Shown here in pieces: positions 1 through 41,452 of a stretch of 41,452 nt of DNA. The stretch's first letter is position 1; each line of letters opens with the position of its first letter. A program made the position numbers and the translations under genes. Source of the DNA: a virus; the IMG/VR virus record IMGVR_UViG_3300020192_000025, positions 1 through 41,452 of that record; one strand, written 5' to 3'. The notes beneath the pieces were generated by a model that was not told the DNA's origin, made no database searches, and saw nothing but the letters and a program-made list of their open reading frames with translations.

Positions 1-54
1 CCATGGCGCAGCACCTCGACCAGCGACGGCCGCTGATCTTCCGCACCTCGACCA

Positions 55-104
55 GGTGAGCGCCCGTAGGTGAGCGCCCGTAGGTGAGCGCCCGTAGGTG
101 AGCG
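55..104. repeat. 14-bp tandem repeat, three full units plus a partial
   Basis: The unit GGTGAGCGCCCGTA is repeated head to tail exactly three times, followed by the first eight bases of a fourth unit. Variants of the GGTGAGC core recur downstream near 131 and 204. Function unknown. Confidence 0.9.
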
Positions 105-163
105 ACTAGGCTAAGATCGGCCGCGACTAGGTGAGCTATGCGCCCTAGTTGCTAGCTTGTGCG

Positions 164-191
164 TTGCTAGTTGCTAGTTGCTAGTTGCTAG
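164..191. repeat. 7-bp tandem repeat TTGCTAG x4
   Basis: Four perfect head-to-tail copies of TTGCTAG, with a fifth isolated copy at 149-155. A 7-bp period is typical of slippage-prone DNA or iterons; no function can be assigned. Confidence 0.9.
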
Positions 192-221
192 TTCCCTCGA
201 CCAGGTGAGCTAGTCGCGAGT

Positions 222-272
222 AGCAAAGCTAGGTGAATGGTCGCGACCAGGAAGCAAAGCTAGGTGAATGGT
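222..272. repeat. 20-bp direct repeat, two copies
   Basis: The 20-mer beginning AGCAAAGC and ending GAATGGT occurs exactly at 222-241 and 253-272, 31 bp apart, i.e. about three helical turns start to start. Spaced direct repeats like this can be protein-binding sites. Confidence 0.85.
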
Positions 273-375
273 AGCCTAGCTAGAATTGACGTAAGTCTAG
301 CAGTCTCAATATGAGACAAGATACATTACTAAGTTAGTGATGATTCGCAAGTCGTTGCTATCAAACGAGTTACAT

Positions 376-395
376 TGTGGACGCGCGCGTCCACA
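376..395. repeat. Perfect 20-bp GC palindrome
   Basis: TGTGGACGCG is followed directly by its reverse complement CGCGTCCACA, with no spacer. It contains an alternating CG tract. It suits a dimeric DNA-binding protein or a recombinase crossover better than a transcription terminator. Confidence 0.85.
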
Positions 396-436
396 TTCAG
401 CGACTCCCTCGCGCACGGTTAGAGCGCATCTACCAC

Positions 437-457
437 CTGTAGTCATTATGACTACAG
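437..457. repeat. 21-bp inverted repeat, 10-bp arms
   Basis: CTGTAGTCAT, one central T, then ATGACTACAG. The symmetry is perfect and the loop is too short for an RNA hairpin, so this is more likely a DNA-level protein-binding site. Confidence 0.85.
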
Positions 458-642
458 TCCTGCCCTACAACCGGCACATCCGGCACAACCCCACCCACCC
501 GCACAGGTGATACCATCCACCTATCTAGTGTACATGGTACACCCCACCCAGGTGGCATAGCTACTACAATCCCACCCCACCTGTATGGGTAGTGCAGGAT
601 GCAGGGGATTCTCTCGTTGTTCGTCAAGAGATTCAGATGTAG

Positions 643-693
643 TGAATGTAATGATTATGATGTAACATATTGATACTACAATACTTACATTCA
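643..693. repeat. 9-bp inverted repeat flanking an AT-rich segment
   Basis: TGAATGTAA at 643-651 and TTACATTCA at 685-693 enclose 33 bp of strongly AT-rich DNA. This is the most easily melted stretch of the left kilobase. The layout resembles a control or origin-type element, but no initiator gene is visible nearby. Confidence 0.7.
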
Positions 694-706
694 TTAGAAT
701 GCACAC

Positions 707-733
707 ATTCCTCACCTTCCTCACATTCCTCAC
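707..733. repeat. 9-bp tandem repeat (TTCCTCAC core) x3
   Basis: ATTCCTCAC, CTTCCTCAC, ATTCCTCAC follow one another directly. Polypyrimidine on the + strand; function unknown. Confidence 0.8.
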
Positions 734-1193
734 AACCGAGGGGGAGGGTCAAATCGGAGCATCCGACCCAGCCGGTATAACCCCTCCAACCCCCAGCCGT
801 TTCCTCGCGCGGCGCTCCACTCCGCGGGAGGGACCCACGCGGTACGGCGAGCGGGGACAATCACCGCAGGAACCGCGGCGAATCGGAGCTTCAATCACCG
901 CATGAGCGGGCGGCGCGCGGCGGCCGCGGGCGAATGCGCAGCGGCGTGCGCCCAGAAGCTCGATCCGACCGGCAAGGCTCTCGATCGTGCGCGATGACGG
1001 GAGGTGGATGGTACCGCGTTTGTATCAACGGGGACCCGGTCAAGGAGAGGGGAGGGTCAAACTGGAGGGTGTCCCAAGGGGACCCACGTGTCAGGAGACG
1101 CACGAGGATGGCTCAGGATCGCTTCCGAGCGACACCCTGGTGTGGTGAGACCTATCGAGGCGTTTGAAGCGATCCTGGAGGCTCACGGGAGCT

Positions 1194-1225
1194 AAGTGAC
1201 TTCCAAGTGACTAGGAAGTCACTTG
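1194..1225. repeat. Nested inverted repeats with three AAGTGACT half-sites
   Basis: AAGTGACTTCC (1194-1204) pairs with GGAAGTCACTT (1214-1224). Alternatively CAAGTGACT (1204-1212) pairs with AGTCACTTG (1217-1225). The same half-site therefore occurs three times, and two mutually exclusive stems can form. This suggests an operator or recombinase site with several binding units. Confidence 0.8.
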
Positions 1226-1412
1226 CCGCCGCGTCCGGAGAGTTAGGTAGGTAGCGAGTTAAACCAGCCCGCATCCGTGTGAAGCGATTGAAATGAATTT
1301 TCTTCCTATACGTATTATTCATGCAAGCCTACCTACCTACCTACTTTTCAAATCAATAATATAGGGGTGTATAACACGCCTCAAGTCCTTATGTGGCAAT
1401 GACTTACATAAC

Positions 1413-1458
1413 TTTTTGACCAGTCAAAATCTCCGATTTCGGCCGAGGTGGTCAAAAA
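1413..1458. repeat. Inverted repeat TTTTTGACC...GGTCAAAAA
   Basis: Nine-base arms at 1413-1421 and 1450-1458 enclose 28 bp containing the smaller palindrome CCGA-TT-TCGG. Possible regulator-binding or hairpin site upstream of the recombinase module. Confidence 0.7.
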
Positions 1459-1507
1459 TGTTCCTACCTAAAATCCCTCTGGTGGGTGGGTCGCGCCGGC
1501 AGCCTCA

Positions 1508-1525
1508 CCACCCATCCGTGGGTGG
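1508..1525 (-). terminator. Hairpin downstream of the leftward small gene
   Basis: CCACCCA (1508-1514) and TGGGTGG (1519-1525) form a 7-bp stem with a 4-base loop, 41 bp beyond the stop codon of the leftward gene ending at 1566. No T-run follows on the minus strand, so terminator function is tentative. Confidence 0.35.
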
Positions 1526-1565
1526 CTAACACTAACGGGTGGTAACACCTATGGGTGGTGCGCAC

Positions 1566-1790
1566 CTACGGCCAGTCGAACGGCTGGCCGGTCACGCCCG
1601 CGGCGTCGGCGTTCTCCAGCCGATCCATGACCTCCTCCTTGCTTGGATAGCCGCGGGCGACCATGAGCGCCGCCAGGCGGTCCTGGTCGTCGCGTTCGGT
1701 CAGGTCCCTGAACTCGACCACTTCCCTGGCTCCGTCGCGGAATAGGAACTCGACTTCACCAGGGTTCAAGATCGTGAGCTTCTTAATCAT
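1566..1790 (-). CDS. Small protein of unknown function (74 aa)
   Basis: Reads leftward from an ATG preceded by GGAG at a suitable distance. The product starts MIKKLTILNPGEVEFLFRD, is rich in Asp, Glu and Arg, has no membrane segment and looks soluble. I do not recognise a family. It is transcribed divergently from the serine recombinase, with promoters that overlap across an inverted repeat, so a role in controlling or assisting the recombinase is a reasonable guess from position only. The C-terminal half is predicted helical (RLAALMVARGYPSKEEVMDR). Confidence 0.7.
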   Translation of the reverse strand: MIKKLTILNPGEVEFLFRDGAREVVEFRDLTERDDQDRLAALMVARGYPSKEEVMDRLENADAAGVTGQPFDWP

Positions 1791-1809
1791 GGCTTTGGTT
1801 CTCCAAGGG

Positions 1810-1837
1810 ATTCTACAACACGAAACTTGACTTGCAA
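1810..1837 (-). promoter_or_regulatory. Leftward promoter of the small divergent gene
   Basis: On the minus strand, TTGCAA (1832-1837) and TAGAAT (1810-1815) are separated by 16 bp. The -35 box lies inside the spacer of the rightward recombinase promoter, so the two promoters probably compete or share a regulator. Confidence 0.5.
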
Positions 1838-1842
1838 GTTTC
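1822..1842. promoter_or_regulatory. Inverted repeat operator between divergent promoters
   Basis: GAAACTTG (1822-1829) and CAAGTTTC (1835-1842) are perfect inverted arms with a 5-bp spacer. The repeat covers the -35 boxes of both the leftward and rightward promoters. A protein bound here could repress both genes. Basis: sequence symmetry and position. Confidence 0.5.
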
Positions 1843-1854
1843 TTGGTACATACT
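1827..1854 (+). promoter_or_regulatory. Shared promoter module, copy 1 (recombinase)
   Basis: TTGACT and CATACT with a 16-bp spacer. The 18-mer AGTTTCTTGGTACATACT (1837-1854) is identical in all four copies in this window. Expected start near 1861 gives a leader of about 30 nt with AGGA before the ATG at 1891. Confidence 0.7.
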
Positions 1855-1890
1855 TGTCTTGTCGGACCAACAAGACTTCAGGATAAAACG

Positions 1891-2580
1891 ATGCTCTACG
1901 TCACGTATTTGCGGGTTAGCACACAGAAGCAGGGTGAATCGGGCCTGGGCGTGGACGCCCAACGCACGGCGGTGACCAAGTTCACTGCGGATGGTAGCGT
2001 GCTCGCCGAGTTCGTCGAGGTCGAGAGCGGCAAGAAGGCCGCCCGGCCGCAGCTAAAAGCCGCGTTGGCACTCTGCCGGCAGCGCGGAGCTACGCTCGTG
2101 GTCGCAAAACTCGACCGCCTCGCGCGAAACGTGCTCTTCACGGCCACGCTCATGGAAGCCGGCGTCGATTTCATCTGCTGCGACATGCCTTCAGCCACTC
2201 GGCTGACGATCCACCTGCTCGCGGCGATCGCCGAGGACGAGGCTCGACGTATCAGCGCCCGTACCAAGGCTGCTTTGTCGGAATTGAAGGCGAAGGGAGC
2301 ACAACTTGGCTCCGCGCGGCCGGGCCATTGGGACGGACGAGAGCATCGACGTGGCTGGAACGGCATTCCCGCTGCTCGCAAGCTCGCAATGAAGCGAGAA
2401 AAGTTGAATCTGAGCTACGCCGAGTCACTTCCCGTGATCCGGGTGCTGAAAGAACGTGCTGCCACCTACTTGGAGATCGCTTCGGCGCTCAACGCCCAGG
2501 GCATCAAGACACCACGAGGTCACATCTTTACCGCCAGTGCCGTTTGTGAGGTCATCCAACGTCTCGAAGCCGTTGCCTAA
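1891..2580 (+). CDS. Small serine recombinase (resolvase/invertase family, 229 aa)
   Basis: Catalyses site-specific DNA strand exchange through a 5' phosphoserine link. The N-terminus YLRVSTQKQGESGLGVDAQR carries the nucleophile Ser10 and nearby Arg of the resolvase domain; KLDRLARNVLF and the EDEARRISARTKAAL segment match the rest of the catalytic core. The C-terminus (YLEIASALNAQGIKTPRG) is a helix-turn-helix typical of the family. At 229 residues it is a small resolvase/invertase, not a large serine integrase. The ATG at 1891 follows AGGA; an upstream in-frame TTG lies inside the -10 box and is rejected. It is the only recombinase visible in the window, so it may serve integration, multimer resolution or inversion. 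Confidence 0.9.
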   Translation: MLYVTYLRVSTQKQGESGLGVDAQRTAVTKFTADGSVLAEFVEVESGKKAARPQLKAALALCRQRGATLVVAKLDRLARNVLFTATLMEAGVDFICCDMPSATRLTIHLLAAIAEDEARRISARTKAALSELKAKGAQLGSARPGHWDGREHRRGWNGIPAARKLAMKREKLNLSYAESLPVIRVLKERAATYLEIASALNAQGIKTPRGHIFTASAVCEVIQRLEAVA

Positions 2581-2594
2581 GCAAAGAATTCGCG

Positions 2595-2622
2595 TTGACT
2601 ACCTAGTTTCTTGGTACATACT
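2595..2622 (+). promoter_or_regulatory. Shared promoter module, copy 2
   Basis: TTGACT, 16-bp spacer, CATACT, including the invariant 18-mer at 2605-2622. Only six bases separate the -10 box from the ATG at 2629, so transcription would begin on or beside the start codon, producing a leaderless mRNA. Confidence 0.75.
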
Positions 2623-2628
2623 AGATAC

Positions 2629-3900
2629 ATGAACAACAACGACGCTACCTACGACATCCCGAAAGCCAATCTTCCTGCCCTTCGTGAGCAGTTCGAGAAG
2701 ATGGTCCGCAAAGCGAACCGTCTCGGCGCGGAAGTGCCGACGTTGAACATCCATGAGGAGTTCCAACAGGAGCGCGTTTCGCCGTCCGGCGTCAAGTACA
2801 TGGCGACGTTCTGCAAGGTCTCGATCGTGGGAGAGGCTCCCAAGCTCGCCGGCTGGAGTCTGGTGGCTGTGATCGAACCGTTGGGCGACGAAGTGATCGT
2901 CCGCACTGTCCCGAATGAAGTCTGCCCGGAAGCGTACCGCAAGACGACCTTCCACTGCGATCACTGCTCCACGCAGCGTCGTCGCAAGGAAGTCTTCGTC
3001 CTCCGGCACGACGAAGGTACTCACAAGCAGGTGGGGCGTCAATGCCTTTCCAACTTTCTCGGCGGCCTGTCGCCGGAGCGTCTGCTGTCCTGGTATTCGT
3101 TCTTCTCATCGGCGGAAACGCTGCTCGGCGAAGCCGGCAACGAGGATTGGGGCAGCGCCGGCGAGAAGACTTTCAACCTGGAACTGCTGTTGAAGACGAC
3201 GGCGATCGTCATCCGCAAGCTCGGTTGGCTGAGCGCCACGAAGGCGCGTGAGATCGCGGAGTCCGGCCGGCCGCAGATGAGCACTCGCGACATCGTCGTG
3301 ATGGTGTTGAACCCGCGGAGCCGTCACGATCACGAGTTCATCAAGGAAAACGCTCTCGTTCCTGAAGAACGGGACGCGGCCGACACCGCGGCGGCCATCG
3401 AATGGGCCGCTAAGCTCGAAGGCGGCACGGATTACGAACACAATCTCGGTGCGATCGCTCGTACCGGGTTCGCCGAATGGAACCAACTCGGGATCGCGGT
3501 AAGTTTGCTCCCGAGCTACCTCCGTCACGTCGAGCGACAGGCCGAGTTCGAGCGTGAACGGGCCAACAAGGTCCGCGGATACGTCGGAACCGTAGGCGAA
3601 CGCCGCGGATTCGAGAAGCTCACCGTGCTCGGCACCCACAACTTCGATAGCGACTTCGGAGTTCGCACTCTTGTCCGCTTCGAGGACGAAGTGGGCAACA
3701 TTCTGACCTGGTGGACCGGTGAGGTCGGTGAATGGCTCGACAAAGGCAACGTCGTGGACGTTACCGGCACCGTCAAGAAGCATGACGACTACAAGGGCAC
3801 CAAGCAGACCGTGCTCACTCGTGTAGCTAAAGGTCTGCCCAAACCCAAAGGAAAGAAGAAATGTGCCAACAAGGATGCCCAAAAGGACATCGCGGCGTAA
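2629..3900 (+). CDS. Zinc-binding protein with probable C-terminal OB-like domain (423 aa)
   Basis: Starts MNNNDATYDIPKANL. Around residues 110-145 there is a CDHC pair followed by basic RRRKEVFVLRHDEG and a later Cys (GRQCLSNFLGG), which looks like a zinc-binding module. The C-terminal 90 residues (WLDKGNVVDVTGTVKKHDDY, then GTKQTVLTRV) resemble an OB-fold beta barrel of nucleic-acid-binding proteins. I infer DNA or RNA binding, perhaps in replication; I have no firm family name. No ribosome site precedes the ATG because the promoter -10 ends six bases upstream. First gene of an early operon. Confidence 0.85.
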   Translation: MNNNDATYDIPKANLPALREQFEKMVRKANRLGAEVPTLNIHEEFQQERVSPSGVKYMATFCKVSIVGEAPKLAGWSLVAVIEPLGDEVIVRTVPNEVCPEAYRKTTFHCDHCSTQRRRKEVFVLRHDEGTHKQVGRQCLSNFLGGLSPERLLSWYSFFSSAETLLGEAGNEDWGSAGEKTFNLELLLKTTAIVIRKLGWLSATKAREIAESGRPQMSTRDIVVMVLNPRSRHDHEFIKENALVPEERDAADTAAAIEWAAKLEGGTDYEHNLGAIARTGFAEWNQLGIAVSLLPSYLRHVERQAEFERERANKVRGYVGTVGERRGFEKLTVLGTHNFDSDFGVRTLVRFEDEVGNILTWWTGEVGEWLDKGNVVDVTGTVKKHDDYKGTKQTVLTRVAKGLPKPKGKKKCANKDAQKDIAA

Positions 3901-4346
3901 GTTTCCCGACTCGTGACACGGAACCCGGCAAGTATGGCTGGGCCGTGGCGATCCACGACTCGGCCGGCTTGCACCTGATGACGTTGACGAGAGCGACTGA
4001 GGAGAAGCTCGCAGATCGAGAGGTCGTTCCTGGCAGGTTCTACAACCCTGGAGGACCTCTCGCGTTGCTCGGCGTCGTGTGGCCGGATGCTCGCATGGTA
4101 CCGATGAACTCCCCACGCGACGTGTTCAACCCTGTTGGACCGCGGGCGTGGTCGGATGTGATCCTGAACGGTCCAGGACCGTGGGGCTTCGAGGTTCACG
4201 ACTCCGGCGGCCGGCATCTGTTCACGCTCACCGAGAAGTCATGGATCACGCTGGGGTTGTACATCCCCGCGACCGTCTGGCCGAAGATCAAGCTCGTCAT
4301 CCTTGACGAGGACGACGACTACTTTCATTCGACGGAGGACATGTAG
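3861..4346 (+). CDS. Unknown protein with an internal duplication (161 aa)
   Basis: Starts inside the end of the previous gene (40-nt overlap) with AAGGAAAG before the ATG. The protein contains two similar halves: WAVAIHDSAGLHLMTLTRAT with a following PGRFY...VVWPDARMV, and WGFEVHDSGGRHLFTLTEKS with a following LYIPATVWPKIKLVIL. Each unit is about 45-50 residues and beta-rich. The N-terminal 20 residues coincide with the overlap. Function unknown; the duplicated fold suggests a small binding module. Confidence 0.75.
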   Translation: MCQQGCPKGHRGVSFPTRDTEPGKYGWAVAIHDSAGLHLMTLTRATEEKLADREVVPGRFYNPGGPLALLGVVWPDARMVPMNSPRDVFNPVGPRAWSDVILNGPGPWGFEVHDSGGRHLFTLTEKSWITLGLYIPATVWPKIKLVILDEDDDYFHSTEDM

Positions 4347-4654
4347 TGCAAACACGCTACGTCTGCGTTTGGGATTGGTACGAGAGCAAGTTCAAAGTCT
4401 TCCAGGTCGTTGGTGAGGAGAGCGGCGGCTTCTTCGTCGGCAACTTCGACGACCGAGTCAAGACGCTGTTCAACTGTGGCCACTACGGTAGCCGACCCGG
4501 CATCGAGATGCAGTGGGTCGCGATCACTCGCAAGGGCGCGGTCGGAAAACGGCGGAAGGATCAAAAGAGGATCGTGAAGGATTACGAGCAGGAAGTGGCC
4601 GCGGCGAGAACCGACCTAGCACTACTCGACAAGCTACACGGAGCACCACTTTGA
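4346..4654 (+). CDS. Small protein of a tandem early family, member 1 (102 aa)
   Basis: GTG start overlaps the previous stop by one base (TAGTG), with GGAGG upstream. The product has an aromatic beta-rich N-terminal half (YVCVWDWYESKFKVFQVVGE) and a helical charged C-terminal tail. It shares this plan with the next genes, although sequence similarity is weak for this member. Translationally coupled. Function unknown. Confidence 0.75.
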   Translation: MQTRYVCVWDWYESKFKVFQVVGEESGGFFVGNFDDRVKTLFNCGHYGSRPGIEMQWVAITRKGAVGKRRKDQKRIVKDYEQEVAAARTDLALLDKLHGAPL

Positions 4655-4959
4655 GCAAGCAAGTCACCAAGTGGGTCTGCGAGCGGTACTTCGTCAACGA
4701 GACCCAGACGTACTTCTACAGAGCCGTGCAAGTCACGGTCACGGAGACGGCGAAGCAGTTTGTGTTCGCCGCTCGGGAAAGTTGTGTCGGCTACTCGAAG
4801 ACAGTCAGCAAGAGCGACGATCGTCTTCACGACACTCGCGAGGCCGCCATCATGGCTGAGCACAAACGTGTCGAGGATCACATCCAGGAGTGCGCCGAGG
4901 CCATGCGGGAGCTTGTCTCGGACGCCAACAAGCTCAGAGCCTTGAAGGAGGCGGCGTGA
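4651..4959 (+). CDS. Small protein of a tandem early family, member 2 (102 aa)
   Basis: TTG start overlaps the previous TGA (TTGA), with GGAG upstream. The N-terminal half is aromatic (WVCERYFVNETQTYFYRAVQ); the C-terminal half has the pattern TREAAIMAEHKRVEDHIQ followed by a helical tail ending in L-KEAA. That TREAI-helix pattern recurs in the genes at 5138 and 5413. Function unknown. Confidence 0.75.
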   Translation: MSKQVTKWVCERYFVNETQTYFYRAVQVTVTETAKQFVFAARESCVGYSKTVSKSDDRLHDTREAAIMAEHKRVEDHIQECAEAMRELVSDANKLRALKEAA

Positions 4960-5141
4960 ACGACGAGAGATACGAGCGCGAGGTGGCGTGGATCGAGAAG
5001 CATCCACATCTGGTGAAGTTCATCCGCAAGCACGAGCACCCGGTCACCATCGTTTGGGTGATCTGGCAGACCGTCAAATTCTTCGCCTTGCTGCCATTCA
5101 CCTTGGCGATGGGCATCTACTACAGCATGAGGGACCAATGA
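4956..5141 (+). CDS. Small membrane protein (61 aa)
   Basis: GTG start overlaps the previous stop, with AAGGAGG six bases upstream. A charged N-terminal 30 residues (NDERYEREVAWIEKHPHLVK) precedes one membrane helix (TIVWVIWQTVKFFALLPFTL) and a short tail ending MRDQ. Predicted inner-membrane, N-terminus probably cytoplasmic. Function unknown; it sits within a translationally coupled early operon. Confidence 0.75.
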   Translation: MNDERYEREVAWIEKHPHLVKFIRKHEHPVTIVWVIWQTVKFFALLPFTLAMGIYYSMRDQ

Positions 5142-5416
5142 GAGACGAGATCACACTGTGGGCCGTGAAGATTGACGCTGACGACAACGTCTCCGTCCAC
5201 CAGCTAGTCGGCGTGTTGTACGGGGACTACTTCCAACCCGATCGCAATCCCCATGTCAACGGGAAGTGCTACTTGCCAGGATCGACCTTGCGTCTCACAC
5301 GCGAAGAAGCGATCCAGTCGAACATCGCGTGCTTCAAGGATCGAGGGAGCAACATCCAGAAGCAACTCGACGAGAACAACGCTTTCTTGGCCAAGTTCGA
5401 GGCGTTGCTCGCATGA
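5138..5416 (+). CDS. Small protein of a tandem early family, member 3 (92 aa)
   Basis: ATG overlaps the preceding TGA (ATGA). The sequence contains FQPDRNPHVNGKCYLPG, then LTREEAIQSNIACFKDR and a heptad-like tail ending FEALLA. It is clearly paralogous to the following gene: NPH...YLPG, TR-EAI, and the final LEALL/FEALLA align in order. Probably arose by tandem duplication. Function unknown. Confidence 0.8.
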   Translation: MRDEITLWAVKIDADDNVSVHQLVGVLYGDYFQPDRNPHVNGKCYLPGSTLRLTREEAIQSNIACFKDRGSNIQKQLDENNAFLAKFEALLA

Positions 5417-5688
5417 GTAGTGCAACTTTCTGGTGGATCGGTCACAAACCGGACGGGCAAGTGGTCGTAACGCCGATCCACGGCCGGCAGGAGTGGGAGT
5501 GGTTCTATCCCGAACCTAACCCGCACTTCAAGCCACAAATCTACTTACCGAATCACTGCTACCTGAAGCACACGCGGAAGGAAGCGATCAACGATTCGAT
5601 CGCGATCTACAAGGGGCGTAAGGCTGGTCTCCTGAAACAAATCGAAGATTGCGATCTCATCCTCAAGAACCTGGAAGCATTGCTGTGA
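5413..5688 (+). CDS. Small protein of a tandem early family, member 4 (91 aa)
   Basis: ATG overlaps the preceding TGA. It contains PEPNPHFKPQIYLPN, HTRKEAINDSIAIYKGR and a helical tail ending NLEALL, aligning along most of its length with the previous product. Aromatic N-terminus (ATFWWIGHKPDG). The shared architecture is a small beta/aromatic domain plus an amphipathic helix. Function unknown. Confidence 0.8.
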   Translation: MSSATFWWIGHKPDGQVVVTPIHGRQEWEWFYPEPNPHFKPQIYLPNHCYLKHTRKEAINDSIAIYKGRKAGLLKQIEDCDLILKNLEALL

Positions 5689-6044
5689 AGACACTCAAAC
5701 TCAATCAGAAGACTGCGTCGTTCTTCTTGGACGGTGTAGACATCGGCGACTACCTGGAAGTGGAGATTCTGGAGCGTCTTGGAGAGCTTCGTTCAGTCGC
5801 CGTCTCGTTTGAACCCTTCAATCTGCCCGTAATTGGGTACCGATTGAAGATTCTATTCTCTTGCGATGTGGATTCCGAGGAAGAGGTCGTCTTTGAAACG
5901 TCTTCGGTCGCTACGCAATTCCTGATGCGGGGGTGTCACTTGAGTGTGAAGCACCGAATGTCGGTGTATCAGCGCGAGTGGGTTGGCCGAGCAGTTTCCC
6001 ACGTGACCATGAATGGCAGGGCCATTCCACCAACTTTGGTATAG
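5685..6044 (+). CDS. Unknown protein (119 aa)
   Basis: GTG start overlaps the previous TGA (GTGA). The product is beta-rich (KTASFFLDGVDIGDYLEVEI, then SVAVSFEPFN) with an Arg/His-rich C-terminus. Local base composition is more AT-rich than its neighbours, hinting at separate acquisition. No recognisable family. Confidence 0.7.
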   Translation: MKTLKLNQKTASFFLDGVDIGDYLEVEILERLGELRSVAVSFEPFNLPVIGYRLKILFSCDVDSEEEVVFETSSVATQFLMRGCHLSVKHRMSVYQREWVGRAVSHVTMNGRAIPPTLV

Positions 6045-6063
6045 CAAACAAGAGAAACATACG

Positions 6064-6393
6064 ATGAAGAAATTCCACGCAGACGAAATGAAGAGGGCCG
6101 GCTGGACGATCGACAACCACGCCCACATCGCCTACACCGGTGAGCGGTTCGGGTCTCCCAGCTTCCACCACGTTTACACCGAGCTTGAATCAGCGTACCG
6201 CCGGTGGATCAAGGGGATCGCGATCAGGTGTGGCGCAGCACTCGACTACGGCCACGACAGCCTCCTGGAGGACATCTACCGCAAGGCGATGGCGATTCTG
6301 GACGCTCCAACCAGTGTCACCGGTAGAAGCCGCAAGGGAGCAGCCGAAATGGTGGATTCCGGTCCTTATCCTGTACCACTGAGAGTTGACTAG
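6064..6393 (+). CDS. Unknown protein (109 aa)
   Basis: ATG at 6064 lies 19 bp after the previous stop, with a weak AAGAGAAA upstream. It begins MKKFHADEMKRAGWTIDNHA and has a helical centre (YRRWIKGIAIRCGAALDYG, then LLEDIYRKAMAILD). The stop codon lies inside promoter copy 3, so this is the last gene of the operon begun at 2629. Function unknown. Confidence 0.7.
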   Translation: MKKFHADEMKRAGWTIDNHAHIAYTGERFGSPSFHHVYTELESAYRRWIKGIAIRCGAALDYGHDSLLEDIYRKAMAILDAPTSVTGRSRKGAAEMVDSGPYPVPLRVD

Positions 6394-6413
6394 CTAGTTT
6401 CTTGGTACATACT
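6386..6413 (+). promoter_or_regulatory. Shared promoter module, copy 3
   Basis: TTGACT, 16-bp spacer, CATACT, with the invariant 18-mer at 6396-6413. As in copy 2, six bases separate the -10 from the ATG (6420), predicting a leaderless transcript. Confidence 0.75.
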
Positions 6414-6419
6414 ACAAGT

Positions 6420-7058
6420 ATGAACACAACCAAGACCAAGCCCGACTCGTTCAAAGAAACCCTGACCCGAATCTTCGAGTCGGTGGAAGACAAGTTCCGC
6501 GCCGACGCCGTCGCCCGCTACGTGGCGATGGCTCAGCGGCAGTACGAAGCCTTCACCAAGTTCGCCGCGGGCCAGGAGCCGGAGCGGGATCGCTACTACC
6601 ACGATTCGATGCGGGTCCCGGAGTACGTCGGCAACAAGAAGGGCTGCTGGCAGTCCGGCTGGGCCGGCATCGTCGCCGCCCACCAGAACGGAGAATGGTT
6701 CTGCGACGAAGCCAAGGCGATCAAGGACGCCAACCACCAGGTGGACATGGTCAAGCTCCAGTTCATCTCGAAGCACGTGAAGAAGCTGGAGAACGCGACC
6801 AAGTCGCACAAGGGCAAGCCGAACCACGTGTCCGGCGAACTCGCCCACACGGTACTGGTTGAAGGACACCTGAAGGTCGCGTACAAGAACGGCGATTCGT
6901 TCGTCCTGACGCTGAGCATGATTGTCAATCACCGCTACTCGCGAGGCTGCACGAGCTTCTACCAGTTCCCGTCCCGCTTCAAGGACGTGATGCTGAAGGG
7001 GAAGCCGGTCACGGGTACCAAGGTTTCGGAAAAGTGGATGGGAGAGCACTTCCAATGA
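6420..7058 (+). CDS. Unknown protein, first gene of second early operon (212 aa)
   Basis: Begins MNTTKTKPDSFKETLTRIFE at the position expected for transcription start, with no ribosome site. The protein is soluble and charged, with a helical N-terminal third and an aromatic C-terminal region (IVNHRYSRGCTSFYQFPSRF). It is of good length and codon use, so certainly a gene, but I do not recognise the family. A C-terminal VSEKWM segment precedes the coupled next gene. Confidence 0.8.
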   Translation: MNTTKTKPDSFKETLTRIFESVEDKFRADAVARYVAMAQRQYEAFTKFAAGQEPERDRYYHDSMRVPEYVGNKKGCWQSGWAGIVAAHQNGEWFCDEAKAIKDANHQVDMVKLQFISKHVKKLENATKSHKGKPNHVSGELAHTVLVEGHLKVAYKNGDSFVLTLSMIVNHRYSRGCTSFYQFPSRFKDVMLKGKPVTGTKVSEKWMGEHFQ

Positions 7059-7327
7059 AGAACGGCGACACGGGCTTCGAGGTCGAGTGGTGCAAAGAGA
7101 TTCCCAAGGACGAGCATGGAGACGCTGACCTTGACCAAGCAAAGATGGTCATCAAGGATTTCCCGACGCACGAACTCGCAATGAAGTACGCGAAGGAAGT
7201 CCACCCGCAGAACCAGTTCCTTGACACGAGGATCACGCCTTGGGAAGTGCGGCCGGTTGCCGACTACCCCGAGTTGCTGGATTGTCACTACGGTGAATCA
7301 GAGTTCTATCGAGGCGAGCAACTATGA
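7055..7327 (+). CDS. Unknown acidic protein (90 aa)
   Basis: ATG overlaps the preceding TGA. The product (MKNGDTGFEVEWCKEIPKDE...) is acidic, without signal or membrane segment, and ends FYRGEQL. The pattern resembles small alpha/beta proteins, but no family is recognised. Coupled to both neighbours by 4-base overlaps. Confidence 0.7.
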   Translation: MKNGDTGFEVEWCKEIPKDEHGDADLDQAKMVIKDFPTHELAMKYAKEVHPQNQFLDTRITPWEVRPVADYPELLDCHYGESEFYRGEQL

Positions 7328-7866
7328 GCATCCCGAAGTGGCGAGTGGTCGAGTACACCGACGACGGGTGCTCGATCTTCCAGTGCTTGAACTGCTACGA
7401 CACCTGGGAAGGGCGCACGCCGGCCGGCTACAGCGACTTCGACGGAACGTACACGGCACTCTGGAGGTTCTGCCCGTGCTGCGGCATCCAGTGGGAGGGA
7501 TCGGCACGCGAGCAGACGGATGAGTACGGGCCGCGGCGAACACGGATTCTCAAGGCAGTCGATGACTATCGGCACGCCAACTGGGATCGGTACTACAACA
7601 AGGTCCCGCCGAGGTACTGGTGGGTCATCGAACACAAGTACACGTTCCGCTTCATGCCGACGATGGAGAGGTGGGAACCGCAGGTTCGATACACGAACTT
7701 CAAGTACGGTGCGAAGGAGATGCTCGCGAGGAAGAACGAGGCCCACGCCGAGGCCCTCCGCGACTGCGTGGAAGATTCAACCGTTGAGACAAGGCTGGTG
7801 ATGGTGCGAGACCTAGAAGCACACTACGGCCGTTTCCAGTCCACAGGACACGAAGGGTACCGATGA
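7324..7866 (+). CDS. Zinc-ribbon protein (180 aa)
   Basis: ATG overlaps the preceding TGA. Residues 20-60 hold CLNCYDTWEGRTP and RFCPCCGIQWEG, two Cys pairs spaced as in a zinc ribbon. The rest is aromatic and charged (RYWWVIEHKYTFRFMP) with a helical end. Zinc-ribbon proteins of this size in phages commonly bind nucleic acid or partner proteins; the specific role is unknown. Confidence 0.75.
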   Translation: MSIPKWRVVEYTDDGCSIFQCLNCYDTWEGRTPAGYSDFDGTYTALWRFCPCCGIQWEGSAREQTDEYGPRRTRILKAVDDYRHANWDRYYNKVPPRYWWVIEHKYTFRFMPTMERWEPQVRYTNFKYGAKEMLARKNEAHAEALRDCVEDSTVETRLVMVRDLEAHYGRFQSTGHEGYR

Positions 7867-8114
7867 ACGCAGCAGAAGCCTGGGACCTAACGACGAAGAA
7901 CCGCGAGAGCACCAACGATACACATCGCAGGCTCCTGCGGAAGATCAGAAAGGCAGCCAAGCGAGGGTACTACTACGTCCAGGTGTCTTACGAAGATGTG
8001 CATAACGGTAACCAAGGCGATGATGCCATCCAACGACTGACTGACGCAGGCTATAGCGTCCGGCGAGACGCCTTCGAGGAATCAAAGTACACGATCCGCT
8101 GGGAGATCAGATGA
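7863..8114 (+). CDS. Small basic protein (83 aa)
   Basis: ATG overlaps the preceding TGA. Contains a basic helix (HRRLLRKIRKAAKRGYYYVQ), then an alpha/beta segment ending YTIRWEIR. Function unknown; the basic patch would suit nucleic-acid contact. Confidence 0.7.
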   Translation: MNAAEAWDLTTKNRESTNDTHRRLLRKIRKAAKRGYYYVQVSYEDVHNGNQGDDAIQRLTDAGYSVRRDAFEESKYTIRWEIR

Positions 8115-8362
8115 GCGACGACTTCGCATCCGCATCAGACCTGCAAAACACCCAGTGGGAGGTTCAAGACCTGTACCAATGGAAGAACGAAGTCGAAAAC
8201 CGCATCTTCGACTTGCAGTCCAAGGTTCAGCAACTTGAAAACGACCGCGACACGCTGGAACTCAAGGTGGCGCACCTGGAGAACCAAGAACGAGTTCACG
8301 GATCACGGATCGACGACCATCGCATCTCACTCGACCAACTTCGGAGGCACTGCCGGCTATGA
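8111..8362 (+). CDS. Coiled-coil protein (83 aa)
   Basis: ATG overlaps the preceding TGA. Residues about 18-70 form a continuous heptad pattern (WKNEVENRIFDLQSKVQQLE, then VAHLENQERVHG), predicting a parallel coiled coil. No membrane segment. Likely an oligomerisation or scaffold factor; role unknown. Confidence 0.75.
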   Translation: MSDDFASASDLQNTQWEVQDLYQWKNEVENRIFDLQSKVQQLENDRDTLELKVAHLENQERVHGSRIDDHRISLDQLRRHCRL

Positions 8363-8589
8363 CCATCTCGCAAATTGCGAACCTGATGAACGATGCGACC
8401 GAGTACCCACTCGTGGACCGCATTGCGGCCAGAATCATACTCGAAGGCTACACGGAGGAGGATTTCTGGAAGACTTTCCTTCCTGACGGCGACCCGATCA
8501 GAATCAACGTCCATAACAAAATCCGGGACTTTACCCGGAACGGCAAAGAGATCACGCCAAAGCTGAAGAAACTCGCGGAGCAACTGTGA
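8359..8589 (+). CDS. Unknown small helical protein (76 aa)
   Basis: ATG overlaps the preceding TGA. Helical, with an acidic patch (LEGYTEEDFWKTFLPDGD) and a basic C-terminus (KIRDFTRNGKEITPKLKKLA). No family recognised. Confidence 0.7.
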   Translation: MTISQIANLMNDATEYPLVDRIAARIILEGYTEEDFWKTFLPDGDPIRINVHNKIRDFTRNGKEITPKLKKLAEQL

Positions 8590-9050
8590 CCGACTGGATG
8601 CGGGCCTTCTGGCCCGGAAACAACCCAATGAAGGAACTGAACATGGAATTCGCAGACGTGAAGGAAGGTGACACGCTCATCATGCACCGTGACGCCGACG
8701 ATCTCATCGGCTCCATCGTCGTGGTCGAGCGACGGACGGCTCAACGCATCCGGACCGACAAGAACACCGTGTTCAATCTCGCCGGTAAGGAGGTCGGCGG
8801 CCTGGGCAAACGTCGCTTGCAGAAGCCGACGCCTTCAGACATCAAGCGGATCAAGGCCGCCCAAGTCAAGAAGGACTTGGAACGGAAGCGAATCGAACGA
8901 GAGAACGAGGCGCGCCGGGCGCGACCTGGTTACCAAGCGGCCGACTTCCTCACAGGGCTGGGAGCCTTGACCACGGAAGAGCTTCTTGACCGACATCACC
9001 CAGACAAAATCATCAAAGCAGCGAGATTACTTGGCTATGAGCAGTCCTGA
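8586..9050 (+). CDS. Unknown protein with basic helical linker (154 aa)
   Basis: GTG start overlaps the preceding TGA; ATG codons at 8628 and 8643 are alternative starts. The N-terminal domain (FADVKEGDTLIMHRDADDLI) looks like a small beta barrel, followed by a very basic helix (KKDLERKRIERENEARRARP) and a C-terminal helix. The layout suggests a nucleic-acid-associated protein. Family unknown. Confidence 0.7.
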   Translation: MTDWMRAFWPGNNPMKELNMEFADVKEGDTLIMHRDADDLIGSIVVVERRTAQRIRTDKNTVFNLAGKEVGGLGKRRLQKPTPSDIKRIKAAQVKKDLERKRIERENEARRARPGYQAADFLTGLGALTTEELLDRHHPDKIIKAARLLGYEQS

Positions 9051-9291
9051 CTTCTACCTCTGCGACGTGTGCGGCGATCGCACGAAGCACCGGTTCAATC
9101 CGTCCACGCAGCGCGTCACGGATGAGGCCGGGTCGATGGATGATCTTGGTGTGCAGATCGACCTGTGCGGTAAGCACATGGAAGCGTTACTCCATCGCCT
9201 GTTGATGGACCCGGAGTACCACAACCGCCCTGACTACGTCAACGGAAGACGCTTCGTGCAGAGCTTCGACAAGGTGAAGCGGGACCCATGA
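9037..9291 (+). CDS. Small zinc-binding protein (84 aa)
   Basis: ATG at 9037 lies 14 bases inside the previous gene. The N-terminus has YLCDVCGDRTKH and later DLCGKHMEALLH, a CxxC...CxxH set consistent with one zinc ion. Coupled to the next gene by an ATGA overlap. Function unknown. Confidence 0.7.
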   Translation: MSSPDFYLCDVCGDRTKHRFNPSTQRVTDEAGSMDDLGVQIDLCGKHMEALLHRLLMDPEYHNRPDYVNGRRFVQSFDKVKRDP

Positions 9292-9797
9292 AGCAAGAAA
9301 TCGCAACACACGACCGTCCACCGTCACCGAACACCGGGAGGTCAACTGGTCACGGAGAAGGGATTGAGTACGAGGGGCGCACGTACTACTACCGCACTCC
9401 GCACTGGATTCCGAAGGATCGCATCTCGTTCGCCATGCGGGAGTACAGCTACCGCAGTCGGCAGCGAGGAGACAAAGAGTACGTCGTCATCGCGCCCGAG
9501 GGCGACCATTACATCGTCCTGGATGTCGTCGCGGACGGCATCCTGGACGTGATGAAGTTCTACAAGGACAAGACACCGCAGGAAGCGATCGCCGAGGACC
9601 TGGAACTGAGACGGCAAATTCAGATCGGGCTTGACGCCCATCCGAAGTGTAAGTGTGAGAACCTACTAATTCGCTTCGAGCAAGAACAACGTGATGATGA
9701 GTGCCTGGAATGCTTTCTGAGACGCTCGAAGCCGAGTACATCGGCGGGCCGTGGGACGGGAAAAGAGAAACGATCAGCCACGGGACGCTCGAAGTAG
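9288..9797 (+). CDS. Unknown protein with Cys pairs (169 aa)
   Basis: ATG overlaps the preceding TGA. The centre (EYEGRTYYYRTPHWIPKDRI...EYVVIAPEGDHYIVLDVV) is beta-rich; near the C-terminus CKCENLLIRF and CLECFLRRS could bind zinc. The last 25 residues are low-complexity and overlap the next gene for about 90 bases, so the true end product may be a tolerant tail. Function unknown. Confidence 0.65.
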   Translation: MKQEIATHDRPPSPNTGRSTGHGEGIEYEGRTYYYRTPHWIPKDRISFAMREYSYRSRQRGDKEYVVIAPEGDHYIVLDVVADGILDVMKFYKDKTPQEAIAEDLELRRQIQIGLDAHPKCKCENLLIRFEQEQRDDECLECFLRRSKPSTSAGRGTGKEKRSATGRSK

Positions 9798-9916
9798 CCG
9801 TCCCATTGAGTCCTGAGTATCAAATCCCGGGATCACGAGCGTTGAACTGCCGCCACCTTTACTACCGACTCACCGGGGCCGGTAAGACCACTCTGAAGTA
9901 CCAAGGAATCCGATGA
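9710..9916 (+). CDS. Small protein with GGPWDGK motif (68 aa)
   Basis: The segment EAEYIGGPWDGKRE followed later by RHLYYRLTGAGKTTLKYQG matches a pattern I associate with short phage and actinobacterial proteins of unknown role (GGP-DGK and a terminal Y-L...Y-G). Start uncertain: ATG 9710 chosen, GTG 9701 also possible. It overlaps the previous gene by about 88 bases in another frame, which is unusual here. Confidence 0.6.
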   Translation: MLSETLEAEYIGGPWDGKRETISHGTLEVAVPLSPEYQIPGSRALNCRHLYYRLTGAGKTTLKYQGIR

Positions 9917-10806
9917 GCAGCGTTGTTGCAAAACTAACCCGCATGAACCTGTTGAAGCCACCAGGCTTCTTAGAGCACAACGTCCACTACGAGACGATCA
10001 CCGGATCACAATCGTATGGCGTGTCGGACGAGAACTCCGACATGGACGTGATCGGCTTCTGCATCCCGCCCAAAGACATGATTTTCCCACACCTCCGCGG
10101 CGAAATCCCTGGCTTCGGGACGCAGGTTCAGCGGTTCGAGCAGTTCATCGGCAATGCCACCGAGGTGGACCGCAAGTACGACGTGACGATCTACTCGATC
10201 GTGAAGTTCTTCCAACTTTGCATGGAGAACAACCCGAACATGATCGACTCGCTCTTCACCGCTCAAGACTGCGTCGTGCATTGCACGAAGGTCGGCAACA
10301 TGGTGCGTGAGAAGCGCCGCATGTTCCTCCACAAGGGCGCGTGGCACAAGTTCAAGGGCTACGCCTACTCGCAGTTGCACAAAATGGACGGCAAGGGAGT
10401 CCAAACAGGCTCCAAGCGGTCTGAATTGCGAGAGAAGTTCGGCTACGACGTGAAGTTCGCCTACCACGTGGTGCGTTTGCTCGATGAGATCGAGCAGATT
10501 CTCACCGAGGGCGACATCGACCTGCGGCGCAACCGCGAGCAGATGAAAGCCATCCGCCGCGGCGATGTACCCAAGGAAGACATCGTCAACTTCTTCAACG
10601 AGAAGGAGAAGGCGTTGGAAAGCCTCTACGACAAATGCACGCTGCCGTGGGGACCGCCGGTGGACCAAATCAGGCAACTCCTCCTGAACTGCTTGGAAGA
10701 GCACTACGGGAACCTGGCGGACGCCGTTGTGGAGCCGGAAGCGGCCCTCAAAGCACTCCGCGAGGTCAGCGAAACACTCGAAAGGCACAGGTTACTGCTC
10801 GTATGA
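9913..10806 (+). CDS. Predicted nucleotidyltransferase (297 aa)
   Basis: ATG overlaps the preceding TGA. Residues 31-46 carry GSQSYGVSDENSDMDV, the GS...DxD signature of DNA polymerase beta-type nucleotidyltransferases, with D43 and D45 as likely metal ligands. The remainder is helical (a typical substrate domain), including KFGYDVKFAYHVVRLLDEIE. It resembles the phage and bacterial family of COG3541-type predicted nucleotidyltransferases. Substrate unknown: it might modify tRNA, protein or small molecules. Adjacent to the tmRNA-like RNA, so an RNA-end role is conceivable but unproved. Confidence 0.85.
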   Translation: MSSVVAKLTRMNLLKPPGFLEHNVHYETITGSQSYGVSDENSDMDVIGFCIPPKDMIFPHLRGEIPGFGTQVQRFEQFIGNATEVDRKYDVTIYSIVKFFQLCMENNPNMIDSLFTAQDCVVHCTKVGNMVREKRRMFLHKGAWHKFKGYAYSQLHKMDGKGVQTGSKRSELREKFGYDVKFAYHVVRLLDEIEQILTEGDIDLRRNREQMKAIRRGDVPKEDIVNFFNEKEKALESLYDKCTLPWGPPVDQIRQLLLNCLEEHYGNLADAVVEPEAALKALREVSETLERHRLLLV

Positions 10807-11054
10807 ACCGATTTGACGCCGCCGTCGAACCACCGAAGACGCAGCAGAAGACCCTGATGCTTCTCGTCGAAGTCAACGTGCCTGGGGAGGGCTGGACGCC
10901 GTTCGCCTTACGCAACGGCACCTTGGACGCCGCCATGACGGACGTGAAGTCCGTGAGCAGTAAGCGAGAGCTTCGCGACACGCGCATCCGCCGGCTTTAC
11001 ACGCAAGCGGAAGTGGTCGAGGCGAACGAACAGATGGAGAGCTTCTGGGCGTGA
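10803..11054 (+). CDS. Unknown small protein (83 aa)
   Basis: ATG overlaps the preceding TGA. Begins MNRFDAAVEPPKTQQKTLML and has a helical basic centre (KRELRDTRIRRLYTQAEVVE). The stop codon lies inside the 5' acceptor strand of the tmRNA-like RNA at 11047. Function unknown. Confidence 0.7.
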   Translation: MNRFDAAVEPPKTQQKTLMLLVEVNVPGEGWTPFALRNGTLDAAMTDVKSVSSKRELRDTRIRRLYTQAEVVEANEQMESFWA

Positions 11055-11183
11055 TGGGTTTCGACGACATAGCCAAGTGATCTCGCTCGCCGTGGTAGGC
11101 AAGCAGGGAAACATGCGTTTATCACAAGTCCCTGTGTGAATCAGCAACTTGCTCGGACGCCGGTTCGACTCCGGCCACGTCCA
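11047..11183 (+). ncRNA. Short tmRNA-like RNA (tRNA-like domain of ssrA type)
   Basis: The 5' GGGCGTG (11047-11053) pairs along all seven bases with CACGTCC (11176-11182), with one G-U. It is followed by GGGTTTCGACGAC, matching the conserved tmRNA 5' TTCGAC element. The 3' side has TCGGACGC and a perfect T-arm (GCCGG, loop TTCGACT, CCGGC at 11159-11175), close to the 3' end of bacterial tmRNA. A P2-like helix joins 11071-11078 with 11147-11153, and hairpins lie at 11085-11104 and 11105-11133. It sits in the only 148-bp coding gap of this operon. Odd points: about 137 nt, no clear tag frame, CTA instead of CCA after the discriminator. Could be a minimal, decayed or regulatory tmRNA. Confidence 0.55.
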
Positions 11184-11202
11184 CTAACACGAAAGGTACC
11201 GA

Positions 11203-11505
11203 ATGAGCAGAGAAGCAGTCTACTTCGACCCGTGTGACCTCCAAGAGGCCAAGAACGTGCTTAAAGAGCACACTGTGAGCGTCATGGTCGAGCCTGAGGT
11301 CGCACGAGTGTGTCCAGAGCACTGGAGTGTTGTCTGGGCGCACGGGAGCATGAGTTTGCTCTCCACGGGTAGCTGTGGACCGAACACGGCCGTGGGCACG
11401 GCGGCGTTGTACGTCCGCCTGTGGCTCCAGGGCATCGACTGTGGCCTCGCGCGTGACTTGGCCTGTTCCTACTTCGATCGACGCATTGCGAGGACCATGA
11501 AGTGA
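11203..11505 (+). CDS. Unknown Cys-containing protein (100 aa)
   Basis: ATG preceded by AAAGG. The product has five Cys (FDPCDLQ, RVCPEHW, GSCGPNT, DCGLARDLAC) and a central beta segment SVVWAHGSMSLLSTGS. It follows the tmRNA-like RNA by 19 bases. No family recognised. Confidence 0.7.
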   Translation: MSREAVYFDPCDLQEAKNVLKEHTVSVMVEPEVARVCPEHWSVVWAHGSMSLLSTGSCGPNTAVGTAALYVRLWLQGIDCGLARDLACSYFDRRIARTMK

Positions 11506-11666
11506 TTACGACCAAGTACACCTGGTGGACGACGCCGCAGGAGCTTCGCGAGGCCGCCGACCAGCTTGAAAAGATGGCAAAAACGGTCCAAGTGGGCGAG
11601 AGAGTGCCCGAAATCGTCGTCGGAGGCCAAGATCACGTCGAATTGAGCCTGAAATTCGCCATGTAG
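11502..11666 (+). CDS. Small unknown protein (54 aa)
   Basis: GTG start overlaps the previous TGA (GTGA), with GAGG eight bases upstream. The translation begins MITTKYTWWTTPQELREAAD and continues QLEKMAKTVQ..., ending LSLKFAM. A helix with an LREAADQLEKMAK heptad pattern is likely. The stop codon ends two bases before the -35 of promoter copy 4, so this closes the operon begun at 6420. Confidence 0.65.
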   Translation: MITTKYTWWTTPQELREAADQLEKMAKTVQVGERVPEIVVGGQDHVELSLKFAM

Positions 11667-11667
11667 C

Positions 11668-11695
11668 TTGACTATCTAGTTTCTTGGTACATACT
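11668..11695 (+). promoter_or_regulatory. Shared promoter module, copy 4
   Basis: TTGACT, 16-bp spacer, CATACT, with the invariant 18-mer at 11678-11695. Here the expected transcript start (near 11702) precedes a normal GGAG and an ATG at 11726, so this copy has a short leader. Confidence 0.75.
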
Positions 11696-11725
11696 TCAGA
11701 TGTACCAAACAACTGGAGTCGAGCA

Positions 11726-12241
11726 ATGCACCAAGACGACATCGGCAACCTCCGTCAACTCACCCGCGAAGACGTGAGCCACCTCCGCAAGGCCGGCTCG
11801 ATCTCGTTCTACCACTCGGACGGTAAGGGTGAGATCGTTGCCAGACGCAACGAGACCAATCCCGGCTCCGATGATCCGAAGAACTGGAACTACGAAGTTC
11901 CGGTCTACAGCAGGGTGAGCGCCGGCTACAAGGAGCCGACCGGGCTGAAGGAAGTCGCCTCCTGCCACGTGCTCATCACGATGGCCAACAACGTCCACGA
12001 GGTCTGGAGCACGATCGCTCGCTTCTTGAAGCTCGGTGATCGCATCTGGCTCGACTGGCGTCGTGACTCCATGACGAACGGCTACATGGAGAAGCACAAC
12101 CTCCACGGAGATCGCCTGAAGCTCTACGTCCACCGCAGGAAGGGAGATCGCTTCGAGCAGTTCATGTTCGTGGTCGAGGTCCAGTGCTGCGAGAACAACA
12201 CGGCCCGCATGATCCGCCGCGGCCCCTACAACATGGAGTAA
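11726..12241 (+). CDS. Unknown protein, first gene of third early operon (171 aa)
   Basis: ATG at 11726 follows GGAG by seven bases. Begins MHQDDIGNLRQLTREDVSHL; the middle is beta-rich with a helical stretch, and LGDRIWLDWRRDSMTNGYME is notable for aromatic and basic residues. No signal peptide. Function unknown. An upstream in-frame TTG lies within the promoter and is rejected. Confidence 0.75.
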   Translation: MHQDDIGNLRQLTREDVSHLRKAGSISFYHSDGKGEIVARRNETNPGSDDPKNWNYEVPVYSRVSAGYKEPTGLKEVASCHVLITMANNVHEVWSTIARFLKLGDRIWLDWRRDSMTNGYMEKHNLHGDRLKLYVHRRKGDRFEQFMFVVEVQCCENNTARMIRRGPYNME

Positions 12242-12243
12242 CC

Positions 12244-12372
12244 ATGATTTTCGGCATCGCGATTGGCGTCATTTTGGCTGTTTACACAACTTCAGCACGC
12301 TCGAAGGGTGGAAAACGAGGTCTTCACAGAGAAGTTGGACCTCTCGGCGTCTTTTTCATGGGGATTCTCTGA
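12244..12372 (+). CDS. Tiny membrane protein (42 aa)
   Basis: ATG preceded by GGAG. N-terminal hydrophobic helix (MIFGIAIGVILAVYTTSA), a basic central loop, and a second short hydrophobic end (LGVFFMGIL). The next gene starts in the TGATG overlap. Part of a run of five very small membrane proteins. Function unknown. Confidence 0.65.
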   Translation: MIFGIAIGVILAVYTTSARSKGGKRGLHREVGPLGVFFMGIL

Positions 12373-12458
12373 TGTTCGACCTTCTGTTCGACGTGCTGTC
12401 CAACGTGGTTGTCTTCGCGGTGGTGGTAATCTTCCTCATCGTGGTGCTTCTCCCTTAA
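12372..12458 (+). CDS. Tiny membrane protein (28 aa)
   Basis: ATG overlaps the previous TGA (TGATG) and has GGGGA upstream. The whole product is one hydrophobic helix with two N-terminal acids (MFDLLFDVLSNVVVFAVVVI...LLP). Too short for homology, but start context and coupling support expression. Confidence 0.55.
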   Translation: MFDLLFDVLSNVVVFAVVVIFLIVVLLP

Positions 12459-12485
12459 CCGTCACTTTGCACTCCCAGGGAACCA

Positions 12486-12827
12486 ATGAAGATGTACGCA
12501 GCAATTCTGTCGCTAGTGTTCTTAGTCTCGGCCGCCTACGTGAACGTGACCAAGAAACAGCAAGCGATCGCCGAGGCGACGAAGTGCGCCGCGAAGGATG
12601 CCTTCTCGACCAGGTTCGAGCAGGCCATGCCGATCGACGAAGTTGAACTCCGCGCGCTGGTCGCCGAGAAGCTGAAAACGACCGATTTTGACCTGAAAAT
12701 CGGCCAAAAAGTCGTTCCGCGGCCGACTGGCGGCCCCGGCCCCGGCTCCCAGGTCACTGTTTCAGTGACCGTGGACGTTCCCTGGTACACCGACCTGTCG
12801 TGTGAGAGCACGATCGGCCTTGAATAA
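12486..12827 (+). CDS. Membrane-anchored or exported protein (113 aa)
   Basis: ATG preceded by AGGGA. Residues 1-22 form a signal or anchor (MKMYAAILSLVFLVSAAYVN), followed by a helical charged region and a Pro/Gly linker (PRPTGGPGPGS). The C-terminal beta segment (QVTVSVTVDVPWYTDLSCES) is probably outside the inner membrane. Function unknown. Confidence 0.7.
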   Translation: MKMYAAILSLVFLVSAAYVNVTKKQQAIAEATKCAAKDAFSTRFEQAMPIDEVELRALVAEKLKTTDFDLKIGQKVVPRPTGGPGPGSQVTVSVTVDVPWYTDLSCESTIGLE

Positions 12828-12840
12828 GGTAGGCTTCCAC

Positions 12841-12963
12841 ATGGGAGACTTTTGGAAAACCGTCCTCATCCTGATGTTCCTAATCCCGTGGTGGCTCATC
12901 GCCTACTACAACATGAAGACCGGGAACACCCGCTATCGCCCAATGCGAAGGAGAAGAAAATGA
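12841..12963 (+). CDS. Tiny membrane protein with basic tail (40 aa)
   Basis: One membrane helix (WKTVLILMFLIPWWLIAYY) and a strongly basic C-terminus (RYRPMRRRRK). The stop overlaps the next start (ATGA). The ribosome site is weak. Function unknown. Confidence 0.6.
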   Translation: MGDFWKTVLILMFLIPWWLIAYYNMKTGNTRYRPMRRRRK

Positions 12964-13172
12964 ATCGAGACAACACCTTCATCGTCTGCGCCTTCGTGTT
13001 GACGATGCTGCTAGGGTTCGGCATGAACTACGTGTTCGTCGTCGTGCCCGAACAGCGCGACCGAGAGGCGACCAAGGCGGCATTCCGATCCTTCATCCTC
13101 GGTGAGAAGGGCCAAGCGGCCATGCACCTCTCGGGCAACGCCATCGACCTCTTCCAACCGGTAGGAGAATAA
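12960..13172 (+). CDS. Small membrane protein (70 aa)
   Basis: ATG overlaps the previous TGA, with AAGGAG upstream. One membrane helix (TFIVCAFVLTMLLGFGMNYV) is followed by a soluble C-terminal 40 residues. Function unknown; fourth in the series of small membrane proteins. Confidence 0.7.
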   Translation: MNRDNTFIVCAFVLTMLLGFGMNYVFVVVPEQRDREATKAAFRSFILGEKGQAAMHLSGNAIDLFQPVGE

Positions 13173-13174
13173 CC

Positions 13175-13276
13175 TTGCTCGTTATCGTCCACCCGTTCAT
13201 CGACTTCGTCGTCGGCCTAATGCTGGCCGGCGTGTTCTGGTACGGCCTGGGGACGCCGAATGGACGCCGCTACTAG
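13175..13276 (+). CDS. Tiny membrane protein (33 aa), TTG start
   Basis: TTG preceded by AGGAG at seven bases. Product MLVIVHPFIDFVVGLMLAGV...GTPNGRRY is one membrane helix with a basic end. It converges with and overlaps the end of the leftward gene 13217-13495 by 60 bases, so one of the two may be spurious. Confidence 0.5.
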   Translation: MLVIVHPFIDFVVGLMLAGVFWYGLGTPNGRRY

Positions 13277-13495
13277 CACAGCTAGGTCGCGGATGTACTC
13301 CCAGTGCTCGTCGATCTCTTTGCCTATGATGCGTGCGTGCATCGGTAGGTTGGCTTCCTTCGCGTAGTTGACGAGTACCTTCTTCACGACTGCGTGAGGC
13401 GGTCGGAACTTCTCGTCACCTTCGAGGGAGTAGCGGACCAGTGTTAAGTCCGGCATGGCAGAGAAAACGTCCACGAGAGCTTGTGTAACGTCCAT
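13217..13495 (-). CDS. Unknown protein (92 aa)
   Basis: Leftward, ATG preceded by a strong AAAGGAG. Begins MDVTQALVDVFSAMPDLTLV; alpha/beta and soluble, with no recognised family. Last gene of the leftward block; its end overlaps the convergent tiny gene above. Confidence 0.7.
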   Translation of the reverse strand: MDVTQALVDVFSAMPDLTLVRYSLEGDEKFRPPHAVVKKVLVNYAKEANLPMHARIIGKEIDEHWEYIRDLAVLVAASIRRPQAVPEHAGQH

Positions 13496-13541
13496 AGCAA
13501 TCTCCTTTGATGGGAGATTCTAACCGCGCAAAGAGCCGCGG

Positions 13542-13769
13542 TCAAACATGTGACCAGAAAGGGTCAGTAGTGCCGAAGGCTTCGATCCCCTTCAGCATGT
13601 TCTCGAAGGCTTCTTCGAGCGTTGCGCCGCCACGAGTGATTACCTTACGGTAGACCATCATGCGGCGTTCGTCGCGGTACGGCTTGCAGCCGACCCAAGC
13701 CGTGGCTTCGATCCCACACTCGTGGAGACCGAGCGTCCATCGCCACGGCTTAGGCACGCGATCGAGCAT
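13542..13769 (-). CDS. Unknown protein starting at the tRNA 3' end (75 aa)
   Basis: The first in-frame ATG outside the tRNA body uses the tRNA's last bases (13769-13767). Product MLDRVPKPWRWTLGLHECGI..., then WVGCKPYRDERRMMVYRKV and GATLEEAFENMLKGIEAFG. No ribosome site is evident, so initiation may start later at the paired Met residues. A longer frame through the tRNA gene is rejected. Function unknown. Confidence 0.55.
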   Translation of the reverse strand: MLDRVPKPWRWTLGLHECGIEATAWVGCKPYRDERRMMVYRKVITRGGATLEEAFENMLKGIEAFGTTDPFWSHV

Positions 13770-13841
13770 GGGTGACAGGACTTGAACCTGCAACGACTGG
13801 TTTTGGAGACCATCGCTCTTGTCCAGTTGAGCTACACCCAT
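13767..13841 (-). tRNA. tRNA-Trp (anticodon CCA)
   Basis: Minus strand. Acceptor ATGGGTG pairs with CACCCAT over seven bases; the D arm is GCTC...GAGC; the anticodon loop CTCCAAA gives anticodon CCA; the T-arm GCAGG-TTCAAGT-CCTGT is intact. The discriminator is G, as in bacterial tRNA-Trp, and no CCA is encoded. The outermost anticodon-stem pair (A-G) is mismatched. It lies immediately downstream of the tatA-like gene in the leftward operon. Confidence 0.9.
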
Positions 13842-13844
13842 GTG

Positions 13845-13982
13845 TTAGTCCTCCGTGATCCCCTTCTTGAATTCCGTGATCCCCTTGCCGAGGGATCGCG
13901 CGACATCGGGCAGCCGCGAGCCAAATAACAGCAACCCGATGCCGGCAATCACAATGAGTTCAGGAATGCCGAGACCAAACAT
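13845..13982 (-). CDS. tatA: TatA/TatE-like twin-arginine translocase subunit (45 aa)
   Basis: Below the usual ORF length cut-off but unmistakable: MFGLGIPELIVIAGIGLLLF, then FGSRLPDVARSLGKGITEFK and KGITED. It has the family's short N-terminal membrane helix, FG hinge, LP motif and amphipathic helix with LG...FKKG. TatA oligomers form the pore of the Tat pathway, which exports folded proteins bearing an SRRxxL-type signal. TAATG overlap with the upstream gene ensures coupling. At 45 residues the usual long C-terminal tail is absent. This window also encodes a Tat-signal papain-like enzyme (18568), a likely cargo. Confidence 0.9.
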   Translation of the reverse strand: MFGLGIPELIVIAGIGLLLFGSRLPDVARSLGKGITEFKKGITED

Positions 13983-14389
13983 TACTTGGTCCCCGGTGCG
14001 AAGCGGTAACCGCTCGCTCGCAAGTCCTCGATCTTAGCGTCGATGTCCGTGTCCGCGGGAACGATTCCACGATCTTTGAACACCTCGAACACCTCCCTCG
14101 CCCAGAATTCAGGGACCCCTGTGTGCTCCCGCAGCCGCACGTCGGGTACCACGTCGATCCCACTGGCCTGGCCGAGCAAATCAACTTCGTAGCCGGCGTC
14201 GATGGCCTTGCGGAAGGCGTGCATGATGCCAACTCGTAGTTGGTACTCGCTAACGGCTTCTTTGACTTCGTGTTGCATGGCTTGTCGTGCCTTCTTGGAT
14301 GCGTTGCGTTTGGATCGCTTCGTGGCCTTGTGGCACGTGGCGTCGTTGCTCTGCGTGATCGAACGGGCTTTGATTTCCTTACGTCTCAC
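13982..14389 (-). CDS. Unknown basic N-terminal protein (135 aa)
   Basis: GTG start overlaps the previous TGA. The first 40 residues are very basic (KRSKRNASKKARQAM), followed by helices (EYQLRVGIMHAFRKAIDAGY) and an acidic C-terminal part ending FAPGTK. Its stop overlaps the tatA-like ATG. Function unknown; the basic region could bind nucleic acid. Confidence 0.7.
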   Translation of the reverse strand: MRRKEIKARSITQSNDATCHKATKRSKRNASKKARQAMQHEVKEAVSEYQLRVGIMHAFRKAIDAGYEVDLLGQASGIDVVPDVRLREHTGVPEFWAREVFEVFKDRGIVPADTDIDAKIEDLRASGYRFAPGTK

Positions 14390-14715
14390 CAGTCGTACTC
14401 CACTTTCGTCGGCTGAGCGCCCAAGGACTGAAGGAACGGCTCGACCTTCTCCATGAAGCACTTCGGACAGACGTGGTACTCGGTGCGGTTGAGATCACCG
14501 CCCCCGTCGTAGCCGTAGCCCGATGACTTGAATTGGAGGAAGATCGCCGTCCGCGCGGTGTCGTATTCGTCCTGTCGCCACTCAATTGACCCCTCAGGGT
14601 CGAGCGGGCGACGGTACTTGATTTCCAGCTTGCAGATGTCGCACTGGGCGGACTTCTCGCGCAGAACTTCACGTGCGGGAATTGCTGGTATGATGTGTTT
14701 CTCTTGAAGGATCAT
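14386..14715 (-). CDS. Zinc-finger protein (109 aa)
   Basis: ATG in a TAATG overlap, with GAGGAAG upstream. QCDICKLEIKYRR near residue 24 and HVCPKCFMEKVEPF near residue 84 form a split four-Cys zinc site. The intervening region is aromatic and Gly-rich (SSGYGYDGGGDLN). Function unknown. Confidence 0.75.
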   Translation of the reverse strand: MILQEKHIIPAIPAREVLREKSAQCDICKLEIKYRRPLDPEGSIEWRQDEYDTARTAIFLQFKSSGYGYDGGGDLNRTEYHVCPKCFMEKVEPFLQSLGAQPTKVEYDW

Positions 14716-14978
14716 TACTTCCTCGGCGACGTGTAGTGACAGACGGGGTAGATGCTGCAACCGATGAACGGCAACCCCGTCAGCCGGTTGCGCCGCTTCT
14801 CCAGCGGACTCTCGCACACCGGGCAGGGTTCGCCCTTCCGTGTGTCACAGTAACCTTCGAGCTTCCGCTTGTACCGGAAGCTCGTGATCCAGTTCCAACC
14901 CTTCGCGAGCAAGAACGCCAGGAAGCCGGCCGCGGCGACTTCGCCGACGCCGCCGCAAAGTCCACAGGCTAGGATCAT
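14715..14978 (-). CDS. Membrane protein with topoisomerase-type zinc ribbon (87 aa)
   Basis: ATG in an ATGA overlap, with GGAGAAG upstream. N-terminal hydrophobic helix (GEVAAAGFLAFLLAKGWNWI), then EPCPVCESPLEKRRNRLTG and FIGCSIYPVCHYTSPRK, the C-x2-C...C-x5-C pattern of the topoisomerase C-terminal zinc ribbon. The ribbon normally binds single-stranded DNA; here it is tethered to the membrane without any topoisomerase core. Role unknown. Confidence 0.75.
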   Translation of the reverse strand: MILACGLCGGVGEVAAAGFLAFLLAKGWNWITSFRYKRKLEGYCDTRKGEPCPVCESPLEKRRNRLTGLPFIGCSIYPVCHYTSPRK

Positions 14979-15451
14979 ACTTTCTTCTCCCGTAGATCGG
15001 CGAAGATGCCGCAGGCGTACCAGGTCTTGTTCTGAGGGCGATAGACCATCGCGTAGCCGTAGGAGTCGCACTTCCCGTTCACGGCTCCCCAGTGACCTGG
15101 GGACTGCCGCCAGGAGTTGTACATCTCCTTGGCGGCGTCACCCAAATCTTGGTCGGGCCATGATTCGTTGGCGACCTCGCGGAATTCGTGAGAATCGGGC
15201 ATCTGCTTGAAGAGGACAGCGACACGCTGGTCCCACTTCTGATGCCCTTGGACGCCACGCGCGGCCTGGTATTGAGCGTGGGCTTCCGCGGCAGCCTGAA
15301 GGATCGGATTCAACTTCCCTGTTGTCAGGCTGCGGACCTTGAGGCGAATGCCTTCGTCGATAAGAGCTTGATGCTCTTTCGCTATGGCCGGCTTCTTCTC
15401 CGGCTGCGGCTTCTTCTCCGGCTTCTTATCAATGAAATTGTAGTCGGTCAT
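14975..15451 (-). CDS. CAP/SCP-superfamily protein (158 aa)
   Basis: ATG in an ATGA overlap. A Lys/Pro/Glu-rich N-terminus (KKPEKKPQPEKKPA) precedes a CAP-like domain: LNPILQAAAEAHAQYQAARG (first conserved helix with His), the acidic ESWPDQDL region, AAKEMYNSWRQSPGHWGAV (second helix with SPGH), and YGYAMVYRPQNKTWYACGIF. CAP proteins are usually secreted and bind lipids or act on envelopes; no signal peptide is visible here. Also called SCP, PR-1 or CRISP family. Confidence 0.8.
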   Translation of the reverse strand: MTDYNFIDKKPEKKPQPEKKPAIAKEHQALIDEGIRLKVRSLTTGKLNPILQAAAEAHAQYQAARGVQGHQKWDQRVAVLFKQMPDSHEFREVANESWPDQDLGDAAKEMYNSWRQSPGHWGAVNGKCDSYGYAMVYRPQNKTWYACGIFADLREKKV

Positions 15452-15897
15452 TTCGCCTTTCTTTGAAGCTCCTCCTTCACGAGATCGTAAGTCTCTTGAC
15501 GGGTCGGCTTCTTCTTGTTTTTCACTTCGAGTTGAAGCGCTTTTTTCCGCATGAGCGACCTTGCCTCGCTCTTGTGGATGTCGAACTCTTTGGCGAGCAT
15601 CTCAGGATGCCGCCAGCTTTTCTTCTGGCCGGCCGCCTGAGCCTTCTGGGTATCCGTCTTCTCTTCTTCGGTGGGCCGGACGGCTCCAAGCGAGACGACC
15701 GTCGCCGCGGCAGACTCGACCGAGGGACACTCGATCCGTGCCTTGTCCACCGTGACCGTGATCGGCCCCTTGGACATTTCCAGGACGTGCTTGGCAGTCG
15801 GCTTCTTCAGCACCGAGCAGCTAGCCGCGAATGCGGCAGCGTGCTCCGGCGAGTCACAACCGACCTTGATGCCGAAAATCTCGACTTCGATGGACAT
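15448..15897 (-). CDS. Unknown protein with basic C-terminal region (149 aa)
   Basis: ATG preceded by AGGAA, about 27 bases beyond a terminator. The N-terminal domain (VEIFGIKVGCDSPEHAAAFA) is alpha/beta; the C-terminal half (KSWRHPEMLAKEFDIHKSEA, then SLMRKKALQLEVKNKKKPT) is basic and helical and may bind DNA. Coupled to the CAP-domain gene by an ATGA overlap. Family unknown. Confidence 0.7.
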   Translation of the reverse strand: MSIEVEIFGIKVGCDSPEHAAAFAASCSVLKKPTAKHVLEMSKGPITVTVDKARIECPSVESAAATVVSLGAVRPTEEEKTDTQKAQAAGQKKSWRHPEMLAKEFDIHKSEARSLMRKKALQLEVKNKKKPTRQETYDLVKEELQRKAK

Positions 15898-15923
15898 GAG
15901 TAGTTCCTAGGCTGGGGGAGTAA

Positions 15924-15957
15924 AAGCAACGTACTACCCAAGTGTAGCACGTTGCTT
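15924..15957 (-). terminator. Intrinsic terminator, leftward
   Basis: AAGCAACGT (15924-15932) and ACGTTGCTT (15949-15957), extended inwards by CTAC/GTAG across one mismatch, form a long hairpin. On the minus strand it is followed by TTTTACT. It lies after the acidic-protein gene. Confidence 0.7.
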
Positions 15958-15991
15958 CTAGCTGTCAACTTCGGAGTTACTTGCGAACTAA

Positions 15992-16306
15992 CTACTCGTC
16001 GTCGTCGTCGTCGTCGTCCTCGTCCTCGTCGTAGTAGTCGTCATCGTCATCGTCGTCATCTTCGTCCCAGTCGTCATCGTCCCAGTCGTCGTCTAGGTCG
16101 TCGTCGAGGTCTTCCTCGTCGTCGTAGAGGTCGTCATCGTCGTCCCAGTCGTCGTCTTCGTCCTCGTCGTCTTCGTCCTCGTCGTCCTCGTCGTAGAGGT
16201 CGTCGTCCTCGAAGTCGTCATCGTCGGCGAGCGCATTCACGGGGGTGAATACGTGGTGGCCGCGGCCGGTAATGGACGGAATCACGAACGGAGCGGTCAC
16301 ACGCAT
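15992..16306 (-). CDS. Extremely acidic low-complexity protein (104 aa)
   Basis: The first 28 residues (MRVTAPFVIPSITGRGHHVF, then TPVNALA) are ordinary; the remaining 75 are almost only Asp and Glu with interspersed Trp, Tyr and Leu at intervals. ATG has GAGGG upstream. The codon pattern is a GAC/GAT/GAA tract, so the length may vary by slippage. Such acidic tails may mimic DNA, bind divalent metal, or be disordered chaperone parts; which applies is unknown. Confidence 0.7.
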   Translation of the reverse strand: MRVTAPFVIPSITGRGHHVFTPVNALADDDDFEDDDLYDEDDEDEDDEDEDDDWDDDDDLYDDEEDLDDDLDDDWDDDDWDEDDDDDDDDYYDEDEDDDDDDDE

Positions 16307-16545
16307 GGAATCAAACCCTCGGAAAGTGGAAAAGCGTTGGGCGCAAGAGCTTCCTGGTCGAAGCGGGAGATGTTGAACAGGTCCCCCTCATGGCGGACCA
16401 CCACGGCTTCAATCACCGGGTCCCGGATCGCCTCCAGCCCGCGATCCACGGCGGGAACGCGGTACAACGTGGCGTGCGCCCCGGGTTCCAGCACGGCCCA
16501 CTTCTCGGACCCCTGCCGGCGGTAAAGAATCTTGTACTGCAACAT
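16297..16545 (-). CDS. Unknown protein, first gene of the leftward block (82 aa)
   Basis: ATG preceded by AAAGGAG. Product MLQYKILYRRQGSEKWAVLE... is beta-rich, ending PLSEGLIPCV. It overlaps the start of the acidic-protein gene by 10 bases. An upstream in-frame Met would lack a ribosome site. Function unknown. Confidence 0.7.
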   Translation of the reverse strand: MLQYKILYRRQGSEKWAVLEPGAHATLYRVPAVDRGLEAIRDPVIEAVVVRHEGDLFNISRFDQEALAPNAFPLSEGLIPCV

Positions 16546-16709
16546 GTGGTTCTCCTTTCGACAGAACACTATGACTACACGCGACTTGCGATCGTGTTCA
16601 AACAAAACGGATTAACTATTTTGAGGATTTTTCGGATTGCGCCGGATAAAAGGGTCGAAACGGGATATGATAAGTATGTAAGTAAGTTGTGACCTGAGAA
16701 GCTAGTATC
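16546..16709. promoter_or_regulatory. Divergent intergenic control region
   Basis: This 164-bp AT-rich region separates the leftward block from the rightward late-side genes. On the + strand ATATGATAAG near 16667 could be a -10 region, but no good -35 is found. No copy of the shared promoter module is present. It must hold start sites for both directions. Confidence 0.45.
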
Positions 16710-17279
16710 ATGGAAGTTGTTACATACCCGGAGGACCCGCGGCGGTGCCGAGCGGCCGACAAGCACGGACAGTGCTGGAACGTCGCCCTAACCGGTACCT
16801 TCTGCCCTACTCACCGGGTGCCTGGCCAGTTGACGCCGGAAGCCGACCGACGCCGCGTGTATAACTTGACCAAGGCTCGCTTCAAGGAGCGGCTGGAAGA
16901 CAAGATGAGCATGGGGCCTCCGGGCAACCTCGACGAGCTAATCCGTATTACGGAGTTGCTTCACGAGGACACGCTTAACGACCCCGCGATCAAGGATCAG
17001 GTTGTCATCAACCGAGAGCATCACGCTTTCGTTCAATCCATCACGCGACTAAACAAGGCCGCGAGAGAATTGAAAGAGCAGTCGGATGAGCTTCTCGGCC
17101 GTCCGGCGATTGTCTTCTACAGCCAGCAAGTCATCCAACTCATCATTGACGAGTTGCAAGGCGTGGACGGCTGGGAAGCTAAGATCGACCGTATTACTGG
17201 AAGAATGCTCGAAACGATCGAGCTTACTACTAATTCCCCAAAGGAGGACTCTCATGGAGTTCCTGACCAAGCTGGCTAA
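16710..17279 (+). CDS. Zinc-binding helical protein at head of late region (189 aa)
   Basis: ATG at 16710 without a strong ribosome site. Residues 13-35 have CRAADKHGQCWNVALTGTFC followed by PTH, a C-C-C-H zinc finger similar to short fingers in phage DNA-binding proteins. The rest is helical (LDELIRITELLHEDTLNDPA). Its position before lysis and packaging genes would suit a late regulator or small-terminase-like factor; no direct evidence. Overlaps the next gene by 26 bases. Confidence 0.7.
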   Translation: MEVVTYPEDPRRCRAADKHGQCWNVALTGTFCPTHRVPGQLTPEADRRRVYNLTKARFKERLEDKMSMGPPGNLDELIRITELLHEDTLNDPAIKDQVVINREHHAFVQSITRLNKAARELKEQSDELLGRPAIVFYSQQVIQLIIDELQGVDGWEAKIDRITGRMLETIELTTNSPKEDSHGVPDQAG

Positions 17280-17454
17280 GTCGAAGACGATGATCGTCAA
17301 CGTCCTGTTCGTGGCCGCTGGCGTCCTAGGTTACCTTGCTGGTGACCAGGTTATCGCTCAGCACCCGGAATGGGCCGCTGCGTTCGTCTCGGCCGCGGGC
17401 GTCGTGAACATGCTCTTGCGTGTTGTCACGAAGCTGCCGCTGTCTGAGAAGTAA
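17254..17454 (+). CDS. Small membrane protein, holin-like candidate (66 aa)
   Basis: ATG with a very strong AAAGGAGG upstream. N-terminal basic stretch, membrane helix (MIVNVLFVAAGVLGYLAGDQ), a polar turn, then a second hydrophobic segment (AAFVSAAGVVNMLLRVV) ending TKLPLSEK. Two-helix proteins of this size and tail (LRVVTKLP) are common in phages and often annotated as holins. The call rests on size and topology. Confidence 0.6.
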   Translation: MEFLTKLAKSKTMIVNVLFVAAGVLGYLAGDQVIAQHPEWAAAFVSAAGVVNMLLRVVTKLPLSEK

Positions 17455-17460
17455 ACACCC

Positions 17461-17598
17461 CCGTGGATAGTATCCACGGACCGACGCCGTAAGGCGTTTC
17501 TCAGCGAACCTGTCGGGCCTCTCACGGCTATCTCTCGACAGGTGTTTCATGCCTCTCGGCGGCTTTGTAGCCGAGGCAAGCGCGGACGATCGCCGCGC
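17461..17598 (+). ncRNA. Structured noncoding segment with five hairpins
   Basis: The 225-bp gap after the holin-like gene contains successive stems: CCGTGGATA/TATCCACGG (17461-17479), ACGCC-GTAA-GGCGT followed by TT (17484-17497, terminator-like), ACCTGTCG/CGACAGGT (17508-17543), CTCGGC-GGCTTTGTA-GCCGAG (17555-17575) and GCGCGG/CCGCGC (17580-17598). The fourth stem has a covarying twin before the terminase gene. Probable structured leader or attenuator. Confidence 0.5.
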
Positions 17599-17679
17599 GT
17601 TTCTGACGGTCACAGGCTGGAAACCTGGTCGAGCTACTCTCGCCTCGTCGCAAAGGCCGTCCAATACACAAGGGGTCGT

Positions 17680-17952
17680 ATGTCCGACGCTGAAAATCCG
17701 CCCTGTGAGTGCGGCAACGTGATTCGCTACCCGAACCACGAGAGATGCGAGGACTGCTGGGCATTCGATCAACATCGTTGGCCAGGACACAGCCAGAGAG
17801 TCAAAACAACGTCCTGTCCAGACACATCAACCGAGGGAAGAAATGAACAAGCAAAGTCTCCTAACAGCAATCGTCCTCGCAGTCGTCGCCCTGTGCGCAG
17901 CGGTGCCCTTCCTCCAAAGAGTCCCTACACCCGCTGTATTCACCGATGGTGA
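17680..17952 (+). CDS. Possible small zinc-knuckle protein (90 aa)
   Basis: ATG after AAGGGG. The first 35 residues look protein-like and contain CECGNVIRYPNHERCEDCW, a CxC...CxxC zinc-binding motif. The last 50 residues are low-complexity Arg/Ser/Pro and overlap the next gene by 110 bases, so only the N-terminal part may matter. Moderate doubt. Confidence 0.45.
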   Translation: MSDAENPPCECGNVIRYPNHERCEDCWAFDQHRWPGHSQRVKTTSCPDTSTEGRNEQAKSPNSNRPRSRRPVRSGALPPKSPYTRCIHRW

Positions 17953-18550
17953 TACCGCGAAGGTTGTCCTGAAAGCACCGGACAAGGTCAAGGTCGGCCA
18001 ACTGGTGACACTGGACGTTTCGGCGAGCACGGCCAACACGTACTCGTGGAAGGTGATCCCGCCCACTGAGAACTTCCGAGTGATCGAGGGCGGCAAGGAG
18101 GCTGTGTTCAGCAGCCAAACCGGCGGCGATTACGTGTTTGTGATCGCTGTCGCGAAAGACGACACGGTGGACGTTCATGTCCACACGATCAAAGTCACCG
18201 GTGGGCAACCGCAACCAGGCGATGACCTGGTGACGAAAGTTGCCTCCTGGTGTGAGAAAGTCGAATCGCCGACGAAGCGTGACGACGCCCTGAAGCTCGC
18301 ACAGAGCTTTTCCAGCGTCTCCGCTGTTATCAGTGAAACGATGACGCCTGCCGACATTGTTGAAGCGACAAAGAAGTCGAACCGAGACGCTCTCGGTGAC
18401 AACGTCGAGCAGTGGGTTCCGTTCTTGGAAGGTCTCCAAGCTGAATTGAAGACCTTGGCGGAAGCCGGAAAGTTAGAAGACACCGCGGCTCATGCAGCCA
18501 TGTGGCGATCCATCGCGGATGGCCTCAAGGCATACGCTGAGACCTTGTAA
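17843..18550 (+). CDS. Exported Ig/PKD-like protein (235 aa)
   Basis: ATG preceded by GAGGGAAG. Residues 1-25 form a signal peptide or anchor (SLLTAIVLAVVALCAAVPFL). Residues 40-120 are a single Ig/PKD-like beta sandwich (KVKVGQLVTLDVSASTANTY, SWKVIPPTENFRVIEGGK, VFSSQTGGDYVFVIAVAK). The C-terminal 110 residues are helical. I associate the PPTENF-type Ig repeat with planctomycete exported proteins (memory, not searched). Likely periplasmic or surface; role unknown. First of three exported products in a row. Confidence 0.75.
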   Translation: MNKQSLLTAIVLAVVALCAAVPFLQRVPTPAVFTDGDTAKVVLKAPDKVKVGQLVTLDVSASTANTYSWKVIPPTENFRVIEGGKEAVFSSQTGGDYVFVIAVAKDDTVDVHVHTIKVTGGQPQPGDDLVTKVASWCEKVESPTKRDDALKLAQSFSSVSAVISETMTPADIVEATKKSNRDALGDNVEQWVPFLEGLQAELKTLAEAGKLEDTAAHAAMWRSIADGLKAYAETL

Positions 18551-18567
18551 GAACGGAACGCCCTACC

Positions 18568-19560
18568 ATGTCGATTAGCCGCCGTAACCTGTTGCTCGCT
18601 GGTGGCGCTGCTTTCCTTAGCAGCGCCATGTTTAGGGAAGCCCTAGCCAAAGGCGATCAACCGATATACGGCGGCTGGATTGATGATCCTGCTGCTCGAC
18701 GCACCTTCATTGAGACGCATGAGAAGCCGCTCCTTCGCAACCACGACACCAACATCTTTGGGTCGAGCGAAGGTAAGTCGGTTCTCCTGTTGCCGTACTA
18801 CGAGAAGGTGACGGGTAGAAAGTTCAAGCCGTACTTCCAAGACATCGGCGACTGCTGTGGCCAAGCCGGCACAACGGCCGCTCAAGTCCTCGCTGCGACT
18901 CAGATCGTGAAGACGGGTCGCGAGCAGTGGAAGGGTGAGTTCAGCGTCGAGTACACCTACGCCGCCAGCCGAGTTGAAGTCGGCGGTGGTAAGATTCGTC
19001 GCGGCGACGGTTCGACCGGTTCCTGGACGGCTGAGGCGCTCCACAAGTATGGAGTGCTGCTACGAGGGAAGTACGGGAAGCTCGACCTGACGAAGTACCG
19101 CCCTGACCTGGGTAAGTCCTGGGGCAAGAGTGGTGTGGGTGTTCCCGATGAGCTTGAGAAGATCGCGAAGCTCCACCCGGTCAAGACGATCAGTAAGGTA
19201 GAAAGCTGGGATCAAGCCGCGGACTGCGTAGCGAATGGCTACCCCGTCCTGCTGTGCTCCAGCGTTGGCTACCGACAGACCACGGATAGCGAAGGGTTCC
19301 TTCGCCGTAGTGGTACGTGGAACCACGCTCTGTTCCTCGCCGGCATCGACCGACGCAAGGGCAAACGAGAAGGTGGACTGATCCCGAACTCGTGGGGTGA
19401 GAACTGGGTGTCCGGCCCGGCGCACGAACTGGGCACACCTGCTGGATGCTTCTGGGCCGATGCCAAGAACATCAACGCCATGATCGAAGAGGGCGACTGC
19501 TACGCCTTTTCCAACTACGTCGGTTACCCGTCGCAGAAGCTCGACTACCGACTCTTCTAA
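18568..19560 (+). CDS. Papain-like cysteine peptidase with Tat signal (330 aa)
   Basis: N-terminus MSISRRNLLLAGGAAFLSSA is a twin-arginine signal (SRRNLL, hydrophobic core, Ala-rich end near residue 27). The mature part has the papain (C1A) order: Gln91 and Cys97 in QDIGDCCGQAGTTAA, His253 in WNHALFLAG, Asn274 in PNSWGENW. These match the oxyanion Gln and Cys-His-Asn triad; Cys96 is an adjacent alternative. Tat export implies folding in the cytoplasm first. A C1A peptidase outside the inner membrane could act in lysis, envelope modification or virion maturation. The weak ribosome site suggests coupling to the gene 17 bases upstream. The phage's own TatA-like gene at 13845 makes a functional link likely. 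Confidence 0.85.
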   Translation: MSISRRNLLLAGGAAFLSSAMFREALAKGDQPIYGGWIDDPAARRTFIETHEKPLLRNHDTNIFGSSEGKSVLLLPYYEKVTGRKFKPYFQDIGDCCGQAGTTAAQVLAATQIVKTGREQWKGEFSVEYTYAASRVEVGGGKIRRGDGSTGSWTAEALHKYGVLLRGKYGKLDLTKYRPDLGKSWGKSGVGVPDELEKIAKLHPVKTISKVESWDQAADCVANGYPVLLCSSVGYRQTTDSEGFLRRSGTWNHALFLAGIDRRKGKREGGLIPNSWGENWVSGPAHELGTPAGCFWADAKNINAMIEEGDCYAFSNYVGYPSQKLDYRLF

Positions 19561-19570
19561 GGAGATCGTG

Positions 19571-19762
19571 ATGGTCGCCTTTGCACGAGATCACAACCGA
19601 GACGAACTCGTCCGAGATGAGTTCCAACTGCAACGGATGCTGAACAAGCTGAGTCCGGATAAGCGAGAGAATGATGAACCGTCTGATTCTGTTACTAGTG
19701 TTGGGGGTGATGAATGTTCTCCCTGTGGCTGTCGCTCAAGAGGTGGCTCAGAAGCCTGCTAA
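19571..19762 (+). CDS. Small hydrophilic protein overlapping the thioredoxin gene (63 aa)
   Basis: ATG preceded by GGAG six bases upstream. Product MVAFARDHNRDELVRDEFQL..., then MLNKLSPDKRENDEPSDS, looks natural for the first 40 residues; the last 25 (Cys/Gly/Ser-rich) coincide with the signal-peptide region of the next gene in another frame. Function unknown. Confidence 0.5.
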   Translation: MVAFARDHNRDELVRDEFQLQRMLNKLSPDKRENDEPSDSVTSVGGDECSPCGCRSRGGSEAC

Positions 19763-20330
19763 CGAGCAAGGGACCTACCGACTGGCAAGCGAAGATCAAC
19801 GAACTGGTGGCAATCGTCAACCGGTGGCTGGACCTTCAAAGCGGGCCAAGCGGTACGTCAGCAAACCCGAGTTCTACACCATCATCCCCGCCGACCACAG
19901 AGCGTCGGCGAAGGATCAGGTGGCTGATTCGTCGAAGACGCAGGATGTAGACGACTGCCCCTGCGGTCCTGACTGCAAATGTCCCAGTGAGGAGATTTGC
20001 AAGAGCGGCGACTGTCAGAAGAACTACATCGTCATGTACTCCGCGAAGTGGTGCTCACAGTGCCCGCGGATGAAGCGGACGCTGGCCAAGCTCGAAGAGC
20101 AGGGCTACATCGTCTACTACGTGGACACAGACGAAAACCCCGAGAGCGCCGAGACCTACAACGTCACGAAGCTCCCCACGACCATCATCATGGATAAGGG
20201 TGAAGAGGTCACACGGTTCGAGGGCGCGGTGCCCGCGGCCAGCGTCACGGAAGGTGTCAAGAAACGAGACGAACAAGACGACGAGCCGGCTCCGGTTGAT
20301 ACCGACACCGACTACGACTTCACTGATTGA
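19671..20330 (+). CDS. Exported thioredoxin-fold protein (219 aa)
   Basis: Begins MMNRLILLLVLGVMNVLPVA with a likely cleavage after AVA (about residue 22), so it is exported in unfolded form by Sec. A linker and Cys cluster (DDCPCGPDCKCPSEEIC, residues 95-110) precede the thioredoxin domain: YSAKWCSQCPRM with Cys128 and Cys131, then IVYYVDTDENPESAETYNVT and KLPTTIIM with the cis-Pro. The acidic tail ends TDTDYDFTD. CxxC thioredoxins outside the membrane reduce or isomerise disulfides; the adjacent cysteine peptidase would be a natural client. Start at 19671 or 19674. Confidence 0.85.
   Translation: MMNRLILLLVLGVMNVLPVAVAQEVAQKPANEQGTYRLASEDQRTGGNRQPVAGPSKRAKRYVSKPEFYTIIPADHRASAKDQVADSSKTQDVDDCPCGPDCKCPSEEICKSGDCQKNYIVMYSAKWCSQCPRMKRTLAKLEEQGYIVYYVDTDENPESAETYNVTKLPTTIIMDKGEEVTRFEGAVPAASVTEGVKKRDEQDDEPAPVDTDTDYDFTD
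19714..19950 (+). CDS. Possible nested membrane-anchored frame (78 aa)
   Basis: Different frame, wholly inside the thioredoxin gene. ATG follows GGGGGTGATG. MFSLWLSLKRWLRSLLTSKG is an amphipathic or hydrophobic start, then a helix (DWQAKINELVAIVNRWLDLQ), ending with a Pro/Ser and Arg-rich tail. Nested small frames are known among spanin-type lysis genes, but this one may be chance. Confidence 0.3.
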   Translation: MFSLWLSLKRWLRSLLTSKGPTDWQAKINELVAIVNRWLDLQSGPSGTSANPSSTPSSPPTTERRRRIRWLIRRRRRM

Positions 20331-20338
20331 GGTTTGAG

Positions 20339-20644
20339 ATGTTGACCAGTTTCGCAGAAGCCATTGAGATCGTTCGTTTGCAGCTTAACGACGACGGTAA
20401 GATCGCCAAGAGTGACGACGAAGCTGTCCGCCGGGTCCTAAAGAACCCGATGCTGCAACTGCCGAGCGGCGAACGAGTCCTGGCACTCCCGCGAATCCAC
20501 TATCGGGTTCGCCGGCTGTACGCCCGCCTTGAGAAGGCCATTCTGCCTCTCACCTTTGACTGGACCACGCTCGTCGAATGGATCAAAGAGCACTGGGATG
20601 AAATCCTCCGATTCATCCTGATGGTCCTTCCATTCATCATCTAG
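20339..20644 (+). CDS. Small protein with C-terminal membrane helix (101 aa)
   Basis: ATG at 20339 after GAGG; a TTG at 20327 overlapping the preceding TGA is an alternative. Soluble N-terminal 60 residues (FAEAIEIVRLQLNDDGKIAK) and a C-terminal helix (WDEILRFILMVLPFII), i.e. a tail-anchored topology. Function unknown. Confidence 0.7.
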   Translation: MLTSFAEAIEIVRLQLNDDGKIAKSDDEAVRRVLKNPMLQLPSGERVLALPRIHYRVRRLYARLEKAILPLTFDWTTLVEWIKEHWDEILRFILMVLPFII

Positions 20645-20646
20645 CG

Positions 20647-20967
20647 ATGCGTCGTCGCAAACGGTGCCGAGGCTGCACTGATGACAAGCCTCCCACGCCG
20701 ACGCCCGTCAAGGACGCGACCGTCAAGGTCTACAACAAATACTCCGGCCGCAAGCTCGATGAAGCACTCCTCACCCGTAGTGGAGAGTCCGCCGCACTGT
20801 GGAACCACATCCTGTTTGGGACTGGTACGTGCGTCGGGATGATCGAAGGCTACACACGGCTCGGACTCCCCGGCAACCCGGCCCCTCAGCTTCGCGACTT
20901 GATTGCGAGGTTGGAAGGGGTCGCTGCGTTATACGAAAGCAAACATGAAGATTCAGTTTCCCCATAG
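20647..20967 (+). CDS. Unknown protein (106 aa)
   Basis: Two bases after the previous stop, no clear ribosome site. N-terminus basic with CRGC (MRRRKRCRGCTDDKPPTPTP), then an alpha/beta domain (YSGRKLDEALLTRSGESAAL) and a helical end (QLRDLIARLEGVAALYES). Overlaps the next gene by 23 bases. Function unknown. Confidence 0.65.
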   Translation: MRRRKRCRGCTDDKPPTPTPVKDATVKVYNKYSGRKLDEALLTRSGESAALWNHILFGTGTCVGMIEGYTRLGLPGNPAPQLRDLIARLEGVAALYESKHEDSVSP

Positions 20968-21319
20968 TCAGTGGCCCATCACCCGCCTCGTAATCACCGG
21001 CCCCGGTGTTGAACTCAAAGCGAATGCTGAACACAGCGTCCCGAGCTTCGAGTTCGATCTGCCGGGAGGTGTCGATGAGAGCGAACTCAGCATCGTTGCC
21101 CAGCACATCAGTTCTGGCGGCCAAGTTGTCGGCGAGTCGCTGGTACAGGTGGCCGTCGAGAAGAAGATCGAAGACGCCCTCGAACAGGTCCCGGCCGACG
21201 TGGACATGGACGCTGTCGTCGAGCACCTGGAATCGGGTGAAACGATCGAGTTGACCAGCAACGACGAAGACGAACTCGACGAAGACTTCGACGACGAAGA
21301 CCTCGAAGACGCCGAGTAA
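20945..21319 (+). CDS. Unknown acidic-tailed protein (124 aa)
   Basis: ATG at 20945 within the previous gene. Beta-rich N-terminal half (MKIQFPHSQWPITRLVITGP), helical centre, and a strongly acidic tail (NDEDELDEDFDDEDLEDAE). Last gene before the packaging cluster. An acidic tail at this position could bind a packaging component, but no family is recognised. Confidence 0.65.
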   Translation: MKIQFPHSQWPITRLVITGPGVELKANAEHSVPSFEFDLPGGVDESELSIVAQHISSGGQVVGESLVQVAVEKKIEDALEQVPADVDMDAVVEHLESGETIELTSNDEDELDEDFDDEDLEDAE

Positions 21320-21326
21320 CAAGTCA

Positions 21327-21432
21327 AGAGACCACCCGGGGAGAACGCCTACGCCAACTCTTTGAGCCACCCTAAGCGAACCCGGCCTGCTGGTCTCTCC
21401 TACAACGCCCACTCAGCGGCTTCATAGCTGAG
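21327..21432 (+). ncRNA. Structured leader before the terminase gene
   Basis: AGAGACCA (21327-21334) pairs with TGGTCTCT (21391-21398), with inner CGGG/CCCG support. Then CTCAGC-GGCTTCATA-GCTGAG (21412-21432) repeats the hairpin at 17555-17575 with the same 9-base loop type GGCTTYRTA and one compensatory G-C to A-T change. The 129-bp gap lacks a coding frame. Confidence 0.5.
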
Positions 21433-21448
21433 GGTAAGAGAGCGCCGA

Positions 21449-23119
21449 ATGAACCCGCTAGCAAAGGAGATGCAACGGTCTATCGCCGAAGGCTTGATGG
21501 GTCGAACGCTCGCAGGTAGTTGCTCCCGCTGGGCGACCAAGCGGCGCGTGATGGGTGGTGACTTTCCCGGACCTTACTCCTGGAAGTACCACCCGTGGTG
21601 CAAAGAGCTTCACGACACGCAAGCGCCTGAAAACTACGCGATGAAGGGTGCCCAGCTTGGCGTCACGGAAGTGGCGATCAACCGGGCCTTCTACACGATC
21701 GACCAGTTGAAGAGGGATGTGCTCTACGTCCTCCCGACCGCTCAAACAGCGTCGGACTTCTCGAAGGGTCGATTCACCGTTGCGTTGAAGCACAGCGAAT
21801 ACTTGGCCAGTATCTTCACGGACACCAACACGGTGAACATGAAGCAGGCCGGTACCTGCAACTTGTACATCCGCGGCTCACGAGGTGAAAGTAACCTCGT
21901 GTCGTTGCCGATCTCCGAGTTGATCCTGGACGAATTGGACAGGATGGCTCAGAAGGAGATCGCGGAAGCGAAGGAGCGCGTCACCGGTCAGAAGAAGCAT
22001 CACATCTGGGGGTTATCGACGCCAACGATTCCGAACTACGGAATCCACAAGCTCTATAACCAAGGTACGCAGGAGCACTACACGTTTAAGTGCCCGCACT
22101 GCTCGCGTCACACCGAGCTTATCTACCCGGAATGCTTAGAGATCGTCGGCGACTCGGTACATGACATCAGGTGCAAAGAGTCCTTCCTAAAGTGTAAGGA
22201 ATGCAAGCATCGCCTGGAGCACGAGCTAAAGCCTGACTGGCTAGCTGACGGTTCTTGGCACAGCATGGCCCCGAACGCAAACCCGGACAAACGAACCTTT
22301 CATATCAGCCAGATGTACTCCTTCACGGTGACACCTGGCGACCTCGCGGTTGCTTACTTCGCCGGCCTCGGCGACGAAGCGATGGCGAAAGAGTTCCACA
22401 ACTCAAAGCTCGGCCTCCCGTTCATCGGTGAAGGTGCCCAAGTCACTGACGACCTGATCGAACAGGCCATCGGTCGCTACACGATGAATGACGAACGTCC
22501 ACGAATTGGTGGCGAGCGACTCATCACGATGGGTATCGACCAAGGACAGATCGTCTCGCACTGGGTTGTCTGTGAGTGGTTCGTTGACCAGATGTCCTCG
22601 GACATCAACATCGCCGCGAAGTGCAAGGTTCTTGCACACGGCAAATTCATGGGTGAGGACTGGCACGTTGCCGAGGACCTCATGGCTGAATGGCAGGTCT
22701 TAGCGTGTGTTGTTGACGCTGATCCTCAGATCGCTGAGGCACGTCGCTTCGCTAAGAAGTTCCCACGCTACGTCACACTGTGCCGCTACCGCAGAGGCAA
22801 AGTCGCTCGCGAGATTTCCATCGCGGACGACGAGTCCGGCGTGGAGATGGCGACAGTAGACCGAACCAACTGGCTAACCACATCGCTCGGACGGTTCCGC
22901 AACAAGCGGATCATGCTTCCCGCGGACGTGTCGGTTGAGTATCGGGAAATGATGAAGGCCCTAGTTCGCACCTACGTCAAAGACGAGGACGGGAACTACA
23001 TGGCCACGTTTGTTGAAACCGCACCTGACCACTACGCACACGCCTTCAACTATGCCGAGATCGCCCTGCCGTTGGCAGCTTCGATCACGACAGGGAAGGA
23101 CGTTAGTAAGTTCTTGTAA
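21449..23119 (+). CDS. Terminase large subunit, GpA family (556 aa)
   Basis: The packaging motor and nuclease that cuts and pumps DNA into proheads. The ATPase region has KGAQLGVTE (residues 66-74), a deviant P-loop with the Lys first, as in lambda GpA, and the Walker B ELILDELDRM with Asp161-Glu162. A zinc insert follows (CPHCSRH and CKECKHRLEH). The C-terminal nuclease part has MGIDQGQIVSHW, VVDADPQI and a terminal His-rich DHYAHAFNYAEIA. Length is normal to slightly short for GpA. Ribosome site weak at the chosen ATG; an internal ATG at 21470 follows AAAGGAG too closely. Confidence 0.93.
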   Translation: MNPLAKEMQRSIAEGLMGRTLAGSCSRWATKRRVMGGDFPGPYSWKYHPWCKELHDTQAPENYAMKGAQLGVTEVAINRAFYTIDQLKRDVLYVLPTAQTASDFSKGRFTVALKHSEYLASIFTDTNTVNMKQAGTCNLYIRGSRGESNLVSLPISELILDELDRMAQKEIAEAKERVTGQKKHHIWGLSTPTIPNYGIHKLYNQGTQEHYTFKCPHCSRHTELIYPECLEIVGDSVHDIRCKESFLKCKECKHRLEHELKPDWLADGSWHSMAPNANPDKRTFHISQMYSFTVTPGDLAVAYFAGLGDEAMAKEFHNSKLGLPFIGEGAQVTDDLIEQAIGRYTMNDERPRIGGERLITMGIDQGQIVSHWVVCEWFVDQMSSDINIAAKCKVLAHGKFMGEDWHVAEDLMAEWQVLACVVDADPQIAEARRFAKKFPRYVTLCRYRRGKVAREISIADDESGVEMATVDRTNWLTTSLGRFRNKRIMLPADVSVEYREMMKALVRTYVKDEDGNYMATFVETAPDHYAHAFNYAEIALPLAASITTGKDVSKFL

Positions 23120-23136
23120 CGAATGGAGAGGGAGAT

Positions 23137-24930
23137 ATGGCTGACGGATTGCCCAAGCTTGTTGATAGTCGGCACCCCTACTTCTTCGAGAATTGCGGCG
23201 ACTGGCATAAGTGGCGCACGTGCTACTCAGGTGGGGACCGCTTCAAGGACAACTACCTAGTCCAGTTCAGTAATCGCGAAGACGCGGATGACTTCCGCGA
23301 CCGCAAGTTCTTCACTCCGACCACGGTCTTCGCGAAGTCCGCGGTCAACAAGATTCGCAACTCCATCTTCCAACGGTTGGGTGACGTAACACGACAGGGT
23401 GGTAGCTCTGATTACCATCGAGCTATCGCGGGTGAGAAGCAAGGCGTGGACCGACGTGGTGCCACGATGAACTTCTTCCTGGGTAATAAGGTCTTGACGG
23501 AATTGTTGGTGATGGGTCGTGTCGGCGTCTACGTCGATATGCCCGAAATCCAACAGACCTCGACGATCGCCAGTGCTAAGGACTTAGCTCCTTACCTGTA
23601 CAGCTACCCTGTCGAGAACATCCTCAACTACACCTGCACGAAGCCTGAAGCTCCTAGCGAGTTCCAATCCATCCTGCTGAAGGACTCAATCCTGAGGCAC
23701 GATGCGATCAGCTTCATGCCGGTTGCCTACAACGACCGCTATCGGTACGTCTGGATCAGCCAGGACACCGGACTCGTGAACATCCAGTTCTACGACTCCA
23801 ACGGTGAACCTGTTGATCGCGACGGTAACCCCGGCGGTCCAATCGAGTTGGGCCTGACTCGCATCCCGTTCGTCCTGATGGACATCGGTGACAGCCTGTT
23901 GAAGGACATCTGCGATCACCAGATCGCTCTGCTCAACCTCGAATCCAGCAACGTCAACTACGCCTTGAAGGCCAACTTCCCGTTCTACACCGAGCAGCGT
24001 GACATGCGTGCTGTCGGTGGACACTTGAAGAAAGTCAACACGGACGGCACTGCCACCACGGGTGGACAGGGCAACACGGACGAGAAGGTCAGCGTTGGTG
24101 TGACCCAAGGTCGTTACTACGACAAGGACACCGAACGCCCCAGCTTCATTGCACCTCCAGCCGAGCCTCTTGAGGCCACGATGAAGTTGCAGGACAAGCT
24201 GGAGAGCGACATCAACAAGATCGTCAACCTCGCAGTCACAAGCATGGGCGGCCGAGTGTCGGCTGAGTCCAAGAAGATGGACAACCAGGGCTTAGAAGCC
24301 GGGTTGTCGTTCATCGGGCTGGTCCTCGAAGGTGGTGAGCGACTCATCGCTGACTACTGGAGCAGCTACGAAGAGAAGGTCGAGTCGAAACGCAAGACCG
24401 CCACGATCAAGTACCCGGATCGCTACAGCCTCAAGACCGACCTCGATCGAATCGAGGAGGCCGAGAAGTTGTCCGAACTGATGTACAAGGTTCCCAGCCC
24501 TCTCGCCAAGCGTGAGATCGCGAAGAACATCGTGAACGCTCTGTTCGGCGGCAAGGTCAGTGTCACCCAACTGGAAGCAATCCAGAAGGAGATCGACACG
24601 ACGCCTTACACGACCAGCGACCCGAAGACGATCATCGACGCGAAAGACGCCGGCCTTGTCGGCGAGAAGACAGCTTCGATGGCCCTCGGCTTCAATGAGG
24701 ACGAGTACCTCACGGCACGGAAGGATCACATCCGCCGCGCCACAGAGATCGCCAAGGTTCAAGGCATCGCCAAAGGCGGTGACGATCCGGGTGCCCGCGG
24801 AGTGTCTGACTTGTCGTCCAACCCGAAAGCCGGGAAGGACGAGAAGGAAGCAAGCCGTAACACGGACTTGAACACAACCACCAAGAAGCCGGTTCGAGGC
24901 GCAGGCCAAGAAACCGCTGAAGAGGAATAG
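23137..24930 (+). CDS. Portal protein (597 aa)
   Basis: Forms the 12-subunit ring through which DNA enters the head. Identified from size, position directly after the terminase, and portal-like composition: an N-terminal start (PYFFENCGDWHKWRTCYSGG), a stem-like helical region (MKLQDKLESDINKIVNLAVT) and a helical charged C-terminus ending KPVRGAGQETAEEE. It resembles DUF4055-type portals. ATG follows GGGAG. No unusual features. Confidence 0.85.
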   Translation: MADGLPKLVDSRHPYFFENCGDWHKWRTCYSGGDRFKDNYLVQFSNREDADDFRDRKFFTPTTVFAKSAVNKIRNSIFQRLGDVTRQGGSSDYHRAIAGEKQGVDRRGATMNFFLGNKVLTELLVMGRVGVYVDMPEIQQTSTIASAKDLAPYLYSYPVENILNYTCTKPEAPSEFQSILLKDSILRHDAISFMPVAYNDRYRYVWISQDTGLVNIQFYDSNGEPVDRDGNPGGPIELGLTRIPFVLMDIGDSLLKDICDHQIALLNLESSNVNYALKANFPFYTEQRDMRAVGGHLKKVNTDGTATTGGQGNTDEKVSVGVTQGRYYDKDTERPSFIAPPAEPLEATMKLQDKLESDINKIVNLAVTSMGGRVSAESKKMDNQGLEAGLSFIGLVLEGGERLIADYWSSYEEKVESKRKTATIKYPDRYSLKTDLDRIEEAEKLSELMYKVPSPLAKREIAKNIVNALFGGKVSVTQLEAIQKEIDTTPYTTSDPKTIIDAKDAGLVGEKTASMALGFNEDEYLTARKDHIRRATEIAKVQGIAKGGDDPGARGVSDLSSNPKAGKDEKEASRNTDLNTTTKKPVRGAGQETAEEE

Positions 24931-24933
24931 TCG

Positions 24934-25230
24934 ATGGACATTGAACAGATCACAGTACCGGAGTTTTTCTTCGGGCACGGAACTGTCGGCACGACTCGTG
25001 AGCAGATCACGACCGCCGCGCACGTCGCTAGGAAGTACGTGAAAGTCAAAGCCGATCTGGGCAATGGCGACAACGTCTTCGTCGGCGGCGTCGGTGTCGC
25101 CAACACGGGCGACACGCAGGGCTACACGCTCGACGCCGGTGAAGAAGTTGAAATCCCGGTGGACCGTGCCAACAAGGTATGGGTCATCGGAGGTGACGCC
25201 GATCAAGGTTACTCCTGGCTCGTTATCTAA
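24934..25230 (+). CDS. Small head beta-barrel protein, copy 1 (98 aa)
   Basis: ATG preceded by GAGGAA. All-beta: VFVGGVGVANTGDTQGYTLD, then EVEIPVDRANKVWVIGGDAD. Paralogous to the next gene (VGGVGV / VGGAGV; IPVDRANKVWVI / [12 protein letters not shown]). Likely a head decoration or fibre-base protein, from position and fold only. Confidence 0.7.
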   Translation: MDIEQITVPEFFFGHGTVGTTREQITTAAHVARKYVKVKADLGNGDNVFVGGVGVANTGDTQGYTLDAGEEVEIPVDRANKVWVIGGDADQGYSWLVI

Positions 25231-25240
25231 GGAGTAACTG

Positions 25241-25561
25241 ATGGATGTCACGAAAGAGTCCGTTGAGGAATTCTACAACGGGCACGCGACGGTCGGACTG
25301 ACCAGAGTAAAACTGACTGGCACTCTAAGCTTCCCGCTAAACAAGGGAATCTTACTTCGCTGTCCTGGTGGGACTGACCCCAACCCTAACTCCGATCCCA
25401 TCTGGGTCGGTGGGGCTGGTGTAACTGCTGACAGCGCCGCCGGCTCTGGTGGTATGCCAATGATCCCGGGTGATGTGCTTTTCATCCCCATCGACCGGTC
25501 AGACAAGCTGTGGGTTATTTCCACGGACACTGACCAAGACATTGCTTGGATGGGAATCTAA
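25241..25561 (+). CDS. Small head beta-barrel protein, copy 2 (106 aa)
   Basis: ATG preceded by AAGGAG. Paralogue of the gene upstream, with a loop insertion ([18 protein letters not shown]). Shares FxNGHATVG / FFGHGTVG at the N-terminus and the [10 protein letters not shown] / VWVIGGDADQ end. The pair arose by tandem duplication. Confidence 0.7.
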
Positions 25562-25563
25562 CT

Positions 25564-28098
25564 ATGGGCGGTATCTTCTTCGCACGCAGCGGCGGCCCGA
25601 CAGGTCCGCAAGGCCCTCCCGGGGACGTTGGTCCTCCGGGTAGCGGCGTAATCAACTGGCTAGGCTTGTGGGATGAAGAGACCGAGTATGTTGCAAACGA
25701 TGCCGTCAACTTAGACGGATCAAGTTTCATCTGCATACTAACCCATACCAACCAGCAGCCGCCGAACGCGACCTACTGGGATGTGCTCTCAAGCAAGGGC
25801 GATACCGGCAGCACCGGTAGCACGGGAGCCACAGGTCCCGCTGGCCCGGCGGGTCCGCAAGGGAACCAAGGCCCGGCAGGTCCGCAAGGTACGCAAGGAG
25901 CCACGGGTTCGACAGGATCGCAAGGTCCGGTCGGCAACACGGGGTCCACGGGTCCCACTGGTCCGACGGGTCCCATTGGTCTCGTCTGGCGCAACGCTTG
26001 GAACAGCGGCACGGCCTACGTGGCGAATGACGGTGTCGTCTCTGACGGCTCCTCATACATCTGCATCCTGGGCCACACCAATCATCAACCGCCGAACGCA
26101 ACCTACTGGACTCTGTTGGCGGCCGAGGGCGAACAAGGCCCAACCGGCTCACAAGGTCCACAAGGCGAGCAAGGCGATGCCGGCCCCGAAGGTCCTGAAG
26201 GACCTGAAGGCCCTACCGGCGGTACGGGCAGCACGGGACCCACGGGTCCCGCTGGCTTGAACTGGTTAGGGACCTGGAACAGCGGCACGGCTTACGTCGT
26301 TGACGACGCCGTGGTCCGCAGCGGTACGTCCTACGTCTGCATTCTCAATCACACCAATCATCAACCGCCGAACGCAACCTACTGGGATGTGCTCGCGGCG
26401 AAGGGTGACACTGGATCGACAGGCGCGACAGGTGACACGGGCGACCAAGGTCCTCCGGGCACCGGTATCGTTTGGGAAGGTGCTTGGGATAACGGAACCG
26501 CATACACCGAGAACGACGCCGTCTTCCACGAAGGCTCGTCTTACGTCTGCGTCTCCGATCACACCAATCAAGAGCCGCCGAATATCACTTACTGGGAACT
26601 CTTCGCACAGAAGGGTGACACCGGTGAACAAGGTATCCAAGGTGAACAAGGTGAGCAGGGAGAACAAGGCGAGCAAGGTGAGCAGGGTGACACCGGCGCG
26701 ACAGGCTCCACTGGTTCGACCGGTGCCACAGGCCCGGGTTACTTCACAACGAGCACGACCAGCTTAGCCATCGGCACGGGGACGAAAGTCTTCACTGTAC
26801 AGACGGGGCTAGCTTGGAGCATCGGTGCTCGCGCAAGGGCAACCTCCGCGGGATCGCCGAGCAACTGGATGGAAGGCGTCGTGTCGAGCTACTCCGGTAG
26901 CACGCTCACGATCGAGATGGATCGAACCCTTGGGGCCGGCACATTCGCTGACTGGAACATCCATGTCGCTGGCCAACCTGGTGACACCGGCTCCACTGGT
27001 GCCACGGGCGACGAAGGCCCGCAAGGCGACCCTGGTGATCCTGGTGATCCTGGCGACGACGGAGACGATGGTCTCGACGCCATGTCGGAGCCGAACTGCC
27101 GCTTGTCGCTCGCGACTGGTGATCCACTCGGCAGCGGCACAGCACAGAGCACATTGTATTTGGTCCCCTTCAAGGGTAACCGAATTTCGTTGTACGACGG
27201 TGCAAACTGGGTAACACATTTCCTCACGAGTCAGTTGTCTCTGGCGGTACCTTCGACAATCTTCCAGTTGTTCGACATCTTTGTCTACGACAACGGTGGC
27301 ACACTAACGCTTGAGACACAGAACTGGAGTCTAACGTCCGGGGCAATCAGTGCGGCGACGAACGCTTCACCGATTGTCATCACAGCGATCACGACCGGTC
27401 TCAGCAATGGTGACTTGGTCGGCATCGCGGGTGTGACTGGTAACACTGCGGCGAACGGAATCTGGCAGGTCACTGGTCTGTCAGGCGGCAACTTCAGTCT
27501 GCTCGGCTCGACCGGTAACGGTGCCTACGCCGGTAACGGTGTTTGGTACAAGTTGAACGGTAACACTAACTCGGGTCTCACAACCCAAGATGGTGTGATC
27601 GTGAAAACCGGCTCAACAGGTAAGCGATACTTAGGCGTCGGCATGACGATCGGGACTTCCGGTCAATGCACGTCAAGCCTCGCACGCTCGTGGCTGGCGA
27701 ATTTGTACAACCCGATCCGTCACGTGATGACGTATTTCGATACGACAAGTCACACCTACGCTTCGAGTACGACTCGGCCTTGGGCAAACTTAGGTGCTGC
27801 CCATCTGACGCATCTCGTACCGAGAGGAATGATGGTCGTCCAGAACGGTATTATCGCACCCCTCTTCACAGGAGATGGTAGCTCCATCCCCACAGTGGGT
27901 ATGGGCAACGGCAATATCAACGCGATGAACATGTACGTGGCGGCAACCGCCTCCAGCGGTTCACAGCGTTTTGCCGCGACGGGTGTGACGGAAGTCAGCA
28001 ACGAAGGTTTCAACTACTACGGCATCTGCGAAGAACGGCAAGGCTCCGGCACTGCCAACTTCACACAGGTTGTCGCACAGTTAGATGTGGTGAGGTAA
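25564..28098 (+). CDS. Fibre protein with collagen-like and CBM5/12-like repeats (844 aa)
   Basis: Likely a host-recognition or head fibre. G-X-Y collagen-like tracts ([10 protein letters not shown] type) alternate with four copies of a roughly 50-residue module: [60 protein letters not shown] and [20 protein letters not shown], each ending in HTNxxPPNxTYW. The module matches the aromatic pattern of carbohydrate-binding family 5/12. A long Glu-rich GEQGEQ tract follows, then [10 protein letters not shown]. The C-terminal 350 residues form a unique beta-rich head domain ([20 protein letters not shown]). Triple-helix rods with sugar-binding modules would suit attachment. The chosen ATG follows the previous stop by two bases. 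Confidence 0.88.
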
Positions 28099-28442
28099 TG
28101 ATGGACATCTTCGTTGCACACCACAAGTTGGACGCCTTGGGCATTCCCGTCCTTGGCGTCTACGCCGACGGGCGCATCGACTTCGCACCTGAAGCAACGG
28201 CTCAACAAAAGGATGAGGCGACAAACCTCCTCCGTGAGTTGATCGACGCCAAGCCGATGGAACGAAAGACGACCACGGAAGTCAGTGTGGAAATCGCGTT
28301 ACTAACCCGCGAGGATCGTGACTCTTTAATCAACTTGATGCTGGCCCAGTTTCTCGTCGATCAACCTCACCTTGCTGAGAAGCTACAGCTTCCGGTGAAA
28401 TCAGAGAAGGAAGCGGCGATCGCCATCGAAGTGAAGAAGTAG
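28098..28442 (+). CDS. Unknown protein after the fibre gene (114 aa)
   Basis: Double ATG (28098, 28101) in a TAATG overlap with GAGG upstream. Begins [20 protein letters not shown]; alpha/beta with a helical charged C-terminal half (REDRDSLINLMLAQFLVDQP) ending EVKK. A fibre chaperone is possible by position only. Function unknown. Confidence 0.65.
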   Translation: MMDIFVAHHKLDALGIPVLGVYADGRIDFAPEATAQQKDEATNLLRELIDAKPMERKTTTEVSVEIALLTREDRDSLINLMLAQFLVDQPHLAEKLQLPVKSEKEAAIAIEVKK

Positions 28443-28449
28443 GTTCCCT

Positions 28450-28896
28450 ATGACTCACTTCCTGGATGGCGACGACTGGGACACGATAGTCAAAGACCTC
28501 GTGCAGCCGATACGGCGGCTTGAGGTTGACCGTGCTGAAGCGATTGACGCTTTCTATGGCACGGCCGTACAGACGATCGGCAGGGGGCAGCCGGTCCGAT
28601 TGCTCAGCGGAGGATTAGCACTCGCGTCATCTGACCTCGGTCAGGTATGCGGGATCGCTTTGAACGACGCGCCCCTCGGCAGCCGTTGTGACTACGTGAC
28701 GAGAGGCTCAGTCCTCTTGGAAGGTTGGCACAACGCAGTGGGCACTCCCAGACTAACGTCTGGAGCCTACTACTTTCTCAACGGCGTCGGGAGCTTTTCC
28801 TACACGCCGCCGCAAACAGGTTACTTGATCTCGCTGGGGTACGCCCACAGTCCACTGATACTGGACTTGAACATCGGGATCAAGATCAAGCTTTAA
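28450..28896 (+). CDS. Beta-rich head or fibre-associated protein, copy 1 (148 aa)
   Basis: Product (MTHFLDGDDWDTIVKDLVQP...) has GRGQPVRLLSGGLALASSDL and a GAYYFLNGVGSFSYTP-PQTGYLI segment, ending LNIGIKIKL. The order of elements (value, trimmed hairpin, YFLxxGxG, PIGxA, IGxxIKL) is shared with the next product (YFLSAGTAGM... IGEARSATEFEISIGTRIKL). This pattern recalls phage head-fibre or decoration proteins. Confidence 0.65.
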   Translation: MTHFLDGDDWDTIVKDLVQPIRRLEVDRAEAIDAFYGTAVQTIGRGQPVRLLSGGLALASSDLGQVCGIALNDAPLGSRCDYVTRGSVLLEGWHNAVGTPRLTSGAYYFLNGVGSFSYTPPQTGYLISLGYAHSPLILDLNIGIKIKL

Positions 28897-28907
28897 GGAA
28901 ACTTCGC

Positions 28908-29387
28908 ATGGCAGCACGCCGACCTTTGGTTGTCAACTTGACGACTGGTGAACTGGAACAACTCTCCGCGAGCGACTACCTCGACGAGCGGGACATCATC
29001 CAAGCCCAGAATGAAACCGGTGGCGCACTCGCCATCTGTACGCCGGTCTATCAAACCGCGACCGCCGGGGAAGTGGCGAAGGCTGACGCCGACGACATCG
29101 CGACTGCGAAGGTCTCGGGCCTGGTGCTCGACGCTTCGATCGCTGACGGTGCCGCCGGCTCGGTCCTGACGGACGGTCGCTTGACGGCGACGACGGGTCA
29201 GTGGGACGCAGTCACCGGACAAGTCGGTGGCCTGACGCCTGGCTCACGCTACTTCCTGAGTGCCGGCACTGCTGGGATGCTTTCGACGACGCCCCCGTCC
29301 GCGGATGGCCACGTGATCGCTCCCATCGGTGAAGCCCGCAGCGCGACTGAGTTTGAGATTTCGATCGGGACCCGCATTAAGTTGTAG
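28908..29387 (+). CDS. Beta-rich head or fibre-associated protein, copy 2 (159 aa)
   Basis: ATG preceded by AAGGAAA. MAARRPLVVNLTTGELEQLS start, then ALAICTPVYQTATAGEVAKA, GLVLDASIADGAAGSVLTDG and GLTPGSRYFLSAGTAGMLST, ending IGTRIKL. Paralogue of the preceding gene by the shared C-terminal half. N-terminus resembles the next product (M-R-PLV-L). Structural protein likely. Confidence 0.65.
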   Translation: MAARRPLVVNLTTGELEQLSASDYLDERDIIQAQNETGGALAICTPVYQTATAGEVAKADADDIATAKVSGLVLDASIADGAAGSVLTDGRLTATTGQWDAVTGQVGGLTPGSRYFLSAGTAGMLSTTPPSADGHVIAPIGEARSATEFEISIGTRIKL

Positions 29388-29389
29388 TC

Positions 29390-29788
29390 ATGGCTTACCG
29401 CAAACCTCTCGTCCACCTCGTAGGGAATGATCTGCAACAGCTACCTGTTGCAGATCGTCTCAACCTGGGTGTGCTCAGCGTGGGACCGATAGGCCCGACG
29501 CTAACCGTGACGGGTAATGCGGTCACCATCACGACTTCTTTCCATGCGGTCAACTCGACATCATCTACCGCTTCAGTCCGGCAGATTCACAATGTCCTTG
29601 GTGGCCAAGCAGGTGACATCGTCATCTTCAAAGTTGCAACAGGCTCGAACACGGTCGTCCTCGTGGATAACACAGGCAACCTGAAGCTCGCCGGCAACTT
29701 CAGCTTGGACGCCCTCTACGACTCCATCGTACTGCTGTTCGATGGTACCAAGTGGATCGAGCTTTGCAGAAGTAACAACGGAGATTAG
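29390..29788 (+). CDS. Beta-rich structural protein (132 aa)
   Basis: Starts two bases after the previous stop. MAYRKPLVHLVGNDLQQLPV, then GPTLTVTGNAVTITTSFHAV and KVATGSNTVVLVDNTGNLKL with YDSIVLLFDGTKWIELCRS, a common end of phage fibre and head-fibre beta domains. Function as minor structural protein inferred. Confidence 0.7.
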   Translation: MAYRKPLVHLVGNDLQQLPVADRLNLGVLSVGPIGPTLTVTGNAVTITTSFHAVNSTSSTASVRQIHNVLGGQAGDIVIFKVATGSNTVVLVDNTGNLKLAGNFSLDALYDSIVLLFDGTKWIELCRSNNGD

Positions 29789-29823
29789 TACGGAGTACCT
29801 CACGGGTAGCTGGGACAAAACCT

Positions 29824-29865
29824 GATGCCTAACAGGACAAAGCCAGCGGTGTGGGTTTAGGCATC
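29824..29865 (+). repeat. Hairpin before the connector gene
   Basis: GATGCCTAA (29824-29832) and TTAGGCATC (29857-29865) form a perfect 9-bp stem with a 24-base loop inside the 128-bp leader of the gene at 29917. A regulatory or RNA-processing element is possible. Confidence 0.5.
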
Positions 29866-29916
29866 CACAACATCGCACGCCGAAACGGGTGGCGACGTAC
29901 TTTTTTGGAGACACTG

Positions 29917-30432
29917 ATGGACTTCATCTACTATGGCACGCTGCTGGAAGCGAACGATTACTTCGACCATCGCTTACACGAGCGTGCATGGTACGGAGCC
30001 ATTCCAGCCGATCGGCCGAAAGCCCTCTGGGCTGCTACGCTGATTATTGACGCACTCTGCTTCAAAGGGGATAAGGCCGCGGTCTACACCCTCTTGGAAG
30101 CCGACTCTGACGCTGAGGATGCAGACATCCGAGCGGCAGAAGCCTCGCAGGCGCGAGAGTTCCCGCGAGGTTCCGACACGGTAGTGCCGGAGGCAATTCG
30201 ATTAGCTTGCTACGAGATCGCACATTCGCTTCTCGATGGCAAAGACCCTGAGATGGAACTTGAAAATCTCGGGATTGTTTCGCAGGGGTACGAGTCCGTT
30301 CGGACCACGTACTCACGACACCAGGTACCGATCGAGCACTTAATCAACTGTGTGCCGAACGCCCTGGCATGGCGTTACATCCGTCCGTTCTTACGCGACG
30401 AAGACGCCGTGAAGCTGGTCCGTGTGTCGTAA
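29917..30432 (+). CDS. Head-tail adaptor (DnaT-like head completion protein, 171 aa)
   Basis: ATG preceded by GGAG. The N-terminus MDFIYYGTLLEANDYFDHRL, then HERAWYGAIPADRPKALWAA and TLIIDALCFKG, matches the phage head-completion adaptor family that includes gp6-like and DnaT_2 proteins (substrate or adaptor helical bundle, Y-A-D-YF...R...W). It would sit below the portal. The acidic central region (EADSDAEDADIRAAEA) is typical. The upstream in-frame GTG at 29851 is rejected because it falls in the hairpin. Confidence 0.75.
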   Translation: MDFIYYGTLLEANDYFDHRLHERAWYGAIPADRPKALWAATLIIDALCFKGDKAAVYTLLEADSDAEDADIRAAEASQAREFPRGSDTVVPEAIRLACYEIAHSLLDGKDPEMELENLGIVSQGYESVRTTYSRHQVPIEHLINCVPNALAWRYIRPFLRDEDAVKLVRVS

Positions 30433-30471
30433 ACACACGGCAGCATCAATAACCGACTTGTTGTCGGGTGG

Positions 30472-30517
30472 ACTCACAAAACCCTTAACGTGAGTTCGTA
30501 ATGTTTCATAGGGGTTT
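30472..30517 (+). promoter_or_regulatory. Possible H-type pseudoknot before the scaffold gene
   Basis: Stem 1: ACTCAC (30472-30477) with GTGAGT (30490-30495). Stem 2: AAACCC in the stem-1 loop (30479-30484) with GGGTTT (30512-30517). The downstream strand of stem 2 lies just before GAAGGA, the ribosome site of the gene at 30532. It could tune scaffold translation. Confidence 0.4.
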
Positions 30518-30531
30518 GAAGGACTGTTACG

Positions 30532-31299
30532 ATGTTTGTTGATTTGTACGTTTCCGCTGCTGTCTTGACTTGCTACGACGAAGTGCTCCCGGGCGAGACG
30601 CCGCCGGGTGAGACGCCGCCGGCCGAGACCAAGACGTTCACCCAGGACGAGGTGAACAAAATCCTCGCTGAGGACAAGCGGAAGCACCAGGCGAATGCCG
30701 TGAAGCTGGAGAAGCAGCTTCAGGAGACGCTCACGTCGGCCAAGCTGACGACCGAGGAACGATCGAAGCTCGAAGAATCTTTGGAGGACTTGCGTAAGCA
30801 GTCCCGCACCAAGGAGGAGCAGGCCAAGATCGAGAAGAAGAACCTCGAAGACCAGTTCCAACGCCAGATCGCCGAGTTGTCAGCGCGTGCTGATTCGGCC
30901 GAGAAGCGTTACGTGGATTCGACGATCTCCCGTTCGCTGTTGGACGCCGCCGTGAATGGCGATTCGTACAACCCGCAGACTGTCGTAACCGTTCTTCGCC
31001 CTATGGTGAAGATGGTTGACAACAGCCCGATGATTGACTTCCCCGATGTCTCGTCCGAGACCGGTGACCCGATCATCAAGCAAATGACCCCACTTGAAGC
31101 CATCGAACGGATGAAGCAGTTGCCCGATCAATACGGCAACCTGTTCCGATCCGGAGTTGTTGGCGGCCTCGGGGGCACTTCGGTTACCGGTGGCCATGCA
31201 CCGGGTTCCAACGGTCGCGTGGATGTGAAGAAGCTGACGCACGAACAGTACGTCGAACTTCGCAAGAAGAATCCGAACGCGATCTTCGGCGCACGATAA
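30532..31299 (+). CDS. Scaffolding protein (255 aa)
   Basis: Directs head assembly around a protein core and is lost or degraded later. A short N-terminus with Pro/Thr/Glu repeats (PGETPPGETPPAETKTFTQD) precedes a long coiled coil (residues 40-125, e.g. KLEKQLQETLTSAKLTTEER, KKNLEDQFQRQIAELSARAD) and a Gly-rich C-terminal region ending NPNAIFGAR. Position directly before the coat gene and composition are diagnostic. ATG after GAAGGA. Confidence 0.8.
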   Translation: MFVDLYVSAAVLTCYDEVLPGETPPGETPPAETKTFTQDEVNKILAEDKRKHQANAVKLEKQLQETLTSAKLTTEERSKLEESLEDLRKQSRTKEEQAKIEKKNLEDQFQRQIAELSARADSAEKRYVDSTISRSLLDAAVNGDSYNPQTVVTVLRPMVKMVDNSPMIDFPDVSSETGDPIIKQMTPLEAIERMKQLPDQYGNLFRSGVVGGLGGTSVTGGHAPGSNGRVDVKKLTHEQYVELRKKNPNAIFGAR

Positions 31300-31305
31300 T
31301 TTGAA

Positions 31306-31337
31306 GTTGCGGGATTGTAGGCGATCCTACCCGCAAC
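31306..31337 (+). repeat. Hairpin between scaffold and coat genes
   Basis: GTTGCGGG (31306-31313) pairs with CCCGCAAC (31330-31337); an inner GTAG/CTAC (31317-31320 with 31327-31330) can extend it. Lies seven bases after the scaffold stop codon. Confidence 0.5.
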
Positions 31338-31345
31338 AGGAACAC

Positions 31346-31373
31346 AGCACGGTCGTTCTCTAACGACCGTGCT
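31346..31373 (+). terminator. Strong hairpin between scaffold and coat genes
   Basis: AGCACGGTCGTT (31346-31357), loop CTCT, AACGACCGTGCT (31362-31373): a perfect 12-bp stem. Only two T residues frame the stem end, so it may act as partial terminator or mRNA stabiliser, setting a higher coat-to-scaffold ratio. Confidence 0.6.
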
Positions 31374-31495
31374 TGATCGTCCGCTACCGGAGCAGTATCC
31401 GGGTCCAAAACCCACGGCAGGGTTACGCCGGGTCCGTTTGAACTTTCTGCGATCGCACTACGCGCTCGTAACCAATCTAAGAAGAAGGATTTGCA

Positions 31496-32911
31496 ATGTA
31501 CGACATGTACATCTCCCCGGCGAGCCTCGTGTGCTTCGCCAACGACAACGACGCCCTGATCCCGGAGATTTGGGCCAACGAAGCTTTGATGCTTCTGAAT
31601 CAGACCTCGGTCATGGCCGGCTTGGTCCACCGTGACTTCTCGAACGCTGTCGCCAACTTCGGTGACGTGGTCAACACCCGCCGGCCCCGCGCCATGCGAC
31701 TGACCCGTAAGACCGACGCTGACGATGTGGTGACCCAGGACGCGATCGTGGACAACGTCCGCGTTCCGCTGGATCAGCACGGTGTCATCTCGTTCGTCAT
31801 CCGTGACGGCGAAGCCACCAAGTCGATGCAGGAACTCGTGGACATCCACGTCGTCCCGGCGATCCAGGCCCTCGGCCGTGGTGTCGATCGTGGCCTCGCG
31901 GGCATGATCCACAAGTATTTCTCGACCAGCGACAAGCGCGCCGGCCGGCTCTCCAATCTCACGTCGAGCAACTCGAAGGATTTCCTCTTCGAGGCTCGCG
32001 AGATTATGAACCGCAACCTGTGCCCGCTCGACGGTCGTAACCTCGTGCTCGGCCCGACCAGCGAAACCCCGATCGTGAAGACCGACCTGTTCTTGGCTGC
32101 GGACACCCGCGGCGACGGCGGCAGCACGTTGGAGAACGCTCGCCTCGGCCGTGTGGTCGGTTTCAACACCTTCCTGAGCCAGAACGTCCCGTCGCTCACG
32201 ACCGCTGCGGCGGACATCGCGACCGGTACGATCACGAACGCCTTGGCGGCGGGTGGTTCAGGTTCGCAAGCTTGCACCATCACCGGCTACGAAGTGAGCG
32301 TCGGTGAGTTCATCACCGTCGCTGGCAACGACCAGCCGACTCGGGCCACGGCGGTCACCGCCTCGACCCACACCACGGCGCTGACGTTGGATGAAGCCAA
32401 CAAGTACGCCACGCTTAGCTCGGCGGCCGTGACGGCTTACAAGTCCTGCGACGTGAACGGTGCCTACGACGCTGGTTACACCAAGGAAATCGTGTTGGAC
32501 GGCTGGACCGCCAACAAGGCTCCTCAGGTCGGCCAGTTGCTCGCGTTCGGTACGACCACGCGACACACCTACACGATCATCGAAAGCCGCCTGTCGGCCT
32601 CCGGTGAGCAGTCGGTGATGCTGGACCGTCCGCTGGAATACTCGCTCTCGAACAACGACCTGGCCTTCCCCGGCCCGGCCGGCACCTTCAACTTCGCGTT
32701 CCACAAGAATGCGTTGGCTCTCGTCTCCCGTCCGGTCGCGGCTCCCCGCGCCAACTCGGGTGTGATGAGCGCGGTGGCTTCGAGCGAGAACCTCGGTATG
32801 CGAGTCACGATGCAGTACGACACGGTCAAGATGGGCACGCGAGTGAACATGGACTTGCTGTACGGCTACGCCGTTCTCGACACCAACCTCGCTGTGGCGT
32901 TCTTGGGCTAA
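31496..32911 (+). CDS. Major capsid (coat) protein, P22-like (471 aa)
   Basis: Main structural protein of the head. ATG preceded by AAGGA. The N-terminus ANDNDALIPEIWANEALMLL, then HRDFSNAVANFGDVVNTRRP, matches P22 gp5-type coat proteins (IW-NEAL-xL, VHRDFS, FGDxV). The central part is Thr/Ala-rich; the C-terminus ends with an F-A-F core (GTFNFAFHKNALALVSRPVA, MQYDTVKMGTRVNMDLLYGY), also typical of this family. Codons are strongly biased to C and G endings, as expected for the most highly expressed gene. Confidence 0.88.
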   Translation: MYDMYISPASLVCFANDNDALIPEIWANEALMLLNQTSVMAGLVHRDFSNAVANFGDVVNTRRPRAMRLTRKTDADDVVTQDAIVDNVRVPLDQHGVISFVIRDGEATKSMQELVDIHVVPAIQALGRGVDRGLAGMIHKYFSTSDKRAGRLSNLTSSNSKDFLFEAREIMNRNLCPLDGRNLVLGPTSETPIVKTDLFLAADTRGDGGSTLENARLGRVVGFNTFLSQNVPSLTTAAADIATGTITNALAAGGSGSQACTITGYEVSVGEFITVAGNDQPTRATAVTASTHTTALTLDEANKYATLSSAAVTAYKSCDVNGAYDAGYTKEIVLDGWTANKAPQVGQLLAFGTTTRHTYTIIESRLSASGEQSVMLDRPLEYSLSNNDLAFPGPAGTFNFAFHKNALALVSRPVAAPRANSGVMSAVASSENLGMRVTMQYDTVKMGTRVNMDLLYGYAVLDTNLAVAFLG

Positions 32912-32943
32912 GCCCAAGAAACCACAACGGTTTCAACGAAACG

Positions 32944-32978
32944 ACACCCTGCCCGCTTCGGGCAGGGTGTTTCTTTCT
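32944..32978 (+). terminator. Intrinsic terminator after the coat gene
   Basis: ACACCCTGCCCG (32944-32955), loop CTT, CGGGCAGGGTGT (32959-32970), followed by TTCTTTCT. Strong and canonical. Confidence 0.85.
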
Positions 32979-32998
32979 AACTCTCAGGGAGGTCGGGA

Positions 32999-33250
32999 AT
33001 GGAATTCATCTCGGTTCTACAGGAATTCGGCCCTCTGGCTGGAGTCGTTCTCTGGTTCATTTGGAGGGACTGGCAGCGTGAAGATCGTCTGACTAGCCGT
33101 ATCGAGAAACTCGAAGACGAGCAGCGATCCATTCTGTGGCCGCTCATTGAGAAGGCGACGACTGTCATTGCCCAGAACACCGAGGTCATGGAGCGTCTGG
33201 AAAGCTCGTTGACGAGGGTGTCAAGCAATGCAAATCAATCGCAGTCTTAA
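32999..33250 (+). CDS. BhlA/UviB-like holin candidate or membrane protein (83 aa)
   Basis: ATG preceded by GGAGG. N-terminal membrane helix (LQEFGPLAGVVLWFIW), then a charged junction (RDWQREDRLTSRIEKLEDEQ) and a coiled-coil tail. This arrangement, one helix then a heptad coil, matches BhlA/UviB-type holin-like proteins. It lies between coat and neck genes, not in the presumed lysis region, so a structural role is also possible. Confidence 0.55.
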   Translation: MEFISVLQEFGPLAGVVLWFIWRDWQREDRLTSRIEKLEDEQRSILWPLIEKATTVIAQNTEVMERLESSLTRVSSNANQSQS

Positions 33251-33731
33251 TCAACGAATCAAGGCCGCATTGTACTCCTTGGAGAAGGACTATGGTGGCG
33301 GACCTTTGCACATCTACACCTTGAGCGCCGCCTCGGTTCACGCCGAGACCGGAGTCAAGACCATCGTCAAGGATGTCACCGTAATCAACAGAGTGATTGT
33401 GCTACCGGCAAAGATCAGCCGGGACATCGTTCAATCCATCTCTCAGATCAGTGCCAACAAAGCATTCGTGTACGGCGGGTCCTACGACTCGCGAACCCGC
33501 ACCTTCATCATCGACCGCCGCAAGTGTCCCTCGATTAGCGAACTCAAGAACGACGACTGGTTCGTCTTCAACGGCCGCAAGTACGAGATCAAGGACATCC
33601 AGGAGTTCGAGTTTGACACGGCGTGGGTCGTCACGGCGCGGCACCAACTAGGAGATGTGTTTGAAGAGATTTTCCGTCTGTCTTCCGACCATCTGTTGGA
33701 TTTGACGCAGTCTGCCACCGCCACATTGTAA
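33228..33731 (+). CDS. Neck / head-tail joining protein candidate (167 aa)
   Basis: ATG with GAGGG upstream, overlapping the previous gene by 23 bases. Product (MQINRSLNQRIKAALYSLEK...) has a beta-rich C-terminal half (DWFVFNGRKYEIKDIQEFEF, DTAWVVTARHQLGD), as in head-tail joining proteins (ring adaptors). Assigned by position between coat and tail tube and by fold. Confidence 0.6.
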   Translation: MQINRSLNQRIKAALYSLEKDYGGGPLHIYTLSAASVHAETGVKTIVKDVTVINRVIVLPAKISRDIVQSISQISANKAFVYGGSYDSRTRTFIIDRRKCPSISELKNDDWFVFNGRKYEIKDIQEFEFDTAWVVTARHQLGDVFEEIFRLSSDHLLDLTQSATATL

Positions 33732-33740
33732 GGAGTAGGA

Positions 33741-34235
33741 ATGCCTGCTAACCCACATTGGGCACGTTGGATTCATGCGTCAGTAGCGAAGATTCTCCGA
33801 GCAGAAGCAGTAACGATCGGCGTGCCTTGCTTGATTGAAGGCATTGACGAACACACTGCTACCTTCCAAGAGAGTCCAGATCGCATTGAGGTAAGAGTCA
33901 ACGGACCCTTCACTCAAGAACTCAGCGCTGGATACCACCGAGTGCTCGTCGGCGTGAACGTCTTGGTCACCAGTCAAATGGGACCGAGCACGAAGATCGC
34001 TTACAAGCTCGACGAAATCCTCGGCCAATTCCATGAAGTCATGGATGGGGCCTTAGCTGTCTATCGTTTCGGCACCGGTCCCGCTGACGCTAGCACTTCT
34101 CTTCTTGGGTGTCTCACACCCCGACCGGGCAAGAACAACAACATCCGTGTGATTCACTTCGGGCAAATCGACCGCACTGACCGAATCCGGCAGGGCATGG
34201 TTGACGCTCAGTATGTGATGTACCTCAGCGAATAG
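33741..34235 (+). CDS. Tail terminator / tail completion candidate (164 aa)
   Basis: ATG preceded by AAGGAG. Alpha/beta (MPANPHWARWIHASVAKILR, then EVRVNGPFTQELSAGYHRVL, VGVNVLVTSQMG) with a beta C-terminus (RVIHFGQIDRTDRIRQGMVD). Size, order and small alpha/beta fold fit the ring that closes the tail tube. No direct homology recognised. Confidence 0.6.
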   Translation: MPANPHWARWIHASVAKILRAEAVTIGVPCLIEGIDEHTATFQESPDRIEVRVNGPFTQELSAGYHRVLVGVNVLVTSQMGPSTKIAYKLDEILGQFHEVMDGALAVYRFGTGPADASTSLLGCLTPRPGKNNNIRVIHFGQIDRTDRIRQGMVDAQYVMYLSE

Positions 34236-34251
34236 TAGGAGACTCTTTCAT

Positions 34252-34974
34252 ATGGCTCGTATTGAATTGCGAGACGCCACCATCCTGATTCAGGACGGTC
34301 TGGCGGGCACCGCGGCTGTCGAGGACATGTCCATCATGGCTGGCGACAGCGGACTGTCGGTTGACACCGTAGTGCTTAACACCACCGACACTGACGTAAT
34401 CCCCGTCGGTGCTCGGTTCACGATCGCGGGTGAGACCGGCTTGCCGATCCACACCGTGCTCACTTCGACGGGTAACCCGACGACGGCTATCACGTTCTCC
34501 CCGGTCTTGGCCGCGGGCGTGATGGACGAAGCAGTAATCACGTTCTTGCCACAGCAGATCGAAATCAAGATCGGCGAAGGCAACTTAACGTACACCGAGA
34601 ACAAGGAGTATGAATATCTCCTCGATCGCGGTGACCTAGACACGGTACGCGAAGGTAACGAAGTCCCGATGGACGTTTCGTTAGAGTTCGTTTACGAGTT
34701 CATCCGGACCGGCACCGGCGAAGCCATCACGCCCGTAGACGCCCTCAAGGGTATCGGCGGCGCGGCTAGCTGGGTCAGTGCTTCGGATGACCTCTGCGAA
34801 CCGTACTGCGTCGATGTTCTGATTCAGCACGATCCCCCGTGCGGGACGGCTCAGGATGAGGTTACGACCTTCCCTGAGTTCCGTCACGACTCGCTGGAGT
34901 TCGACCTCTCTGCCGCCACGATTGCCGTGCAAGGCCGCTGCAATGCGACCGAGCCGACGATCGCGCGGTCGTAA
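34252..34974 (+). CDS. Tail tube protein, copy 1 (240 aa)
   Basis: ATG preceded by TAGGAG. MARIELRDATILIQDGLAGT opens a beta-rich protein; the conserved second half EIKIGEGNLTYTENKEYEYL, then LDRGDLDTVREGNEVPMDVS and FEFVYEFIRTG are near-identical to the next gene. Cys pairs (DLCEPYCVDV, HDPPCGT) may bind metal. Position before the chaperone and tape measure indicates the tail tube. Confidence 0.8.
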   Translation: MARIELRDATILIQDGLAGTAAVEDMSIMAGDSGLSVDTVVLNTTDTDVIPVGARFTIAGETGLPIHTVLTSTGNPTTAITFSPVLAAGVMDEAVITFLPQQIEIKIGEGNLTYTENKEYEYLLDRGDLDTVREGNEVPMDVSLEFVYEFIRTGTGEAITPVDALKGIGGAASWVSASDDLCEPYCVDVLIQHDPPCGTAQDEVTTFPEFRHDSLEFDLSAATIAVQGRCNATEPTIARS

Positions 34975-34984
34975 GGGGTGACGC

Positions 34985-36010
34985 ATGGCACGTCTTGAAT
35001 TGCGTGATGCCACCATCTACATCCGCGACGGCTTCGGCGGCACTGCCGCTGTTGACGACGCTTTGATTGCCGGTGGCAACACGACCTTGGAGATCGACAC
35101 GCTTGCCGGTTTCCCGAATGCTCGGACCACGGTACCCATCGGTGCCCGCTTCACCATCGCTGGTGTGGCGGTCCCGGAGGAGTTCACCGTCACGGCCCAG
35201 AACGCGAACGAGAAGCAGCAGGTTGTGGTTGACGCTTCGAGCGGCAACTTCACCCTGACGTTCGACGGCGAGGAAACTGCCAGCATCGCGTATGACGCGA
35301 ATGCTGCGGCGGTCCTGGCTGCCTTGGAGGGCTTGAGCAACATCGCTCCCGGCGATGTCGTTGTCACGTCCCCCGTTGCGAGCACGTGGATCATCGAGTT
35401 CCGTGGTGTGTACCTCGGACTGGGTGTCTCAGTGTTGGTCGGCACGGATGTGGACTTGATGGGCGGTGGAGATTCCATCACCATCTCCACGCCTCGTCCG
35501 GGCGGCACCACGTGGGAGTTGACGTTCACGCCGGCATTGGATGGTTCCGACCTTCCGGCCGACACCAACGTCATCACGTTCCTGCCGGTCCAGGTGGAGA
35601 TCAAGATCGGTGAGGGCAACCTCACCTACACCGAGAACAAGGAGTATGAGTACCTCTTGGATCGCGGCGATCTCGACACGGTCCGTGAAGGCAACGAAGT
35701 CCCGATGGATGTCTCGTGCGAGTTCGTCTACGAATTCGTCCGGACTGGGACAAGCGAAGCGATCACTCCGGTGGACGCATTGAAGGGTATCGGGGGCGCG
35801 TCGGACTGGACCAGTTCGTCTGAAGACCCCTGCGAACCTTACTGCGTCGATCTCGTGATCGAACATGATCCTCCGTGCGGAACCGCGGAGAATGAGATCA
35901 CCACGTTCCCGACCTTCCGGCATGATTCGCTGGAGTTCGATCTGTCTGCCGCAACGATCGCTGTGCAAGGCCGCTGTAACGCGACCGAGCCGACCATCGT
36001 CCGCGAATAA
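34985..36010 (+). CDS. Tail tube paralogue with an inserted domain (341 aa)
   Basis: ATG preceded by AAGGGG. Same N-terminus (MARLELRDATIYIRDGFGGT) and C-terminal half as the preceding gene, but about 100 residues are inserted at position 60: VTAQNANEKQQVVVDASSGN, FTLTFDGEETASIAYDANAA and GDVVVTSPVASTWIIEFRGV. The insert is an extra beta domain that I associate with planctomycete and phage surface proteins. Possibly the decorated minor tube subunit, or a tube with surface-exposed domains. Confidence 0.78.
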   Translation: MARLELRDATIYIRDGFGGTAAVDDALIAGGNTTLEIDTLAGFPNARTTVPIGARFTIAGVAVPEEFTVTAQNANEKQQVVVDASSGNFTLTFDGEETASIAYDANAAAVLAALEGLSNIAPGDVVVTSPVASTWIIEFRGVYLGLGVSVLVGTDVDLMGGGDSITISTPRPGGTTWELTFTPALDGSDLPADTNVITFLPVQVEIKIGEGNLTYTENKEYEYLLDRGDLDTVREGNEVPMDVSCEFVYEFVRTGTSEAITPVDALKGIGGASDWTSSSEDPCEPYCVDLVIEHDPPCGTAENEITTFPTFRHDSLEFDLSAATIAVQGRCNATEPTIVRE

Positions 36011-36020
36011 CCTGTAACCA

Positions 36021-36056
36021 AAACCGGTCGGGGTGGCTCCCGACCGGTTTCTTTTC
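36021..36056 (+). terminator. Intrinsic terminator after the tail tube genes
   Basis: AAACCGGTCGGG (36021-36032), loop GTGGCT, CCCGACCGGTTT (36039-36050), followed by CTTTTC. Strong stem with T-rich end. Confidence 0.8.
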
Positions 36057-36069
36057 GAGGGAGAACAAA

Positions 36070-36600
36070 ATGAAGATTGGTGGCGTTCAAGTAACTGAAC
36101 CGGTTGATGAGTACCTGGTGCTTAGCCGTGGTACGAACAAACTGGTGTTCATCGCAAAGTCGCTGAAGGATTGGAAGGAGTTCAACGAAAGTTGCCCTCG
36201 TCCTCAAGCGCCGGTCCGCTTTACCAAAGACGGTAAGGTTGAAGAGACCGACAACAAGAGCTACCAGGACGTGTTGAAGATTTACTTCGACCGCCACCTG
36301 GCGTACATGGTCATCCGATCGTTGGAACCATCCAACATCGAATGGGACACCGTGGACCCGGCGAATCCGAAGACGTGGCTGAACTGGCTCAACGACTTCA
36401 AGAACGCCGGCCTGACCGAGACGGAGTGCAATCACGTTATCAACTTCGTGTCTGACGTGAACACGCTGTCCGAGAAGAAGCTGAAAGAGTCCCGCGAGTC
36501 TTTTCTACTTGGTCAAGCGCTGGTGCAGGCCGCGTCCTCTGGCCTCCGTACCGAACCGGAAAGTACGCAATCTGGCGAGCCTGTGGCCGCTTCGGAGTAA
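36070..36600 (+). CDS. Tail assembly chaperone, G-type (176 aa)
   Basis: ATG preceded by GAGGGAG. Small soluble protein (KIGGVQVTEPVDEYLVLSRG...) between tail tube and tape measure, the position of lambda gene G. Its C-terminal region is overlapped by an open -1 frame that continues as a T-type domain, and the whole arrangement fits the lambda G/GT pair. G binds the tape measure and recruits tail tube subunits. Confidence 0.75.
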   Translation: MKIGGVQVTEPVDEYLVLSRGTNKLVFIAKSLKDWKEFNESCPRPQAPVRFTKDGKVEETDNKSYQDVLKIYFDRHLAYMVIRSLEPSNIEWDTVDPANPKTWLNWLNDFKNAGLTETECNHVINFVSDVNTLSEKKLKESRESFLLGQALVQAASSGLRTEPESTQSGEPVAASE

Positions 36601-36815
36601 AGCCTCCAGGAGTAGCGGACTCTTGGGAAGAGTGTGGCTTGGATGCCCAGGCCGACTTGATCGCTTTCGATCAGCACATGACTCACGACGAAGACGAGCG
36701 GGATGCTCAACTTGCCGGGGCACGGAAGCCCCTTGGCTCTGGCCTACCGCCTTCGTCCAAGTCGCAATCGCGACCGATGAATCGGTCTGCTGCTGCTCCA
36801 GCCAAACGTCGGTAA
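36456..36815 (+). CDS. T extension of the tail assembly chaperone (-1 frame)
   Basis: Open from the stop at 36453-36455 to TAA at 36813-36815, in the -1 frame relative to the G gene, with no ATG start of its own. Its sequence looks natural: WPPYRTGKYAIWRACGRFGV, KPPGVADSWEECGLDAQADL, IAFDQHMTHDEDERDAQLAG and a low-complexity basic end. WRxxxRFGVxPPGV and the acidic YDQ/FDQ segment are typical of T domains in siphophages. A run of four T (36501-36504, codons TCT TTT) is a candidate slip point; the exact site is uncertain. Confidence 0.65.
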   Translation, partial: REHAVREEAERVPRVFSTWSSAGAGRVLWPPYRTGKYAIWRACGRFGVKPPGVADSWEECGLDAQADLIAFDQHMTHDEDERDAQLAGARKPLGSGLPPSSKSQSRPMNRSAAAPAKRR

Positions 36816-36829
36816 CCCGAGACTCGACC

Positions 36830-37339
36830 ATGAAGATGTCAGCCGTCTTTCAAAAGCCTAGCTTTGACCTCGGCAAGTACCGCACGGTGCTCGCCGAGGA
36901 ACTAAGCGGGGCAATCGCCGCAGGTGCCTTCGCCTGGATCGGAGCCGCAACGGCTCAAATCCCTGTGTGGAGTGGAGCGTCCCATGCGACGTTCTTACAC
37001 GTCGCGCGAGACATCGGTTTTCAACTCTCCATCTCGGCCAAGTCCAACGCACCAAATCGAACCGCTCTCGGACAAGGGTCCAGCAGTGGCGGTGTGGACG
37101 CCGACGCATCAGACGGGCGAGTGTCCTTCCATTACGAGACGCATCTGAAGCATCTCGTCTACAACGAATACAACAACGCAAACGCGACTCCGGACCCGGG
37201 CCTCTTCGCCCAACTCTTAACTCCGGGTCCCTACGACTTCCAGACGGTAGCAACGGAAGCGTACTTGCAAGCTACGCGCGGCGTGAGTCTTCCAGACCCA
37301 CGCCGCTTCATAAAGATCAAGGTCACTAAGGTGGGGTAA
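36830..37339 (+). CDS. Tail protein preceding the tape measure (169 aa)
   Basis: ATG at 36830, 15 bases after the T frame. Product MKMSAVFQKPSFDLGKYRTV, then WSGASHATFLHVARDIGFQL and VSFHYETHLKHLVYNEYNNA, ending RFIKIKVTKVG. The content resembles minor tail or adaptor proteins that sit at the end of the tube, but I do not assign a family. The larger frame beginning at 36509 is rejected because its first 110 residues are out-of-frame noise. Confidence 0.65.
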   Translation: MKMSAVFQKPSFDLGKYRTVLAEELSGAIAAGAFAWIGAATAQIPVWSGASHATFLHVARDIGFQLSISAKSNAPNRTALGQGSSSGGVDADASDGRVSFHYETHLKHLVYNEYNNANATPDPGLFAQLLTPGPYDFQTVATEAYLQATRGVSLPDPRRFIKIKVTKVG

Positions 37340-37340
37340 A

Positions 37341-40300
37341 ATGGCTGACGAAATTAAGCAGACATTTACGATTGATGCTTCCCAAGCCTTAGACGCTTTG
37401 CGGCAGCTAGATCAAGGGTACACCAGCTTATCTGGCAAGCTCGACGCGACCGCCAAGGCGATCTCTTCTTTCAACCGTCGAGCGGGCAACTCCGGTAAGG
37501 CTTTCGACAAAGCCATCAAGAGTGCCGACGCTTACAACCAGACGCTCCAGACGCTCGCCACCGGTGGGCTGACGAACGTCGCGAATCAATCTCAGCAGCT
37601 TAGCGGCGCACTGAAGCAGTTCGGCCGCTCCTCGCAGCAGAGCATGAACGCCGCCGCGAAGTCTACGCAGAACTTCGTCATCTCTTGGGAAACGCTCAGC
37701 CGTGTCGTGATGACTCAGTTCATCGTGCGAGCGATGAGCCAGTTCCGTGACGCTGTTAGTGCGGCGACCGAAGAGGCCATCGACTTCCAGCGGCAAGTCG
37801 CGCTCATCACCACGATCGCGTCGGACACCGGCTTCGATCAAATCGCTACCTCGGTCCGCAACATCTCCGACAGCTTCAACTTGCCCCTGCTCGACACCGC
37901 GAAGGGTGTCTACCAGGCGTTGAGCAACCAGGTCGGAAACTTCGCGGACAGTCTCCGCTTCACAGAGGAGGCCGCTAAGTTCGCCCGCTCGACGAATTCG
38001 TCGCTGGCGGACTCGGTAGACCTTCTCTCCGGTGCCCTTCGCTCCTACGGATTGAACGTGGAGGACACCGGACGAGTTGCAGGTATCTTCTTCACCGCGA
38101 TCGACAAGGGCCGTGTTACGGCCGACCAGTTGGCGAATGCCTTTGGTCGTGTCGGCCCTGGTGCGGAAGCCATCGGTATCAGCTTAGAGGAACTCGCGGC
38201 TGCGGCGGCGACGATCTCCGATAAGGGTATCGCAACTGCTGAAACCTTGACGCAATTCCGCGGCATCATCACGGCTTTAACCAAGCCGACCGATGCCATG
38301 AAGGAACGCCTGCGTGAGTTGGGCTTCTCCAGCACGGAAGCCGCCATCGCCACGTTGCGATTGGATGGTGTGTTGGACGCCTTGGCTGGCACGACGGATG
38401 GCTCTCAAGCTGCGTTCGCGAAGTTGTTCCCCAACATTCGTGGTATCGGCGGTGCGACCGCCTTGACTGGCGACAACCTGAAGACGTTCGCGGATAACAT
38501 CCGTGAGGCGCAAGCCAACGGTGAGGAGTTCGCGAACTCGAAGTTCTTGCTCGCGACGGCCACGGATGGTGAAGTCCTCACGAAGGCAATCAACCAGATC
38601 AAGAATGCCTTTACGATCGAGTTGGGGCAAGCACTGGTGAAGACCGGTGCCGACCTGCTCGGCACGAAGGGCAGCGTCGAAGCGATCACGCAAGTCATCA
38701 AGATCATGGCACAGACGATCCCCGCCCTTACGGGTGCGGCGATCGCACTGGCTGGAGCGTTGGGGACCGTCAAGATCGCGACGTTGGCTCTGGCCAGTCC
38801 GGTCAACCTGGTGGTCACTGCCTTGGCAGCCCTCGCTGTCGCCATCCCGGCGTCACTGAATGCCATCAAGGATGCACGGACGAAGAACGCCCTGAAGGGC
38901 ATCACTGGACTTGAAGAGGCGAACGCCGCCGAGTTCGAGAGCTTTACCAGCACTCAGAACAACATTCTGAACCTCCAGAAGAAGATCGACCAGGAGTTGG
39001 TCGCCGGTGCCTTCACGAAGATCACGGAGATCAACAAGGCTTACCTGAAGGATGTGGACAACGCCAAGAACGCCAACGACGCAGTTGTGGCGAACACTGA
39101 GGCGTCCCTCGACAAGATTCTAAGCGCCCGGACTAAGTTCGTGTCCGCGATCGAATCAGCCATCACGGAAAGCCAGCAGCAAGTTAAAGACTCGGTCGCT
39201 CGAATCGCAGACCTGCGAATCAAACAGGACGACCGACAGTTCGATACGAAGACCAAGGACTTCGACGATGCTCAGAAGGTGTTCGCGCTCAACCAGCGTG
39301 CCGCCCAGATCGCGTCGAAGGCCACGGCTGATCTGAAGGCTGCCTTTGCCTCAGGTGACGACGATGCACGCAACCGCGCGTTGGGCCAGTTCCAACGTGC
39401 CGACGCTGCCGCGGCCGAAGCCCAGAGCATTGGCGAGCGTGCCGGCAACCGTGTGTTGGAAGCACAGTCGGCCAAGCAGTTGGAGTCCATCACGAATCAA
39501 CAGATTCGTGCTGAGGAGGAGATCAATCGACTCCAGGCCCAACGGCAGAAGGCATTAGCGTCGGAACGCGATCGCCAGGAAGGCATCGTCAAGCAGCTTC
39601 GTGAACAGACCAAGCTCGTCCTCGACAACACCGGCCAGTTCGATAAGAACGGTCAGTTGCTTGACCCGGATGAACTTGCGAAACGCTCGCAGGCACGTGC
39701 CGAAGGTTTGAAGAAGATCGCCGAACTCGCGTTCAGCGGTAAGGACTTCAAGGCCGCGGACGCACTGGGGTTGGCGGACTTCGTGTCCACCATTGAGAAC
39801 GATCTCTCGCAGCGGCCGATCAAGCTGGTGTTCGATGTCGAGTCTTCCATCCAGAAAGTCCAGGCCGAGATTCAGAAGTCCCTCGGCAACCTCGATGTCC
39901 AGCTACCGTTTCTGAAGGATGCAGAAAAGCTCTCTGGTCGGAGTCTACGCGATTCTCCTGACGATATTCGGAAGGGTATCCAGGACTTGCAGACCGAGGG
40001 CAGCAACCTAAGGCAGCAGCGATTCCAACGTGCAAGCGCGGAGTTGAAGATCGAGCAGAAGCGAGCGGAGGTTCTCAAGGGAATCGCCGATCTTGAAGCA
40101 CGACTTCCTCAGCGAGAAGCGTTGGGTCCGGAGTCGCAGCCCGCGAGGGACGCCACTCAAAGTGCCATCGAGCAGTTGAAGTCGGATGCAGCAGCGGGCG
40201 ACATCAGTGTCGCCAACCTGAACCTGACGCTCAACAAGCTCAAGGAGATTGATTTCGGTAGCCAGTTCGGTGTCTTGAAAACGGACGCCGACCTGATTCA

Positions 40301-40904
40301 GAAGTCATTCCAGAGCACGGCGGAACTGGCTCAGAACTTGAACCAGTTATCGGCTACTCCTCAGATTGACGAAGCTCGGCTGGCCGCGATTGAAAACGTG
40401 CTGAACAAGGTCGGAGAAACCGACTTCACAGCCGTCTCGAATCTCGGAACCGGACTTTCCAACGCTGTGGAGCCGTCAAGCTTTGTCGCTACGAATGCCA
40501 CTACGACGGCGACCGCATACGAGCGGGCAGCCGCGGCCATCCAAAGCGTGCAAGGTGCGACCCTACCTGTGATCCCGTCGTCTACTCTGCCCGAAGGGAA
40601 TCAGTTCGGTCGGGTCCGTTACTTCGCTGACGGCGGTATGGCCAGAGGTGTTGATACGATCCCCGCCATGCTTCGTGCTGGCGAGACCGTCATCAACCCG
40701 AAGTCCTCGTCCCGGTTCTTCTCTCAGTTGCAAGCCATCAACGCCGGACAAAACCCTGTCTTCCGACAGGACGGCGGGACGGTAAACAACACCAACGTCG
40801 GTGACATCCATATTCATGGTGCCACCAATCCCAAGGCTTCCGGCAAGGCAGTGGTTGACCAAATCAACCGACTGAAGCGCCGGGGTGCCGCACAGATTCG
40901 ATAA
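37341..40904 (+). CDS. Tail tape measure protein (1187 aa)
   Basis: Sets tail length: at roughly 0.15 nm per residue it predicts a tail of about 180 nm. Long helical coil regions at both ends (FTIDASQALDALRQLDQGYT; QQKALASERDRQEGIVKQLR), a TP901-like core around residues 120-330 (VVMTQFIVRAMSQFRDAVSA) and hydrophobic segments near 465-520 (AIALAGALGTVKIATLALAS, VNLVVTALAALAVAIP). The C-terminal NVGDIHIHGATNPKASGKAV resembles the end of tape measures. It starts one base after the preceding stop. Confidence 0.92.
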   Translation: MADEIKQTFTIDASQALDALRQLDQGYTSLSGKLDATAKAISSFNRRAGNSGKAFDKAIKSADAYNQTLQTLATGGLTNVANQSQQLSGALKQFGRSSQQSMNAAAKSTQNFVISWETLSRVVMTQFIVRAMSQFRDAVSAATEEAIDFQRQVALITTIASDTGFDQIATSVRNISDSFNLPLLDTAKGVYQALSNQVGNFADSLRFTEEAAKFARSTNSSLADSVDLLSGALRSYGLNVEDTGRVAGIFFTAIDKGRVTADQLANAFGRVGPGAEAIGISLEELAAAAATISDKGIATAETLTQFRGIITALTKPTDAMKERLRELGFSSTEAAIATLRLDGVLDALAGTTDGSQAAFAKLFPNIRGIGGATALTGDNLKTFADNIREAQANGEEFANSKFLLATATDGEVLTKAINQIKNAFTIELGQALVKTGADLLGTKGSVEAITQVIKIMAQTIPALTGAAIALAGALGTVKIATLALASPVNLVVTALAALAVAIPASLNAIKDARTKNALKGITGLEEANAAEFESFTSTQNNILNLQKKIDQELVAGAFTKITEINKAYLKDVDNAKNANDAVVANTEASLDKILSARTKFVSAIESAITESQQQVKDSVARIADLRIKQDDRQFDTKTKDFDDAQKVFALNQRAAQIASKATADLKAAFASGDDDARNRALGQFQRADAAAAEAQSIGERAGNRVLEAQSAKQLESITNQQIRAEEEINRLQAQRQKALASERDRQEGIVKQLREQTKLVLDNTGQFDKNGQLLDPDELAKRSQARAEGLKKIAELAFSGKDFKAADALGLADFVSTIENDLSQRPIKLVFDVESSIQKVQAEIQKSLGNLDVQLPFLKDAEKLSGRSLRDSPDDIRKGIQDLQTEGSNLRQQRFQRASAELKIEQKRAEVLKGIADLEARLPQREALGPESQPARDATQSAIEQLKSDAAAGDISVANLNLTLNKLKEIDFGSQFGVLKTDADLIQKSFQSTAELAQNLNQLSATPQIDEARLAAIENVLNKVGETDFTAVSNLGTGLSNAVEPSSFVATNATTTATAYERAAAAIQSVQGATLPVIPSSTLPEGNQFGRVRYFADGGMARGVDTIPAMLRAGETVINPKSSSRFFSQLQAINAGQNPVFRQDGGTVNNTNVGDIHIHGATNPKASGKAVVDQINRLKRRGAAQIR

Positions 40905-40907
40905 CCC

Positions 40908-40940
40908 GCGGGCTGGCGTGTTGCCAGCCCGCTTTTCTTC
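40908..40940 (+). terminator. Intrinsic terminator after the tape measure
   Basis: GCGGGCTGGC (40908-40917), loop GTGTT, GCCAGCCCGC (40923-40932) and TTTTCTTC. A canonical Rho-independent terminator. Confidence 0.88.
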
Positions 40941-40981
40941 TCACGCCTGATCTGGCGTGGCTTTCCATTAGGAGATTCTTT

Positions 40982-41452
40982 ATGAATCAATTGGACTTTC
41001 GCCAGGCGGCCGGCTGTGAGCTTGTTCGGGCCGCGGACATTCAAAAACTCGGCGGCCCGTCGTCCGAGATTACTCTTCGAGGTCACTACAAGGTCGAGCT
41101 TGTCCGCAACGGCAAGACGATCCGGACCATCGAAGGTAAGAACGGTATCGTCAACGAAGGCAAGAACAAGCTGTTGGACGTGATGTTCCATGCGACCACG
41201 CAAATCAGTACGTGGTACCTGGGCCTAATCGACAACAGCGGATACACTGCCCTCGCCAACGACGACATCTACGACGACATCAACCAGGCCGGTAACGGCT
41301 GGGATGAATTCGCGAACTACACCGACGACGCGAACGCCGACAGCACCACGACTCGTCCGACCTGGACGGAAGGTGCGGCGTCTGGTCAGTCGATCACGAA
41401 CTCGTCCGTGGTCATCTTCGATGTCACCGGCTCCGGCACGGTGAAAGGTCTG
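40982..41452 (+). CDS. Distal tail protein, 5' part only (runs off the window)
   Basis: ATG preceded by AGGAG; no stop before the window end. Begins MNQLDFRQAAGCELVRAADI, then GHYKVELVRNGKTIRTIEGK and NGIVNEGKNKLLDVMFHATT with STWYLGLIDNSGYTALANDD. The GIVNEGKNKLLDVMF-type segment and the following YLGLID...W-E pattern are known from phage tail or fibre-associated structural proteins. At least 157 residues are present. Expected product: a minor tail or baseplate-type protein. Confidence 0.75.
   Translation, partial: MNQLDFRQAAGCELVRAADIQKLGGPSSEITLRGHYKVELVRNGKTIRTIEGKNGIVNEGKNKLLDVMFHATTQISTWYLGLIDNSGYTALANDDIYDDINQAGNGWDEFANYTDDANADSTTTRPTWTEGAASGQSITNSSVVIFDVTGSGTVKGL

Follow-up and report, generated by a model that had tools for sequence, protein, structure and literature searches.

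A short tmRNA-like RNA in a phage genome, its relatives in other phages and their putative action against host trans-translation

Normal tmRNA carries a tag frame and four pseudoknots. The locus described here raises the question of what a phage RNA is, and what it may do in the infected cell, when it has the ends of a tmRNA and an interior of 89 nt, as compared to about 300 nt in normal tmRNA. This RNA (hereafter the window RNA) lies on the + strand at positions 11047-11183 of a 41,452-base virus record with terminase and P22-type coat genes, which was analysed over its whole length (the window). A first-pass annotation had described it as a tmRNA-like RNA of about 137 nt and had listed a reduced tmRNA, a decoy, a trans-translation inhibitor and a decayed phage ssrA as possible identities. 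The window also contains a serine recombinase gene (PF00239, 1843-2580) and a tRNA-Trp gene (13766-13841, - strand), which suggest that the phage may be temperate.

The window RNA has the layout GGGCGTG-ATGGGTTTCGAC-[89 nt]-GGAC-GCCGG-TTCGACT-CCGGC-CACGTCC-A, and its initially proposed extent proved exact, with 137 nt and the discriminator base as the last position. The acceptor stem is formed by GGGCGTG (11047-11053) and CACGTCC (11176-11182), which pair at all seven positions and have G-U as the third pair (G3-U70), the alanine identity element; discriminator A73 follows at 11183, and since the genome continues with CTA rather than CCA, CCA must be added. Sequence and Rfam alignment both identify a D-loop-like segment, ATGGGTTTCGAC, at 11054-11065, with the TTCGAC element at 11060-11065, as well as the GGACG element of tmRNA at 11155-11159, and the T-arm, GCCGG-TTCGACT-CCGGC, occupies 11159-11175 with a stem paired at five of five positions. 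Judged from its sequence, the window RNA retains intact every element that marks tmRNA as an alanine-accepting RNA.

A search with the Rfam tmRNA family RF00023, one of the checks proposed at the outset, aligned positions 11047-11186 to model positions 1-374 with 52.7 bits, above the cut-off of 47; bit scores are the safer measure here since RF00023 gives overly favourable E-values to tRNA-like sequence, tRNAs in other records reaching 20-37 bits with this model. ARAGORN, proposed for the same purpose, called no tmRNA in the window. A purpose-written motif detector produced a single match in the whole window, namely the RNA at 11047-11183. We consider it very probable that the window RNA is a genuine tmRNA-derived RNA gene. 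That it arose by chance, or that it was copied from a host tmRNA gene as an attachment site, seems extremely improbable; while tmRNA look-alikes can arise inside coding sequence, as in the portal genes described below, and tmRNA genes do serve as integration sites for phages (PMC11915505), the detector gave no match when run on Markov shuffles of the window totalling 1.66 Mb, and an attachment-site copy would hold the 3′ end only, whereas the window RNA has both ends, paired with each other.

The 89-nt interior (11066-11154), where the mRNA-like domain and pseudoknots would sit, shows no structure above chance. The fold energy of the whole window RNA is the same as that of shuffled sequences (z = -0.60), an outcome that the first-pass annotation had named beforehand as speaking against the RNA, and the interior alone gives a z of about 0 against shuffles. 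A candidate P2, consisting of a bulged 7-bp helix between AGCCAAGT (11071-11078) and ACTTGCT (11147-11153), with one bulge, has p = 0.29. Since neither this helix nor the fold exceeds chance, it is on its tRNA-like ends that the class membership of the window RNA depends, and arguments from structure rest on the class as a whole; the window RNA stands despite the null fold result because the covariance-model match and the homologues outweigh it.

The interior likewise bore out the initial impression that a tag frame and pseudoknots are not evident. After the 5′ part, only one frame runs into a stop codon before the RNA ends, at a late position, and the candidate tags from this frame end in ...SQVPV, unlike known tags; the four tmRNA pseudoknots were not found in the 89 nt. 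The best reading is that the window RNA represents a phage tmRNA cut down to its tRNA-like domain (TLD), with a putatively non-coding interior. We regard as very unlikely the alternative that the window RNA is a complete tmRNA in miniature, whose short tag has gone unrecognised and which folds a single small pseudoknot. While this alternative could draw on the one frame with an internal stop codon, on the two-residue tags of some bacteria (PMC11915505), on the room offered by the eight longer members of the class described below (114-143 nt), and on one relative (L007) in which a very short frame may follow an A-rich stretch, the best H-type pseudoknot in the window RNA is not better than in shuffles (p = 0.10), the candidate tag has the unfamiliar SQVPV ending, no Ala-Ala-stop occurs within the window RNA, and the majority of class members (73-85 nt) are too small for a tag.

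This class emerged from scans of IMG/VR with patterns that combined the two conserved tmRNA ends at short spacing; a fully paired acceptor was required, and coding look-alikes were taken out. At least 60 distinct short tmRNA-like sequences, including the window RNA, were found, and at least 71 viral contigs besides the window carry such RNAs; when class records were re-searched with RF00023, 39 of 46 were above the cut-off. Among the matches listed, 45 of the 56 non-redundant members are 73-85 nt long and 8 of 56, including the window RNA, 114-143 nt, and the interiors of the relatives mostly measure 15-45 nt, as compared to 89 nt in the window RNA. G+C content around class members ranges from about 25% to 70%, indicating that many unrelated phages are involved.

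Two features are invariant among the matches listed: all 56 non-redundant members have G-U as their 3:70 pair and A at base 73 (56/56 for each), neither of which had served as a filter in class selection. In addition, 217 of 235 P2 pairs form in the 47 short-interior members (below about 95 nt), with all six pair types represented, as compared to 101 ± 8 pairs and a maximum of 129 in 5000 shuffles of the partners, a control that ignores the relatedness of members, near-duplicates having been removed. For this count, the bases that follow TCGAC were matched with those that precede GGACG over the first five pairs; it was made by script, since MAFFT puts the 5′ strand in the wrong place when it aligns the short class. 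Below about 95 nt, compensatory changes of the kind that had initially been suggested as a check have preserved the closing helix P2, which in many members encloses an A-rich, asymmetric internal loop and a small hairpin. For the window RNA itself, a search of phage records gave no direct DNA relatives, and no direct orthologue was found.

The class also bears on whether the window RNA is what remains of a complete phage tmRNA in decay, an identity that the first-pass annotation had considered and that we now regard as quite unlikely. The lack of conserved structure in the window RNA interior would fit with decay, as would a Streptomyces phage copy (Alone3, see below) that has lost TTCGAC and falls below the Rfam cut-off; however, all motifs are intact in the window RNA, widely differing phages retain G3-U70, A73 and the closing P2 helix, with compensatory changes in the class, and random decay would not give a size peak at 73-85 nt. 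The other identities proposed initially, i.e., a reduced tmRNA, a decoy or a trans-translation inhibitor, find support in the conserved class as well as in the precedent of mycobacteriophage DS6A, discussed below.

Several further observations were made during these scans. Two of the longer short tmRNAs, found on different contigs (L216, 10684-10809, and L213, 9520-9646), have a common interior layout, GNGAGTA ... GACNTGGAAA, which may be an ordered RNA motif. L100, L158, L168, and L172 contain more short tmRNA-like RNAs, which have one additional T-stem base and were missed by the acceptor filter. Pattern matches in portal genes (L105, L106, L107, L111, L129, L139, L140, L161, L164, L167, and L177) were dropped from the counts; their coding location was checked in L106 and L111, and the others were judged by sequence similarity. 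In L106, the tmRNA-like sequence (3341-3435, 54 bits) lies inside the 3′ end of the portal protein gene, and it also occurs in L105, L111, L139, L167, and others; it could be either a coincidence or a real overlapping element. Also set aside was a first BLAST match to Pseudomonas phages, which proved to come from permuted tmRNAs of Samunavirus phages and from an ordinary, complete tmRNA in OQ658364. The circularly permuted tmRNAs of the Pseudomonas phage Samunavirus SM1 (L094, 2973-3272) and of PA_L9 (L095) are unannotated in their records and match RF04321 with 119 and 116 bits, respectively, with the ARAGORN tag ANDTSFDVRLAA.

Among cultured phages, BLAST homologues were found in the Streptomyces phages LuckySocke, GiJojo, Alone3, pSt2308, and BRock. 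The short tmRNA is located directly after tRNA-Val(tac) in a tRNA array and is unannotated in LuckySocke, Alone3, pSt2308, and BRock; it occupies the same place in the array of GiJojo, where a hypothetical protein is called over it. This call (hypothetical protein 44; L224, 3994-4236) probably is a spurious gene call. P2 varies among these homologues by pair-preserving changes, and the inner GAAAGCCGCAYGCGGA is invariant. LuckySocke, GiJojo, pSt2308, and BRock score above the RF00023 cut-off, and the short tmRNA of Alone3, which scores below it, may be decaying. With regard to cellular genomes, a narrow pattern applied to 84,980 bacterial and archaeal genomes, which rare cases could escape, gave 14 matches and no short tmRNA; these 14 were ordinary tmRNAs, with the pattern inside the mRNA-like domain, or chance matches, and were without a paired short acceptor. 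When checked, the pattern used for this genome collection recovered ten viral contigs, all of them with short tmRNAs.

The window RNA is part of a + strand operon, in which it lies 3′ of an RlaP-type nucleotidyltransferase gene (9913-10806, + strand; PF10127, E = 1.3e-17; phrog_388) and an 83-aa ORF (10803-11054, + strand) that overlaps the end of the RlaP gene (ATGA) and has its stop codon within the RNA acceptor stem. Processing of the RNA 5′ end would remove this stop codon and leave a non-stop mRNA. Comparable ORF/RNA overlaps are found in the relatives L007, L059, L040, L113, and L065, and an arrangement of this kind has been described for smpB of Carsonella (PMC4131195). While the adjoining nucleotidyltransferase gene reported initially is confirmed, RlaP is a neighbour only and probably not a functional partner of the window RNA; none of 66 phage loci with RlaP relatives had a tmRNA-like RNA within about 5 kb, as assessed with a detector that recalls 52 of 61 known cases, and no partner gene common to short tmRNAs was found among 150 flanking ORFs. 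As no SmpB-type family was found among the top-listed families of flanking genes, use of the host SmpB is presumed.

With regard to function, we propose that the window RNA would be a tRNA-like decoy, chargeable with alanine, and that it and host tmRNA would compete for SmpB, EF-Tu, and stalled ribosomes. As it apparently has no resume codon, the window RNA would in this way suppress the tagging of peptides, along with normal trans-translation, in the infected cell. On balance, it appears somewhat more likely than not that the window RNA is an antagonist of host trans-translation, and short phage tmRNAs in general probably jam or hijack host rescue of stalled ribosomes. The invariance of G3-U70 makes it probable that the window RNA would act in its charged form, at the level of EF-Tu and the ribosome, instead of passively soaking up SmpB; this invariance also leaves room for template-free alanine transfer. 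Some phages profit from host trans-translation, and inhibition thus need not help every phage. The precedent is a near-TLD-only tmRNA of mycobacteriophage DS6A (Mao et al. 2009, as summarized in PMC4131195 and PMC11915505); according to these summaries, a tmRNA of this type strongly inhibits E. coli tmRNA, and does so with or without the ability to be charged, suggesting that charging may not be needed.

Alternatively, the window RNA could be a working tagless rescue RNA, which would be charged with alanine, take over the nascent chain of stalled ribosomes with SmpB and free ribosomes for the phage, perhaps through repeated alanine transfer (alanine tailing), and leave proteins not marked for degradation; we consider this unlikely. 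The invariant G3-U70 and A73 of the class are consistent with tagless rescue, but it would involve release without a stop codon, for which we know of no step. TLD-only tmRNA together with SmpB was shown in vitro to enter the ribosome and to take part in peptidyl transfer, and also to make polyalanine, with the chain moving from TLD to TLD (PMC2481249), and mitochondrial tmRNAs without a tag frame have been retained along with SmpB (PMC11915505); by contrast, the sole cellular test of a phage TLD-only form, as summarized in PMC4131195 and PMC11915505, showed tmRNA inhibition. That short tmRNAs are in wide use among phages to handle stalled ribosomes without a template, actively drawing on the SmpB and alanine of the host and doing more than block its trans-translation, likewise seems rather doubtful.

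If the window RNA and its relatives do function as decoys, phages would repeatedly have turned an RNA that serves quality control against the host, as an RNA inhibitor of its ribosome rescue, and the cultured Streptomyces phages make this putative function directly testable. Standard tools such as ARAGORN overlook the short tmRNA class, and the Streptomyces phage copies lack an RNA annotation. What is new here is how broad the class is, together with the longer variant represented by the window RNA; the kind has one published precedent, DS6A.

Like the DS6A TLD-only tmRNA, the window RNA is phage-encoded and has a tmRNA tRNA-like domain without an evident tag; whereas the DS6A RNA, compared by description only, is little more than a TLD, the window RNA has an 89-nt interior. 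The window RNA shares the acceptor with G3-U70, A73, TTCGAC, GGACG, and the T-arm with standard one-piece tmRNA (ssrA, RF00023), including that of phage Bxz1, but is without a demonstrable tag, pseudoknots, and mRNA-like domain and measures 137 nt as compared to about 350. The tmRNAs without a tag frame that occur in mitochondria and plastids (RF02544; about 65 bp in Mallomonadaceae plastids) resemble it in having a tRNA-like part and no evident tag; these are organellar, however, with mitochondrial genes usually permuted, whereas the window RNA is phage-borne. Finally, the permuted two-piece tmRNA (RF04321), which is also present in phages Samunavirus SM1 and PA_L9, has the tmRNA tRNA-like domain in common with the window RNA but encodes a tag and has a permuted gene order; in the window RNA, the tmRNA tRNA-like domain within a phage genome is collinear.
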